Part shown: positions 1-51,022 of the stretch, in pieces
How positions within the stretch are numbered: the first letter of the stretch is position 1
Layout of the letters: every line of letters begins with the position of its first letter
Assembly: GCA_020250125.1 (NCBI GenBank)
Contig: JADCEL010000011.1
Span: forward strand, 1-51,022
Length of the DNA stretch: 51,022 bases
Reading direction: 5' to 3'
Origin: Rhodobacter sp.
GTDB taxonomy: Bacteria > Pseudomonadota > Alphaproteobacteria > Rhodobacterales > Rhodobacteraceae
Made by a program: the position numbers and the translations under genes
The notes under the pieces: generated by a model
Told to the model about the DNA's origin: nothing
Seen by the model: only the letters and a program-made list of their open reading frames with translations
The model's database searches: none

Positions 1-585
1 CATGGGCGGGTCGGGCGCTGGCCGGGGGCTGTGGCCCCCGGCTGGACAAGGGGCGGCGCGGCGCTGTGGCAGGGGCGATGGCCCCTGCCATTGAAGCGGT
101 GACAGTGCTTTCATCTCTCCGGGCGGATCAGGAAACGCGACTCGCGTTTCCCCGCCTGCGCGGAACGCTGCCACCAAGACCCGTGCAACCCGCACCAACA
201 GAGGCCAGCGCCCGACCCGGCGGGCGAGAAGCGCCCGCCATGGGCGGGTCGGGCGCTGGCCGGGGGCTTTGGCTCCCGGCTGGTTCTGATGCCAGCCAAG
301 CGCTGTGGCAGGGGCGATGGCCCCTGCCATGGAAGCGGTGAAAGTGCCTTCACCTCTCCGGGCGGATCAGGAAACGCGACCCGCGTTCCCCCGCCCGCGC
401 GGAACGGTCCCCTGCAGACCGGCAGGTCCGGGAACACCGCAGGCCAGCGCCCGACCCGGCGGGCGCAAAGCGCCCGCCGTGGGTGGGCCGGGCGCTGGCC
501 TTTCGTGCTGCGGGGGTCCGGTGCGGGCGTTCCACAGGGGCGGGGAAACGCGCTGTGTTTCCTTGCCCGCGCGGAACGGCAATTC
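1..585 (+). repeat. Tandem array of a ~238-base hairpin-rich unit (three copies, last one partial)
   Basis: Head-to-tail copies begin near 1, 239 and 478, giving a period of 238-239 bases; the first may continue left of the window. Each unit holds several inverted repeats. Hairpin I is GCCGGGGGC-tgtg-GCCCCCGGC (21-42, again 259-280). Hairpin II is GCAGGGGC-gatg-GCCCCTGC (69-88, 308-327). Hairpin III is GAAACGCGA-c-TCGCGTTTC (132-150). A 15-base outer stem (204-218 pairing with 246-260) encloses GGCGGGCG-agaag-CGCCCGCC (219-239). Related copies in the opposite orientation occur near 31.1-31.25 kb and 50.6-51.0 kb. Several frames are open through the array, but the translations are low-complexity Ala/Gly/Pro/Arg and I do not regard them as genes. 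Confidence 0.85.
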
Positions 586-728
586 CTTTCCCCTGACCGG
601 AAAGATTTTCCCGCCCGGCAGGTGGTCGGAATGCTGTTTCAGAACCCTGACAGGCACCGGCAAGGGCGCGCCCATGGCCTGGGTGGCCTGCCAGTTCCCG
701 CCCTACACCCCCCGCAAACTGCCCCTGC
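586..728. other. Intergenic spacer between repeat array and galM fragment
   Basis: I see no gene, hairpin with a T-run, or known regulatory site here. The last repeat unit fades out at about 585 and the similarity to galM starts at 729. Confidence 0.5.
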
Positions 729-883
729 GTCACCTGCCGGTACGTCTCGCCCGGATCAAGCGTGACCGGCGGAAACCCCGGCTGGTTCGGCGCACCGGGC
801 CAGTGCCGGGCTTCCGGCGCCAGCCCGGCAAAGGGGCCGCAGGGCTGGCCGGAATGGCCGGGGAAGGTGCCGGTGTTCAGCGC
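729..883 (-). pseudogene. galM: Decayed duplicate of the galM 3' end
   Basis: This stretch matches 5227-5381, inside the intact galM, in the same orientation, without gaps and with 7 mismatches over about 154 bases by eye. On the minus strand it would encode about 51 residues of the C-terminal part of aldose 1-epimerase, including PGHSGQPCGPFAG and PPVTLDPGETYRQVTQ. At least five of the seven differences change the amino acid (for example P to T, L to P, D to G), as expected for a fragment no longer under selection. The catalytic His and most of the protein are missing, and the frame runs on into unrelated sequence. The two copies are direct repeats flanking a 4.3 kb cassette. They arose either by duplication on insertion of the cassette or as remnants of two galM genes. 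Confidence 0.85.
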
Positions 884-1132
884 ACCCCTCATCCGTCCGA
901 TCAGCCGTTTGGCCCCCCTTTGTTGCCCCGCAAGCTGAAGGGCGTCCGGTGCGCGACGCCCGTGATGTCAGGCTTTCCCTGACGCAAGGCCTTCGCCCGA
1001 TCACCCTCCGCAAGATGCCGGGACCGCGCATCCAGCCCGCCGCCGGCAGGCTGCGTCATTTTGAAACCACGGCCTTGGTGGCAGGATTTCACCCCCACAG
1101 TGTCATTTTCTGGAAAGTCATCCCCAGGCATT
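884..1132. other. Intergenic region upstream of the LytTR boxes
   Basis: No convincing gene is present. The stretch follows directly on the end of the galM duplicate and leads into the paired LytTR boxes. A small inverted repeat (GTCAGGctttcCCTGAC, about 966-982) is visible, with no T-run. Confidence 0.4.
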
Positions 1133-1162
1133 TCCGTTCGTGAAGGCAGTCCCACCGTTCGT
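1133..1162 (+). promoter_or_regulatory. Paired LytTR-type binding boxes upstream of the secreted hydrolase
   Basis: Two direct 9-mers, TCCGTTCGT (1133-1141) and ACCGTTCGT (1154-1162), both fit the published LytTR/AlgR consensus [TA][AC][CA]GTTN[AG][TA]. The 12-base spacer gives the typical 21-base (two-turn) periodicity. The repeat extends beyond the core as CCGTTCGTGAAGGC in both copies. The pair ends 89 bases before the hydrolase ATG (1252), suitable for activation. A LytTR regulator is encoded 2.5 kb downstream, and a second pair stands at 4895-4924. Binding itself is inferred. Confidence 0.75.
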
Positions 1163-1251
1163 GAAGGCGCGTCTGGTCACTTTGCGGCCCAGCTCCGATT
1201 GCTTGGCCGTCGGAGTCGCACATCCGCGCCCACGCTCAGAAAGGAACAACC

Positions 1252-2469
1252 ATGAAACGCGCCTATGTCTTTTCTCTCCTCTTCGCCGCACAGACAGCGG
1301 CGCATCCGGCCCTGGCAGACGAGGTTGAGTTCTATCGTGACATCCGGTCAAACCATTGGACATGGAATGGTGCGGACCCGCTCGTTCTCCAGGGCATCCT
1401 CGCGCGCGTCGCCGAAGCCGGGGCCGGAGCCGACTTTGTGGACATAAGCGGGGCCGGGGGTGCCCCGGTCTGGACCGAAGAGTTTGCCAGCGCCGGTGAC
1501 CGGCTTCGCACCCTGGCGCAGGAACAGGAAGCCCTCGGCCTGACCGGAGCGGCGGCGGCGCTCTACATGCGCGCCTCTGCTTACTACAGCCTCGCCAAGT
1601 ACCCGCTGATTGCCCCGAACCCGGCTGAGGTGGCGGCTTTCGAGGCCAGCCTCGAGACGCTCCACCGCGCCCACGAATTGCGCGGATTCGCAGTCGAGCG
1701 CGTCGCAGTACCCTTCCAGGATGGCGAAGCCGATGGTCACGTCCTGCTACCGCGGGGGGAAGCTCCGGCGGGCGGCTGGCCGCTGGTGATCGCTTCGAAC
1801 GGGATCGATGTGAACCAGGGCGAGTTCTTCACCTTCGCGGAGGACGTCGCAAGCCGCGGCATGGCGTTCCTGATGTATGACATCGCAGGGACCGGCACCA
1901 ATGCTGAGTTCCCGCTGGCGCCTGACTACGAAGAATTGCCGGTCGCTCTGGCCGAGGCGCTTGGCGCAACAGACCGGTTCGATGAAGACCGTATTGCCAT
2001 CATGGGGGTCAGCTTCGGGGGCAACGCGGCGGTGAAGCTCGCACATACGCGGGCCGATCTCTTCGCGGCCTCGGTCAATGTCTGCGGCCCGCTGCATTCG
2101 GCCTTCCAGGTGCCGGAGGATCAGCTCGAGAGCGTCGGCCTGATGTACCGCCTTGCGCTTTATGACCGGACCGAGATCGACGGCGGGGCCGATCCTGCCG
2201 GCTTCCTCGCCCATATGCGTGGCTTTTCCCTGATCGACCAGGGCGTCATCGTGCCAGGCGAGACGGTAACGGTTGTACCGATCCTGTCAGTGAACGCCCG
2301 CAACGACTACGTGGCACCTGAGTTCGATATGGAGCTTGCGAACAACTCCACCGTCGACGGCACGCTGATCTACAGCGGTACTGACGATCACTGTCCGCAG
2401 GATCGCTTCACGGTGATGCCGCAGATCGCTGACTGGCTCGAACAGCGCCTGTCCCCCGGCGCGAACTGA
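1252..2469 (+). CDS. Secreted alpha/beta hydrolase (FrsA/DUF1100-like esterase)
   Basis: 405 residues. A cleavable signal peptide covers about residues 1-22 (MKRAYVFSLLFAAQ, ending AHPALA-DE), so the enzyme should act in the periplasm or outside. The C-terminal two thirds is an alpha/beta hydrolase: nucleophile elbow GVSFGG (Ser254), acid in NARNDY (about Asp352), and a late catalytic His in GTDDHCPQD (His380). Overall layout, with a helical N-terminal part before the core, resembles the FrsA/DUF1100 esterase group; the substrate is unknown. The ATG is preceded by AAAGGAA with 5-6 bases spacing. The LytTR box pair at 1133-1162 makes it the likely main target of the LytTR regulator encoded at 3732. 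A 26-codon stump of a diverged paralogue lies at 3554-3634. Confidence 0.8.
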   Translation: MKRAYVFSLLFAAQTAAHPALADEVEFYRDIRSNHWTWNGADPLVLQGILARVAEAGAGADFVDISGAGGAPVWTEEFASAGDRLRTLAQEQEALGLTGAAAALYMRASAYYSLAKYPLIAPNPAEVAAFEASLETLHRAHELRGFAVERVAVPFQDGEADGHVLLPRGEAPAGGWPLVIASNGIDVNQGEFFTFAEDVASRGMAFLMYDIAGTGTNAEFPLAPDYEELPVALAEALGATDRFDEDRIAIMGVSFGGNAAVKLAHTRADLFAASVNVCGPLHSAFQVPEDQLESVGLMYRLALYDRTEIDGGADPAGFLAHMRGFSLIDQGVIVPGETVTVVPILSVNARNDYVAPEFDMELANNSTVDGTLIYSGTDDHCPQDRFTVMPQIADWLEQRLSPGAN

Positions 2470-2493
2470 TCCCTTCCCCGAGATGGGAAAGCC

Positions 2494-2516
2494 GCCCGGC
2501 CGGGTAACGGCCGGGC
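2494..2516 (+). terminator. Strong hairpin after the hydrolase gene, no T-run
   Basis: Perfect 9-base stem GCCCGGCCG-ggtaa-CGGCCGGGC, 24 bases after the hydrolase stop and 36 bases before the next ATG. Without a T tract it may be a weak terminator or an mRNA-stabilising hairpin separating expression of the two genes. Confidence 0.45.
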
Positions 2517-2552
2517 ACCCCCTGGCCACTAAATCCTTCTTGGAAAGAAGCA

Positions 2553-3491
2553 ATGTCTGAAAAAATCCACCGCCCGGTCTTCCGCCGTGAAACAGCAAAT
2601 GCCCGAAAGCTCGGAATTGTCGGCTTGACGGTCACCGCGCTCATTGCCTCAGGGCACGTCTTGTTCAATACGCGCACTGGCGTTCACGCTGTCTTCGAGA
2701 TTTTCGGGATTGGCGGTGACACTCCCGAATGGGTCGCCAGCCCCGAAGACCCGCCCGTGCCAGTGGTGCAAACCGCTGCACTGACCCGGAGCCTCACCTA
2801 TCCGGGCGAAATCCTCCAACCGTCGGGAATCGCTTGGGATGCCAGCGCGGATCAGTTTCTGATCGTCACCGACCAGGCCGAGCTCTTTGCGGTTTCCCGG
2901 CACCTCGACAAGCTGCTGTCTCGCACGACAATGAGCCGGGCTCCCCTGATCGCCCGGCAGGGCAGCGTGGAAACGGTTGCCGCCCTCGAAAGCGGTGCGG
3001 TCGTGGCTGGCCGTGACCACAGCCTGCCCACCTGGCAGGCGACAGACGGCGTTTGGCGTCGTGGCGAAACGCTGCGTACGGACGGATCCGGCCTCCCGGC
3101 GTCCGGCGACGTCACGGCCATGGCTTTCGAGCCGGGCACGGGACGCCTCTTCGCCGCGGATGAGGACGGCGGGTTATGGAGGCAAGCCCAGTCCGGCTCG
3201 GGATGGGAGCCGCTGGTCCTGAGCGGTGAAGTCCGTGAAGGCAGAACTCTCGACGAATACAGGATCGTGGGCCTCGAGTATAATGCGGGCCGTCTTTACG
3301 CTCTGACGGCGCACTATCCGAACATCCTCGTCATCGATCCGGCCTCGGGACGCATCGAGCAAGCCTTCGCCCTGGACGGGCTACGGGATCAATCGGGTCT
3401 TGCGATTGTGGGCGGCGAAGCATTCGTCACAGTCGATCACGAATACGACGAAGCATCCCCGGGTCTGATGGTCTTTGATCTCGGGGGATGA
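2553..3491 (+). CDS. Membrane-anchored SdiA-regulated (YjiK-like) domain protein
   Basis: 312 residues. A hydrophobic segment near residues 19-36 (KLGIVGLTVTALIASG) probably anchors the protein, with the bulk in the periplasm. The following domain has short beta-propeller-like repeats, such as SGIAWDASADQFLIVTDQ and GLEYNAGRLYALTAHYPN followed by DQSGLAIVGG, which recall the SdiA-regulated/YjiK family. The assignment is moderate and the biochemical role of that family is poorly known. A good ribosome binding site (GGAAAGAAG) precedes the ATG. It follows the secreted hydrolase in the same direction and probably belongs to the same LytTR-linked cassette, possibly by read-through of the hairpin at 2494-2516. 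Confidence 0.6.
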   Translation: MSEKIHRPVFRRETANARKLGIVGLTVTALIASGHVLFNTRTGVHAVFEIFGIGGDTPEWVASPEDPPVPVVQTAALTRSLTYPGEILQPSGIAWDASADQFLIVTDQAELFAVSRHLDKLLSRTTMSRAPLIARQGSVETVAALESGAVVAGRDHSLPTWQATDGVWRRGETLRTDGSGLPASGDVTAMAFEPGTGRLFAADEDGGLWRQAQSGSGWEPLVLSGEVREGRTLDEYRIVGLEYNAGRLYALTAHYPNILVIDPASGRIEQAFALDGLRDQSGLAIVGGEAFVTVDHEYDEASPGLMVFDLGG

Positions 3492-3553
3492 TTGCCGTCT
3501 GGCCAGGCCGCGGGGTTGCTTGAGCGGGCGCGGGAAACCTGATGTTCTGGCTT

Positions 3554-3634
3554 CAAGACCGTTTCACGGTGATGCCGCAGATTGCGCACTGGCGCGCGCA
3601 GAAACTGGCGGTCAGCGCAGGAGAAGCAGGATAA
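3554..3634 (+). pseudogene. C-terminal stump of a second secreted alpha/beta hydrolase
   Basis: 26 codons plus a TAA stop read QDRFTVMPQIAHW followed by a divergent tail. The hydrolase at 1252-2469 ends QDRFTVMPQIADW plus tail, so the last 13 positions before the tail match at 12. At the DNA level the two are clearly diverged at third positions, so this is the end of an old paralogue rather than a recent copy. Upstream of 3554 the similarity ends abruptly, and no signal peptide, nucleophile or other hydrolase part is left. It sits between the SdiA-regulated-like gene and the LytTR gene, where the missing paralogue must once have been. Confidence 0.75.
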
Positions 3635-3647
3635 GGCGACAGTATCG

Positions 3648-3670
3648 CCCGGACGCCACCGGCGTCCGGG
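3648..3670 (+). terminator. Perfect 10-base hairpin before the LytTR gene
   Basis: CCCGGACGCC-acc-GGCGTCCGGG, starting 14 bases after the stop of the hydrolase stump. No T-run follows. It would fit as the old terminator of the lost hydrolase paralogue, insulating the LytTR gene. Confidence 0.45.
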
Positions 3671-3731
3671 TCAACTTGCGCAAAGGATGGAAAACTGCTC
3701 CACTCCCCCGCGTGAGGTGCCGGGGAGCGGA

Positions 3732-4664
3732 ATGACTCGCATTGCAATGACATTGTCTGCAATCGGTCGCGACACATGGCGCAACCCGATCACCTTCTTC
3801 CTTGTCTGGGTCCCGTCGCTGACCGTTCTCATTCTCAGCGTAAACCCCTCGCTTACAGCAGATATTGCGCCATTTCAGCGGATCGCCTTCTGGCTGTTGC
3901 ACGTGGCGCTGCTTCTGCCTTTGCTGATGATCGCGCAGAACCTGATTGATGAGGCGCTGGCGGCCTTTCGCCTCAGCCCCGTCATTCTGGTGACTTTGAC
4001 GGCACTCTGCGCATCCGTTGTCTTTGCGCCGGTCTCGCTGCTTTTGGACCTTTTGTTTTCGCCCGCCCCGGATCTGGGTTCGGAACCTTCACTGACATTG
4101 CTGCTGATTGACGAGATCACTGCTTTGGCGCTGCCAACGCTGTGTGCCTGGCTTCTTGTCAACGGAGCGCGCCTGACGATGCTGTCGGTGCCGATGATCC
4201 AGGAAGCGTCATCCCCCGAAAGCGAAGCGGCAAAGGGGCAGTCCGGGCGTGACCCGGCAAAAGAGGCTGGGCCCGCCTCGGGACTGACAGATATTGAAAG
4301 GGCTTTCTGGTCGAAGGTTCCGCGCGAGCTGGGAGCTGAACTCGTCTCGCTGTCTGCAGATCAGCATTATCTGCATGTGGTCACAACAAAGGGCCGCAGT
4401 CTGATCCTGTTTCCCATCAGTCGCGCGATTCAGGCGGCGGAACGCTTTGAAGGGATGCGGATTCACAGGTCGCATTGGGTCGCGTTCAGGCAGGTGACAG
4501 CGCTGTCAAAGGACGATACTGGCCTGTTCGTCTGTCTTTCAAGCGGGGAAAAGCTTCCGGTAAGCCGGTCAAGCCAGCAGGCCGTCAAGGCCGCACTTGA
4601 TGCCCACGCACTGCGTCGCGTGTCCAGCCAGTTTGAAGCAGGAAAAGCGAAAGCCGCCCGGTGA
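3732..4664 (+). CDS. Membrane-bound LytTR-family transcriptional regulator
   Basis: 310 residues from the ATG at 3732, preceded by GGGGAGCGG; an upstream in-frame start would give an implausible basic N-terminus. The first 145 residues hold four hydrophobic segments (about 20-37, 50-70, 83-107, 120-145). A charged linker (about 158-190) leads to a LytTR DNA-binding domain at about 195-290, with SLSADQHYLHVVTTKG, MRIHRSHWVAF and KLPVSRS typical of the family. There is no receiver domain, so the signal presumably enters through the membrane part rather than a phosphorelay. LytTR-type box pairs at 1133-1162 and 4895-4924 flank the cassette, implying control of the neighbouring secreted-protein genes. 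The signal and any partner are unknown. Confidence 0.85.
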   Translation: MTRIAMTLSAIGRDTWRNPITFFLVWVPSLTVLILSVNPSLTADIAPFQRIAFWLLHVALLLPLLMIAQNLIDEALAAFRLSPVILVTLTALCASVVFAPVSLLLDLLFSPAPDLGSEPSLTLLLIDEITALALPTLCAWLLVNGARLTMLSVPMIQEASSPESEAAKGQSGRDPAKEAGPASGLTDIERAFWSKVPRELGAELVSLSADQHYLHVVTTKGRSLILFPISRAIQAAERFEGMRIHRSHWVAFRQVTALSKDDTGLFVCLSSGEKLPVSRSSQQAVKAALDAHALRRVSSQFEAGKAKAAR

Positions 4665-4707
4665 CGCAGGCTGCCGACCTGGGCACGCGCGGACTCTCCA
4701 GCCCCCG

Positions 4708-4730
4708 TCCGTTTGTCAGACAACTGTTCG
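4708..4730 (+). promoter_or_regulatory. Degenerate LytTR-like double box (wrong spacing)
   Basis: TCCGTTTGT (4708-4716) fits the LytTR consensus and is followed by CAGACAACTGTTCG. The same string occurs in the good site at 4895-4924, except that six bases (AAAGGC) between the halves are missing here, so the GTT cores are 15 rather than 21 bases apart. It looks like a duplicated site disabled by a deletion. Confidence 0.45.
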
Positions 4731-4894
4731 ACCATGGATCGGGGCCGCCTGTGCCGGGAAACGGCACGTCATGCCTTTGTTTTGCTGCCGGATGATCGGC
4801 CGGGCGGCGCAAGAAGTCCGTGCATGCGACGATCAGGCAATTCGGCGGAAGGCCTGGACAGCAGTGCCTGGTGTCACCCGCCCTTCCGTCAGTG

Positions 4895-4924
4895 ACCGTT
4901 TGTAAAGGCCAGACAACTGTTCGT
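4895..4924 (+). promoter_or_regulatory. Paired LytTR-type binding boxes, second site
   Basis: ACCGTTTGT (4895-4903) fits the LytTR consensus perfectly and ACTGTTCGT (4916-4924) deviates at one position. The GTT cores are 21 bases apart, as in the first site, and the downstream half is again followed by GAAGGC. It lies about 100 bases before the likely (lost) start of the secreted-protein remnant. In the first site the same distance, from the second GTT core to the hydrolase ATG, is 95 bases, so both promoters share the same architecture. Confidence 0.7.
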
Positions 4925-4982
4925 GAAGGCATCCTTTCTTCTTTGGCCCACACTGTCGCAAAGCCCGGTCTGTCCCTGGCAA

Positions 4983-5159
4983 ATGAGCAGGCGGACGCAC
5001 ACTGGAACTGAAGGAACCAACAAGGTCACAAGGGCGCGATGCGCCCTTGGTGGCAAACTTGCCGTAATCTGCCTGCTGGCGGCAGTCGCGCCCTCGCCCG
5101 GCTTTGCGGAAACACCCATCCGCCCCGACCCCATGCTGTTGGAGGGGGCAAGACCCTGA
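4983..5159 (+). pseudogene. Remnant of a LytTR-controlled secreted protein (signal peptide only)
   Basis: The frame reads a clear signal peptide (GGKLAVICLLAAVAPSPGFA, then ETPIRPDP) and stops after about 45 residues at 5159, shortly before the galM sequence. A ribosome binding site (GAAGGAACC) is present, but where the hydrolase gene has ATG after AAAGGAACAACC this copy has AAG (5022-5024). The only in-frame ATG nearby (4983) has no ribosome binding site. I read this as the 5' end of a secreted-protein gene that lost its start codon and was truncated at the galM junction. It is too short to identify the product. Confidence 0.55.
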
Positions 5160-5172
5160 AAGAACGCCCGGT

Positions 5173-5192
5173 GCACGGGTGAACGTGCTTTT
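5173..5192 (+). terminator. Possible small terminator
   Basis: GCACG-ggtgaa-CGTGC followed by TTTT, 14 bases after the stop of the secreted-protein remnant on the plus strand. The stem is only 5 bases, so support is weak. Confidence 0.3.
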
Positions 5193-5201
5193 CCTGCAGA
5201 T

Positions 5202-6191
5202 TCAGGCTGCGTTGAACCGCCACTGTGTCACCTGCCGGTATGTCTCGCCCGGATCAAGCGTGACCGGCGGAAACCCCGGCTGGTTCGGCGCATCGGGCCA
5301 GCGCTGGGCTTCCAGTGCCAGCCCGGCAAAGGGGCCGCAGGGCTGGCCGGAATGGCCGGGGAAGGGGCCGGTGTTCAGCGCGCGTCCGTCATAAACCTGC
5401 AGGCCGGGTTCGGTGGTGGCAAGGGTCATCGCCACATGGTCGCCCGCAAGCCGGGCCACGTCGGTCAGGCTGCGGGGTGCCGGGGCCAGGCAGAAATTGT
5501 GATCAAATCCTTCCGTCCCGTCGATCCGCCGCGGACGGCGCAGATCGAAGGTGCCCGAGACGGCGCGCCGCTCTCCCGTCGGAAGATTGGCGGCATCGGT
5601 CGGCAGACAGGCGTCTGCGGCGACGGTCAGGGTATGGCCGAAGGTGGTGGCGCTGCCGTTCAGGTTCCAGTAACTGTGGCTGGCAAGGTTCATCAGCGTC
5701 GGCGCATCGGTTGTGGCCGACAGGCGCAAGGTCAGGGCGCTGCCCGCCACGCTGTAGTCTGCGGTGATCTGCCGCCGCCCCGGAAAGCCGTCATCGCCAT
5801 CTTCAAGGGTCAGCGACAGGCGAACGGTGGTCGCCGTTGCCCCGTCAACGGACCAGAGCCGGGTCTGGGTGCCGGTTGCGCCGCCATGCAGCAGTGTCGT
5901 GCCTTCGTTCGCGGCAAAGCGGTACAGCCGCCCGCCGATCCGGGCCTGCGCGCGCGCGATGCGGTTGGCAACCGGCCCCACAATCGTGCCGAAATAGCCC
6001 ATCGGGCCTTCATAGGCCGCCATGACGGGGCCGCCCAGGGTCAGGGAATGCGCCATGCCGGGCAGGCGCACATCCTGCAGGGCGGCCCCGAAACTGAGGA
6101 TTGTCACCGCCAGATCGGCAGTGCCGATGCGGATGGCCGCCACGGGCTGTCCGGCGGCTGTCTGCCCGAAGGGCGCTATACTGGCGGACAC
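5202..6191 (-). CDS. galM: Aldose 1-epimerase (mutarotase)
   Basis: 329 residues. It interconverts alpha and beta anomers of aldoses in the cytoplasm. Family motifs in order: NRIA, NEGTTLLHGG (first conserved His region), SHSYWNL (catalytic acid His), EGFDHNF (conserved Asp), GLQVYDG, and GLALEAQ with the catalytic Glu near the C-terminus. The GTG at 6191 is chosen because AAGGA stands 5 bases before it; the ATG 24 bases upstream has no ribosome binding site. It lies 49 bases downstream of znuA on the same strand and could be read through from it. Its last ~51 codons are duplicated at 729-883. Confidence 0.9.
   Translation of the reverse strand: MSASIAPFGQTAAGQPVAAIRIGTADLAVTILSFGAALQDVRLPGMAHSLTLGGPVMAAYEGPMGYFGTIVGPVANRIARAQARIGGRLYRFAANEGTTLLHGGATGTQTRLWSVDGATATTVRLSLTLEDGDDGFPGRRQITADYSVAGSALTLRLSATTDAPTLMNLASHSYWNLNGSATTFGHTLTVAADACLPTDAANLPTGERRAVSGTFDLRRPRRIDGTEGFDHNFCLAPAPRSLTDVARLAGDHVAMTLATTEPGLQVYDGRALNTGPFPGHSGQPCGPFAGLALEAQRWPDAPNQPGFPPVTLDPGETYRQVTQWRFNAA
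5227..5381. repeat. Right arm of a ~154-base direct repeat (left arm 729-883)
   Basis: This part of the galM coding sequence is about 95 percent identical to 729-883, without gaps and in the same orientation. The arms bracket the LytTR cassette, so recombination between them would delete about 4.5 kb and leave one copy in galM. Confidence 0.85.
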
Positions 6192-6240
6192 CGGATTCCT
6201 TTCGATCAGCCGCAAGGCTGCGCCGGAACAGCCGGTCCGG

Positions 6241-7233
6241 TCAAGGTGCCGGCTGGTCCAGACAGGCGATCAGCGTGTCGGCCAGCCCGGACAGAATGGC
6301 ACCGTAGCCCTGCGGCCCCGGTTCCACACCTGCGCCTTCCGGGTCAAGCGCGCCGCCAACCCGCAGGCCGGTATCTGCGGCAATGGTCTGGACCAGCTTC
6401 GGGTCATGCTGGGTCTCGGGAAAGATGCACTGCGCCTTTTCAAGGCGGGCCTGCAACGCGGCCAGATGGGCCGCGCCGGGCGGAGCGGCATCGCCAACCG
6501 CCACCGTGCCCGCGATGGTCAGGCCGTAATGGTCGGCAAAATAGCCATAGGCATCATGAAAGACGGCAAAGGGTGTGTCCCGGACCGGTGCCAGCGCGGC
6601 ATCAAGCCTGGCATCAAGGGCGGCAATCTCTGCATCGGCCCGCGCGGCATTGGCCTGATAGGTTGCCGCATTCGCAGGGTCCAGCCGCGCCAGCTCTGCC
6701 GCAATCACGCCCAGCCAGACCCTTGCATTGCCGGGGTCGAGCCAGGCGTGGGGATCAACGCCCTCATGGGCATGGCCGTGCTCATGATCGTGATCATGGC
6801 CATGGCCGTCCTCTGCGGGGGCGGCGGCGGCATGATCGTGTCCTTCCCCGTCCGCGTGGCTGTCATCCGCCGGTGCGGCACCATCGCCGTAGGATCGCAG
6901 ATCTGTGCCTTCGGCCTTCAGCAGCCGCACCTGGGCGACATCGGCGGCAAGACCGCCCAGGGCGCGGTCAAGCCAGGGCGTCATTTCAGGCCCGATCCAG
7001 ATCACAAGATTTGCCTCTGCCAAAGCTGCGGCCTGACTGGGGCGCAACTGAAAGCTGTGCGCATCCGCGCCCTTGTCCAGCAGCAGGACGGGCTGGCCCA
7101 GATCACCCATCGCCTGCGCCACCAGCGCCTGCACCGGAGGGATGTCGGTGATGACGCGCGGCACCTCGGCCGCAGCCGCGCCGACAAGGCCGGCCAGGGC
7201 GCTGGCCGTCACAAACGATATGGTATAACGCAT
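6241..7233 (-). CDS. znuA: Zinc ABC transporter, periplasmic zinc-binding protein
   Basis: 330 residues. Signal peptide about 1-22 (RYTISFVTASALAGLVGAAA), then a cluster A-I metal-binding fold. Likely zinc ligands are His59 (DAHSFQ), His162 (DPHAWLD) and His226 (VFHDAYGY). A His/Asp/Glu-rich loop (about 125-157, with GHGHDHDHEHGHAH) separates the first two; such loops are typical of ZnuA and are thought to scavenge zinc. The ribosome binding site GGAAGGGG precedes the ATG. The gene is divergent from zur-znuC-znuB with a Zur-box palindrome between, so it should be repressed when zinc is plentiful. Confidence 0.93.
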   Translation of the reverse strand: MRYTISFVTASALAGLVGAAAAEVPRVITDIPPVQALVAQAMGDLGQPVLLLDKGADAHSFQLRPSQAAALAEANLVIWIGPEMTPWLDRALGGLAADVAQVRLLKAEGTDLRSYGDGAAPADDSHADGEGHDHAAAAPAEDGHGHDHDHEHGHAHEGVDPHAWLDPGNARVWLGVIAAELARLDPANAATYQANAARADAEIAALDARLDAALAPVRDTPFAVFHDAYGYFADHYGLTIAGTVAVGDAAPPGAAHLAALQARLEKAQCIFPETQHDPKLVQTIAADTGLRVGGALDPEGAGVEPGPQGYGAILSGLADTLIACLDQPAP

Positions 7234-7271
7234 TGAAACCCCTTCCGGTGCCGTGATGCTGCCGCTATGTA

Positions 7272-7286
7272 TGTTATACTATAACA
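7272..7286. promoter_or_regulatory. Zur box
   Basis: TGTTATA-C-TATAACA is a perfect palindrome around one central base, matching the Zur-box pattern GTTATANTATAAC. It lies 39 bases from the znuA start and 18 bases from the zur start, so one dimer site could control both divergent promoters and make zur autoregulated. Confidence 0.85.
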
Positions 7287-7303
7287 AGTCAAGAGGCCCA
7301 GAG

Positions 7304-7798
7304 ATGCAGGACGCCCCTAACAGCCGTGCCTTTGCCCGGCATGATCACGCCCATTGCGCCGGTGACATGATGGCGCGGGCCGAAGCGCTGAGCCGCGACA
7401 AGGGCCTGCGCCTGACCCCGGTCCGCCGCCGCACGCTGGAGATTCTGCTGGAGGCCCACCGGGCGCTGGGGGCCTATGACGTGCTCGACCGGCTGTCGGC
7501 AGAAGGCTATGGCAACCAGCCCCCTGTGGCCTATCGGGCGCTGGAGTTTCTGGTAGAACAGGGGCTGGCCCACCGCATCCGGCGTCTGAACGCCTTTACC
7601 GCCTGCATGCATCCTGGCGAGGCACATGCCCCGGCCTTTCTGATCTGCCGCCTGTGCGATGCCGTGGCCGAAGCGCCCGCAGCCGCGGTGCGCGCCGCAT
7701 TGGACAAAGCTGCCAGCGACCTGGGCTTTGTGATCGAGCGCAGCAATATCGAGGCGCTGGGCCTGTGTCCCGCCTGCCGGACCGGGGCCGCAGCATGA
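7304..7798 (+). CDS. zur: Zinc uptake regulator, Fur family
   Basis: 164 residues from the ATG at 7304. An N-terminal winged helix (about 23-95, with RLTPVRRRTLEILLE and PPVAYRALEFLVEQGL) is followed by a dimerisation domain with two CxxC pairs (Cys115/118 and Cys154/157) for structural zinc. The FTACMHPGEAHAPAF stretch resembles the regulatory metal site. Placement between znuA and znuCB, with a Zur box in the shared promoter, indicates zinc rather than iron as corepressor. Its stop overlaps the znuC start (ATGA). Confidence 0.92.
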   Translation: MQDAPNSRAFARHDHAHCAGDMMARAEALSRDKGLRLTPVRRRTLEILLEAHRALGAYDVLDRLSAEGYGNQPPVAYRALEFLVEQGLAHRIRRLNAFTACMHPGEAHAPAFLICRLCDAVAEAPAAAVRAALDKAASDLGFVIERSNIEALGLCPACRTGAAA

Positions 7799-8592
7799 GC
7801 CTGATCGCGGCAGACCATGCCTGTGTGCGCTTTGCCGGAACCGAGGTGCTGCACGACATCTCGCTGCGGGTGGACCCGGCAGAGATCGTGACCATCGTCG
7901 GCCCGAACGGGTCGGGAAAATCCACGCTGCTGCGCGCCCTTCTCGGGATCACGCCGCTGGCGGCGGGCCGGGTCAGCCGCCGCGCCGGGCTGCGCATCGG
8001 CTATGTGCCGCAGCGCCTGCAGATCGACCGCACCCTGCCGATCACCGCGCGCCGGTTTCTGTCACTTCCGCGCCGCCATCCGCCGGCCGCCTCTGCTGCG
8101 GCACTGGCGCGGGTGGGCGTGCCCGAGGTGGCAGACCGGCAGATGGCCGACCTGTCGGGCGGGCAGTTCCAGCGCGTGCTGCTGGCACGCGCCCTGCTGA
8201 CCGAGCCGGACCTGCTGATCCTGGACGAGCCGACGCAGGGGCTGGACCAACCCGGCGAGGCGGCGTTCTACCGCCTGATCGACGAACTGCGGCACGATAC
8301 CGGCTGCGCTGTGCTGATGGTCAGCCATGACCTGCATGTGGTCATGTCGGCCTCTGACAGGGTGATCTGCCTGAACGGTCACATCTGCTGCGAAGGTACC
8401 CCGCAGGTGGTGTCGCACGCGCCGGAATACCGCGCGATGTTCGGATTGGGCACGCAGGGTGCGCTGGCGCTGTACCGGCATGAGCATGACCACGACCACA
8501 CGCATGACCACACGCATGACCACGGCCATGACCACGGGCACGGCTCTGCCCGCCCCAGGGTCGGCGACCCCCGGGGGCACGGCCATGCTTGA
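7795..8592 (+). CDS. znuC: Zinc ABC transporter ATPase with His-rich tail
   Basis: 265 residues; ATG at 7795 overlaps the zur stop. Walker A GPNGSGKST (36-44), Q-loop (YVPQRL), signature LSGGQ (120-124), Walker B LLILDEP (about 140-146) and H-loop MVSHD (175-179) mark a complete ABC ATPase. It powers zinc import with ZnuB. The C-terminus (about 229-265) is an unusual run of His-Asp and His-Gly repeats (HEHDHDHTHDHTHDHGHDHG, then GHGHA). This cytoplasmic tail may bind incoming zinc or sense it; that is inference. It overlaps znuB by 8 bases. Confidence 0.93.
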   Translation: MSLIAADHACVRFAGTEVLHDISLRVDPAEIVTIVGPNGSGKSTLLRALLGITPLAAGRVSRRAGLRIGYVPQRLQIDRTLPITARRFLSLPRRHPPAASAAALARVGVPEVADRQMADLSGGQFQRVLLARALLTEPDLLILDEPTQGLDQPGEAAFYRLIDELRHDTGCAVLMVSHDLHVVMSASDRVICLNGHICCEGTPQVVSHAPEYRAMFGLGTQGALALYRHEHDHDHTHDHTHDHGHDHGHGSARPRVGDPRGHGHA

Positions 8593-9376
8593 TGATTTCC
8601 TTGTCCGCGCCGGGCTGGCCGGTTTCGGCCTGTCGCTGGCGACCGGGCCGTTGGGGGCCTTCGTGGTCTGGCGGCGCATGGCCTATTTCGGCGATGCCAC
8701 GGCGCACGCAGCCATTCTGGGCGTGGCGCTGGCGCTGGCAACTGACCTGCCCGTGGGGCTTGGCACGCTGGCGGTGGCATTGCTGATGGCGGTCACCGTG
8801 GCCACGCTGGCGGCACGCGGCTGGGCGATGGATACGACGCTGGGCGTGCTGGCCCATTCGGCGCTGGCCTTTGGCCTGGTCGCGATCAGCTTCGTGCATG
8901 GCGTGCGCACCGATCTGTCGGCCTGGCTCTTTGGCGACATCCTGGCGGTGACGCGGGGCGATCTGGCCCAGATCTGGGGCGGGGCCGGTCTGGTGGCCGC
9001 ATTGCTGATCTGGCGCTGGTCGGCGCTGCTGACGGCAACGCTGAACGGGGACCTGGCCCATGCCTCGGGGATCAATCCCGACCGCGAGCGTCTGGTGCTG
9101 GTGCTGGCGCTGGCCGTTGTGGTGGCGGTGGCGCTGAAGGTTGTGGGGGCACTGCTGATTGCGGCGATGCTGATCATCCCCGCCGCCGCCGCGCGGGGGA
9201 TGGCGCGCAGCCCGGAAAGCATGGCGGCGCTGGCGGTGGGGATCGGGGCGGTGGCCAGCATCGGCGGGCTGGGACTGTCGCTGTGGCAGGACACGCCTGC
9301 AGGGCCGTCCATCATCGCCTGCGCGGCGGTGGTCTTTGCCCTGTCGGCGATTGTCGGGCCGCTCCGCCGGCGCTGA
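8585..9376 (+). CDS. znuB: Zinc ABC transporter permease
   Basis: 263 residues. ABC-3 family permease with about seven to eight hydrophobic segments; family motifs include AYFGDATAHAAILGVALA near the N-terminus and KVVGALLIAAMLIIPAAAAR near residues 180-200. It forms the channel used with ZnuA and ZnuC. Start at 8585 overlaps the end of znuC, so translation is probably coupled. No clear terminator follows. Confidence 0.92.
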   Translation: MLDDFLVRAGLAGFGLSLATGPLGAFVVWRRMAYFGDATAHAAILGVALALATDLPVGLGTLAVALLMAVTVATLAARGWAMDTTLGVLAHSALAFGLVAISFVHGVRTDLSAWLFGDILAVTRGDLAQIWGGAGLVAALLIWRWSALLTATLNGDLAHASGINPDRERLVLVLALAVVVAVALKVVGALLIAAMLIIPAAAARGMARSPESMAALAVGIGAVASIGGLGLSLWQDTPAGPSIIACAAVVFALSAIVGPLRRR

Positions 9377-9421
9377 GCGGGGCAGGGCAGCCCCCGGATC
9401 GGCCTGCCGCCGTGCCACGAC

Positions 9422-9510
9422 CCAAACCCATGTCGTTTTCGTCTGGCAAAGGTCGGGCGGCCTTGCCCGTTGCGCAGCGATTGGGGCATGACTGTGCCAA
9501 ACCCAAATCG
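9422..9510. promoter_or_regulatory. Repeated motif upstream of the dehydrogenase gene
   Basis: CCAAACCCATGTCG (9422-9435) and CCAAACCCAAATCG (9497-9510) are near-identical direct repeats 75 bases apart. The second is also part of an imperfect dyad with CGATTGGGGCA (9479-9489). They lie within 105 bases of the next start, so they could be operator sites, but I know of no matching regulator. Confidence 0.25.
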
Positions 9511-9525
9511 ACGGAGGCCGCCCCG

Positions 9526-12021
9526 ATGAAGACACATGTCAAAGCCCTGGTCGTCGGTGGCGGCGCGGTTGGAACGGGGATCGCCTATCATCTGGCCAGG
9601 GCCGGCTGGGACACGATGCTGGTGGAACGCGACGAATTGACGGCAGGTTCCACCTGGCACGCCGCCGGCCTGCTGCCGCTGTTCAACCTGGGCTTCGCCA
9701 CCACCCATATCCACAAGTACAGCGTGGATTTCTACAAGGGGCTGGAGGCAGAGACAGGCCTGAACCCCGGTTTTTATGTGGTGGGCAACCTGCGCATGGC
9801 CCAGACCGATGCGCGGATGGATGAATACATGCTCTATTCCACCGTGGCGGAAACAGCAGGCGTGTACCATGAATTCCTGACCCCGAAAGAAATCCGCGAC
9901 CGCTGGCCGCTGGTGCGCACCGATGATCTGAAAGGCGCGCTGTTCCATCCGCAGGACGGCTATATCAACCCCGCTGATGTGACCCAGGCCATGGCCAAGG
10001 GCGCGCGGCAGTTTGGTGCGCAGTTTGAACGCCGGGTGCAGGTGGACGGATATTTCTGGACCGGCGACGAATGGATCGTCACCTGCCGCCGCATGGTGGA
10101 CCAGGGCGGCAATCTGGTGGCGTCTGACGACAGCTTTACCATCCATGCCGAGCATGTCGTGACGGCGACCGGAAACCACGCGCAGCGCACGGCGCGGCTG
10201 CTGGGCATCAGGACTCCGGCCATTCCGGTGGAACATCAGTATATCGTGACCGAACCTGACCCGGCACTGGTGGAGTGGCGCAAGACCAACCCCCAGCACC
10301 CGGTGCTGCGCGATGCCGATGCCAAATGGTATGTGCGCGAGGAACGCGGCGGCTGGATTCTGGGCCCCTACGAGCGCAATGCCCCGGCGCGGTTCCTGTA
10401 TGACGTGCCGCCATCCTTCCGCGCTGATCTGTTCCCGCTGGACCTCGATCGGATCGAGACGGAATACCTCAGCATGATCCACCGCATTCCGTCATCCGAA
10501 ACGGTGGGTCTGAAGGATGATTTCAATGGCCCGATCTGCTACACGCCCGATGGCAACCCGCTGGTTGGCCCGGCCCCGGGCCTGCGCAACATGTGGCTGG
10601 CCGAAGGCTTCAGCTTTGGCATCACCGCCGCAGGCGGCACGGGGTATTACCTTGCCCAGATGATGGTGCAGGGCGAAGCCGAAATTGACATGGCCAGCCT
10701 TGATCCGCGCCGCTTTGGCGGCTGGATGACGACCGAATACGCGGCGCGCAAGAACGAGGAATGTTATGCGCATGTCTTCATCCTGCACCACCCGGATGAG
10801 GAACGCGAAGCCTGCCGTCCGCTGCGCACCGCCCCGGTCTATGACCGCCAGTTGGCGCTGGGCGCGCAGATGGGCCAGGTGAACGGCTGGGAACGCCCCA
10901 ATTACTACGGGCCAAAGGATGCGCCCGCCAGCTTTGACCATGACGGGCGCAGCTTCCGCCGCGGAACCTGGTGGCCCCATGCGGTGGCCGAGGCGAAAGC
11001 GATCCGCGAAACGGCAGGGCTGATCGATGCCACGGCCTTTACCAAGCATCTGGTGCGCGGCCCGGGGGCCACGGCATTTCTGGACTGGTTCACCACCAAC
11101 AGGCTGCCCGCCGTGGGCCGCATCAACCTGACCTATGCCCTGACCCCCGCAGGCACCACGCGCAGCGAATACACCATCGTGCGGCTGGCCGAGCAGGAGT
11201 ATTATCTGGTCAGCGCCGGGGCCTGGACGGCCTATGACGCCGACTACCTGCACAAATGCGCCGAAGACAAGCGCGCCGCGTTCGGCTGGACCGACATCCA
11301 TGACGTGACGACGCAATGGGGCGTCTTCGCCCTGGCCGGTCCCGCCAGCCGCGCCATTCTGAAAGAAATCGTCAAGGACGCCGATCCGGACACGGTCCTG
11401 TCGAACCGCCGCTTCCCCTGGCTGTCCGCGCGGCGGATCGAACTGGGCATGTGCCCGGTCAACGCCATCCGCGTGGCCTATACCGGCGAGCTGGGCTGGG
11501 AACTGCACCACCCCATCGAAATGCAGCGCTTTCTGTGGGACCTGCTGCTGGCGGCGGGCGAAAAGCACGGGATGAAGCCGGTCGGTGCAAGGGCGCAGAA
11601 CTGGCTGCGGCAGGAGAAAAGCTATCGCGCCTTCGGCACTGAGCTGGGCCGCGATGCCACACCGCTGGAGGCGGGCCTGGACCGGTTTGTCGACCTTGGG
11701 AAGGATTTTCAGGGCAAGGATGCCATGCTGGCCACCGGCATCCGCAGCAAATGCGTAACCCTGCTGATCGACGGGCCGGCTGATGCCGACCCCTGGGGGA
11801 AAGAGGCTTTGCTGCTGAACGGCGAGAAGATCGGGCGGCTGACATCCGGCGGCTGGTCGGTGGCCTTCGGCAGGCAGATCGGCATGGGCTATGTCCGCGC
11901 CGATCTGGCCACGGCGGGAACGAAGCTTCAGGTGCGGATGCTGCGGCAGGCCTGGGACGCGGTTGTTGTGGAAGACAGCCCCTATGATCCGGCAAACGCC
12001 CGCATCCGGGTGGATGGCTGA
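9526..12021 (+). CDS. Dimethylglycine/sarcosine dehydrogenase-like FAD enzyme with GcvT domain
   Basis: 831 residues. An N-terminal DAO-type FAD domain has GGGAVGTGIA (11-20) and TAGSTWHAAGLL, where His45 corresponds to the residue that carries covalent FAD in dimethylglycine and sarcosine dehydrogenases. A middle linker domain and a C-terminal aminomethyltransferase (GcvT) domain (about 450-831, with AYTGELGWELH) follow. Such enzymes oxidatively remove N-methyl groups, passing the one-carbon unit to tetrahydrofolate. The exact substrate (dimethylglycine, sarcosine or another N-methyl amine) cannot be decided here. ATG at 9526 has GGAGG upstream. The gene converges with the M13 peptidase with 6 bases between stops. 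Other glycine-betaine genes are not next to it. Confidence 0.85.
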   Translation: MKTHVKALVVGGGAVGTGIAYHLARAGWDTMLVERDELTAGSTWHAAGLLPLFNLGFATTHIHKYSVDFYKGLEAETGLNPGFYVVGNLRMAQTDARMDEYMLYSTVAETAGVYHEFLTPKEIRDRWPLVRTDDLKGALFHPQDGYINPADVTQAMAKGARQFGAQFERRVQVDGYFWTGDEWIVTCRRMVDQGGNLVASDDSFTIHAEHVVTATGNHAQRTARLLGIRTPAIPVEHQYIVTEPDPALVEWRKTNPQHPVLRDADAKWYVREERGGWILGPYERNAPARFLYDVPPSFRADLFPLDLDRIETEYLSMIHRIPSSETVGLKDDFNGPICYTPDGNPLVGPAPGLRNMWLAEGFSFGITAAGGTGYYLAQMMVQGEAEIDMASLDPRRFGGWMTTEYAARKNEECYAHVFILHHPDEEREACRPLRTAPVYDRQLALGAQMGQVNGWERPNYYGPKDAPASFDHDGRSFRRGTWWPHAVAEAKAIRETAGLIDATAFTKHLVRGPGATAFLDWFTTNRLPAVGRINLTYALTPAGTTRSEYTIVRLAEQEYYLVSAGAWTAYDADYLHKCAEDKRAAFGWTDIHDVTTQWGVFALAGPASRAILKEIVKDADPDTVLSNRRFPWLSARRIELGMCPVNAIRVAYTGELGWELHHPIEMQRFLWDLLLAAGEKHGMKPVGARAQNWLRQEKSYRAFGTELGRDATPLEAGLDRFVDLGKDFQGKDAMLATGIRSKCVTLLIDGPADADPWGKEALLLNGEKIGRLTSGGWSVAFGRQIGMGYVRADLATAGTKLQVRMLRQAWDAVVVEDSPYDPANARIRVDG

Positions 12022-12027
12022 GCCAGC

Positions 12028-14109
12028 CTACCAGGCGCGCACGCGCCGCTCGGGTGGCAGCCACATCGCATCACCTTCCACAATGCCGAAGGCCTCGTAA
12101 AAGGCATCAAGGTTCTGCGGGGCGGCCACGGCGCGGTAGGGGCCGGGCGGATGCGCATCATTGGCGATCACGAGGCGCAGGAACTCGTCCGAGGTTTTGG
12201 CGGTCCACATCTGCGCCCATGACAGAAAGCAGCGCTGTTCGGGCGTAAGCCCGTCAATCTTCACGTTCTGATCCGGGTTGGCGGCAAGGTGCTGGCGCAA
12301 AACCTCCATCGCCAGCGTCAGGCCCCCCACGTCGGCCATGTTTTCGCCGACCTCAATCTTGCCGTTGGCCATCAGGCCGGGCAGCACCTGATACGCATTC
12401 GCCTGATCGATCAGCTTCTGCGCCTGCTTGGTGAAGGCTGCGGCATCTGACGGGGTCCACCAGTCGCGGATGTCGCCCCCGGCATCGAACTGGCGACCCA
12501 TGGTGTCAAAGCCGTGCGTCAGCTCGTGCCCGATCACCGCGCCGATGCGGCACAGGTTCACCGCGAAATCCACCCCCGGATCATACATCGGCGGTTGCAG
12601 GATCGCCGCCGGAATCTCAAATCCGTTCAACTGCGGGTCGTAGGCCGCGTTCTGGACAAAGGCATAGGTGTGCTCTGACGCGAATTCGTCCTGCACCACG
12701 GGCTGGCCGAACCGCGCCACCGCGCGGCGGTGCTGGAAGGCGGCGGTGGCGTTGACATTCGTCACAAGGTCGGGGCCGATTCCGACACCCGAAAAGTCGA
12801 TCCAGCTCTCGGGGTAGCCGACGCGGACGGTCAGGGCATCGACCTTGGCCAGCGCCTCGGTACGGGTCGCTTCGGTCAGCCAGTCGCGTGAGGGGATGCG
12901 GGCCCGGAAGGCCCCGACGATCTGGCCGATCATCTGTTCCGCCCCGGCCTTCGTTTCATCGCTGAAGAAGCTGTCAACATAGATGCGGCTCAGCGGATGG
13001 CCCAAGGCCCCGTGGATCAGCGCAAGGGCGCGTTCTTCGGTCGGGGGCAGTACCGGCACGCCGGTCAGAAGGGCGGACCAGACGCGTGCCGGCTCGTTGA
13101 AGCCGGTGGAAAGGATGCCGGAGTAACCGGTGATGGTCAGGACAGTCAGGTAATCCTTGATGTCCTGCAGGCTGTGGTCGCGCAGCACCTGTGACAGAAC
13201 CGGAAAATAGCGCGGCTCTGACAGGTTCATCTCGCCCGGTTCGGGAATGCCGATGGCATCAAGGTACAGCTGAAGGTTCAACTCCGGGATCAATGCCTGC
13301 ATCGCGGCAAGGCTGATCGGATTGTTGATCATGGCCGGGTCGTTGGCCTCGACCGGGGTCAGCTTGCCTTTCTGAAGCGCGGCCTCGATTGTGGTGGCCA
13401 GCCCGGCCAGTCGCGCGGCCTCCTCCGGCGCATATCCGGCCACCTGCATCACCTGGGTCAGATAGGTCCTGTAGCCTGCGTGACGCGGCGCTTCGGGCGG
13501 CTCTGCCAGAATGTCATCGAAAGGCACGCCGAATGTGCCTGCATATACGGTGACCAACCAGCGGGAACTGTCGTTGAGGCCGACTTCCGGCGTCAGGTCC
13601 AGCAGCCCGCGCGGTGCAGATGTGGTGGCCTTGGCCGTGCCAAGATAGCGCACCAGATCATCCGTTGACCGGATCGCCGCAATGGCATCAAGCTGGGGCT
13701 GCAACGGTGTCATCCCGGCGGCGTCACGGGCGGACATATCCATATAGGCGTTGTAAAGCGTGCCGACCTGCTGTTCGGGGCTGCCCCTGGGCGCGGTGGC
13801 GGCCTGTGCGCCGATCTGCGTCAGGACGACCTTCATCAATGCCTTCTGACGCTCGCCCATGATGTCGAAGATGCTGTACATCGCCAGCCGCTCGGGGCGT
13901 TCCACCCGGTCCTGCCAGGCACCCGAGGCATAGCGATAGAAATCGGTCCGGGGGCTGGCCGATGGGTCCATGTTCTGAACGGAAAAGGCAAGCTCGTCCG
14001 GTGTCGGCGGTGTGACTGCGGGCATGTCCTGCGCGCCCGCTGCGGCAGCCAAAAGCATCGACATCGAAAAGGTAAAGACAGGGGCAGTCAGGGCATCATG
14101 GCGGGTCAT
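12028..14109 (-). CDS. M13 family zinc metallopeptidase (neprilysin/PepO-like), secreted
   Basis: 693 residues. Signal peptide about 1-26 (FSMSMLLAAAAGAQ). Peptidase M13 N-terminal region, then the catalytic domain with the NAAYDPQLNGFEIPAAILQP substrate-binding stretch, the zinc motif HELTH (528-532) and the third zinc ligand in GENMADVGG (Glu589). Family members cut small peptides at hydrophobic residues; bacterial ones are periplasmic or surface-attached. Length is normal for the family. The C-terminal tail ends RVRAW, close to the CxxW end of mammalian homologues but without the Cys. CAGGAG lies about 9 bases before the ATG. Confidence 0.92.
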   Translation of the reverse strand: MTRHDALTAPVFTFSMSMLLAAAAGAQDMPAVTPPTPDELAFSVQNMDPSASPRTDFYRYASGAWQDRVERPERLAMYSIFDIMGERQKALMKVVLTQIGAQAATAPRGSPEQQVGTLYNAYMDMSARDAAGMTPLQPQLDAIAAIRSTDDLVRYLGTAKATTSAPRGLLDLTPEVGLNDSSRWLVTVYAGTFGVPFDDILAEPPEAPRHAGYRTYLTQVMQVAGYAPEEAARLAGLATTIEAALQKGKLTPVEANDPAMINNPISLAAMQALIPELNLQLYLDAIGIPEPGEMNLSEPRYFPVLSQVLRDHSLQDIKDYLTVLTITGYSGILSTGFNEPARVWSALLTGVPVLPPTEERALALIHGALGHPLSRIYVDSFFSDETKAGAEQMIGQIVGAFRARIPSRDWLTEATRTEALAKVDALTVRVGYPESWIDFSGVGIGPDLVTNVNATAAFQHRRAVARFGQPVVQDEFASEHTYAFVQNAAYDPQLNGFEIPAAILQPPMYDPGVDFAVNLCRIGAVIGHELTHGFDTMGRQFDAGGDIRDWWTPSDAAAFTKQAQKLIDQANAYQVLPGLMANGKIEVGENMADVGGLTLAMEVLRQHLAANPDQNVKIDGLTPEQRCFLSWAQMWTAKTSDEFLRLVIANDAHPPGPYRAVAAPQNLDAFYEAFGIVEGDAMWLPPERRVRAW

Positions 14110-14688
14110 CGGCTAAACTCCTGACGGTACAAAACGGGTAATTTCAAACAGGCCGCGCCAGACATCCCTATGCGGGACGGTGACCGTTGTCATCTGAATT
14201 GTAAGGCCGTGATGGCAGTGCCGGCCTGTGTCACCGGGCGTGCCGAGAGAACCTGCACTGACATTCCGCTGCGCTGCCCCGGAAGGCGTCAATATCGTCC
14301 CTGCCGTCACCGCCCCGGCACAAGGCAGGTCCCTCAATACTGCCCGAAGGTCCTTTGGCGGCCGTCGCAGTTGCTGGATGGATGTGTTGCAACCAGGTGC
14401 CGCCGGAATTCACATCCCTTGCGCTGCCCCATCTGAGTGCCGTCCCGGAAACAGACCGTCGTGCGGTTGACCGGGCAGCGGCCGCGACGGCGTGTCAGGG
14501 CCAGCGGGAAGGCCGCAGCTTTCCGGCGCATGGTTTCGGGCGGCGGCCGCGGGCGGCGGTCGGGCGATGGGCCGCCCCATTGCCTGTCCGGCACGGGGGG
14601 CGGCAAGGCCCCGCTTCGGCCGGGGCATTGCCGATGGTCCACGCGGCCTGATCCGGCCCGCCGCCTGGTCTGCCGCCCGGCCCCTGCA
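14110..14688. other. 579-base intergenic stretch, no gene recognised
   Basis: Contains the promoter region of the M13 peptidase gene (minus strand). The rest is GC-rich, with open frames whose translations are low-complexity and unlike any family I know. No terminator with a T-run was found after the flavoprotein gene that ends at 14689. Confidence 0.5.
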
Positions 14689-15765
14689 TCAGCCGAACCG
14701 CGCCGGATCAAGCGCGGCCACGGTCGGTGCGTCCAGCGCCGGGGGGCGTCCCGCCACCAGATCGGCCACCAGCGCCGATGCGGCGGGCGCGGTCTGAAAA
14801 CCGTATCCCCCCTGACCTGCCACCCAGAAAAAGGCCGGATCGCGGATGTCCCGCCCGATGGCCAGAACCCGGTCCGGGGCGAAGGTGCGCAGCCCGGCCC
14901 AGGACGCGATCAGCCGGGTGACCGGTTCGGTCACCATCGCCTCATACCGCGCCAGCCCTTCGGCCAGCACCATGTCATCGGCCCAGGCATCATGCGGGTC
15001 CATGGCATGTTCTTCGGCGGGCGACACCAGCAGCGCGCCGGCATCGGGTTTGGCGTACCAGGTTTCGCCCGCCCCGAAGATCATCGGCCAGGCCCGCAGG
15101 TCATGGCCGTCGGGGGCCGGGATGCGGGCCATCGACCGGCGCAACGGCGTCAGGCCAAGGGGCCGGACGCCCGCCAGGGCAGCGATCTGATCTGCCCAGG
15201 CCCCGGCGGCGTTTACCAGCAGCGCACCCTCGATCTGTCCGTCGCGGGTGGTGGCGCGCCATCCGCCCGGCGTGCGGGCAAGTGCCGTCACCCGCGCGCG
15301 GGTGACGATCTGCGCGCCATTTTCCCGCGCCTCGCGTGCGAAGCCCTGCAACAGCAGGTCGGTATCGATATCCCAGGCGTGATCGGCCAGGGCGGCATGG
15401 GCGACGGTTCGGCGGTTCAGGACCGGGACCCGCGCCACAGCCTCGTCCACCGGGACGGGCACAAGGTCCATATCGGCAATGTCCGCGTCGAACCGGGCCC
15501 GCTCTTCGCTGCGGGCAACGATCATCAACCCGCGCGGCGACAGCACGTTCGGCGCGGCGCGAAAGTAATCGCCCCCCGCGATGCTCAGCGAGACGACGGG
15601 CGGCAGGCCGTATTTCGGCTCGTACAGGGCGGCCGAGCGGCCCGAGGCATGGTGGGCCAGCGCCGCTTCCGCCTCAAGCACAGTGACGCTGCCCAGATGC
15701 GACAGGCGTGCCGCCGCCGAAATGCCGGCAATGCCGCCACCGATGATCAGGAAATCCGCATTCAT
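14689..15765 (-). CDS. FAD-dependent amino acid oxidase-like (DAO family) protein
   Basis: 358 residues. The N-terminal Rossmann motif IIGGGIAGISAAARL (about 6-20) and the C-terminal GQGGYGFQTAPA (FAD contact) define the DAO/glycine-oxidase-like family. These are flavoproteins oxidising amines or amino acids, or subunits of heteromeric dehydrogenases. No partner gene is adjacent, so the substrate is open. I prefer the ATG at 15765 because it starts directly at the Rossmann strand (MNADFLIIGGG); a TTG 36 bases upstream is possible. The gene is separated from the purine operon by a good terminator, so it has its own promoter or depends on read-through. Confidence 0.75.
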   Translation of the reverse strand: MNADFLIIGGGIAGISAAARLSHLGSVTVLEAEAALAHHASGRSAALYEPKYGLPPVVSLSIAGGDYFRAAPNVLSPRGLMIVARSEERARFDADIADMDLVPVPVDEAVARVPVLNRRTVAHAALADHAWDIDTDLLLQGFAREARENGAQIVTRARVTALARTPGGWRATTRDGQIEGALLVNAAGAWADQIAALAGVRPLGLTPLRRSMARIPAPDGHDLRAWPMIFGAGETWYAKPDAGALLVSPAEEHAMDPHDAWADDMVLAEGLARYEAMVTEPVTRLIASWAGLRTFAPDRVLAIGRDIRDPAFFWVAGQGGYGFQTAPAASALVADLVAGRPPALDAPTVAALDPARFG

Positions 15766-15858
15766 GCCGGGCACGCTGCCCTGCGGCGCGGAAAATGGCA
15801 AGGCGCGGCACCATGGTTTGCAGCGTCCGCCTGCGCCCCGGCAAGGATCGCTGCGCCA

Positions 15859-15888
15859 AGAAAAAAGGCCCGGATCGACCCGGGCCTT
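15859..15888 (-). terminator. Rho-independent terminator of the purine operon
   Basis: Read on the minus strand: AAGGCCCGG-gtcgat-CCGGGCCTT followed directly by TTTT and C, 26 bases after the BMP gene stop. The stem is 9 base pairs and GC-rich with a proper T-run. Confidence 0.88.
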
Positions 15889-15913
15889 CCTGCCTTGATC
15901 CGGCGGCTTCGGC

Positions 15914-16996
15914 CTATTTCGGAATGTCGCCTTCGATGCCTTCGACGTAAAAGCTCATGCCCAGCAGGTCGCCGTCGCTGGCGGTCTCGCCTTCGGCAAG
16001 CCAGGGGGTTCCGTCCTGCTTGTTCAGCGGGCCGGTGAAGGGGTGGTAGCTACCGGCGGCAATCGCATCGCGCATTGCTTCGGCTTCGGCCTTCACCTCT
16101 GCCGGAACGGCTTCGGTGATTTCGCCGATCTCCACTTCGCCGCCTGCAATGCCTTCCCAGGCATCCGCCTGTTCCCAGGTGCCGTCAATCACCGCGCCGA
16201 CGCGCTTGATGTAATAGGGTGCCCAGTTGTCGATGATCGACGACACGCGCGGGCTTGGCTTGTATTCTGCCATGTCCGAGGCCTGGCCAAAGCCGATGGT
16301 GCCCGGCGTTTTCGCCAGTTCGGCCAGCGGCGCGGTGGAATCGGTGTGTGACAGGATCACGTCCACGCCCTGTTCGATCAGCGCTTTGGCGGCGTCCGCC
16401 TCTTTCGCCGGGTCAAACCAGGTATAGGCCCAGACGACCGAGATGGTGACATCCGGGTTCACCTTCCTGGCATGGATGAAGCTGGAGTTGATGCCCTGGA
16501 TCACCTCGGGGATCGGGAAAGAAGCGATATAGCCGATCTTGTTCGACTTGGTCATGCGCCCGGCGATGGTGCCCATCACCGCGCGCCCTTCGTAGAAGCG
16601 CGCGTTGTAGGTGGCAACGTTCGGATGTTCGCGCTTGTAGCCCGTTGCATGTTCGAACTTCACATCGGGGAACTTGGCGGCCACCGCATTGGTCGCATCC
16701 ATGAAGCCGAAGGATGTGGTAAAGATGATGTCGCAGCCTGACAGCGCCATCTGGGTCAGAACGCGTTCGGCATCGGCCCCTTCGGGCACGTTTTCCTGAT
16801 AGGCGGTTTCCACCTTGTCGCCGAATGCTTCCTGCACGGCCAGCAGGCCCTGATGATGCTGATAGGTCCAGCCGCCGTCGCCGATCGGGCCGACATAGAC
16901 AAAACAGGCCTTGGTCTTGTCCTGCGCCATGGCCGTGCCGGAAAGCGTCAGACCAAGGCCCAGGGCGGCACCGGCAAGAAGGGTTCTGCGTCTCAT
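15914..16996 (-). CDS. BMP-family ABC transporter substrate-binding protein (probable purine binding)
   Basis: 360 residues. Signal peptide about 1-24 (RRRTLLAGAALGLGLTLSG, ending AMA-Q). The domain is the basic membrane protein (PnrA-like) fold: GPIGDGGWTYQHHQG near the N-terminus, FTTSFGFMDAT, KIGYIASFPIPEVIQGIN and SHTDSTAP line the expected ligand cleft. Characterised relatives bind purine nucleosides or related bases. As the last gene of an operon that begins with xdhABC, uptake of xanthine, hypoxanthine or their nucleosides is the simplest reading. It lies 47 bases after the permease gene and is followed by a strong terminator. Confidence 0.88.
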   Translation of the reverse strand: MRRRTLLAGAALGLGLTLSGTAMAQDKTKACFVYVGPIGDGGWTYQHHQGLLAVQEAFGDKVETAYQENVPEGADAERVLTQMALSGCDIIFTTSFGFMDATNAVAAKFPDVKFEHATGYKREHPNVATYNARFYEGRAVMGTIAGRMTKSNKIGYIASFPIPEVIQGINSSFIHARKVNPDVTISVVWAYTWFDPAKEADAAKALIEQGVDVILSHTDSTAPLAELAKTPGTIGFGQASDMAEYKPSPRVSSIIDNWAPYYIKRVGAVIDGTWEQADAWEGIAGGEVEIGEITEAVPAEVKAEAEAMRDAIAAGSYHPFTGPLNKQDGTPWLAEGETASDGDLLGMSFYVEGIEGDIPK

Positions 16997-17043
16997 TCGT
17001 TCACTCCCAGTTGTGCCGGTAACCCCGGCTTTGAATTCATGCC

Positions 17044-17976
17044 TCAGCGCGAAGCATGGAAATTTCTTCCAAGCGCCGCAGGCGCGTTCAGCGCTGCGCG
17101 GCCCCGGTCGGCGGACATGATGACCAGCACAAGGATGGTTATCAGATAGGGGGACATCGACAAGTACTCTACCGGAATGCGCGCCCCCGCCGCCTGAAGA
17201 TTAAGCTGAAGCACAGTGATTCCGCCGAAAAGATAGGCACCAAGCAGGATGCGCCAGGGTTTCCAGCTGGCAAAGACCACGATGGCCAGCGCGATCCAGC
17301 CGGCACCTGCCGTGATCCCGTCGGTCCATTGCGGCACCCGCACCAGGCTGATGTAGGCCCCGCCCAACCCGGCCATGGCGCCGCCGAACAGGATCGCCAG
17401 CAGGCGGATGCGCTGCACCTTGTAGCCAAGCGCATGGGCCGCATCGTGATTTTCACCCACCGCCCGCAGGATCAGCCCGGCGCGGGTGAACTTCAGCAGC
17501 GCCCAGACGGCGGCGATGATCAGGACCGACAGGTAAACCACCGGATCATGGCGGAACAGGATGGTGCCCAGCACCGGAATGTCGGTCAGCGGACCGAAGT
17601 CCAGTCGCGGGGTGGGCGGCGGCTTGATGCCGACATAGCCCTGCCCGATCAGCGATGACAGGCCCAGACCGAACAGTGTCAGCGCCAGCCCCGTTGCCAC
17701 CTGATTGGCCAGCAGCACCTGTGTCAGGAAGGCAAAGATCAGCGACAATGCCGCCCCGCCCGCCGCCGCGGCGACAAAGCCCACGACCGGGCTTTCGGCT
17801 TCCACCGCAATCGCAAGGCCGTAGACCGCGCCCATGATCATCATGCCTTCAACGCCCAGGTTCAGCACCCCGGCCTTTTCCACCACCAGCTCGCCCGTCG
17901 CCGCCAGCATGATCGGCACCGCCGCCACCATCAGCGAGGCAATCAGGACCGCCGGGTTGATTGCAGTCAGGTCCAT
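17044..17976 (-). CDS. ABC transporter permease (nucleoside/purine type), second subunit
   Basis: 310 residues with about eight or nine hydrophobic segments. The stretch GELVVEKAGVLNLGVEGMM (about 28-46) is typical of the BPD_transp_2 permeases that work with BMP-type binding proteins (NupQ/YufQ-like). It should form the channel with the permease encoded upstream. Its ATG shares a base with the stop of that gene (TGATG), indicating coupled translation. Confidence 0.9.
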   Translation of the reverse strand: MDLTAINPAVLIASLMVAAVPIMLAATGELVVEKAGVLNLGVEGMMIMGAVYGLAIAVEAESPVVGFVAAAAGGAALSLIFAFLTQVLLANQVATGLALTLFGLGLSSLIGQGYVGIKPPPTPRLDFGPLTDIPVLGTILFRHDPVVYLSVLIIAAVWALLKFTRAGLILRAVGENHDAAHALGYKVQRIRLLAILFGGAMAGLGGAYISLVRVPQWTDGITAGAGWIALAIVVFASWKPWRILLGAYLFGGITVLQLNLQAAGARIPVEYLSMSPYLITILVLVIMSADRGRAALNAPAALGRNFHASR

Positions 17977-19061
17977 CAGGCGGCCCTCCCGAAGCCAAGG
18001 CGGATGCGGTAGTTGCCAAGCATGTCCACCGCCAGCAGGAAGAACAGCAGCATCCCCTGAAAGGCCTGGATCGCGGCCGAAGGCAGGCCCAGCATGAACT
18101 GCGCCAGTTCCCCCCCGATATAGGTCAGCGCCATCAACAGCCCCGCCAGCAGGATGCCGATCGGGTTCAGCCGCCCGAGAAAGGCCACGATGATGGCAGT
18201 GAACCCGTAGCCCGAGTTGAAATCAATGCTGATCTGGCCTGCCGGACCCGTCACCTCGAACAGCCCCGCCAGCCCTGCCAGCGCGCCCGAAATGCCCATG
18301 CACAGCACCACCAGCCGGTTGGGGTTGACGCCCGCAAAGCGCGCGGCGCGCGGGGCCTCGCCGGCAAGGCGGATCTGAAAGCCAAGGATGTGGCGTTGCA
18401 GCAGGATGTAGCTGGCGATCACCGCGATGAAGGCGGCGACGACACCCCAATGCATGCCGGTGCCGCCGATCAGTTCCGGGTTGGCCGAGGTGGCCCATTG
18501 CGACAGGTTGCGCGAGCCGGGAAACCCGCCGCCCTCGGGGCTGCGCAGCGCCCCCAGCGCCATCGAGGCCAGCAGCGATTGCGCGACATAGACCAAGAGC
18601 AGCGACACAAGAATCTCATTGGTGCGGAACCGCGTGCGCAGGATCGCCGGGATCATCGCCCAGACCCAGCCGCCAAAGGCCCCCGCCGCCACCATCAGCG
18701 GAAAGATCAGCCGGTTTTCGGACGGGTAAAAGGCAAGGCCCGCCGCCGCGCCAAAAATCGCCCCCATGATGTACTGGCCTTCGGCCCCGATGTTCCAGAT
18801 ACCGGCACGAAAGCCCAGGGACAGGCCGATGGCAATCAGGATCAGCGGCCCGGCCTTGACCAGCAGCTGCGGGCGCGAATAGCTGGCGAACTGCGGATCG
18901 AACAGCGGGTCCCAGAAGATCGTGCGGATCGCCTCGAACGGGTCCTTGCCAAGAATGGCAAACATCAGCCCGCCCGCGATCATCGTCAGGATCACCGCCA
19001 GAACCGGCGTTGCCGCCATCCAGAACCGTGACGGGGTCGGACGTTTTTCAAGGATGAACAT
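17976..19061 (-). CDS. ABC transporter permease (nucleoside/purine type), first subunit
   Basis: 361 residues from the ATG at 19061, which has GGAGGT about 9 bases upstream. BPD_transp_2 family (NupP/YufP-like) with about nine hydrophobic segments and the family stretch GFRAGIWNIGAEGQYIMG. It forms a heterodimeric channel with the following permease. The start overlaps the end of the ATPase gene by 14 bases. Confidence 0.9.
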   Translation of the reverse strand: MFILEKRPTPSRFWMAATPVLAVILTMIAGGLMFAILGKDPFEAIRTIFWDPLFDPQFASYSRPQLLVKAGPLILIAIGLSLGFRAGIWNIGAEGQYIMGAIFGAAAGLAFYPSENRLIFPLMVAAGAFGGWVWAMIPAILRTRFRTNEILVSLLLVYVAQSLLASMALGALRSPEGGGFPGSRNLSQWATSANPELIGGTGMHWGVVAAFIAVIASYILLQRHILGFQIRLAGEAPRAARFAGVNPNRLVVLCMGISGALAGLAGLFEVTGPAGQISIDFNSGYGFTAIIVAFLGRLNPIGILLAGLLMALTYIGGELAQFMLGLPSAAIQAFQGMLLFFLLAVDMLGNYRIRLGFGRAA

Positions 19062-20583
19062 GATGGGCCACCTCCATGCCATGGGCACCACCCATCATCA
19101 GGCCGATCTCGTCCACCGTCAGGCCCTGTGTCGGCCTGGGTTCGGTCAGCCGGCCGCCGTTCAGCGCCGCGAAGCGGTCGGTGATTTCCAGCAGCTCGTC
19201 CAGGTCCTGGCTGATGACCACCACCGCCGCGCCTTCTGCCGCCCGGTCGATCAGCGCCTGGCGGATCGCGGCGGCGGCCGAAGCATCGACCCCCCAGGTC
19301 GGCTGGTTCACCACCACCACCGTCGGGGCCTGGCTTAGCTCGCGCCCCACCACGAATTTCTGCAGGTTGCCGCCGGACAGGGCGCGTGCGGCCACCCAGA
19401 TGCCCGGTGTGCGCACGTCAAAGCCTTCCACGATCTGCCCGGCAAAGTCGCGGGTCGCGGCCCAGTCGATGAAGCCGCGCGACACCAGGCCCTTGCGGAC
19501 GGCACCCGACAGCAGGGCGTTTTCGGTCAGGCTCATGTCCGGGGCGGCTGCATGACCCAGCCGTTCTTCGGGGGCTGCCACCAGTCCGGCCCGGCGGCGT
19601 TCGTTCGGGCCTGCATCGCCGCAGCCCGCGCCGTTGATGCGGATCCTGTCCCGCGCCGTGCGCACCTCGCCCGACAGCGCCAGCAGCAATTCGTCCTGCC
19701 CGTTGCCCGCCACCCCGGCGATACCCAGAATCTCGCCCTTCTGCACGGAAAAGCCGATGTTTTTCAGTGACGTGCCGAAGGGGTTGGGCGAAGGCACCGA
19801 CAAGCCCGATACCTCCAGCGCCACAGCCCCCTTGGCCTTGGCGCTGCGGGCTGGCGGGGTCAGCGTTTCGCCCACCATCATCTCGGCCAGGTCGCGCGCC
19901 GATTTCTCGCGCGGGGTGCAGGTGGCCACCACCTTGCCGCGCCGCAGGATCGTCGCGGCATCGCACAACGCGCGGATTTCCTCCAGCTTGTGCGAGATAT
20001 ACAGGATCGCCGTGCCTTCCGCCGACAACTGGCGCAGCGTCTGGAACAGGATGTCCACCTCCTGCGGGGTCAGCACAGAGGTCGGCTCATCCATGATCAG
20101 CAGTTTCGGGTCCTGCAGCAGGCAGCGGATGATCTCGACCCGCTGGCGTTCGCCCGCGCTGAGGTCCCCCACCAGCCGGTCGGGGTCCAGCGGCAGCCCG
20201 TAGTCCTGCGATACCTGGCGGATGCGCGACGCCAGCGTGCGCATCCCCGGGGGATTCTGCATGCCAAGGGCGACGTTCTCGGCCACGTTCAGCGCCTCGA
20301 ACAGGCTGAAGTGCTGGAACACCATGGCCACGCCCTGCTGGCGGGCGACGCCGGGTTTGGATGGGGCATAGGCCGCGCCGCGCAGGGTCATCGTGCCGCC
20401 GTCAGGCTTGACCAGCCCGTAGATCATCTTGACCAGCGTGGATTTTCCCGCGCCATTCTCGCCCAGCAGGGCATGCACCTCGCCCGGTGCCACGGCAAAC
20501 GACACATCGCTGTTGGCCACCACACCGGGATAGGCCTTGGTCAGCCCCACGACCCGCAGCAGCACCTCGCCCGTCCCGGTCAT
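19048..20583 (-). CDS. ABC transporter ATPase with two nucleotide-binding domains (nucleoside/purine type)
   Basis: 511 residues, two fused ABC domains. The first has Walker A GENGAGKST (41-49), signature LSAGERQRVEI and Walker B LLIMDEPTS. The second has the degenerate P-loop GVAGNGQDEL typical of RbsA/NupO-like proteins and signature LSGGNLQK. The ATG at 20583 overlaps the xdhC stop (ATGA), with AGGAGAGG just upstream; a longer frame to 20823 is only shadow of xdhC. The overlap places the transporter in the same transcript as xdhABC, which is the best clue to a purine substrate. Confidence 0.92.
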   Translation of the reverse strand: MTGTGEVLLRVVGLTKAYPGVVANSDVSFAVAPGEVHALLGENGAGKSTLVKMIYGLVKPDGGTMTLRGAAYAPSKPGVARQQGVAMVFQHFSLFEALNVAENVALGMQNPPGMRTLASRIRQVSQDYGLPLDPDRLVGDLSAGERQRVEIIRCLLQDPKLLIMDEPTSVLTPQEVDILFQTLRQLSAEGTAILYISHKLEEIRALCDAATILRRGKVVATCTPREKSARDLAEMMVGETLTPPARSAKAKGAVALEVSGLSVPSPNPFGTSLKNIGFSVQKGEILGIAGVAGNGQDELLLALSGEVRTARDRIRINGAGCGDAGPNERRRAGLVAAPEERLGHAAAPDMSLTENALLSGAVRKGLVSRGFIDWAATRDFAGQIVEGFDVRTPGIWVAARALSGGNLQKFVVGRELSQAPTVVVVNQPTWGVDASAAAAIRQALIDRAAEGAAVVVISQDLDELLEITDRFAALNGGRLTEPRPTQGLTVDEIGLMMGGAHGMEVAHHVHP

Positions 20584-21521
20584 CGCGCCCTCTCCTGTCG
20601 TGCCGCCTGCGTCACCTGCCGGTGCAGTATGTCCTGCGCCACGCCGATGGCAATCGCCTGGGGGTGTTTTCCCAAGGTGGGGTCCCCGATGGGGCAGCGG
20701 ATGCGCGCGATCTGCGGATCGCTGTGGCCAAGGGTGCGCAGCCTGCTGCGAAAGCGCGCCCATTTGGTCTGCGACCCGATCAGGCCAAGGCTGGCGAAAC
20801 CGCGGGTCAGCAGGCGGTGGCACAGTTCCAGATCCAGCGCATGGGAAAAGGTCAGCACCAGATGGTCAGCCCCGGCCGGGCAATGGGCCACCAACAGCGC
20901 CGGGTCTGCAGCGGGCAGACAGGTGACGCCCGCCGGAATGGCATCCGGAAAGCGGTCCGGCGCAACATCCACCCAGGTGACGGCCAAGTCAGGCAGCGGG
21001 GCCAGCACCGCCGCCAAAGCCCGGCCCACATGGCCCGCGCCCCAGATCCACAGCGGCCGGCGGGGTGACAGCACCGGTTCCACCATCCAGCCCTGCACAA
21101 GGGCCGCCACCGGCAGGCTGCCTGCCCCCCGCGCCTTTGCCAGCAGGCGCTTCACCGCCAGCGGCATGGGGCGGCCATCGACGCTGCGGGCAAACACGCC
21201 GGCCTCCGGACGGGGCAGGGTGGCGGTGCCGAAGATCTCTGTCAGCAGCGTGACGGCACCGCCGCAGCATTGACCCAAGGCAGGGCCCAGCGGCACGCGC
21301 TGCAGCACGGGCGCGGTGCCGGACGCCAGCAGGACGCGCGCCCGTTCCATCGCCGTCCATTCCAGCGCGCCGCCGCCGATGGTGCCCGCGCTTCCGTCCC
21401 GCCAGACCAGCATCGCCGCCCCCGCCTCACGCGGGGCCGATCCTTCTGCCGTCGCAACCACAATCCGGGCGACCCGGCCATGGGCGGCGACCGCGCCAGA
21501 CAGGGCGGCAAGGTCAATCAA
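20580..21521 (-). CDS. xdhC: Xanthine dehydrogenase accessory protein (molybdenum cofactor insertion)
   Basis: 313 residues. XdhC/CoxI N-terminal domain with IGGGALEW and the conserved GQCCGG motif, then a Rossmann domain (LWIWGAGHVGRALA). It binds and sulfurates the molybdenum cofactor and delivers it to XdhB. The start overlaps the xdhB end by 8 bases, and the stop overlaps the ABC ATPase start. Confidence 0.92.
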   Translation of the reverse strand: MIDLAALSGAVAAHGRVARIVVATAEGSAPREAGAAMLVWRDGSAGTIGGGALEWTAMERARVLLASGTAPVLQRVPLGPALGQCCGGAVTLLTEIFGTATLPRPEAGVFARSVDGRPMPLAVKRLLAKARGAGSLPVAALVQGWMVEPVLSPRRPLWIWGAGHVGRALAAVLAPLPDLAVTWVDVAPDRFPDAIPAGVTCLPAADPALLVAHCPAGADHLVLTFSHALDLELCHRLLTRGFASLGLIGSQTKWARFRSRLRTLGHSDPQIARIRCPIGDPTLGKHPQAIAIGVAQDILHRQVTQAARQERAR

Positions 21522-23898
21522 CGCGCTGTCTCCGCACGGCCATCAGCACGCGCTCTGCCGTTGCGGGCGCGTCCAGCGCCGGGTAGACCGATCCGTCGCC
21601 GCAGGCCGCAACCGCATCCGACAGGGCCATCAGCGCCGAAATTCCCAGCATGACGGGCGGCTCGCCCACCGCCTTGGACCGGCCGACGCTGTCTTCCCGG
21701 TTGGCGCGGCCCCAAAGGGCCACGTTGAACACTGGCGGGCGGTCGGAACAGGCGGGGATCTTGTAGGTGCTGGGCGCATGGGTGCGCAGACGGCCCCTGT
21801 CATCCCAGACCAGTTCTTCCGTGGTCAGCCAGCCCGCCCCCTGCACATAGCCGCCCTCGATCTGTCCGATGTCCAGCGCCGGGTTCAGACTGGTCCCGGT
21901 GTCATGCAGGATGTCGGCGCGCAGAATGCGGTTTTCCCCTGTCAGGGTGTCGATCACCACTTCTGTCACCGCCGCGCCGTAGGCGAAATAAAGGAACGGC
22001 CGCCCCATGCCCCTGACCCGGTCCCAGACGATTTTCGGCGTGCGGTAATAGCCGGTCGAAGACAGCGACAGGCGCGCCTGATAGGCCATCGCCGCCACGT
22101 CGGCAAAGCTGTAGTCGGCCCCTGCCACCTGCACCCGGCCCCCGCCGAAAACGACATCGGCGGGCTGCGCCTGATGCCGTTCTGCCAGAAGGGCGGCCAT
22201 GCGCCCGCGGATCGTCTCGCAGGCCGCGCGCGCTGCCATGCCGTTCAGGTCAGACCCCGAAGAGGCCGCCGTGGCCGAGGTGTTGGGCACCTTGGAGGTG
22301 TCGGTCGCGGTGATCTTCACCGCCTTCGTCTCCAGCCCGAACACGTCTGCGGCGATCTGCGCCACCTTCTGGAACAGGCCCTGCCCCATCTCGGTGCCGC
22401 CATGGTTCAGATGCACCGACCCGTCCTGATAGACATGCACCAGCGCCCCGGCCTGGTTGAGCCAGGTCAGCGTGAATGAAATACCGAACTTCACCGGGGT
22501 CAGCGCGATGCCGCGCTTCAGCACGGGGCTGGCGGCGTTCCAGGCCGCAATGGCGGCGCGCCGTCTCTGATAGGCCGCGCTCTCTTCCAGGGCGGCCACC
22601 AGATCCTGACCGATGAAATCCTCGACCGGCATATGGTAGGGCGTCGTCTGCGCGCCCAGCGGATTGGGCGGCATCCCATCCGCAAGGACCGCTACTGGTT
22701 TCTTTTCGGCGGAAATACCCTGGGGGTCCGGGGGCAAAGCCCCGGGCCCGTCGGCCATCGCGCGGTAGAAATTGGCGCGCCGCACCGCCAGGGGGTCGCG
22801 GCGCAGGGCATGTGCGATATGGTCCATCACCCGTTCGATCCCGACCATGCCCTGCGGCCCGCCAAAGCCGCGAAAGGCGGTGGCCGATTGGGTGTTGGTG
22901 CGCAATCTGTGGCTTTCGATCCGGACGGCGGGCAGGAAATAGGCGTTGTCGGCATGCAGCATGGCGCGGTCGGCAACGGGCAGCGACAAATCCTGGCTCC
23001 AGCCGCAGCGCAGCAGATGCGTGAACTCCACCCCCGCCAGCCGTCCGTCCCCATCAAAGCCGGCGCGGTACAGGATGCGCAGGTCATGACGCTTGCCGGT
23101 GATGATCATGTCATCGTCGCGGTCATAGCGCATCTTGCAGGGCCGACCCGTTGCCCGCGCCGCCACGGCGCAGGCCACGGCCAGCGCATTGCCCTGGCTT
23201 TCCTTGCCGCCGAAGCCGCCGCCCATGCGGCGCACCTCGACGCGCACCGCGTTCATCGGCAGGTGCAGGGCATGGGCGACCTTGTGCTGCACCTCGGTCG
23301 GGTGCTGGGTGGAGGCGTGGATGACCATATCGCCCCCCTCTTGCGGCAGGGCCAGCGCCACCTGGCCTTCCAGATAGAAATGCTCCTGGCCACCCACCTC
23401 GATCCGGCCCTCAACGCGGTGTGGGGCGGCGGCTATGGCGGCGGCGGCATCCCCCCTGGCCCAGATCAGCGGACCGGACTCGAACCGGCTGTTTGCGGCC
23501 AGCGCCTGATCCAGCGTCAGCAGGGCCGGGCGTTCGGCGCAGCGGATCGTCCCCAGCCGCGCCGCGCGCCGTGCCGCCAGGTGGCTTTCTGCGATCACCA
23601 GAAAGACCGGCTGGCCCAGGTAGTGCAGGGTGCCGGTGGCCAGCAGCGGCTCGTCATGGGCCGAGGGCGAACAATCGGGCATGTCGGGAAGGTCGGCAGC
23701 GGACAGCACGGCAACAACCCCGGGGGCCGCGCGGACCGCGGACAGGTCCATGCCGGTGATGCTGCCATGCGCGATGGCGGACAGACCAAAAGCCAGATGC
23801 AGCGTGCCCGCAGGCGTCGGGATGTCATCGACATAGCGGGCCTGCCCGGTCACATGCAGGGCTGCGGCGTCATGGGGAAGCGGCCGGCCCAGGCTCAT
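21514..23898 (-). CDS. xdhB: Xanthine dehydrogenase, molybdopterin-binding subunit
   Basis: 794 residues, normal for bacterial XdhB. Motifs: [10 protein letters not shown] (Mo-cofactor contact), [14 protein letters not shown] (substrate Arg region, with ATAFRGFGG typical), and [11 protein letters not shown] near the C-terminus, where the Glu is the catalytic base. With XdhA it oxidises hypoxanthine to xanthine and xanthine to urate in the cytoplasm. ATG overlaps the xdhA stop (ATGA). Confidence 0.94.
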
Positions 23899-25313
23899 GC
23901 CCGCACCCCAAGCACATTGACCGGCTGGCCCGCCAGATCGGCGACGTAGCGCACAAGCAGGTTTGCCGCCGTCTCCAGCCGGTACGGGGCCGTGGCGCGC
24001 ATGTCGCTCAGCGGGGTGAAATCCTGCGCGAAGAGCGGTTTCATTCGCCGCGCGGTCTCAGCGGTCAGGGCCTGGCCGATCAGCCCGGCCTCAACCGCCA
24101 GGGCCCGTTTGGGAATGCCCGCCATGCCGCCAAAGGCAATTCGGGCCGCAGTGACGATGCCATCCGTGACAGTGACATTGAAGCAGCCGCAGACCGCCGA
24201 GATGTCCTGATCAAAGCGCTTGGACAGCTTGTAGCACCGCAGGGCGGGGGCATGGTCGGGGATAGTGACCGCCTCCACCAGTTCCCCAGGCCTGCGGTCC
24301 TGCCTGCGGTAATCCAGAAAGAACGCCTCCAGCGGCATGTCGCGCCGGTCATCGCCGTGCCGCAGGTGCAGCGTTGCCCCCAGGGCGATCAGCGCGGGCG
24401 GCCCGTCGCCGATGGGCGAGCCGTTGGCGATATTGCCGCCGATCGTGGCGGCATTGCGCACCTGCACGCTGGCATAGCGGCGCAGAAGTTCGGCGAAATC
24501 GGGATAAAGCGGTGCCACCGCCGCCATCAGGTCCGTGATCGTCACCCCCGCCCCGATCCGCAGACGGTCCCCCTGCCGGTCGATCCGGCGCATCTCTTCG
24601 ATGCCGGACAGAAAGGCGACCGGTGCAAGATCACGCAGGTCTTTCGTCACCCACAGGCCCACGTCGGTCGCCCCGGCGACCAGTGTGGCGTCAGGGTGGG
24701 CGGCATACCAGCGCGCCAATTCATCGGTGGTCTGCGGCAGGAAGGGCGCGGGGGGGCTGCCGTCTGCCCCCCCGCCCTGCGCACGTCCCCCCGGGGACAC
24801 CGGGGCGAATGCGAAACCGGGGGCGGTTTCGGGCATCCAGTCGGGCGCGGGTTTCATCGCGGCGGCTTCGGCGGCGCGGATGATCGGGGCATAGCCGGTG
24901 CAGCGGCACAGGTTGCCCGCCAGAACATCGTCATGGTCCTGCCTGCCCTGCAGATGGGCAACCGCCATCGACACGACAAAGCCCGGCGTGCAGAAACCGC
25001 ACTGCGATCCGTGGTGATCGATCATCGCCTGCTGGACGGGGTGCAGACGGCCGTCGGGGGCTGCGATGCCCTCTACCGTGCGCACCGCCTTGCCGTGCAG
25101 TTGCGGCAGGAACAGGATGCAGGCATTCAGCGCCCTTGGCCCGGCGGCATCCGTCACCATCACGGTGCAGGCCCCGCAATCGCCTTCGTTGCAGCCTTCC
25201 TTGGTGCCGGTCAGGCCGCGATCCTCCCGCAGCCAGTCCAGCAGGGTGCGGGTTGGCGGTTCACCCGCCACACGCACCGGCGTTCCGTTCAGCAGAAACG
25301 CAATTTCAGACAT
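23895..25313 (-). CDS. xdhA: Xanthine dehydrogenase, iron-sulfur and FAD subunit
   Basis: 472 residues. A 2Fe-2S ferredoxin domain with Cys41, 46 and 49 ([10 protein letters not shown]) and Cys65 is followed by a second cluster domain with CGFC (105-108) and CRC (136-138). Then come an FAD-binding domain ([22 protein letters not shown]) and the CO-dehydrogenase flavoprotein C-terminal domain. It carries electrons from the molybdenum site to FAD and NAD. First gene of the seven-gene purine operon; AGGGTG precedes the ATG. It is divergent from dnaE. Confidence 0.94.
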
Positions 25314-25526
25314 CTGACACCCTGCCGCCTTCTTGCCGTCCCTGGCTGATGCGGGCCGCTCGATGCGGCGTAAAGCGGGCCCGCGCCCCTGTCTGCGATG
25401 CCATCAAGCCCCGCACCCCCGCACAAGGCAAGCGGAACCTTTCCGGCTTTCCCGATAGCAGTTTCGCCTTTTACCGAAAACCCGGGTGCCCTTTCGTCCC
25501 GGCTGTGCTGTTGCTAGGCTGGCCGC
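25314..25526. promoter_or_regulatory. Divergent xdhA / dnaE promoter region
   Basis: 213 bases between two divergent starts. On the dnaE side TAGGCT (25515-25520) preceded by TTGC lies 6 bases before the ATG, and no ribosome binding site is visible, which suggests a leaderless dnaE transcript. On the xdhA side I cannot point to a certain promoter or operator. Confidence 0.35.
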
Positions 25527-28500
25527 ATGTCAAATGCCCCCCGATTCATTCACCTGCGCGTTCACAGCGAGTATTCGCTGCTGGAAGGGGCGGTTCCGGT
25601 CAAGAAGCTGGTCGGGCTGTGCCTGGCGCAGAACATGCCGGCCGTTGCGATCACCGATACCAACAACATGTTCGCGGCGCTGGAGTTTTCGGTGACCGCA
25701 CAGGGGGCGGGCGTGCAGCCCATCGTGGGCTGCCAGATTTCGGTGGCGCATGATCCGGCCGCTGTCGGCGAAAGGGCGCGGCCCCTGGCCCCGCTTGTCC
25801 TGCTGGCGCAGGACGAGGCGGGCTACATGAACCTGATGAAGCTCAACTCGTGCCTTTACATCGACAAGGGCGGGCAGGTGCCGCAGGTGACGATGGACGA
25901 TCTGGCGCGCCATTCCGATGGGTTGATCTGCCTGACGGGCGGGCCGGACGGGCCGGTGGGGCGGTTTCTTCAGGCCGGGCAGGCTCCCAAGGCGCGGGCG
26001 ATGCTGGTGCGTCTGGCCCAGATCTATCCGCAGCGGCTTTATGTGGAATTGCAGCGCCACCCCGGCGAGGGCGGGCAGACACCCGCTGCCGAACGCCTGA
26101 CCGAGCAGGGATTTGTTGAACTGGCCTATGAGCTGGACCTGCCGCTGGTGGCCACCAACGATGTCTATTTCCCCGACCCCGGCATGTACGAGGCGCATGA
26201 TGCGCTGATCTGCATTGCCGAAGGGGCTTATGTCGACCAGCAGGCCCCGCGCCGCCGCCTGACGCCGCAGCACTGCTTCAAGACCGAAGCGGAAATGTGC
26301 GCCCTGTTCGCCGACCTGCCCGAGGCGCTGGAAAATACCGTCGAAATTGCCCGGCGCTGCGCCTTTGCGGTGAAAAAGCGCAAGCCGATCCTGCCGAAAT
26401 TCGCCGATGACGAGGTTGCGGAACTGCGCCGCCAGGCGCGCGAAGGGCTGCGCGACCGGCTTGCGGTCATCGCGCATGCCGCCAGCGTGGCAGACTACGA
26501 GGCGCGCCTGGAATTCGAGCTGGGCGTGATCGAGCAGATGGGATTTCCCGGCTATTTCCTGATCGTGGCCGATTTCATCAAATGGGCCAAGGCACAGGGC
26601 ATTCCCGTGGGGCCGGGGCGCGGTTCGGGTGCGGGCAGCCTTGTGGCCTATGCGCTGACGATCACCGATCTGGATCCGCTGCGCTACAAGCTGCTGTTCG
26701 AGCGCTTCCTGAACCCCGAGCGGGTGTCGATGCCCGACTTTGACATCGACTTTTGCATGGACCGCCGGGAAGAGGTGATCACCTATGTCCAGAACCGCTA
26801 TGGCCGCGACCGGGTGGGTCAGATCATCACCTTCGGCGCGCTTCTGTCGAAGGCGGCGGTGCGCGACGTGGGCCGGGTCCTGCAGATGCCCTACGGGCAG
26901 GTCGACCGGCTGTCAAAGCTGATCCCGGTGGAAGGGGTGAAACCTGTCAGCATCGAAAAGGCCCTGGCCGACGAGCCGCGCCTGCGCGAGGCCGCAAGGG
27001 CGGAAGAGGTGGTGGCGCGGCTTCTGGACTATGGCAAGCAGATCGAAGGCCTTTTGCGCAACGCCTCGACCCATGCGGCGGGCGTGGTGATCGGCGACCG
27101 CCCGCTGGACGAGCTGGTGCCGCTGTACCAGGACCCCCGGTCGGACATGCCCGCCACCCAGTTCAACATGAAATGGGTCGAAGCCGCCGGTCTGGTGAAG
27201 TTCGACTTTCTGGGGCTGAAGACCCTGACGGTGATCCAGAACGCGCTGGATCTGCTGGCCCGGCGCGGGACGGTCATCGACATCAGCCTGATCCCGCTGG
27301 ACGATGCCAAGGCCTACGAGCTTTACGCGGCCGCCCGGACGGTGGCCGTGTTCCAGGTGGAAAGCAGCGGCATGATGGATGCGCTGCGGCGCATGAAGCC
27401 CACCTGCATCGAGGATATCGTGGCGCTGGTGGCGCTGTACCGCCCCGGCCCGATGGAAAACATCCCGGCCTATTGCGAGGTCAAGAACGGCCTGCGCGAG
27501 CTCGGGTCGATCCACCCCACCATCGACCATATCCTGAAGGAAACCCAAGGCATCATCGTCTATCAGGAACAGGTGATGGAAATTGCCCAGGTGATGGCCG
27601 GCTACAGCCTGGGCGGGGCCGACCTGCTGCGGCGCGCCATGGGCAAGAAGATTGCCGAAGAAATGGCGAAAGAACGCCCGAAATTCATCGACGGCGCGGC
27701 AAAGACCCATGGCATTTCAGCGGCCAAGGCGGGCGAGGTCTTTGACCTGCTGGAGAAATTCGCGAATTACGGTTTCAACAAATCCCACGCCGCCGCCTAT
27801 GCCGTGGTCAGCTATCAGACGGCCTGGCTGAAGGCGAACCATCCGGTGGAATTCATGGCGGCCGTCATGAATTGCGACATGCATCTGACCGACAAGCTGG
27901 CGGCCTATGCCGAAGAGGTGCGCCGGGGCCTGGGGATCGGGATCATCGCCCCTTGCGTCAACGCATCGCTTGCCAGCTTTGGCGTGCGCGACGGGCAGAT
28001 CATCTATGCGCTGGGCGCGCTGAAAAACGTGGGTGTCGAGGCGATGAAGATGATCGTCGAGGCGCGCGGCACGCAGCCCTTCGTCAGCCTGTTCGATTTC
28101 GCCCGGCGGGTCGACATGAAGCGCATCGGCAAGCGCCCGCTGGAGATGCTGGTCCGGGCCGGGGCCTTTGATGTGCTGGACCGCAACCGCGCAAGGGTCT
28201 TTGAGGCCCTGGATTTGCTGGTTGGCTGGTCTGCGGCGCTGCACGAGGCGCGCGCATCCGCGCAGGTCTCGCTTTTCGGCGAGGCGGGGGCAGACCTGCC
28301 GGAGCCGCGCCTGCCCGACCGCGATGACTGGCTGTTGGCCGAACGTCTGGCGCAGGAACATCAGGCCATCGGCTTTTACCTTTCGGGCCATCCGCTGGAT
28401 GATTACATGGGTGCGCTGCGCCGCCAGAAGGTGATGACCCTGGCAGAACTGGCGGCGGCGGCCGAAGGCGGGCCGATGGTGGCCAGGCTTGCGGGGGCGG

Positions 28501-28976
28501 TCGCCGCCCGGCAGGACCGCAAATCGGCGCGGGGCAACCGCTTTGCCTTCGTGCAGATGTCTGATCCGACCGGGCTTTACGAGGTGACCGTCTTTTCGGA
28601 TGTGCTCGAGGCGGCCCGCGACCTGCTGGACGCGGGATCAAACGTGGTGATCACGGTCGAGGCGACGCTGGAGGGCGAGACGCTGAAACTGCTGGCGCGG
28701 GCGGTTCAGCCGGTGGATGCCGTGGCCGCCGAAGCCGGCGGCGGGGCGCTGCGCATCCATCTTGACCGCGCGGACGCGGCGGCATCCGTTGCGTCCCTGC
28801 TGGCGCGGGTCGCGGCCGACGGCGGACGCGCACGGGGCAGCATCACCATCTGCGTGCCCGACAGGGAAGGCGGCCGCGAAATCGACGTCCTGCTTCCCCG
28901 CGTCTGGCCCGTGACACCCCAGGTCAAGGGTGCCCTGCGCAGCATGGCGGGGGTCGTTCTGGTGGAGGACCTCTAG
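25527..28976 (+). CDS. dnaE: DNA polymerase III alpha subunit
   Basis: 1149 residues, the usual DnaE1 length. PHP domain at the N-terminus (LRVHSEYSLLEGAVPVKKL), then the polymerase core with GPGRGSGAGSLVAY and the catalytic Asp pair in PDFDIDF (Asp404, Asp406), the third Asp in KFDFLGLKTL, followed by helix-hairpin-helix and an OB-fold near the C-terminus. It is the replicative polymerase catalytic subunit. The gene appears intact. It may be leaderless (see the region before it). Confidence 0.96.
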   Translation: MSNAPRFIHLRVHSEYSLLEGAVPVKKLVGLCLAQNMPAVAITDTNNMFAALEFSVTAQGAGVQPIVGCQISVAHDPAAVGERARPLAPLVLLAQDEAGYMNLMKLNSCLYIDKGGQVPQVTMDDLARHSDGLICLTGGPDGPVGRFLQAGQAPKARAMLVRLAQIYPQRLYVELQRHPGEGGQTPAAERLTEQGFVELAYELDLPLVATNDVYFPDPGMYEAHDALICIAEGAYVDQQAPRRRLTPQHCFKTEAEMCALFADLPEALENTVEIARRCAFAVKKRKPILPKFADDEVAELRRQAREGLRDRLAVIAHAASVADYEARLEFELGVIEQMGFPGYFLIVADFIKWAKAQGIPVGPGRGSGAGSLVAYALTITDLDPLRYKLLFERFLNPERVSMPDFDIDFCMDRREEVITYVQNRYGRDRVGQIITFGALLSKAAVRDVGRVLQMPYGQVDRLSKLIPVEGVKPVSIEKALADEPRLREAARAEEVVARLLDYGKQIEGLLRNASTHAAGVVIGDRPLDELVPLYQDPRSDMPATQFNMKWVEAAGLVKFDFLGLKTLTVIQNALDLLARRGTVIDISLIPLDDAKAYELYAAARTVAVFQVESSGMMDALRRMKPTCIEDIVALVALYRPGPMENIPAYCEVKNGLRELGSIHPTIDHILKETQGIIVYQEQVMEIAQVMAGYSLGGADLLRRAMGKKIAEEMAKERPKFIDGAAKTHGISAAKAGEVFDLLEKFANYGFNKSHAAAYAVVSYQTAWLKANHPVEFMAAVMNCDMHLTDKLAAYAEEVRRGLGIGIIAPCVNASLASFGVRDGQIIYALGALKNVGVEAMKMIVEARGTQPFVSLFDFARRVDMKRIGKRPLEMLVRAGAFDVLDRNRARVFEALDLLVGWSAALHEARASAQVSLFGEAGADLPEPRLPDRDDWLLAERLAQEHQAIGFYLSGHPLDDYMGALRRQKVMTLAELAAAAEGGPMVARLAGAVAARQDRKSARGNRFAFVQMSDPTGLYEVTVFSDVLEAARDLLDAGSNVVITVEATLEGETLKLLARAVQPVDAVAAEAGGGALRIHLDRADAAASVASLLARVAADGGRARGSITICVPDREGGREIDVLLPRVWPVTPQVKGALRSMAGVVLVEDL

Positions 28977-28989
28977 CGCGTCTCTGCCG

Positions 28990-29410
28990 CTATTGCGCGG
29001 CGATGGTCATGTCCTGCCGCGCAAAGACATTCCCCGCGATCCCGGAAAAGGCGCGGATGCCGGCCACGCGACAGTTGCTGCGGATCCAAGCAGAACCGCG
29101 TTGCTTCCCAGACGGTCGATGACCGCAGCGGCGGTTCCCCGTCAAGGATCGACGAAAAGACATCGGCCAGCATATGCGGACCGGTTGTCTGCAACAGGCG
29201 CATGCAGCCGACAACATCGCCCCCGTCATCGCCCCCGTCATCGCCCCTGTCACTCACGCTGACGATATGCGCCGGATCAAGGCTGTCAAACAGGTCGGTC
29301 TCCCGTCCGTCGGTGACCTTGACATCCCAGCCAAGCCGGTCGGCGAACACCCGCTTGTGCAGCCGGAACATGCGATCCGGCAAGCAGGGATCGTCTTTGG
29401 CCAGGGCAAC
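28990..29410 (-). pseudogene. luxI: Decayed acyl-homoserine lactone synthase (luxI family)
   Basis: The minus-strand frame 29410-29087 reads a LuxI N-terminal half: DRMFRLHKRVFADRLGWDV, TDGRETDLFD, GCMRLLQTTGPHMLADVF and VWEATRFCLD. By eye all invariant residues of that half (Arg, Phe, Trp, two Asp, Arg, Phe, Glu, Arg) are present. After FCLD the frame breaks. The -1/+1 frame continues about 30 residues (RVAGIRAFSGIAGNVFARQD) to a stop at 28990, so about 70-90 C-terminal residues of a normal ~200-residue enzyme are missing. No start codon stands at the expected N-terminus. A 12-base tandem repeat has inserted extra Gly-Asp residues before VVGCMRLL. No luxR gene is in the window. It converges with dnaE. 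Confidence 0.8.
29215..29250. repeat. 12-base tandem repeat, three copies, inside the luxI pseudogene
   Basis: CATCGCCCCCGT occurs at 29215 and 29227 and, with one change, at 29239 (CATCGCCCCTGT). It adds Gly-Asp-Asp-Gly type residues on the minus strand between the HIVSVSDRG and VVGCMRLL parts of the LuxI remnant. The 12-base unit keeps the frame. Confidence 0.85.
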
Positions 29411-29909
29411 CTGCCTTCCCCCGGGGTTTGCGGCGCGGTGAAAAGGAAACTCACGCAGCGCGGGCCGGTCCTGGCCGGGATGGATGCGCTGCTGCCCTGG
29501 GGCGTCCCGGCACGCGGATCGCGCCGCAGCGGTCCTTGCCGGGGTGAAGGCAGATCTGTCCGGCAAGGGGGCCGTGCTGCGGTCAGGCAGGCTGGTCGGT
29601 GCGGGCAGGCGAAGCCCATGGTCCGGCTGCGCTCAGGCCTTTCCCGCCGCCCCGCCGCACCGGGATCGCCGGTCAGGCGGCCCGCCCGGCATTCGATCCG
29701 CACTGACCTGTTGAAACCCGTAATGACCGGCTGTAGCGTTTTATCATGCCTGCGTCCGAGGCTGCCTGTGATGTCTGTCTTCGTCCGACCCCAAAGCACG
29801 GACTGGCGTATGCACCACACAGAACACAGGTGCCGTGACCAGGGCGGGGCAAAAGGTTAGGGGAAGTCTTGCCGGCAGTTCCTGACTGGCAGATCGCGGA
29901 AGGATGCAG
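29411..29909. other. Intergenic stretch between luxI remnant and DUF2268 gene, no gene recognised
   Basis: I see no conserved reading frame, lux box or terminator. The lost N-terminus of the luxI remnant would lie at its left edge. Confidence 0.45.
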
Positions 29910-30569
29910 ATGGGCTGGATTGTTCATTTCCTGAACGCACGGGGCGCTTTTTCCTTGACCGAGGCGGGCCTGCGGGCCGCGATCGAGGAGGCACGGATTC
30001 TTCTTGAAGCAAGAAGCACGCCGAAGGCGCTGGACGTGATTGTCAAGGCTTCAACCCATCCAGCGCGTTACCCCTTTTCGGTCGGGGGGGCATGCTATGA
30101 ACCCGGCTGCATCGAACTGACCGTGGATTTTTCGCGGAACCCGGCACCGGATGCGGTCCGGGAAGAGGTTCTCAGAACTCTCTGTCACGAGTACCACCAT
30201 GCAATCCGTTGGGATGGCCCCGGATATGGCGACACCCTTGGGGAAGCGCTTGTCAGCGAGGGCCTGGCACAGGTGTTCGTGCATGAGGTCATGCAATGCC
30301 TTCCCGAGCCTTGGGAAATCATGCCGCCGGACTTGGACGTGCGGACAACCTGCAAGCGCGCATATGACGGATTTGACGACCCCGACTACGCGCATGACGA
30401 ATGGTTCTTCGGCTCCGGCTCTCTTCCGAACTGGACAGGCTATGCCTTGGGAAAGGCTCTGGTAGACAGGCACCTCCAGACTGTCTGCCGGAAAACAGCA
30501 CTCGATATGGCCCTTGAGCCAGCCGCAATTTTTCGCGAAACGATGAGGGTCCTTGCAGAGGATCGGTGA
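29910..30569 (+). CDS. DUF2268-type putative zinc-dependent protease
   Basis: 219 residues. The zinc motif HEYHH (in LCHEYHHAIRWDGPG) with a downstream Glu in EALVSEGLAQVF is typical of the DUF2268 group of predicted zinc proteases. No signal peptide, so probably cytoplasmic. The ATG at 29910 has GGAAGG 6 bases upstream; the ATG 6 bases earlier overlaps that site. Codon use looks slightly less GC-rich than neighbouring genes. The gene stands alone between two gene-poor stretches and next to the luxI remnant. The substrate is unknown. Confidence 0.7.
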   Translation: MGWIVHFLNARGAFSLTEAGLRAAIEEARILLEARSTPKALDVIVKASTHPARYPFSVGGACYEPGCIELTVDFSRNPAPDAVREEVLRTLCHEYHHAIRWDGPGYGDTLGEALVSEGLAQVFVHEVMQCLPEPWEIMPPDLDVRTTCKRAYDGFDDPDYAHDEWFFGSGSLPNWTGYALGKALVDRHLQTVCRKTALDMALEPAAIFRETMRVLAEDR

Positions 30570-31124
30570 GGATTTCCCACAGATCGTCCGCACCGCGAGG
30601 GACGGGGCAGACGGCTTTCCCTTGCACTTTTTCCGGGACTGGGCGCGGAATTGTGTGCAGGCTTTCAACAATGGTGTGGCTCTGGAAGCACGGTGCCAAC
30701 CCTGCCAAAGCTGCCCGCCCGGATCAACCCACGCACGACTCACGCGACCCTCACAGGATCGTGTCCTGCCGTGGTTAACCAATCAAGCCCCCGTGAAGCC
30801 CCGCGCGGCCCGGCGGCGTGGCGTGGCCGCCACCGCCCGCGCGTCCCGCCCGGTTCGCACCGCCGCCGCCAGGCGCGGATCGTACCAACCAAGAACCGCA
30901 CGTCGGTCATCTGCCGGACGCGGTGATCAGGGGTCCGTCAAGAAGACGGGGCGGGAACCCCGGTGTTCGGTTCTGGCGGACCGGGACCGTTACGCAAGCA
31001 GGTCCTGCGCGGTCATCGCGCCGCGTCGTACCCGATCCGTACATGCGCCGCAGGCGTTGGCAGGCTGCTGAAAGGTGCCAGCCGCATGGGCGGCTGGCCC
31101 ATGAAACAGCAAAGTCTTCCGCAG
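30570..31124. other. Intergenic stretch, no gene recognised
   Basis: GC-rich sequence with low-complexity open frames that resemble no family. A short inverted repeat (CAGCCGCatgggCGGCTG, 31080-31097 region) lies just before the hairpin repeat. Part of a one-kilobase gene-free stretch between the DUF2268 gene and the flavoprotein gene. Confidence 0.45.
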
Positions 31125-31250
31125 GTCCCGTGCGGTCTGGCCGGGGCCATTGCCCCGGTCCTGCGCCGCGTGTGCCGCCCGCGCGCCGGGGGCCAAAGCC
31201 CCCGGCGGGTGCCCGACCCGCCCCGGCGGGCGCTGGCCCTGGTTGCGCCA
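31125..31250 (-). repeat. Solitary diverged copy of the ~240-base hairpin unit
   Basis: Read on the minus strand it holds hairpin I (GCCGGGGGC-tttg-GCCCCCGGC, 31185-31206), hairpin II with a changed stem (GACCGGGGC-aatg-GCCCCGGCC, 31139-31160) and part of the GGCCAGCGCCCG / GGGTCGGGC outer stem. Order and loop types match the units at 1-585 and 50.6-51.0 kb. The hairpin III part is not clear here. Orientation equals the right-end copies. Confidence 0.7.
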
Positions 31251-31561
31251 GGATGACGGGTGTTTGCGGGGCCGTGGTCCCTGACCGGGCGGGGATGCGC
31301 GCTGCGTTTCGGGGTCCACCCGGAACGGCCCCCCCTTTTCCCTGCATCAGCACGATGTTCCTGTCCGGCGGGCGGCAGGGATGCTTCTTGGCACCCGGTC
31401 AAGCGCGGGGGCAAAGGCCGGGTCAATGCGCCCTGCGTCCGGGTGCCCTGCGGCGGGCAGCCGTCCCCCGGCAGGCATTCCGGCACGGGCAAAGCGCGCC
31501 CAGCGATGGCGGGGCGTGACCGGGACACCGGAGATCGCCCCTTTCATCCAGGCGCGGAAGG
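31251..31561. other. Intergenic stretch before the flavoprotein gene end, no gene recognised
   Basis: GC-rich sequence without recognisable coding or regulatory content, apart from the hairpin that follows at 31562-31583. Confidence 0.4.
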
Positions 31562-31583
31562 GGGGCGGCTGTCATGCCGCCCC
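31562..31583 (-). terminator. Hairpin after the FMO-like gene
   Basis: GGGGCGGC-tgtcat-GCCGCCCC, 8 bases after the minus-strand stop at 31591. Only a short mixed C/T tail follows, so a weak intrinsic terminator. Confidence 0.45.
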
Positions 31584-31590
31584 GTTCGGG

Positions 31591-33393
31591 TCACTTCAGG
31601 TGATGCACCTTTCCCCTGCCATAGACCGGCGTCGGAATGCCGGCCTGCCGTGCTTTCAGTTGCAGCGCCAGGAACTGCGAATAATGGCGCGACTGGTGCA
31701 GGTTGCCGCCGTGGAACCACAGCCCTTCCTGCGCGGTCGGCTTCCACATGTTGCGCTGCTCACCTTCCCATGGGCCGGGGTCCTTGGTGGTGTCTGACCC
31801 CAGGCCCCAGCATTTGCCCACCTTGTCGGCCACCTCCTGGCTGATCAGGTCCGCCGCCCAGCCGTTCATCGAACCATATCCGGTGGCATAGACCACCAGA
31901 TCGGCGGGCAGTTCGGTGCCGTCCTTCAGCACAACGGCGGTTTCGGTCAGATGGTCCACGTCCGACCCCGCCTTCAGCTTGATCTTGCCGTCGATGATCA
32001 GCTGGCTTGCGCCCACATCGATGTAATAGCCCGACCCCCGGCGCAGATATTTCATGAACAGCCCGGTGTCGTCATCGCCCCAGTCCAGCATGAAGCCGGC
32101 CTTTTCCAGCGCCGCATAGAACCCGGCATCCTCGGCCTTGATCGTGTCATAGATCGGTTTCTGGAACGCGGGCAGCAGGCGGTAGGGGATGGAGGCAAAG
32201 ATCAGGTCGGCCTTGTCGGTGGTCACCCCCGCCGCAACCGCCTCTTCCGAATAGAGCGAGCCAAGCCCGTGCTTCATCAGCGGTTCCGACCGCACGATAT
32301 GGGTGGAAGACCGCTGCACCATCGTCACATCCGCGCCCGCTTCCCACAGTGCCGCGCAGATGTCGTGCGCAGAGTTGTTGGACCCGATGACGACCACCTT
32401 CTTGCCCTTGTAGGCATCGGGGCCGGGGTGGGTGCTGGAATGCTGCTGTTCACCCCTGAAGATGTCCTGCCCCGGAAATTTCGGCCAGTTCGCCTTTGCC
32501 GACATGCCGGTGGCCAGCACCAGCTGTTTGGGGCGCAGAACAACATCCTTGCCGTCGCGGGTGACGTGAACTTCCCATTCCTTCCGGACCTCGTCATACT
32601 TGGCCGAGGTGGCGGTGGTGGAGGACCAGTAGTTCAGCTCCATCACCCGCGTATACATCTCCAGCCAGTCGCCGATCTTGTCCTTGGGCGCAAAGACCGG
32701 CCAGTTGGCGGGAAAGGGGATGTAGGGCAGGTGATCGTACCAGACCGGGTCATGCAGACACAGCGACTTGTAGCGCTTGCGCCAGCTGTCGCCGGGGCGT
32801 TCGTTCTTCTCGATGATGATCGCGGGCACGCCCAGCTGGCGCAGCCGCGCGCCCAGCGCGATGCCGCCCTGACCGCCGCCGATGATCAGCACCTCGGGCT
32901 GCGTGCCATAGCCCAGTTGCGCCGTTTCTTCGGCCCGGGTTTCGGCCCAGGTCTTGCGCCCCCGTTCCATGCCATGCACCACCCCCATGGGGCGGGAGGT
33001 GCCCTTGTGTTCCTCGTGCCCTTTCAGCTCTTTCAGCGTGGTCAGCAGCGTCCAGATCTTGCCGTCGCGGATGCGGATATGGCCGTGGCCCCGGCCGGTT
33101 TCGGTTTCGAAATCGATCCAGGCCTGCTGGAAGCCGCCGGCGTCTTCGGCCAGTTCACCGGGCGTGATGGTGAAGCCGCGCGGCCGGATCTGCGCCATCT
33201 GTGCGGCCAGCATGGCGGCAATCTCTGCCTGACCTTCCATCGTCTTGATGTTCCAGGTCAGGCTTGCCAGATCGCGCCAGTAGCCGTCCGTCTCGAACAG
33301 GGCCGCCGCCGCCGCCGGGTCGGCTTTGGACAGGGCCGCGTTCAGATCGGTCAAGACCTGGGTCACCGCCGCGCCGGGTGTCGTATCAAGCAT
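31591..33393 (-). CDS. Flavin-containing monooxygenase-like NAD(P)/FAD oxidoreductase with NTF2-like N-terminus
   Basis: 600 residues from the ATG at 33393 (GAGGAG upstream). Residues about 1-135 look like an NTF2/SnoaL-type domain. Then an FAD Rossmann motif GGGQGGIALG (172-181), an FMO-like stretch IFRGEQQHSSTHPG (311-324), an NAD(P) motif VVVIGSNNSAHD (333-344), and VYATGYGSMNG. The family oxygenates N, S or carbonyl substrates in the cytoplasm; the substrate here is unknown. It is divergent from a DUF4239 membrane protein with a 268-base gap. Confidence 0.82.
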   Translation of the reverse strand: MLDTTPGAAVTQVLTDLNAALSKADPAAAAALFETDGYWRDLASLTWNIKTMEGQAEIAAMLAAQMAQIRPRGFTITPGELAEDAGGFQQAWIDFETETGRGHGHIRIRDGKIWTLLTTLKELKGHEEHKGTSRPMGVVHGMERGRKTWAETRAEETAQLGYGTQPEVLIIGGGQGGIALGARLRQLGVPAIIIEKNERPGDSWRKRYKSLCLHDPVWYDHLPYIPFPANWPVFAPKDKIGDWLEMYTRVMELNYWSSTTATSAKYDEVRKEWEVHVTRDGKDVVLRPKQLVLATGMSAKANWPKFPGQDIFRGEQQHSSTHPGPDAYKGKKVVVIGSNNSAHDICAALWEAGADVTMVQRSSTHIVRSEPLMKHGLGSLYSEEAVAAGVTTDKADLIFASIPYRLLPAFQKPIYDTIKAEDAGFYAALEKAGFMLDWGDDDTGLFMKYLRRGSGYYIDVGASQLIIDGKIKLKAGSDVDHLTETAVVLKDGTELPADLVVYATGYGSMNGWAADLISQEVADKVGKCWGLGSDTTKDPGPWEGEQRNMWKPTAQEGLWFHGGNLHQSRHYSQFLALQLKARQAGIPTPVYGRGKVHHLK

Positions 33394-33661
33394 CGTCTCC
33401 TCCCTTGCTGTGCATCCATGCCAAGCGGTCTTCGCCGCTTCTCCTTCTATAGGACTCTTCCCGCAGGTGCATGTCCACAGGACTTTGGTCGGTCTTCGGT
33501 CTGGACATAAGGGGGGCGGCAGGGCCAAATGCATCTGCTGTGGGGAGGGGGGGTGCCGGGCCCTGTCGCCAGACGGCGCGCCGGGCAGGACCGATTGCGG
33601 CGGCGTGGCAGGCGGCGGCAGGCGGAAGGGGCCCGGCTGTTCCGCCAGAAGGGAAAACGCC

Positions 33662-34465
33662 ATGACCATACTTGCCGACATTGCCGCCTTCAGCCTGCTG
33701 GCCTTTGCTGCCCTGTTCCTTGGGGCCCAGATCCTGTCGCGCGAGGCGGGATACCGGCTGGGGCAGTATCGCGCCGCCCGGCAAGAGACGGCGGACGACG
33801 GCATAGGGGTGGTCACCGGCAGCATCCTGGGCCTGCTGGCCTTTGTGCTGGCCTTCAACCTGTCCATCGCCACCACACGGCACGCCGAACGCCGCCTTGC
33901 CTCGCTGGAAGAGGCCAATGCCATCAGCACCACATGGCTGCAGGCAAGGGCGATTGACAGCCCGCATGCTGCCGCCATCGCCCGGATTCTGGAAGATTAC
34001 GCGGCCGAGCGCATCGTCTTTGTCCATGCCGACCGGAATTCACCCGTGATCGGCGAAAGCCTGGCACGCACCGCTGCAATGCAGACCCGGATCTGGGGGC
34101 ATGTCACGGCGCTGGTGCGCGATGCGCCCGGCCCGGTCGCGGCATCGCTGATGAATGCGGTCAACCACACCTTCGACATGACAACGGCCATGCGTTTTGC
34201 CATGGCCTATGCGATACCGGCGCAGCTGATCTGGCTGCTGCTGGCGCTCGGCTGTGTCGGGATGGGTGTGCTGGGCTATCAGTTCGGACTGACGGGGCGG
34301 CATCACCGGGTGCTGAGCCTTCTGGCCAGCATGCTGTGGACGGCGGTGGTGGTGGAGATTTTCGATATCGGCTCGCCCCGGCTGGGATCGTTCCGCACCG
34401 ATACCCATGCCTATGACTGGACCATCGCCGGGTTTGGCGACATCCCTCTGCCGGGGGCGGAGTAG
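33662..34465 (+). CDS. DUF4239 (bestrophin-like) membrane protein
   Basis: 267 residues. Two N-terminal hydrophobic segments (about 5-22 and 50-68), a long hydrophilic part with GVVTGSILGLLAFVLAFNL before it, and two C-terminal segments (about 178-202 and 217-237). Layout and the GSILGLLAFVLAF stretch fit the DUF4239 family, sometimes called bestrophin-like; function is unproven. ATG at 33662 follows AGGGAAAACGCC. The shared promoter region with the flavoprotein gene is 268 bases. Confidence 0.7.
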   Translation: MTILADIAAFSLLAFAALFLGAQILSREAGYRLGQYRAARQETADDGIGVVTGSILGLLAFVLAFNLSIATTRHAERRLASLEEANAISTTWLQARAIDSPHAAAIARILEDYAAERIVFVHADRNSPVIGESLARTAAMQTRIWGHVTALVRDAPGPVAASLMNAVNHTFDMTTAMRFAMAYAIPAQLIWLLLALGCVGMGVLGYQFGLTGRHHRVLSLLASMLWTAVVVEIFDIGSPRLGSFRTDTHAYDWTIAGFGDIPLPGAE

Positions 34466-34498
34466 CGCGTTGCCCGCATTCCAGACCACAGCCTGCGG

Positions 34499-34523
34499 CG
34501 CCGAAGTGGTTTCGGCGTTTCTT
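34499..34523 (+). terminator. Intrinsic terminator after the DUF4239 gene
   Basis: CGCCGAA-gtggt-TTCGGCG followed by TTTCTT, 33 bases after the stop. Short stem but with a T-rich tail. Confidence 0.6.
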
Positions 34524-35091
34524 CGGCGGCAACAGGCCGCAGACTGCGCAGGCCTGCCTGCAAGAAGCGGCGCAGGGTTAGGCTGTGGTTTTCCGTTTCA
34601 GGGTTTCCTGTTTTGTGATTGCCGTCGCGACAGGGTTCGGCAGGGTGCTGGAAAAGGTGCCGGCCGCATCGGCTGCCTGACCGGAAAGCGGGCACCTCTT
34701 TCGCCGGCGCGCGCAGCAGCCTGATCGCAGGGCCGGTTTCGCGGAAGGGCAGGATGCCCGGCGCGACGATCTGCCACGGCCTTACAGCCGGGGCGCGTTC
34801 GCGCGCGATGCAGGTGACAAAACCCTTGCGGGCCATCGCGCCGCCGCGCGTCCGGGGTGCAATCGGGCCGTCCCTGGCGGGGGACTGCGATGAACCTTCC
34901 CCTGCGCCGGTGGTCGATACCCGAACGTGCGCTGCGGCCTGCTTTTGCCCGTGCCCCGGGCCGACACGGGCAATGACCCGGCTCCCACGTCTCGCAGGAC
35001 ATGGCTTGCCCATTCCAACCCCGATCTCTGGCGGGATCAGGGACGCACACTATCCTGCACCCTTGCATCCTGATTCAGAAACCGCGCCAAG
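34524..35091. other. 568-base intergenic stretch, no gene recognised
   Basis: Open frames exist on both strands, but their translations are Arg/Pro/Ala-rich and unlike any family I know. No regulatory element stands out. Confidence 0.45.
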
Positions 35092-36150
35092 TCAGTATCC
35101 CGTCATCTCCAGGTAGCCCCGCCCCCTGTGGCTGCCCGTGATCAGGATCGGTCCCTCCCAATAGGGCACCAGAGTGCCCATCCATGCGCCGGGGTTGACA
35201 GCCGTGACGGTAACGTCCACCCCCTGCGCCGGCAGTTCCACCCGCCAGTCCACAGGCACGGACCGGTCTGCCACATCGGCCAGGCGCAGCGGCGTGACGC
35301 GCAGCGCGCCGGGCGGCATCGGGGTTGGCGTGCCATCCGCCGCAATCCAGGTGGCCGAGGTGAACCCGTCGCCCGCGTCGCGCAGGCGAAAGCCCATCAG
35401 CCGCGATCCGTCATCGAACATCAGCGAAAACCAGTCCCAGCCGGTCTGGTCCGGTGCCAGCGGCTGCGATGACCATTCCCGGTCAAGCCAGGCCTGCCCG
35501 GTAACGGGAATGGCCTGTCCGTCAATCGTGACCTGGCCCGTCACCCCGTAGAACGGCTGCGAGTAATAGCGGCTGGCCTGGCCCGCGGCGGATTTCACCG
35601 AATAGCCGCCCTCGCCCTGGGCCACAATCGGGCCGGTCGCCTCCAGCGACAGCGCATAGGAAAAGGCCTCGCCCGCCGCTGTCAGGTCCAGCGCGGACAG
35701 CGCATCGGCCCCCGGTGCGGCCCGCGCGATCATCTGCCAGTCGTCAATCCAGGCGTGGAACGGATCCGCCGTCACGCCTGCCTGCCCGATTCCGCCGCGC
35801 GCCAGCCGTTCGGCATAAAGGTGCCGCTCTGGCGTGGTCACGGCGGCATGGCCCATCCAGAGCTGCGGGCTGGACCAGCCTTCGCCCTCGCCCGGGGCAA
35901 GTGCGGTGCGAAACAGCGTCCATTGCGCGCCATAGGGGGTACCGTCCGGGCCGGTCAGGCTGGCCGTCAGATACCACCATTCGATGCGGAAATCAGGATG
36001 CGCGCCGTGATCGGCCGGAAAGCTGAAGGCACCGCGCCGGGGCAGGGCAAAGCCATCGGCGGCGCGGCCCATGTCGGCAAAGCCCTGCGGCAGGGCCGGA
36101 AGGGCGGTGAGTGCCAGAAGAAAGCCCAGGATCAGCGCCCTAACGTTCAT
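35092..36150 (-). CDS. Secreted lipocalin-like (CrtC/AttH-type) protein
   Basis: 352 residues from the ATG at 36150, which overlaps the end of the FtsX-like gene. Signal peptide about 1-22 (NVRALILGFLLALTALPALP). The body has EWWYLTASL, a conserved AWLDREWSSQP and GWDWFSLMFDDGSRLMGFRLR, which mark the paired lipocalin domains of the CrtC/AttH family. In operons like this, with a LolD-type ATPase and FtsX-like permease, the protein is thought to be a periplasmic or outer-membrane partner. Not a carotenoid enzyme by context: no crt genes are near. Confidence 0.8.
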   Translation of the reverse strand: MNVRALILGFLLALTALPALPQGFADMGRAADGFALPRRGAFSFPADHGAHPDFRIEWWYLTASLTGPDGTPYGAQWTLFRTALAPGEGEGWSSPQLWMGHAAVTTPERHLYAERLARGGIGQAGVTADPFHAWIDDWQMIARAAPGADALSALDLTAAGEAFSYALSLEATGPIVAQGEGGYSVKSAAGQASRYYSQPFYGVTGQVTIDGQAIPVTGQAWLDREWSSQPLAPDQTGWDWFSLMFDDGSRLMGFRLRDAGDGFTSATWIAADGTPTPMPPGALRVTPLRLADVADRSVPVDWRVELPAQGVDVTVTAVNPGAWMGTLVPYWEGPILITGSHRGRGYLEMTGY

Positions 36151-38524
36151 TGGCAAACACCCTGAGCAACGCGGCCGGCGCGATGCGGGCCAGCCGCAGC
36201 ACCGGGATCAGGCTGGCCACCCCGGCGGCCAGAAGGGCAATGCCGCCAAGCCGCGCCAGGTCGCCCGGAAAGACCTGCATCGGCAGACGCCATCCGAAGG
36301 CCGCCACGTTGACCACCGCCAGCAGCACCCAGGCAAGCGCCAGCCCCAGCGGCAGGGCCGCCACCAGCGTCAGCGCGGCCAGGAGCAGCGTGCGGGCAAA
36401 GTCCAGCAGAGCCAGCCGCGGCCGGGTCAGGCCCATCGCCCAGACCGGGGCGACCTGCGGCAGGCGCAGCCCCGACAGCGTCAGCAGGCTGGCAAACATC
36501 GCCAGCCCCGCGATGCCCAGCGTCAGCACATTCAGCGCGGCGGTTACCGCGAAGGTCTGCTCGAACACCTGCAGTGACAGCGCCTTGAGGGTGGCCTGAT
36601 CCACCACCGCCCCGTCCGGCAGGCCAAACTCCGCAACCAGCGCGGCCGCCAGCGCCCCGGCCCGGTCCGGGTCCACGCGCAGGCCAAAACGCAGGCGCGG
36701 CGTGTCGGGAAAGCGGGCCATCAGGCTTTCGGGCGCAATCAGCACCTGCGGCCTGGGGTTGCCATAGTCGGAATAGACGCCGACCACCGGCAGCGGCCCG
36801 CCCGGCAGGTCCACCGCATCGCCCAGGGCCAGTGCTTCGGCGCGGTACAGCTGTTCGTTCACCATCAGGCCCTGTCCGGCGGCAATCCGGCCCCAGACAT
36901 CCGGCAGGGCGGCCAGCAGCGGCCAGTTGTCGCGATAGGTCGGATGATCGGTGATCCCGTAGACCTCGCCGGGGCGGCCGAACAGCGGGGTCCCGGCACT
37001 CAGGATCGGCAGCACCGCATCGGTGCGGGGTGCCAGCCAGGCTTCCAGCCGCCGCGCTTCGTCGGCAGAGCGGGCGGTGACGTACAATTCGGACGCCAGC
37101 CGCTGATCCAACCAGCCCACGAAGGTCTGGCGAAAGCTGGACACCATCGTGCCGACCCCGATGTTCGCCGCCAGGGCCAGCAGCAGTGCCATCAGCGCCA
37201 GCGACAGGCCCGGCACCTGCTGGCGGGTATCGGCCCAGAACCACTGCACCAGCACCCCGCGCGCCATCCGCCCGCCAAGACCGGTCACCAGGATCAGCCC
37301 CAGCGGCAGGCACAGGGCGGCCCCGACCAGCAGGGCCGCAAGCCCGCCGAAACCGGCGGGCAGGCCGGTGCCGAAGGCCAGCAGGCCCGCCGACAGACCC
37401 AGCAGCGCGGCCCCCGCCAACCCCTGCCGCCACAGGCTGCGGGCCGTGGCGCGGGCCCAGGCGCGCGGCTGCGCCGGGGCCAGCAGCGGCAGATGCCACA
37501 ACCGCCACAGGCTTTGCCCGGCGGCCAGCAGCGTGCCCGCCATCGCCATGCCCAGCCCCGCCAGCCACCACCCGGGGCGCAACGACAGCGTGCCGGTCAC
37601 CTCGGCCCCGTAAAGCCCGCGCAGCGTGGCGGCCACATCCGGCAGCAGCGCCGCCGCCACCAGATAGCCAAGGCCAATGCCGGTCATGCCTGCGGCCAGC
37701 GCCAGCACCAGCAGTTCCAGCAGGACCAGCCCCATGATCTCGCGCGCCGAAAGACCCAGCGCGCGCAGCGTGCGCAGCATCGCCCGGCGCTGCTCGAACG
37801 CGAGACCAATGGCGGAATTCACGATGAAAAGCCCGACCGCAAAGGCCAGAAAGCCAAAGGCGGTCAGGTTCAGGTGAAAGCTGTCCGTCAGCCGCGCGAT
37901 GTCGGTGCCGTCATCGGGGGCCCGGCGCACCAGCCCCTGCGGCAGGGGACGGTCCGGCTGTGCCCCCGGACTGACCAGCAGATACGACAGCCGCCCCTCC
38001 ATCCCCAGCAGGCGCTGCGCCACCCCGACATCGGTCAGGCCCGTTCCGGGCGGCAGACCGGGGTCTGTCCGCAGGGCCGGCAGGCCGTCCGGGCGCAGCC
38101 CTGCCGCCGTTTCGGGATTGAGATAAAGCTGCCCGCCGCCGGACAGGAAATCTGCAAGATCGGCCCCGGTGCGGACGGGCACAGATGCGGCACCGGCGGG
38201 CAGCGTCAGCGGATCGATGCCCAACAGGCGCAGGTCCGTTGCCGGCAGACGCCCCTCGACGACGGGCGACACCTTCCACCCGTCGCGGCGCAGCGCCACA
38301 TAAAGGCCCTGCGCAATCGGCCCGCCATCCTGTGACACGATCCGCTCCATCCGGTTCTGCCCCAGCACTGCGGCGGCGCGGTCATAGCTGGCGCGCGCTT
38401 CGGCATTGATCGCCTGTACCCCCGACCAAAGCGCGGTCGCCAGTGCCAGCCCCAGCATCAGCATCGCCAGCTGCACCGGATGGCGCAGCCAGTGCGACAG
38501 CAGCGCAGACAACCCCGCCCTCAT
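36140..38524 (-). CDS. FtsX-like ABC transporter permease
   Basis: 794 residues. One N-terminal transmembrane segment (about 17-35), a large periplasmic part, then groups of hydrophobic segments near 220-300, 330-430 and 650-780, including two FtsX-type modules. It is of the YbbP-like, mechanotransmission type, which moves or extracts lipids and lipoproteins rather than importing nutrients. Start overlaps the ATPase stop (ATGA) and end overlaps the lipocalin gene, so the three are made together. Confidence 0.85.
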   Translation of the reverse strand: MRAGLSALLSHWLRHPVQLAMLMLGLALATALWSGVQAINAEARASYDRAAAVLGQNRMERIVSQDGGPIAQGLYVALRRDGWKVSPVVEGRLPATDLRLLGIDPLTLPAGAASVPVRTGADLADFLSGGGQLYLNPETAAGLRPDGLPALRTDPGLPPGTGLTDVGVAQRLLGMEGRLSYLLVSPGAQPDRPLPQGLVRRAPDDGTDIARLTDSFHLNLTAFGFLAFAVGLFIVNSAIGLAFEQRRAMLRTLRALGLSAREIMGLVLLELLVLALAAGMTGIGLGYLVAAALLPDVAATLRGLYGAEVTGTLSLRPGWWLAGLGMAMAGTLLAAGQSLWRLWHLPLLAPAQPRAWARATARSLWRQGLAGAALLGLSAGLLAFGTGLPAGFGGLAALLVGAALCLPLGLILVTGLGGRMARGVLVQWFWADTRQQVPGLSLALMALLLALAANIGVGTMVSSFRQTFVGWLDQRLASELYVTARSADEARRLEAWLAPRTDAVLPILSAGTPLFGRPGEVYGITDHPTYRDNWPLLAALPDVWGRIAAGQGLMVNEQLYRAEALALGDAVDLPGGPLPVVGVYSDYGNPRPQVLIAPESLMARFPDTPRLRFGLRVDPDRAGALAAALVAEFGLPDGAVVDQATLKALSLQVFEQTFAVTAALNVLTLGIAGLAMFASLLTLSGLRLPQVAPVWAMGLTRPRLALLDFARTLLLAALTLVAALPLGLALAWVLLAVVNVAAFGWRLPMQVFPGDLARLGGIALLAAGVASLIPVLRLARIAPAALLRVFANER

Positions 38525-39177
38525 GTGATCCGCCCGGCAGACAGGGTGACGCGCCGGTCCAGCCGCCCGGCGAGGCGCGGCGAATGCGTGACCATCAGCA
38601 GCGCCGCCCCGGTATCGGCCACCAGCCGCAGCATCAGGTCCAGCACCGCGTCGCCGGTCGCCTCGTCCAGATTGCCGGTCGGCTCGTCGGCCAGCACCAG
38701 CTGCGGGCGCGCGGCCAGGGTGCGCCCGATGGCCACCCGTTGCTGCTGGCCGCCCGACAGCTGTTCGGGATAGCGGCCCAGCAGGGCGGAAAGCCCCAGA
38801 ACCTGCGCCAGCCGCGCCGTCCAGGCGGGGTCATGACGGCCCGCCAGCCGCGCCTGAAACGCGAGGTTGGCCGCCACATCCAGCGACGGGATCAGGTTGA
38901 ACTGCTGGAACACCAGCCCCACCGTGCCCCGGCGCAGCCCGGCGCGCACCGGATCGCCTGCGGTTGTCAGGTTCACACCGGCAAGCTCGACCCGGCCCGC
39001 ATCGGCCAGGTCCAATCCGGCGGCCAGATGCAGCAGCGTGCTTTTGCCGCTGCCCGATTCCCCGGTCAGGGCAAGGCTGGTCCCGGCCTGCAGCGCAAGG
39101 TCGATCCCGTCCAGCACTGTCAGGGGGCCTTCGCCCGTGGCATAGGTCTTCGTCACACCGGTCAGGGTCAGCAGCAT
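38521..39177 (-). CDS. LolD-like ABC transporter ATPase
   Basis: 218 residues from the ATG at 39177; a longer open frame upstream has no family similarity. Walker A TGESGSGKST, signature LSGGQQQRVAIGR, Walker B LVLADEPTGNLD and H-loop MVTHS are complete. The small single-domain form is typical of the LolD/MacB ATPase group. It drives the FtsX-like permease encoded next. Confidence 0.88.
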   Translation of the reverse strand: MLLTLTGVTKTYATGEGPLTVLDGIDLALQAGTSLALTGESGSGKSTLLHLAAGLDLADAGRVELAGVNLTTAGDPVRAGLRRGTVGLVFQQFNLIPSLDVAANLAFQARLAGRHDPAWTARLAQVLGLSALLGRYPEQLSGGQQQRVAIGRTLAARPQLVLADEPTGNLDEATGDAVLDLMLRLVADTGAALLMVTHSPRLAGRLDRRVTLSAGRIT

Positions 39178-39447
39178 GCGGCCTCCGTCATCGGGGAAAG
39201 ATGTAGCACGCTGGCCGGGCAAGAACACCCGGACCGGGCCGGAACCAGGCGGGTCCGTGCCGCCGAAGCTGTCATGCGCCCGATTGCGGCCAGGTGACCG
39301 GACCAGCCGAAGGATGGCTCTGCTTGCCCGCAGACCACCCGAAGGCACCGGTCGCGATGCAGCAGCCCGGCCCGACCCGGCAGATTGACGGACCTTGGTT
39401 GAAGCCGGGCAGGATCGGGTTGCGGATCATGGCTGACCCGGCCCAAC
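39178..39447. other. Promoter region of the LolD/FtsX/lipocalin operon
   Basis: 270 bases between the LolD-like start and the terminator of the sugar operon; both operons run on the minus strand. No clear promoter boxes or operator palindromes found. Confidence 0.35.
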
Positions 39448-39482
39448 GGGGGCGATTTTTCTGCGAAAAATCGTCGCCCCCC
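39448..39482 (-). terminator. Terminator-like hairpin after the sugar operon
   Basis: A long hairpin abuts the dehydrogenase stop: GGGGG (39448-39452) pairs with CCCCC near 39477-39482 and CGATTTTT pairs with AAAAATCG (39453-39473) around a ctgcg loop, with a 3-base bulge. The T/A-rich upper stem and GC-rich base suggest a transcription stop for the minus-strand operon. Confidence 0.6.
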
Positions 39483-40616
39483 TCAGGCCAGCAGGGCCTG
39501 CGCCTCGGCCGGGCCCAGGGCGGCGGGGCGGGTGCAGGTGGTCTGCAGGGTCACGAACTGCCCGGTCGCGCCCGATTGCAGCACGGCTGTCATCACCTCG
39601 ACCCCGTGCAGCGTGCGGTCCAGCGAACAGCGCTGATCGCGGCCCGCGATCAGGGCCGCCGCCATGTCGGCCAGCCCGGCGGTGCGGTAATTGGCCAGCG
39701 GGCCGTGGCCGGGATGGTCCTGATTGGGCCGTCCGAAGGGATGGTCCCAGGGCGCAACCGCCCCGATCCTGCCATCGCGCCCCGCCCATTCCACCGTGCC
39801 GCCGAAGAAGTTCGGATCAGGCACGAACAGGCTGCCTTCGGTGCCGTAAAGCTCCATGTTCACCCGCTTGTGTGCCCAGACATCCCAGCTTGTGGACAGG
39901 GTCACGGTAGCCCCGGTGGCGAATTCCAGCAGGGCGTGGATGTTCGTGGGCGTCTTCACCGGAATGTCCTGCCCGCTGCGCGGTTCAGACGTGATCCTGC
40001 GCGTCGCGCTGGCGCAAGAGGTCAGCGCGCCAACGCGGCGCACCGGCCCGATCAGGTTGATCAGATTGGCGATGTAATAGGGGCCAAGGTCCAGCATCGG
40101 CCCGCCGCCCGGCAGAAAGAAGAAATCCGGGTTCGGGTGCCAGTGTTCCATCCCGTGATTCATCACGGCAGAACTTCCGGCCGTGACTGTACCGATCCGC
40201 CCTTCGTCGATCAGGGCGCGGGCCTGCTGATGGGCACCGCCCAGAAAGGTATCGGGCGCGCAGCCCACGCGCAGCCCCCGCGCCGCCGCCAGATCGCGCA
40301 GCGCCAGCCCGTCGGCCAGGCTCAGCGCCAGCGGCTTTTCCGAATAGACATGCTTGCCCGCCTGCAGGATCGCCTGCGAGACGGCGAAATGCGCGTCCGG
40401 AACGGTCAGGTTGATCACCACGTCCAGCGCCGGGTTGGCCAGCAGGTCGTCGACCGACTGCGCCTGCACGCCGTATTCCGCCGCGCGGGCCAGGGCCGCC
40501 GCCATGTTCAGGTCGGCCACCGCCCGCACCTTCAGCCCGCGAAACAGCGGGGCCAGCCGGAGATAGGTGGTGGAGATATTGCCGCATCCGATGATGCCGA
40601 TGCCGAGTGTGTCCAT
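39483..40616 (-). CDS. Gfo/Idh/MocA family sugar oxidoreductase
   Basis: 377 residues from the ATG at 40616, preceded by AAAGGAG at 8 bases. NAD(P)-binding Rossmann motif GIIGCGNISTTYL (about 6-18) and the family EKPLA signature (in HVYSEKPLALS). These enzymes oxidise or reduce sugars and cyclitols. Last gene of the sugar operon, 2 bases after the isomerase stop, consistent with modifying a mannose-related or rarer sugar after import. Substrate unknown. Confidence 0.88.
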   Translation of the reverse strand: MDTLGIGIIGCGNISTTYLRLAPLFRGLKVRAVADLNMAAALARAAEYGVQAQSVDDLLANPALDVVINLTVPDAHFAVSQAILQAGKHVYSEKPLALSLADGLALRDLAAARGLRVGCAPDTFLGGAHQQARALIDEGRIGTVTAGSSAVMNHGMEHWHPNPDFFFLPGGGPMLDLGPYYIANLINLIGPVRRVGALTSCASATRRITSEPRSGQDIPVKTPTNIHALLEFATGATVTLSTSWDVWAHKRVNMELYGTEGSLFVPDPNFFGGTVEWAGRDGRIGAVAPWDHPFGRPNQDHPGHGPLANYRTAGLADMAAALIAGRDQRCSLDRTLHGVEVMTAVLQSGATGQFVTLQTTCTRPAALGPAEAQALLA

Positions 40617-40618
40617 TG

Positions 40619-41368
40619 TCAAAGCTCCTTTGCCGCCTGAAGGGACCGGCGGGCAAAGCGCGCATGATCCGACGGGTTGTCATGTTCCACGATGAAGACA
40701 TCGCAGGGTGTGTGCCGCAGTCCGGCCATCAGCGCCGTCCACGGCACCGTGCCTGCGCCCAGATCCGCCCAGCCGTCTTCACCGGCGTTCTGACCGGCAG
40801 GTGCTATGTCCTTCAGATGCGCCGCCGTGATGCGGGGGGCATATCTGGCAATCCAGGCGGCCGGGTCGGCACCGCCGCGAACCACCCAGGCCGCGTCAAT
40901 TTCCCATTCCAGGTCCGGCCCGCCTTCAAAGATCAGGTCCTGGGGCACCTGGCCATCGGGCAGGGGGCGCAGTTCGAAATCGTGATTGTGCCAGCCAAAG
41001 CCAAGGCCGGCATCGCGGATGGGCCGGCCCGCAGCCTGCAGGCGCGCGCCGAAGGCCCGCCAGCCTGCGGCATCGGTCGGGCGGTCGTCCGGCATCAGGT
41101 AGGGGCAATAGATGCGGCCGATGCCAAGGGCGCGCGCAATGGCCAGAACCTTGTCCGGCTCTGCCTCCAGCTGGGCCAGTCCGAAATGGCCCGTGGGCAT
41201 GGCAAGGCCGCTGTTGCCAAGGGCGGCGGTCAGGGCGGCCACCTGCGCGTCTTCGGCATAAAGCGCGCCGTAGCCTTCGACGGCGTCATAGCCAAGGCCG
41301 GCCAGCATCGCCAGCGTGTCGCCAAGCGGCGGGAAATTGCGCGACGAGTAAAGCTGATAGGACAGCAT
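40619..41368 (-). CDS. Sugar phosphate isomerase/epimerase (AP-endonuclease-2 TIM-barrel family)
   Basis: 249 residues. TIM-barrel signs of the xylose isomerase-like/IolE group: GLGFGWHNHDFEL (metal His), LEWEIDAAWV (metal Glu/Asp), ITAAHLKDI and FIVEHDNP. Such enzymes interconvert ketose and aldose forms or act as epimerases or dehydratases on sugars. Starts at the base after the beta-mannosidase stop, so expression is tightly coupled. Confidence 0.85.
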   Translation of the reverse strand: MLSYQLYSSRNFPPLGDTLAMLAGLGYDAVEGYGALYAEDAQVAALTAALGNSGLAMPTGHFGLAQLEAEPDKVLAIARALGIGRIYCPYLMPDDRPTDAAGWRAFGARLQAAGRPIRDAGLGFGWHNHDFELRPLPDGQVPQDLIFEGGPDLEWEIDAAWVVRGGADPAAWIARYAPRITAAHLKDIAPAGQNAGEDGWADLGAGTVPWTALMAGLRHTPCDVFIVEHDNPSDHARFARRSLQAAKEL

Positions 41369-43765
41369 TCAAAGCTCCTGCGGTTGGGGCGCGCCATGGG
41401 TCGCGGTATGAAGATCACGAAGGGTGAAGCACGGGGCGGGACCCGGTGCTTCGGGGATGAAGGTGATGCGGGCATCCTGACCGGGCAGCAGCGCAAAGGC
41501 GTTGTGCGAAAAGCGTCCGGGCCGGTCTGCCTCCAGCGCCACAAAGAACGCCGGGTTGCCAGTTGTCAGATCAATCGCCCAGCCCCCCGGCGCGGCAGAG
41601 ATGCGGTGGATGATCTTTGGTGCCTTCAGATCATAGGCCTTCCACGGCTGCGGCGCATGGATATCGCGGCCGAGAGCGGTGCCGCCCGCCTCCTGCCAGT
41701 CGAAATCCAGAACCTCGTCCGCGCCCAGCGCATCGGCGGGCAGGTGCAGCACCGGCATCGCCGCATCCGGGCTGGCCGTGACGGTCGCCTGACCAAGGTT
41801 CCGCGCGGTTCCGTCCATCGCCATCGCGCGGGCGGTCACCGTCAGCGTCACAGGCCCCAGCCGGTCATTCACCGCCCGCAGGTCGATCCCCCCCGCCACC
41901 GGCACGGCGCTGACCAGCACCGGCGCGTAGAAATCTTTCGCCATATGGTGCAAAAGCTTCCAGGTACCGCCATGGTCGAGCGAGGACCAGGAACAGACCG
42001 GCCAGGTATCGTTCAATTGCCAGTAGAGCGTGCCCAGGCAATGCGGCTTCAGGCTGCGCCAGTGGGTGACGGCGGTCTTGATCGCCAGCCCCTGCTGCAC
42101 CTGGCTGAGATAGACGAAGTTCCCGAAATCCACCGGAAAGCGGAAATAGCGGAACATCGTCTCGGCAATCCGGGCATTGCCGCCCGCATTCTTCTGGTGG
42201 CTTTCGATCACCGGGGCGGAAATGTTGAAATCCGCCGGATCGGCGAAGCGCCGGATCACCTGCAGCGAGGGGTAGGACTGAAACCCGAATTCCGAACAGA
42301 AGCGGGGTGCCACATCGCGGTAATGGTCAAAATCGCGCCCCTCATGCCAGACCGACCAGAAATGCATGTCGCCCGAGCTGTCGTCATGCCAGGCGTCGCC
42401 GAAGGACAGCGGGCCGGGCGAGGGCGAGGATGGCCACCAGTTGGCATTCGGGTCCGTCGCCTTCAGCGCCGCCTCGATGGTGCGGTTCAGCCGGTCATAG
42501 CTGACCAGATAGCGGTCGCGGTCCTTGCGGCTTTCGGGAAACCAGGTCAGCGCGCCGATCAGTTCGTTGTCGCCGCACCACAGCGCCAGACAGGCGTGGT
42601 GGCCGATCCGCGCCACGACATCGCGCACCTCTGCGTCCACCTCGGCCAGAAATGCGGGGGTCGAGGGGTAAAGGTTGCAGGAGAACATGAAATCCTGCCA
42701 GACCATCAGCCCCAGCTCGTCGCACAGGTCATAGAACCAGTCCGGCTCGTACCGCCCGCCGCCCCAGACGCGGATCATGTTCTGGTTTGCATCCACCGCC
42801 GATTGCAGCAGGGCGCGGGTCTTGTCCGGGGTGATGCGCCCCGCCAGCGCATCGGCGGGAATCCAGTTGGACCCGCGCGCGAAAACCATGTGGCCATTGA
42901 CGCGAAAGCCAAAGGACCGGCCCGCCGCATCGGCCTGGCTGACCAGATCAAGGCGGCGCAGCCCGATCCGGCGTCTGGCCGTGGCGGTGCCCGCCGTGAT
43001 CACCAGATCATGCAGCACCTGCGCGCCCAGCCCGGCAGGCCACCACAACGCGGGGTCCGCGATGCGGAACACCAGCCGGGCGATGCCACCACTGGAACGC
43101 GCTTTTTCTTCATGACCACAGAATGTTGCGCGGATGTCCTCATAACCGGTGTGAACATCCACCCGCAGCGTCACCGCACCATCCGCATGGGTCTGGGTCA
43201 CCCGCACATCGTCAATCCGGGGCCCCTTCGGCACCAGCGCGATGCGGCCATAAAGGCCAAAGGGGGCCACCGCCAGGTTCCAGTCCCAGCCGAAATCGCA
43301 TTGCACCTTGCGCAGCATGTTGCCATTGGGAAGCGGGCAGTTACCGTCGTGATAGGGCACGCGGAACGGCAGCGCCGCCTGCAACGCATCTGCCGCCCGC
43401 AGGTTGGACCGGAACAGGATGCGAATTTCGTTCTGGCCCGCGCGCAGCCCCGCCGCATCTGCCCGGTACCGGCGAAAGGCATTGGCCGCCGACAGAACGG
43501 GGTGGCCGTTCAGCGTGATCCCGGCCACCGTATCCAGCCCGTCCACCACAAGATCGGCGGGGGTGCCGTCATGGTCAAACCGCCGCACCGCCACCCAGTC
43601 GCGCGCCGCCACCCAGCGGACATCGTATTCGTTGCGCCCCCGGTAGGGGTCGGCGATCACCCCGGCGCTGTGCAGGGCACTGATCGCATCCCCCGGCAGC
43701 GCGAAGGGGATGCTGTGCGCGCCGCTTTCATCCGAAAGCGTCCAAAGGCCGGAAAGATCGGTCAT
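41369..43765 (-). CDS. Beta-mannosidase, glycoside hydrolase family 2
   Basis: 798 residues, cytoplasmic (no signal peptide). GH2 sandwich domain at the N-terminus, then the TIM barrel with WCGDNELIGA (acid/base Glu401) and RFCSEFGFQSYPS (nucleophile Glu492). RVWGGGRYEPDWFYDLCDE and LGTLYWQLNDTWPVCSWSSLD are characteristic of the beta-mannosidase branch. It should cut beta-mannosides that enter through the co-encoded ABC transporter. It lies 2 bases after the ATPase stop. Confidence 0.92.
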   Translation of the reverse strand: MTDLSGLWTLSDESGAHSIPFALPGDAISALHSAGVIADPYRGRNEYDVRWVAARDWVAVRRFDHDGTPADLVVDGLDTVAGITLNGHPVLSAANAFRRYRADAAGLRAGQNEIRILFRSNLRAADALQAALPFRVPYHDGNCPLPNGNMLRKVQCDFGWDWNLAVAPFGLYGRIALVPKGPRIDDVRVTQTHADGAVTLRVDVHTGYEDIRATFCGHEEKARSSGGIARLVFRIADPALWWPAGLGAQVLHDLVITAGTATARRRIGLRRLDLVSQADAAGRSFGFRVNGHMVFARGSNWIPADALAGRITPDKTRALLQSAVDANQNMIRVWGGGRYEPDWFYDLCDELGLMVWQDFMFSCNLYPSTPAFLAEVDAEVRDVVARIGHHACLALWCGDNELIGALTWFPESRKDRDRYLVSYDRLNRTIEAALKATDPNANWWPSSPSPGPLSFGDAWHDDSSGDMHFWSVWHEGRDFDHYRDVAPRFCSEFGFQSYPSLQVIRRFADPADFNISAPVIESHQKNAGGNARIAETMFRYFRFPVDFGNFVYLSQVQQGLAIKTAVTHWRSLKPHCLGTLYWQLNDTWPVCSWSSLDHGGTWKLLHHMAKDFYAPVLVSAVPVAGGIDLRAVNDRLGPVTLTVTARAMAMDGTARNLGQATVTASPDAAMPVLHLPADALGADEVLDFDWQEAGGTALGRDIHAPQPWKAYDLKAPKIIHRISAAPGGWAIDLTTGNPAFFVALEADRPGRFSHNAFALLPGQDARITFIPEAPGPAPCFTLRDLHTATHGAPQPQEL

Positions 43766-43767
43766 CG

Positions 43768-44844
43768 TCAGATCCGTTGTTCGGTCGCTGCATCAAAGAG
43801 CGATGCCTTGGACATGTCCACATGCACATGCACCTGCATACCCGGTTTCAGCCGGCGCTCCACCGGCAGGCGCACGGAAATCTGGCGATGGTCCATCTTC
43901 AGCCAGACCAGACTGTCCGCCCCCATCGGCTCGTCGATCTCGACCACGGCGGGCAGGCTGCGGCCCGGCTCCGGGTTTTGGCGCAGGTCCAGATGTTCCG
44001 GCCGCAGCCCCAGGATGGCGCTGGGACGGTCCAGCACCGCCCCGCCCTCATACCCCGCCAGATCAAGGGTGTGATCGCCGCAGCGGAAGCTGCGGCCGCC
44101 GTCAACCGTCGCGCCCGGCAGGAAGTTCATCGACGGACTGCCGATGAACCCGGCGACGAAGAGGTTGGCGGGGCGGTTGTAGATCACCTGCGGCGCGTCC
44201 AGCTGCTGGATGATCCCGCCGCGCATTACCGCAATCCTGTCGGCGAGCGTCAGCGCCTCGATCTGGTCATGGGTCACATAGACCATGGTGTTGTTCAGCC
44301 GGCTGTGCAGCCGCTTGATTTCCACCCGCAATTCTGAGCGCAGCTTGGCATCCAGGTTCGACAGCGGCTCGTCGAACAGATAGACATCCGCATCCCGCAC
44401 CAGCGCCCGGCCAATCGCCACCCGCTGGCGCTGCCCGCCGGACAGCGCCCCCGGCTTGCGGTCCAGCAGCGGGCCGATCTGAAGAATCTCTGCCGCCCGG
44501 CCGACGCGTTTTTCGATCTCGGCCTTTGGCAGTTTCTGGTTTTTCAGCCCGAAGCTGAGGTTGCCGCGCACCGTCATCTGCGGGTACAGCGCATAGGATT
44601 GAAACACCATGCCGATGCCGCGCTCGGATGGCTCTGCCCAGGTGACGTTCCTGTCCCGGATCCAGATCTCCCCGTCGGATATGTCCAAAAGCCCGGCGAT
44701 GCAGTTCAGCAGCGTCGATTTCCCGCAGCCGGACGGCCCGAGCAGAACGATGAATTCGCCCTCTTCGACATCAAGGTTCAGCGATTTCAGCACGGAAACG
44801 GACCCGAAGTTCAGCGTCAGGTCACGGACGGATACGGAATGCAT
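43768..44844 (-). CDS. Sugar ABC transporter ATPase (MalK/UgpC/MsmK type)
   Basis: 358 residues. Walker A GPSGCGKST (about 36-44), signature LSGGQRQRVAIGRAL, Walker B VYLFDEPLSNLDA, H-loop VTHDQIEALTLADR and the C-terminal TOBE region (about 240-350) of MalK-like ATPases. It energises the two permeases encoded just upstream. 6 bases separate it from the preceding gene. Confidence 0.93.
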   Translation of the reverse strand: MHSVSVRDLTLNFGSVSVLKSLNLDVEEGEFIVLLGPSGCGKSTLLNCIAGLLDISDGEIWIRDRNVTWAEPSERGIGMVFQSYALYPQMTVRGNLSFGLKNQKLPKAEIEKRVGRAAEILQIGPLLDRKPGALSGGQRQRVAIGRALVRDADVYLFDEPLSNLDAKLRSELRVEIKRLHSRLNNTMVYVTHDQIEALTLADRIAVMRGGIIQQLDAPQVIYNRPANLFVAGFIGSPSMNFLPGATVDGGRSFRCGDHTLDLAGYEGGAVLDRPSAILGLRPEHLDLRQNPEPGRSLPAVVEIDEPMGADSLVWLKMDHRQISVRLPVERRLKPGMQVHVHVDMSKASLFDAATEQRI

Positions 44845-44850
44845 ATGGGA

Positions 44851-45780
44851 TCAGCCCTTGACGGCGCCCGCGGCGATGCCGCGCACGAAGAGTTTGCCGG
44901 AGATGAAGTAGATGACCAGCGGAACCAGCCCGGTCAGCAGGGTGGCGGCCATATTGACGTTGTATTCCTTTACCCCCTGCACCGAATTGACGATGTTGTT
45001 CAGCTGAACGGTCATCGGGTAGGTATCGGGCTTGGTATAGATCACGCCGAACAGGAAGTCGTTCCAGATGCCGGTGACCTGCAGGATGATGGCGACCACG
45101 AAGATCGGCAGCGACATCGGCACCATGATCTTGAAATAAATCGTCCAGAACCCCGCCCCGTCCACGCGCGCGGCCTTGAACAGCTCTTCCGGAACGGACG
45201 TGAAGTAGTTGCGGAACAGCAGCGTCAGGATCGGCATGCCGAAGATGGTGTGGACAAGGATCAGGCCCCACAGCGTGCCATACAGCCCGATTTCACGCAG
45301 CAGGATCACGATGGGGTACAGCATCACCTGATAGGGGATGAAGGCCCCGAAGATCAGGATGGTAAAGAAGGTCTCTGATCCCTTGAACCGCCAGTTCGCC
45401 AGCGCATAGCCGTTCACGCTGGCAATGGCGATCGACAGGATCACGGATGGCACGGTGATGCGCACCGAATTCCAGAAGCCGCGCGACAGCCCGTCACAGT
45501 TCAGCCCCGTGCAGGCCTGTGCCCACGCCTTGACCCAGGGCTGAAAGGTGATCTCGACCGGCGGGGCAAAGATGTTGCCGAGGCGGATTTCCGGCATGCC
45601 TTTCAGCGAGGTGACGACCATCACGTAAAGCGGCAGCAGGTAATAGGCCGCAATGACGGTCAGCGTGCCATAGAGCAGGATGTTGCGCCGCGACAGCGTC
45701 GGGCGCGGCCTGGCACCGCGCGGACCCTCGGCCAGACGGCTGGCGGCCGGGGTTCTGGCGGGCAGGGGGCGGTCAGCCAC
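44851..45780 (-). CDS. Sugar ABC transporter permease (MalG-like)
   Basis: 309 residues, six hydrophobic segments. EAA-type loop near LFKAARVDGAGFWTIYFKIMVPM (conserved for contact with the ATPase). N-terminal basic region before the first segment (LLYGTLTVIAAYYLLPLYV). It pairs with the upstream MalF-like permease and overlaps it by 8 bases. Confidence 0.92.
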   Translation of the reverse strand: MADRPLPARTPAASRLAEGPRGARPRPTLSRRNILLYGTLTVIAAYYLLPLYVMVVTSLKGMPEIRLGNIFAPPVEITFQPWVKAWAQACTGLNCDGLSRGFWNSVRITVPSVILSIAIASVNGYALANWRFKGSETFFTILIFGAFIPYQVMLYPIVILLREIGLYGTLWGLILVHTIFGMPILTLLFRNYFTSVPEELFKAARVDGAGFWTIYFKIMVPMSLPIFVVAIILQVTGIWNDFLFGVIYTKPDTYPMTVQLNNIVNSVQGVKEYNVNMAATLLTGLVPLVIYFISGKLFVRGIAAGAVKG

Positions 45781-46666
45781 GGCGCTTTCCCCCGAATTCC
45801 AGATAGGCCCAGGGGATCAGGATGATCGCCACCGTCACCAGCATCATGGTGGAGGCGGCAAAGCCCTGGCCCAGGTTCTGGGCGCGGAACATGAATTCAT
45901 AGACGTATTTCGCCGGCACTTCCGAGGCTTGTCCCGGCCCGCCCCCCGTCATCGCCACCACCAGGTCATAGAGCTTGACGATCCCCGAGGTGACGATGAC
46001 CAGGGCTGTGATGAATACCGGGCGCATCATCGGGATGACGATGAAGAGGTAGGTCTTCCAGGTGGGAATGCCGTCCACCCGTGCCGCCTTCCACACATCC
46101 TCATCAATGCCGCGCAGGCCCGCCAGCATCAGGCACATCACCAGACCCGTACCCTGCCACAGCCCGGCGAACAGCAGGCCATAGATCACGATATCGGCGT
46201 TATACAGTGGATCGAAGGTGAAACTGCTCCACCCGAGGCTGCGCACAATGTGCTGGACGCCGAAATCAGGGTTCAGGATCCATTGCCAGACAAGGCCGGT
46301 CACGACAAAGGACAGGGCAAAGGGATACAGGAAGATGGTGCGGAACGCGTCCTCGAACCGGATCTTCTGATCCAGCAGGGCGGCCAGCATGAAGCCGATG
46401 CCGAAGCTGAAGATCAGTGCCAGAACGCCGTAAACGGCCAGGTTTTCGATCGAGATCAGCCAGCGCGGGGCGGACCAAAGCCGCTCATACTGGTCCAGCC
46501 CGACAAAGCGCAGCCGGGGCAGCAGCTTTGAGTCGGTGAAGGAGTAAAGGATGGTCCAGGCCGTGCCGCCCAGAAAGACCACCACGGCGGTCAGGATCAT
46601 CGGGATCGAAGCGATCTTGGCGTTAAGGTTCTTGAACAGGCGGCTGGGGCGGACTTGGTCTGCCAT
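45773..46666 (-). CDS. Sugar ABC transporter permease (MalF-like)
   Basis: 297 residues, six hydrophobic segments. EAA loop near DEDVWKAARVDGIPTWKTYL. Together with the MalG-like subunit it forms the channel for the sugar. AGGAAG lies upstream of the ATG. A strong hairpin separates it from the binding-protein gene. Confidence 0.92.
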   Translation of the reverse strand: MADQVRPSRLFKNLNAKIASIPMILTAVVVFLGGTAWTILYSFTDSKLLPRLRFVGLDQYERLWSAPRWLISIENLAVYGVLALIFSFGIGFMLAALLDQKIRFEDAFRTIFLYPFALSFVVTGLVWQWILNPDFGVQHIVRSLGWSSFTFDPLYNADIVIYGLLFAGLWQGTGLVMCLMLAGLRGIDEDVWKAARVDGIPTWKTYLFIVIPMMRPVFITALVIVTSGIVKLYDLVVAMTGGGPGQASEVPAKYVYEFMFRAQNLGQGFAASTMMLVTVAIILIPWAYLEFGGKRRG

Positions 46667-46702
46667 ACAATGGTCTTCCTGCGATGCCGGGATATCGGAA
46701 GG

Positions 46703-46737
46703 AAAGGACCGGCCCCGGTGGTCAGGGCCGGTCCTTT
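46703..46737 (-). terminator. Strong hairpin between binding-protein and permease genes
   Basis: A perfect 13-base stem AAAGGACCGGCCC paired with GGGCCGGTCCTTT around a 9-base loop, 13 bases after the binding-protein stop. Such intercistronic hairpins typically protect or partly terminate the transcript so the binding protein is made in excess over the membrane subunits. Confidence 0.85.
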
Positions 46738-46750
46738 GGCAGCAGGTGCG

Positions 46751-47983
46751 TTACTGCGCGCTGCCGACCAGGGCAGCGAACTGCTTTTGCGCATCTTCCG
46801 GCGTCATTGACATGTCGCTGAAGAAGGTGGCGAACAGGTCGTTGATCTGGGTGATGCTGTCGGGGTCCATCAACTCGTCCGAGCTTTGGATCACGTGACC
46901 TTCGGCCAATATCTTCAGACCCTTCTGCATGCAGTCATTGGCCGTCGACAGGTCCACGTCGCCCCGCACCGGCAAGGAGCCTTTCTTCAGGTTGAAGGCA
47001 ACCTGTGTTGCCGGCGCCATCATCACCGAGGCCAGAACATCCTGAGCGGCCGACTTTTCCGGATCATCCAGCTTGGGGAAGTAGAAGGCATCGCCCCCCG
47101 TCGAGATCACCTCGTTCAGGCCAAGGCCGGGCAGGCAGGTGTATTCCTTGCCGGCTGTCTGGCCGGCCACCTGAAACTCGCCCTGCGCCCAGTCCCCCAT
47201 GATCTGGCCGCCGGCTGTGGCATTGATCACCATGGACGTGGCTTCGTTCCAGTTCTGCACATTGGATTTGGCCGCCATCTTGCGCGCATCATCCGCGGCC
47301 TTGAACACGGCGGCCACTTCCGGACCCGCCGCAAAGGCTGCGTCCTTGTCCTTGTAGACTTTCAGGAACAGGTCCGATCCGCCGACGCCCACCATCAGCA
47401 CGTTGAAGGCCCCAGCCTGCTGCCAGGGCTGCTTGCCCATCGCCAGCGGCGTGATGCCGGCCGCTTCCAGCGCGGGGGCTGCGGCCACGAATTCATTCCA
47501 GTTGGCCGGAACGGCGACACCTGCCTTCTCGAAGGCACCGTTCGACAGCCACAGCCACTGCCAGGAATGGATGTTGACCGGCACGCAGTAAATCTTGCCG
47601 TCCAGCGTGCAGTTTTCCAGCAGGGTCGGCGGGTTCACCAGTGCCGCCCAGTTTTCCCTGGTCGCAACATCCGTCAGATCGCGGAACAGCCCGGCTTCGA
47701 CCAGCTCCTGCGCCTGACGGCCATGGTTGAACTGCGTGGCCCCCATAGGGTCGCCGCCGGTGATCCGGCTGATCATGATGGGCCGGGCAGTGTCACCCGA
47801 GCCGGCGATGGCACCATCCACCCATTTGTTGCCGGTGGCGTCGAAGGCCGTTGCAAGTTCGGCCACCGCCGCGGCTTCCCCGCCCGAGGTCCACCAATGC
47901 GTCACTTCAAGATCGGTCGCCAGGGCAACCGAAGGCAGCGCAACCGAGGCCAGAAGCCCCAGCGCAAGGTTCATCGATTTCAT
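46751..47983 (-). CDS. Sugar ABC transporter periplasmic binding protein
   Basis: 410 residues. Signal peptide about 1-22 (NLALGLLASVALPSVALA). The mature part starts TDLEVTHWWTSGGEAAA, typical of family-1 extracellular solute-binding proteins for oligosaccharides; WQQAGAFNVL and GDAFYFPKL are further family-like stretches. GGGGAGGA precedes the ATG. First gene of the operon, 37 bases from a perfect operator-like palindrome. The ligand is probably a beta-mannoside, judged from the linked mannosidase. Confidence 0.92.
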   Translation of the reverse strand: MKSMNLALGLLASVALPSVALATDLEVTHWWTSGGEAAAVAELATAFDATGNKWVDGAIAGSGDTARPIMISRITGGDPMGATQFNHGRQAQELVEAGLFRDLTDVATRENWAALVNPPTLLENCTLDGKIYCVPVNIHSWQWLWLSNGAFEKAGVAVPANWNEFVAAAPALEAAGITPLAMGKQPWQQAGAFNVLMVGVGGSDLFLKVYKDKDAAFAAGPEVAAVFKAADDARKMAAKSNVQNWNEATSMVINATAGGQIMGDWAQGEFQVAGQTAGKEYTCLPGLGLNEVISTGGDAFYFPKLDDPEKSAAQDVLASVMMAPATQVAFNLKKGSLPVRGDVDLSTANDCMQKGLKILAEGHVIQSSDELMDPDSITQINDLFATFFSDMSMTPEDAQKQFAALVGSAQ

Positions 47984-48004
47984 CGCAGTCCTCCCCTACT
48001 TTAT

Positions 48005-48046
48005 CGTTATAGTCCGATCCTATAACGTTATAGTTTTTTCAATCAA
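48005..48046 (-). promoter_or_regulatory. Promoter with LacI-type operator for the sugar operon
   Basis: CTATAACGTTATAG (48020-48033) is a perfect 14-base palindrome with the central CG usual for LacI-family operators. An extra half-site CGTTATAG lies at 48005-48012. Read on the minus strand, a -35-like TTGATT (48046-48041) and a -10-like TATAGG (48024-48019) are 16 bases apart, so the palindrome fills the spacer and part of the -10. The start of the binding-protein gene lies about 30 bases beyond the expected transcript start. Confidence 0.78.
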
Positions 48047-48272
48047 GCCCATCTTTTCGCTTGTCGTGCTGCTTTTCAGGGCGATTGATTGGCAAGAATC
48101 CGGCTGATATCAGGAGGCCGCTTGACCCCGCCCGAAGCCCTTTCCCGCGCATCCACACCGTCCCGCGCAAGACCGCAACTGACGGGCACGACTGGTCTTT
48201 TTCCGCCCGGCGACGGGTGGTACGCCAGTTGGGTGACGCTGCGGCAGGCAAGGCGCAGTCCCGGGTGGGGCA

Positions 48273-49313
48273 ATGGATGATTCGGTGCCAGATATGCATA
48301 CCGGGGACCGCCCGACGCTGAAGACCATCGCGGCGCTGACCGGCCTGTCGATTGCAACCGTGTCGCGTGCGCTCAAGGATGCCGCCGATATCGGCGAAGA
48401 CACCAAGCGGCGCGTGCGTGACGAGGCGGCGCGCGTGGGTTACCGTCCGAACCGGGCGGGGGTGCGCCTGCGGACGGGCAAGACCAATGTGATCGCCCTG
48501 GTCCTGTCGACCCAGGAAGATGTCATGAACCACACCTCGCGGCTGATCTATTCGGTGTCAGCGGCGCTGAAGGGGTCGCCCTACCACATGATCGTGATGC
48601 CCTTTGCACCTGGCGAAGACCCGATGACGCCGATCCGCTACATCGTCGAAACCGGCTCTGCCGACGGGGTGATCATCAACCAGACAGAGCCGGGCGATCC
48701 CAGGGTGCGCTACATGCAGGCGCGGGGGTTTCCTTTTGCCACGCATGGCCGGACCGAAATGGGGCTGGCGCATCCCTATTTCGATTATGACAACGAGGCC
48801 TTCGCCCGGGTCGCGGTGCGGGCCCTGGCCGCGCGCGGGCGCAGGCACCTGGCGCTGATCGCCCCGCCGCCCGCACAGTCCTATGCCGCCCACATGACCA
48901 CCGGGTTTCTGGACGAGGCGCAGCGCCTTGGCCTGAGGGCCGGGGTCTTTTCCGGCGTGACCAGCGATTCATCTGCCAGGGAGATCGAGGATATGGTTGC
49001 CGCCCGCTTCGCCGGGGCAGAGCGTCCCGACGGGCTTGTCGTCGGCTCCCCCACGGCGGCGATGGCATCGGTTGCCGGGGCCGAGGGCTGTGGGCTGCGG
49101 ATCGGCGCAGAGTTTGACCTGGCCGCCAAGGAAGCGATCCGCTTTCTGAATCTGTTTCGCCGTGAGATGATCGTCCTGAACGAGGATGTCAGCCGGGCCG
49201 GCACCTTTCTGGCGCGTGCGGTCATGGATGTGATCGAAGGCAGGCAGCCGGATGCCCCGGCGCAGCATCTGGACGTGCCCGACGACACAGGCCGGATGCC
49301 CCGGCCTGACTGA
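48273..49313 (+). CDS. LacI-family transcriptional regulator
   Basis: 346 residues. Helix-turn-helix TLKTIAALTGLSIATVSRAL (about 15-34) with the hinge region following, then a sugar-binding type core (VIALVLSTQEDVMN, ADGVIINQTEPG, AFARVAVRALAARGRRHLALI). It likely represses the divergent sugar operon through the palindrome at 48020-48033 and is released by an imported sugar. The ATG at 48273 has a GGTGGGG stretch very close; an in-frame ATG at 48294 is the alternative. A 239-base leader with no other gene lies between operator and start. Confidence 0.88.
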   Translation: MDDSVPDMHTGDRPTLKTIAALTGLSIATVSRALKDAADIGEDTKRRVRDEAARVGYRPNRAGVRLRTGKTNVIALVLSTQEDVMNHTSRLIYSVSAALKGSPYHMIVMPFAPGEDPMTPIRYIVETGSADGVIINQTEPGDPRVRYMQARGFPFATHGRTEMGLAHPYFDYDNEAFARVAVRALAARGRRHLALIAPPPAQSYAAHMTTGFLDEAQRLGLRAGVFSGVTSDSSAREIEDMVAARFAGAERPDGLVVGSPTAAMASVAGAEGCGLRIGAEFDLAAKEAIRFLNLFRREMIVLNEDVSRAGTFLARAVMDVIEGRQPDAPAQHLDVPDDTGRMPRPD

Positions 49314-49334
49314 CACAGAGGAAGGTTGACACCC

Positions 49335-50519
49335 ATGGATATGCCGCAGTCCCGCCCCGCCGCCTATCCCGCGCCGGACCTGGCGCGGATCGACCGCCTG
49401 ATGGACGCGGCGGGGCTGGAGGCGCTGGTCGTCACCTCCCGGCACAATGTGCAGTATCTGCTGGGCGGATACCGGTTCATCTTCTTCAGCGCGATGGATG
49501 CCATCGGGCACAGCCGCTATCTGCCGGTTGTGGTGTACCGGCGCGGCGGGGCCGATACGGCCGCCTATATCGGCAACAGGATGGAAGGCGCCGAACATGC
49601 CAACCATCCGTTCTGGACACCCACCGTCCTGCCGGTTTGCTGGGGCAGCGTGGACGCGGCAGAGGCGGCGGCGGCTCATCTGAAAAAGATCGGTGCGGCG
49701 CGGGGGCGGATCGGGATCGAGCCGGGCTTCCTGCCGGTCGATGCCTGGCAGGTGCTGGCGGGGGCGCTGGGGGCGGACCGGCTGGCGGATGCGACGGGCA
49801 TGCTGGAACAGATGCGGGCGATCAAGACCCCGGCAGAGCTGGACCTGCTGCGGCAGGCGTCCGAGCTGATCACCGATGCGATGGGGACCACCATGGCGGC
49901 GGCAGGCGAGGGCTGGACCAAGCACCGCATCATCGAGGAATTGCGCCGCCAGGAAACGCAGCGCGGCCTGCATTTCGACTATTGCCTGCTGACGCTGGGG
50001 GCCAGCCACAACCGGGCGGGATCGCAGCAGGCCTGGCAGCCGGGCGAGGTGATGTCGATGGATTCGGGCGGCAATTATCGCGGCTATATCGGCGATCTGT
50101 GCCGCATGGCCGTGCTGGGCGAGCCGGATCCGGAACTGGTCGATCTTCTGGCCGGGATCGAGACCGTCCAGCAGGCCGCCTTTGCCAAGGTCGCGCCGGG
50201 CGTGCCGGGCGGGGACCTGATTGCCGCCGGAGAGGCGGCGCTGAAGGCACAGCCTTCGGCGGCGTTCACCGATTTCTTTGCCCATGGCATGGGCCTGATC
50301 AGCCACGAGGTGCCGTTCCTGATGACGAACCATCCCGTCGCCTATGAGGGGGTCGATGCGGCCCGCCCGCTGGAAGAGGGCATGGTCCTGTCGGTGGAAA
50401 CAACGATGCTGCACCCCACACGGGGGTTCCTGAAGCTGGAGGATACCTTGGCGGTCACCGCGACGGGGTATGAGATGTTCGGGGACCGGGGCAGGGGCTG
50501 GACCCGGGGCGGGCAGTGA
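49335..50519 (+). CDS. M24 family Xaa-Pro peptidase (creatinase/aminopeptidase P fold)
   Basis: 394 residues from the ATG at 49335 (GAGGAAGG at 9 bases). Creatinase N-terminal domain (about 1-155) and pita-bread catalytic domain with the expected metal ligands Asp243 (SMDSGG), Asp254 (YIGDL), His317 (AHGMG), Glu355 (SVETT) and Glu369 (KLEDT). Cleaves Xaa-Pro bonds or related C-N bonds in the cytoplasm. It starts 21 bases after the LacI-type gene and is probably co-transcribed with it, an odd partner for a sugar locus. Confidence 0.88.
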   Translation: MDMPQSRPAAYPAPDLARIDRLMDAAGLEALVVTSRHNVQYLLGGYRFIFFSAMDAIGHSRYLPVVVYRRGGADTAAYIGNRMEGAEHANHPFWTPTVLPVCWGSVDAAEAAAAHLKKIGAARGRIGIEPGFLPVDAWQVLAGALGADRLADATGMLEQMRAIKTPAELDLLRQASELITDAMGTTMAAAGEGWTKHRIIEELRRQETQRGLHFDYCLLTLGASHNRAGSQQAWQPGEVMSMDSGGNYRGYIGDLCRMAVLGEPDPELVDLLAGIETVQQAAFAKVAPGVPGGDLIAAGEAALKAQPSAAFTDFFAHGMGLISHEVPFLMTNHPVAYEGVDAARPLEEGMVLSVETTMLHPTRGFLKLEDTLAVTATGYEMFGDRGRGWTRGGQ

Positions 50520-50529
50520 CCTGCCCGCC
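50508..50529 (+). terminator. Hairpin overlapping the M24 peptidase stop
   Basis: GGCGGGCAG-tgac-CTGCCCGCC, a perfect 9-base stem with the TGA stop in the loop. No T-run follows, so its role as a terminator is uncertain. Confidence 0.45.
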
Positions 50530-50599
50530 GCAGGACACTTCCGCAGGTCCGGCAAGACTGAACAGGGTGGTGATGAGGTGCCGGTCGCAAGGGCACCGT

Positions 50600-51022
50600 C
50601 CCGTGCCGGCGGGGGAAACGCGGGTCGCGTTTCGCGGTCCCGCCGGGACGGGCGATTGCACCATCGCTGCTTGATTGGCAAAGGCCATCGCCTTTGCCAC
50701 AGCGCAAGGCCGGTCCTTGTCCCGCCGGGGGGCCCAAAGCCCCCCGGCCAGCGCCCGACCCGCCCCTGGCGGGCGCTTCGCACCCGCCGGGTCGGGCGCA
50801 GGCCTTTCGTGGTGCCTGGACCCACCGGTCTGCGGGGCACCGTCGCGCAGGGGCGGGGGAAACGCGGGTCGCGTTTCCTGTTCCCGCCCGCAGTGACGAA
50901 AGCGCTGCCCCCGCTGCAATGGCAGGGGCCATCGTCCCTGCCACAGCGCCACGCTGATCCTTGCCCAGCCGGGGGCCAAAGCCCCCGGCCAGTATCCGTG
51001 TTCGTCAAGGGTTTCGTACTGG
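50600..51022 (-). repeat. Tandem copies of the ~240-base hairpin unit, inverted relative to the left end
   Basis: At least two units with a period of 244 bases (GGGGGAAACGCGGGTCGCG recurs at 50611 and 50855). On the minus strand they show the same order of hairpins as the left array: hairpin I (GCCGGGGGC-caaa-GCCCCCGGC at 50968-50989), hairpin II in two versions (GGCAAAGGC-catc-GCCTTTGCC at 50677-50698; GGCAGGGGC-catc-GTCCCTGCC at 50921-50942) and hairpin III (GAAACGCG-ggt-CGCGTTTC). The array may continue right of the window. Confidence 0.85.

Follow-up and report, generated by a model that had tools for sequence, protein, structure and literature searches.

Candidate paired operators of a four-helix membrane LytTR regulator beside envelope genes in Rhodobacter and related genera

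Many alphaproteobacteria possess membrane-bound LytTR regulators, yet very little is known of the DNA that these target or of how a protein held in the membrane controls a promoter. The canonical LytTR site is a pair of 9-bp direct repeats with a spacing of 10-13 bp (PMC11347149). CoxC of Afipia carboxidovorans, described in 2024, has a seven-helix MHYT domain, senses CO and represses transcription; its operators consist of three repeats that overlap the -35 element (PMC11347149). RcoM1, which carries a haem sensor domain, also has a three-repeat operator, made of TTCNNGCA direct repeats at 12-13 bp intervals (PMC11347149). In the HdrRM/BrsRM LytTR Regulatory Systems (LRS) of Streptococcus mutans, the 9-bp direct repeats are mostly 12 bp (11-13) apart and often 10 bp upstream of the -35 element, and these systems are autoregulated (PMC6193735). 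Closest in protein architecture is HigX of Caulobacter crescentus (PLoS Genet, July 2026), a four-helix LytTR regulator of the cell envelope: genes of its class are almost always adjoined by a putative hydrolase gene, its authors propose a 'fused LRS' family, the motif reported for it is an imperfect inverted repeat with no spacer, and it is linked to the SOS response through higBA (PMC13384398). That is the sole ChIP study that we found for the class, and the inverted repeat that it describes is unlike the classical LytTR site.

The locus considered here lies in a 51,022-nucleotide stretch of DNA from Rhodobacter sp. (the window). A prediction made from its sequence had seen a module for which it knew of no described system; this does not hold as written, CoxC (PMC11347149) and HigX (PMC13384398) both being published membrane-bound LytTR proteins of alphaproteobacteria.

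The regulator, its paired sites and the surrounding cassette

The regulator is a protein of 310 amino acids (3732..4664, + strand). Its LytTR domain (PF04397) matches with an E-value of 5.5e-12 and 46.2 bits, against a cut-off of 22.6; no other Pfam family was found in it at E 0.1 or better, and no receiver domain. Hydropathy analysis marks four hydrophobic segments and thus predicts a membrane location, the AlphaFold2 model has four long helices and a LytTR fold, and Foldseek relates it to the LytTR domains 3d6w and AgrA 4xqj. The genome has three LytTR genes and the window only this one. The original prediction of a four-helix, receiver-less form, the sole LytTR protein of the window and encoded between two paired sites, is thus borne out.

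Both sites were located by pattern search. Candidate operator 1 (1134..1168, + strand), to which similar pairs in relatives correspond, reads CCGTTCGTGAAGGC-N7-CCGTTCGTGAAGGC; candidate operator 2 (4896..4930, + strand), also recognised by repeat comparison, reads CCGTTTGTAAAGGC-N7-CTGTTCGTGAAGGC, with both halves resembling CCGTTCGTGAAGGC. Each is a pair of 14-mers with a period of 21, which leaves 12 bases between the 9-mers and conforms to the canonical LytTR layout; the two sites are 77% alike over 35 bases. The core pair pattern has two matches in the window at no more than 3 mismatches, where 0.04 are expected. At the same tolerance the single half-site has 11 matches against 7.9 expected and is therefore no rarer than chance predicts, so that the pairing is the special part. 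In the 3.28-Mb draft genome the 14-N7-14 pattern (at most 3 mismatches) finds these two sites and no others, and the reversed pattern finds none. The LytTR gene is therefore flanked by the only two such pairs of the draft genome. The double 9-mers with 21-base spacing that had been predicted are accordingly real, and so are their predicted distances: the ATG at 1252 lies 95 bases past the second GTT core of operator 1, and 103 bases separate operator 2 from an AAG at 5022, where a start codon would be expected.

Operator 1 precedes three co-directional genes. The first (1252..2469, + strand) encodes an FrsA-like alpha/beta-hydrolase of 405 amino acids (PF06500, 1.3e-37; FrsA structures 3mve/3our) with a signal peptide discerned by eye, and hence a predicted secreted esterase; Ser254, Asp352 and His380, which we take to be catalytic, are invariant in an alignment of three sequences. 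The second (2553..3491, + strand) encodes a beta-propeller protein of 312 residues that has a single membrane helix at its N-terminus and, by AlphaFold2 (pLDDT 82.6, pTM 0.81) and Foldseek, a glutaminyl-cyclase/YjiK-like fold; PF06977 and PF05096 match it only below their cut-offs, and at E 1e-8 or better a protein search yields no more than 8 relatives. The third is the regulator gene. The three probably form an operon.

The cassette is a mosaic. Between the propeller and regulator genes lies a 72-base remnant (3547..3618, + strand), 72% identical to the 3' part of the esterase gene at 2391-2462. The right neighbour is galM (aldose 1-epimerase; 5202..6215, - strand; PF01263, 1.2e-60), and a second copy of its 3' end forms the left edge (717..883, + strand) as a direct repeat, 94% identical to 5215-5381, the copy that belongs to galM itself; similarity to a relative (L079) begins at 882. 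Except for the galM tail, the region 4660-5220 has no match in any other of the 7 genomes of the genus that were searched. Plasmid searches with the regulator, the esterase and the cassette DNA either came back empty or gave matches of less than 60% identity. Operator 2 fronts no intact target gene. Behind it is a truncated 58-codon ORF (4983..5159, + strand) with, by eye, a signal-peptide-like N-terminus, presumed to be what is left of its lost target. Where the lost start codon had been placed, at 5022, the sequence reads AAG, and a usable ATG exists at 4983. The ORF was also compared with the 5' end of the esterase gene as a possible second esterase, and the score was reached by 33, 150 and 6 of 300 shuffles in three comparisons. 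Without a convincing resemblance to an esterase start, the plural 'hydrolases' originally proposed as targets lacks support: there is one intact esterase gene, together with the 3' remnant.

Paired sites in related genomes

A strict pair pattern derived from the window was searched in 295 genomes of the family and found in two, the home genome and another of the same genus, where it stands upstream of orthologous esterase-propeller-LytTR genes; LytTR homologues, by comparison, occur in 167 of the 295. Reversed, the strict pattern found nothing in these genomes. A relaxed pattern with at most 1 mismatch, applied to 394 family genomes (393 genera), gave 4 places against 1 for its reversed control. 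All four have a LytTR gene no more than 2.6 kb away, the association for which a scan of relatives had been proposed. Three of them precede the operon of the same secreted esterase, and the fourth, a tandem repeat, has a LytTR gene on one side and a coxM-like gene on the other. (The names coxM and CoxC-like, for L002 and L145, are presumed from a reading of the protein starts.)

In a sister species (L037:8937) 27 of the 28 motif letters are kept while the flanking DNA is only ~58-60% identical, and there are further pairs at L081:9810 and L044:6614. In Rhodophyticola (R. porphyridii MA-7-27) and Litoreibacter (L. roseus K6) the pair fronts an operon that holds the esterase and is clustered with a LytTR gene; propeller follows esterase in the window, in genome G274 and in Litoreibacter. 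The pair thus accompanies the LytTR orthologues of the window, G274 and Rhodophyticola (51-100% identical), as well as a more distant one in Litoreibacter. Across relatives, the genes fronted by 21-base pairs are those for the esterase, MipA, a PAP2 phosphatase or an outer-membrane protein. The earlier claim that the cassette is self-contained is not supported: in M051S1, a near relative, site 1 and the esterase-propeller part share one contig and the LytTR gene (95% identical) is on another, whose first 4 kb hold no site (the best match has 6 mismatches).

Farther afield, pairs with at most 2 mismatches and a period of 20 or 21 occur in 4 of 73 LytTR loci, where other spacings and shuffles each gave 0.0, although the C alternative and the 20-base period entered the pattern only after three of the four (L011, L039, L040) had come to notice, so that only L146 is wholly independent; the remaining 69 loci have no pair at that tolerance. 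The four encode four-helix LytTR proteins, and their neighbours are a PAP2 phosphatase gene (twice) and a gene for a beta-barrel outer membrane protein (twice), and their half-sites mostly have TGCA where the esterase loci have TGAA or TGAG. Looser searches dissolve into background. The relaxed pattern at 3 mismatches or fewer occurs in 129 of 295 genomes, and its reversed-control counts, unsummed, look to be of the same order; a class-wide looser pattern found 13 non-self places in 289 genomes (for the reversed control we counted 19), two of the 13 with a LytTR gene. By weight matrix, 11 of 70 loci had pairs of period 21 and 7 had pairs of period 20, against a mean of 2.3. Column-permuted matrices also reached 11, in 1 of 60 trials at period 21 and in 5 of 60 at some period, and the claim of enrichment therefore rests on the mismatch count (4 of 73) and not on the matrix. 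A separate candidate, TTCGTGAA repeated 31 bases apart in 13 of 70 LytTR loci, falls mostly at the start of the LytTR ORF, where several matches, read by eye, include GTG as start codon and a conserved N-terminus of the ALRE type; on that ground these pairs were rejected as operators as a group.

Promoter geometry and mode of action

In 7 of 9 sites compared, CTG[GA] occurs 17 or 18 bases after the second half-site, that is, 9-10 bases past the second 9-mer. At operator 1 the putative promoter element, recognised by this recurrence, is CTGGTC (1173..1178, + strand), 18 bases past the second half-site and 10 past the 9-mer, and CTGG may mark the -35 region. The distance from the second half-site to the start codon is 97-104 bases in 5 of the 9; reading the sites by eye, we recognised no convincing -10 element.

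We consider it probable, from sequence, that the window encodes a membrane-bound one-component regulator that acts through the candidate operators at adjacent envelope genes. Embedded in the inner membrane, the N-terminal helix bundle would monitor some condition of the membrane or of the envelope. In a dimer, the two C-terminal LytTR domains would occupy the two half-sites, which are separated by two helix turns and so lie on the same face of the DNA. The protein would likely bind both pairs and control the promoter of the operon at 1252, with its predicted secreted esterase. It is likely to be an activator: an operator upstream of the conserved CTGG and ~100 bases from the start codon fits activation, and the co-directional arrangement of esterase, propeller and regulator genes behind site 1 suggests positive autoregulation. 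An envelope-sensing module was the original prediction, and LytTR-type operators, a membrane regulator, the link between the two and the envelope or secreted targets in relatives all agree with it; a second hydrolase lacks support.

The same operators might instead serve the window protein as a repressor that a signal releases. CoxC, a membrane-bound alphaproteobacterial LytTR protein, is described as acting by repression (PMC11347149), and one of the relaxed matches is the tandem repeat beside a coxM-like gene. CoxC operators overlap the -35 element, however (PMC11347149), whereas CTG[GA] here lies clear of the second 9-mer in the geometry of LytTR activators, and we regard repression as rather unlikely. 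That another LytTR protein (the C95 paralogue or the cox-linked one) is the main occupant of the sites, the window regulator being a mere neighbour, appears improbable: the genome does hold three LytTR genes, related proteins could share sites given the TGCA and TGAA/TGAG half-sites, and M051S1 has regulator and site apart, but the pair tracks the orthologues of this regulator through G274, Rhodophyticola and Litoreibacter, and the outer-membrane-protein gene next to the paralogue is preceded by another conserved pair, a weaker one.

Slightly less probable still is a two-protein system in which the membrane-anchored propeller protein inhibits the regulator or senses for it. LRS do combine a LytTR regulator and a membrane protein with direct repeats upstream of a promoter (PMC6193735), and the propeller protein has a membrane helix and a gene that follows the esterase gene at three loci. 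Against this, the Rhodophyticola locus has no propeller match, the helix is one and not three or four, and the regulator is itself membrane-bound, unlike the soluble ones of S. mutans. The pairs could, finally, be functionless relics of a promoter duplicated in a rearranged region, as the mosaic identity, the esterase remnant, the duplicated galM tail, the truncated ORF and the likeness of the two pairs might suggest; pairs like site 1 in three other species with diverged flanks, and further pairs beside LytTR at unrelated genes, make this very improbable.

Extending the preferred reading of a membrane-bound activator to the family, we lean only narrowly towards a general statement: four-helix LytTR proteins of the Rhodobacter family may share TTCGTGMA repeats 20-21 apart, CTGG at 17-18 and a start codon at ~100, as modular envelope-wired switches, the A/C position of the half-site dividing them into two specificity classes. 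Each switch would then be wired to its neighbour, be it a secreted esterase, MipA, a PAP2 phosphatase or a beta-barrel protein of the outer membrane, and these are the outputs indicated for an envelope-sensing circuit. A conserved operator of fixed spacing near the regulator in several genera supplies every member with a reporter and a short probe, and makes the class testable outside Caulobacter.

Relation to described systems

By described features, the window regulator shares with HigX four N-terminal helices (predicted here), the lack of a receiver domain, cell-envelope targets (likely here) and a nearby putative hydrolase gene, in the window with the propeller gene between. The hydrolases differ (COG4188 for HigX, FrsA-like here), and the HigX motif ATGTTASC-GSTACCAT is absent from the window even when up to 3 mismatches are allowed, for which reason the regulator is not filed as HigX itself. 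CoxC resembles it as a membrane-bound single-component LytTR protein with direct repeats at an adjacent operon, binding having been described for CoxC; the window regulator differs in its four helices, in its paired repeats and in their likely position upstream of the promoter. Pfam finds LytTR alone and hydropathy four segments, and thus not the seven-helix MHYT domain of the CoxC subfamily. The HdrRM/BrsRM systems have 9-bp direct repeats at ~12 bp spacing and autoregulation (probable here) in common with the window, but pair a soluble regulator with a separate membrane inhibitor, where the window has one fused protein; their gene order, regulator then membrane inhibitor, is not seen, the regulator gene being followed by site 2, the 58-codon ORF and galM. 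The RcoM1 repeat TTCNNGCA is close to the TTCGTGMA core of the window sites; RcoM1 is set apart by its haem sensor and its three repeats. The protein class, then, has already been published, with CoxC in 2024 and HigX in 2026; the operator grammar and the target set are new.

Layout of the cassette and its regulator

The window, which is contig C3 in full, belongs to a draft genome (3.28 Mb, 87% complete) whose nearest named relatives in the scan are metagenome assemblies of Rhodobacter sp. All parts of the cassette lie on the plus strand, bounded by a duplicated 3' end of galM (717-883, 94% identical to 5215-5381) and by galM itself, the two copies bracketing 4.3 kb. Paired site 1 (1134-1168) precedes the esterase, a FrsA-like hydrolase (1252-2469; PF06500, 1.3e-37; signal peptide by eye) with FrsA (3mve) as its best solved relative. 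Next comes a propeller protein (2553-3491; model pLDDT 82.6, pTM 0.81) whose N-terminus carries a single helix; its nearest folds are glutaminyl cyclases, and YjiK ranks 11th. A 72-base stretch resembling the esterase 3' end lies between it and the LytTR gene (3732-4664), behind which come paired site 2 (4896-4930) and a 58-codon ORF (4983-5159) whose start looks like a signal peptide. GC-rich repeat units of ~200-240 bases stand at both window ends (1-540 and about 50579-50992), related units stand at both ends of a same-genus contig (G274:C75; L037 1-291 and 15828-15989), and by eye the repeat also lies beside a paralogous LytTR gene (L003 about 240-340). Such units appear to form a dispersed family of intergenic repeats at which assemblies break.

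LytTR is the sole Pfam family in the regulator (46.2 bits vs a cut-off of 22.6). The protein has four hydrophobic segments, and 11 of 12 homologues examined have at least four (the exception, P0020, has three; the L003 protein has two additional weak ones). Its AlphaFold2 model (pLDDT 81, pTM 0.48 overall) shows four long helices and, beyond a linker modelled with low confidence (152-181), a LytTR fold (~204-276, blocks with pLDDT >90) resembling the LytTR domains of 3d6w and AgrA. Three LytTR genes are found in this genome: that of the window, a paralogue on contig C95 and a gene on contig C32 adjoining an ORF that, from a reading of its protein, we take to be coxM-like. On C32 (L002, 676-1779) the LytTR gene precedes the coxM-like gene, the same order as for CoxC, and the gap holds only a weak pair with 6 mismatches. 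The four-helix C95 paralogue (L042/L003), like its counterparts in L038 and L134, neighbours a gene for a beta-barrel outer-membrane protein; a weak 21-base pair upstream of the latter (5, 5 and 4 mismatches in the own and two orthologous loci) is conserved among them.

Occurrence of the paired sites

Each site comprises two 14-mers with a period of 21, and such sites exceed chance. Allowing up to 3 mismatches, the core pair pattern matches twice in the window against 0.04 expected. At the same threshold the 14-N7-14 pattern occurs twice in the genome, both times inside the cassette (reversed control, 0), and among 295 family genomes in two, this one and a same-genus genome with one site (controls, 0). 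The third site lies upstream of orthologous esterase, propeller and LytTR genes (89.5%, 95.5% and 61.5% identical) and keeps 27 of 28 motif letters in surroundings that are about 58-59% identical per 100 columns.

In 394 genomes a relaxed version of the pair (CCGTTCGYGAR twice, period 21, at most one mismatch) occurs at four places, and its reversed pattern at one; at up to 3 mismatches it is unspecific, present in 129 of 295 genomes. Three places are esterase loci (the window, G274 and G171, which is Litoreibacter). The fourth, in G047 (L145 5467-5960), lies in the gap that separates a LytTR gene from a coxM-like gene; it is part of a tandem run at period 21 whose three neighbouring pairs have 2, 0 and 2 mismatches, and the TTCGTG-type repeats there look like a cox operator. 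A LytTR gene lies within 2.6 kb at all four places.

An esterase-alignment scan, with one genome per GTDB species, yielded 8 loci. Esterase and LytTR occur together in four lineages: the window, Rhodobacter sp. M53BS1 (same contig as the G274 locus, same genus as the window), Rhodophyticola porphyridii and Litoreibacter roseus. All four have the period-21 pair, with 0, 1, 3 and 0 mismatches, respectively, to CCGTTCGYGAR twice. The Rhodophyticola cluster holds the site, an esterase (74%), a MipA protein, another hydrolase and LytTR (51%), and no propeller match was found in it; in Litoreibacter LytTR and a MipA-esterase-propeller operon diverge from an intergenic region that contains the site. 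The propeller and the esterase seem to be outputs and not essential parts. In Rhodobacter sp. M051S1 the site, the esterase and the propeller lie together, and the LytTR gene is on a different contig; this split may be an assembly fault, because the gene is 255 bases away from a contig end. Fetched DNA around the Rubrivivax, Rhodovibrionaceae and Rhizobium esterase relatives (two cut by a contig end) contained no match to the window LytTR. A 3278-base Methylocystis-bin contig (L084) carries part of the esterase and propeller; across the esterase end and propeller gene it shares about 98% identity with the window, and it is probably misbinned.

Distant loci and cassette history

Leaving aside the four esterase clusters, 73 LytTR loci were examined, and four of them carry a pair (CCGTTCGTGMA twice, period 20 or 21, at most 2 mismatches); the mean number of loci was 0.0 both for ten alternative spacing pairs and for shuffles. 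Three of the four, L011, L039 and L040, were already known from the first matrix when the pattern was widened to allow C and a 20-base period; only L146 is independent of that step. The regulators at all four match one of two queries across the membrane part. In G283 and G091 the pair separates LytTR from a divergent PAP2 phosphatase gene (with a short ORF also intervening in G091), and in G148 and G313 from a gene for a beta-barrel outer-membrane protein; locus G158 has no pair at up to 4 mismatches. Half-sites at the four distant loci are mostly TGCA, those of esterase loci TGAA or TGAG. We lean, only slightly, towards four-helix LytTR regulators of the Rhodobacter family sharing an operator code, each wired to a neighbouring envelope gene. 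Three of the four further loci had come to light before the pattern took its final form, which marginally lowers confidence in this reading and in the main one. A conserved 31-base-spaced candidate operator near the LytTR ORF start (L020, L021, L032, L097, L101-L103, L106, L118, L119, L122) was rejected: by eye, where examined, it reads as a GTG start plus conserved N-terminal coding sequence.

In blocks of 100 columns, identity of the window to M53BS1 is about 92-100% between about 1660 and 3550, 57-81% ahead of that and 52-75% inside the LytTR gene; identity to M051S1 is 98% for 882-3524 and 97% for 3658-4681, which match separate contigs. With identity so uneven, the window is therefore a mosaic, and the pattern points to recent exchange of the esterase end and propeller gene (about 1660-3550). 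That segment shares about 97-98% identity with another Rhodobacter species, with flanks at 52-81%. Homology to a relative (L079) begins at 882, the inner edge of the galM-tail duplicate. Site 1 travels with the esterase; the site 2 region, galM tail apart, is unmatched in any other of the seven genus genomes searched.

Promoter geometry and known systems

In 7 of 9 sites the second half-site is followed by CTG[GA], which starts 17 or 18 bases past the half-site's first base; CTGG would be the -35 region. From second half-site to start codon there are 97-104 bases in five of the nine (66, 79, 82 and 138 in the others); the lost start at 5022 originally proposed for site 2 would give 105. The membrane-bound regulator probably acts on the paired sites to control the esterase operon, likely as an activator. 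A membrane-held dimer would bind both half-sites, two helix turns apart; its helical bundle would sense a membrane or envelope change, and the dimer would then recruit polymerase to the esterase operon. Sign, signal and operon are our inference. Positive feedback would be likely, because the regulator gene comes after the esterase operon genes in the same direction.

The original prediction knew of no described system of this composition. That does not hold for the protein class, published for CoxC (2024, PMC11347149) and HigX (July 2026, PMC13384398), with LytTR members in Caulobacter recorded in a survey of transmembrane regulators (PMC10269533); it holds for the operator grammar and target set, which are the new part. 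Among the literature matches listed (subscription journals mostly, and bioRxiv preprints, lying outside the scope), none described this operator pair, such LytTR proteins of Rhodobacter, or LytTR control of FrsA-like, MipA or PAP2 genes. Full-length HigX reportedly regulated a promoter and its DNA-binding domain alone did not (PMC13384398). The motif reported for HigX is an inverted repeat, with which the operator grammar here is at odds. The geometry resembles that of LytTR activators whose repeats lie ~10 bp upstream of the -35 region (PMC6193735), and is less like that of CoxC, whose repeats overlap the -35 (PMC11347149).
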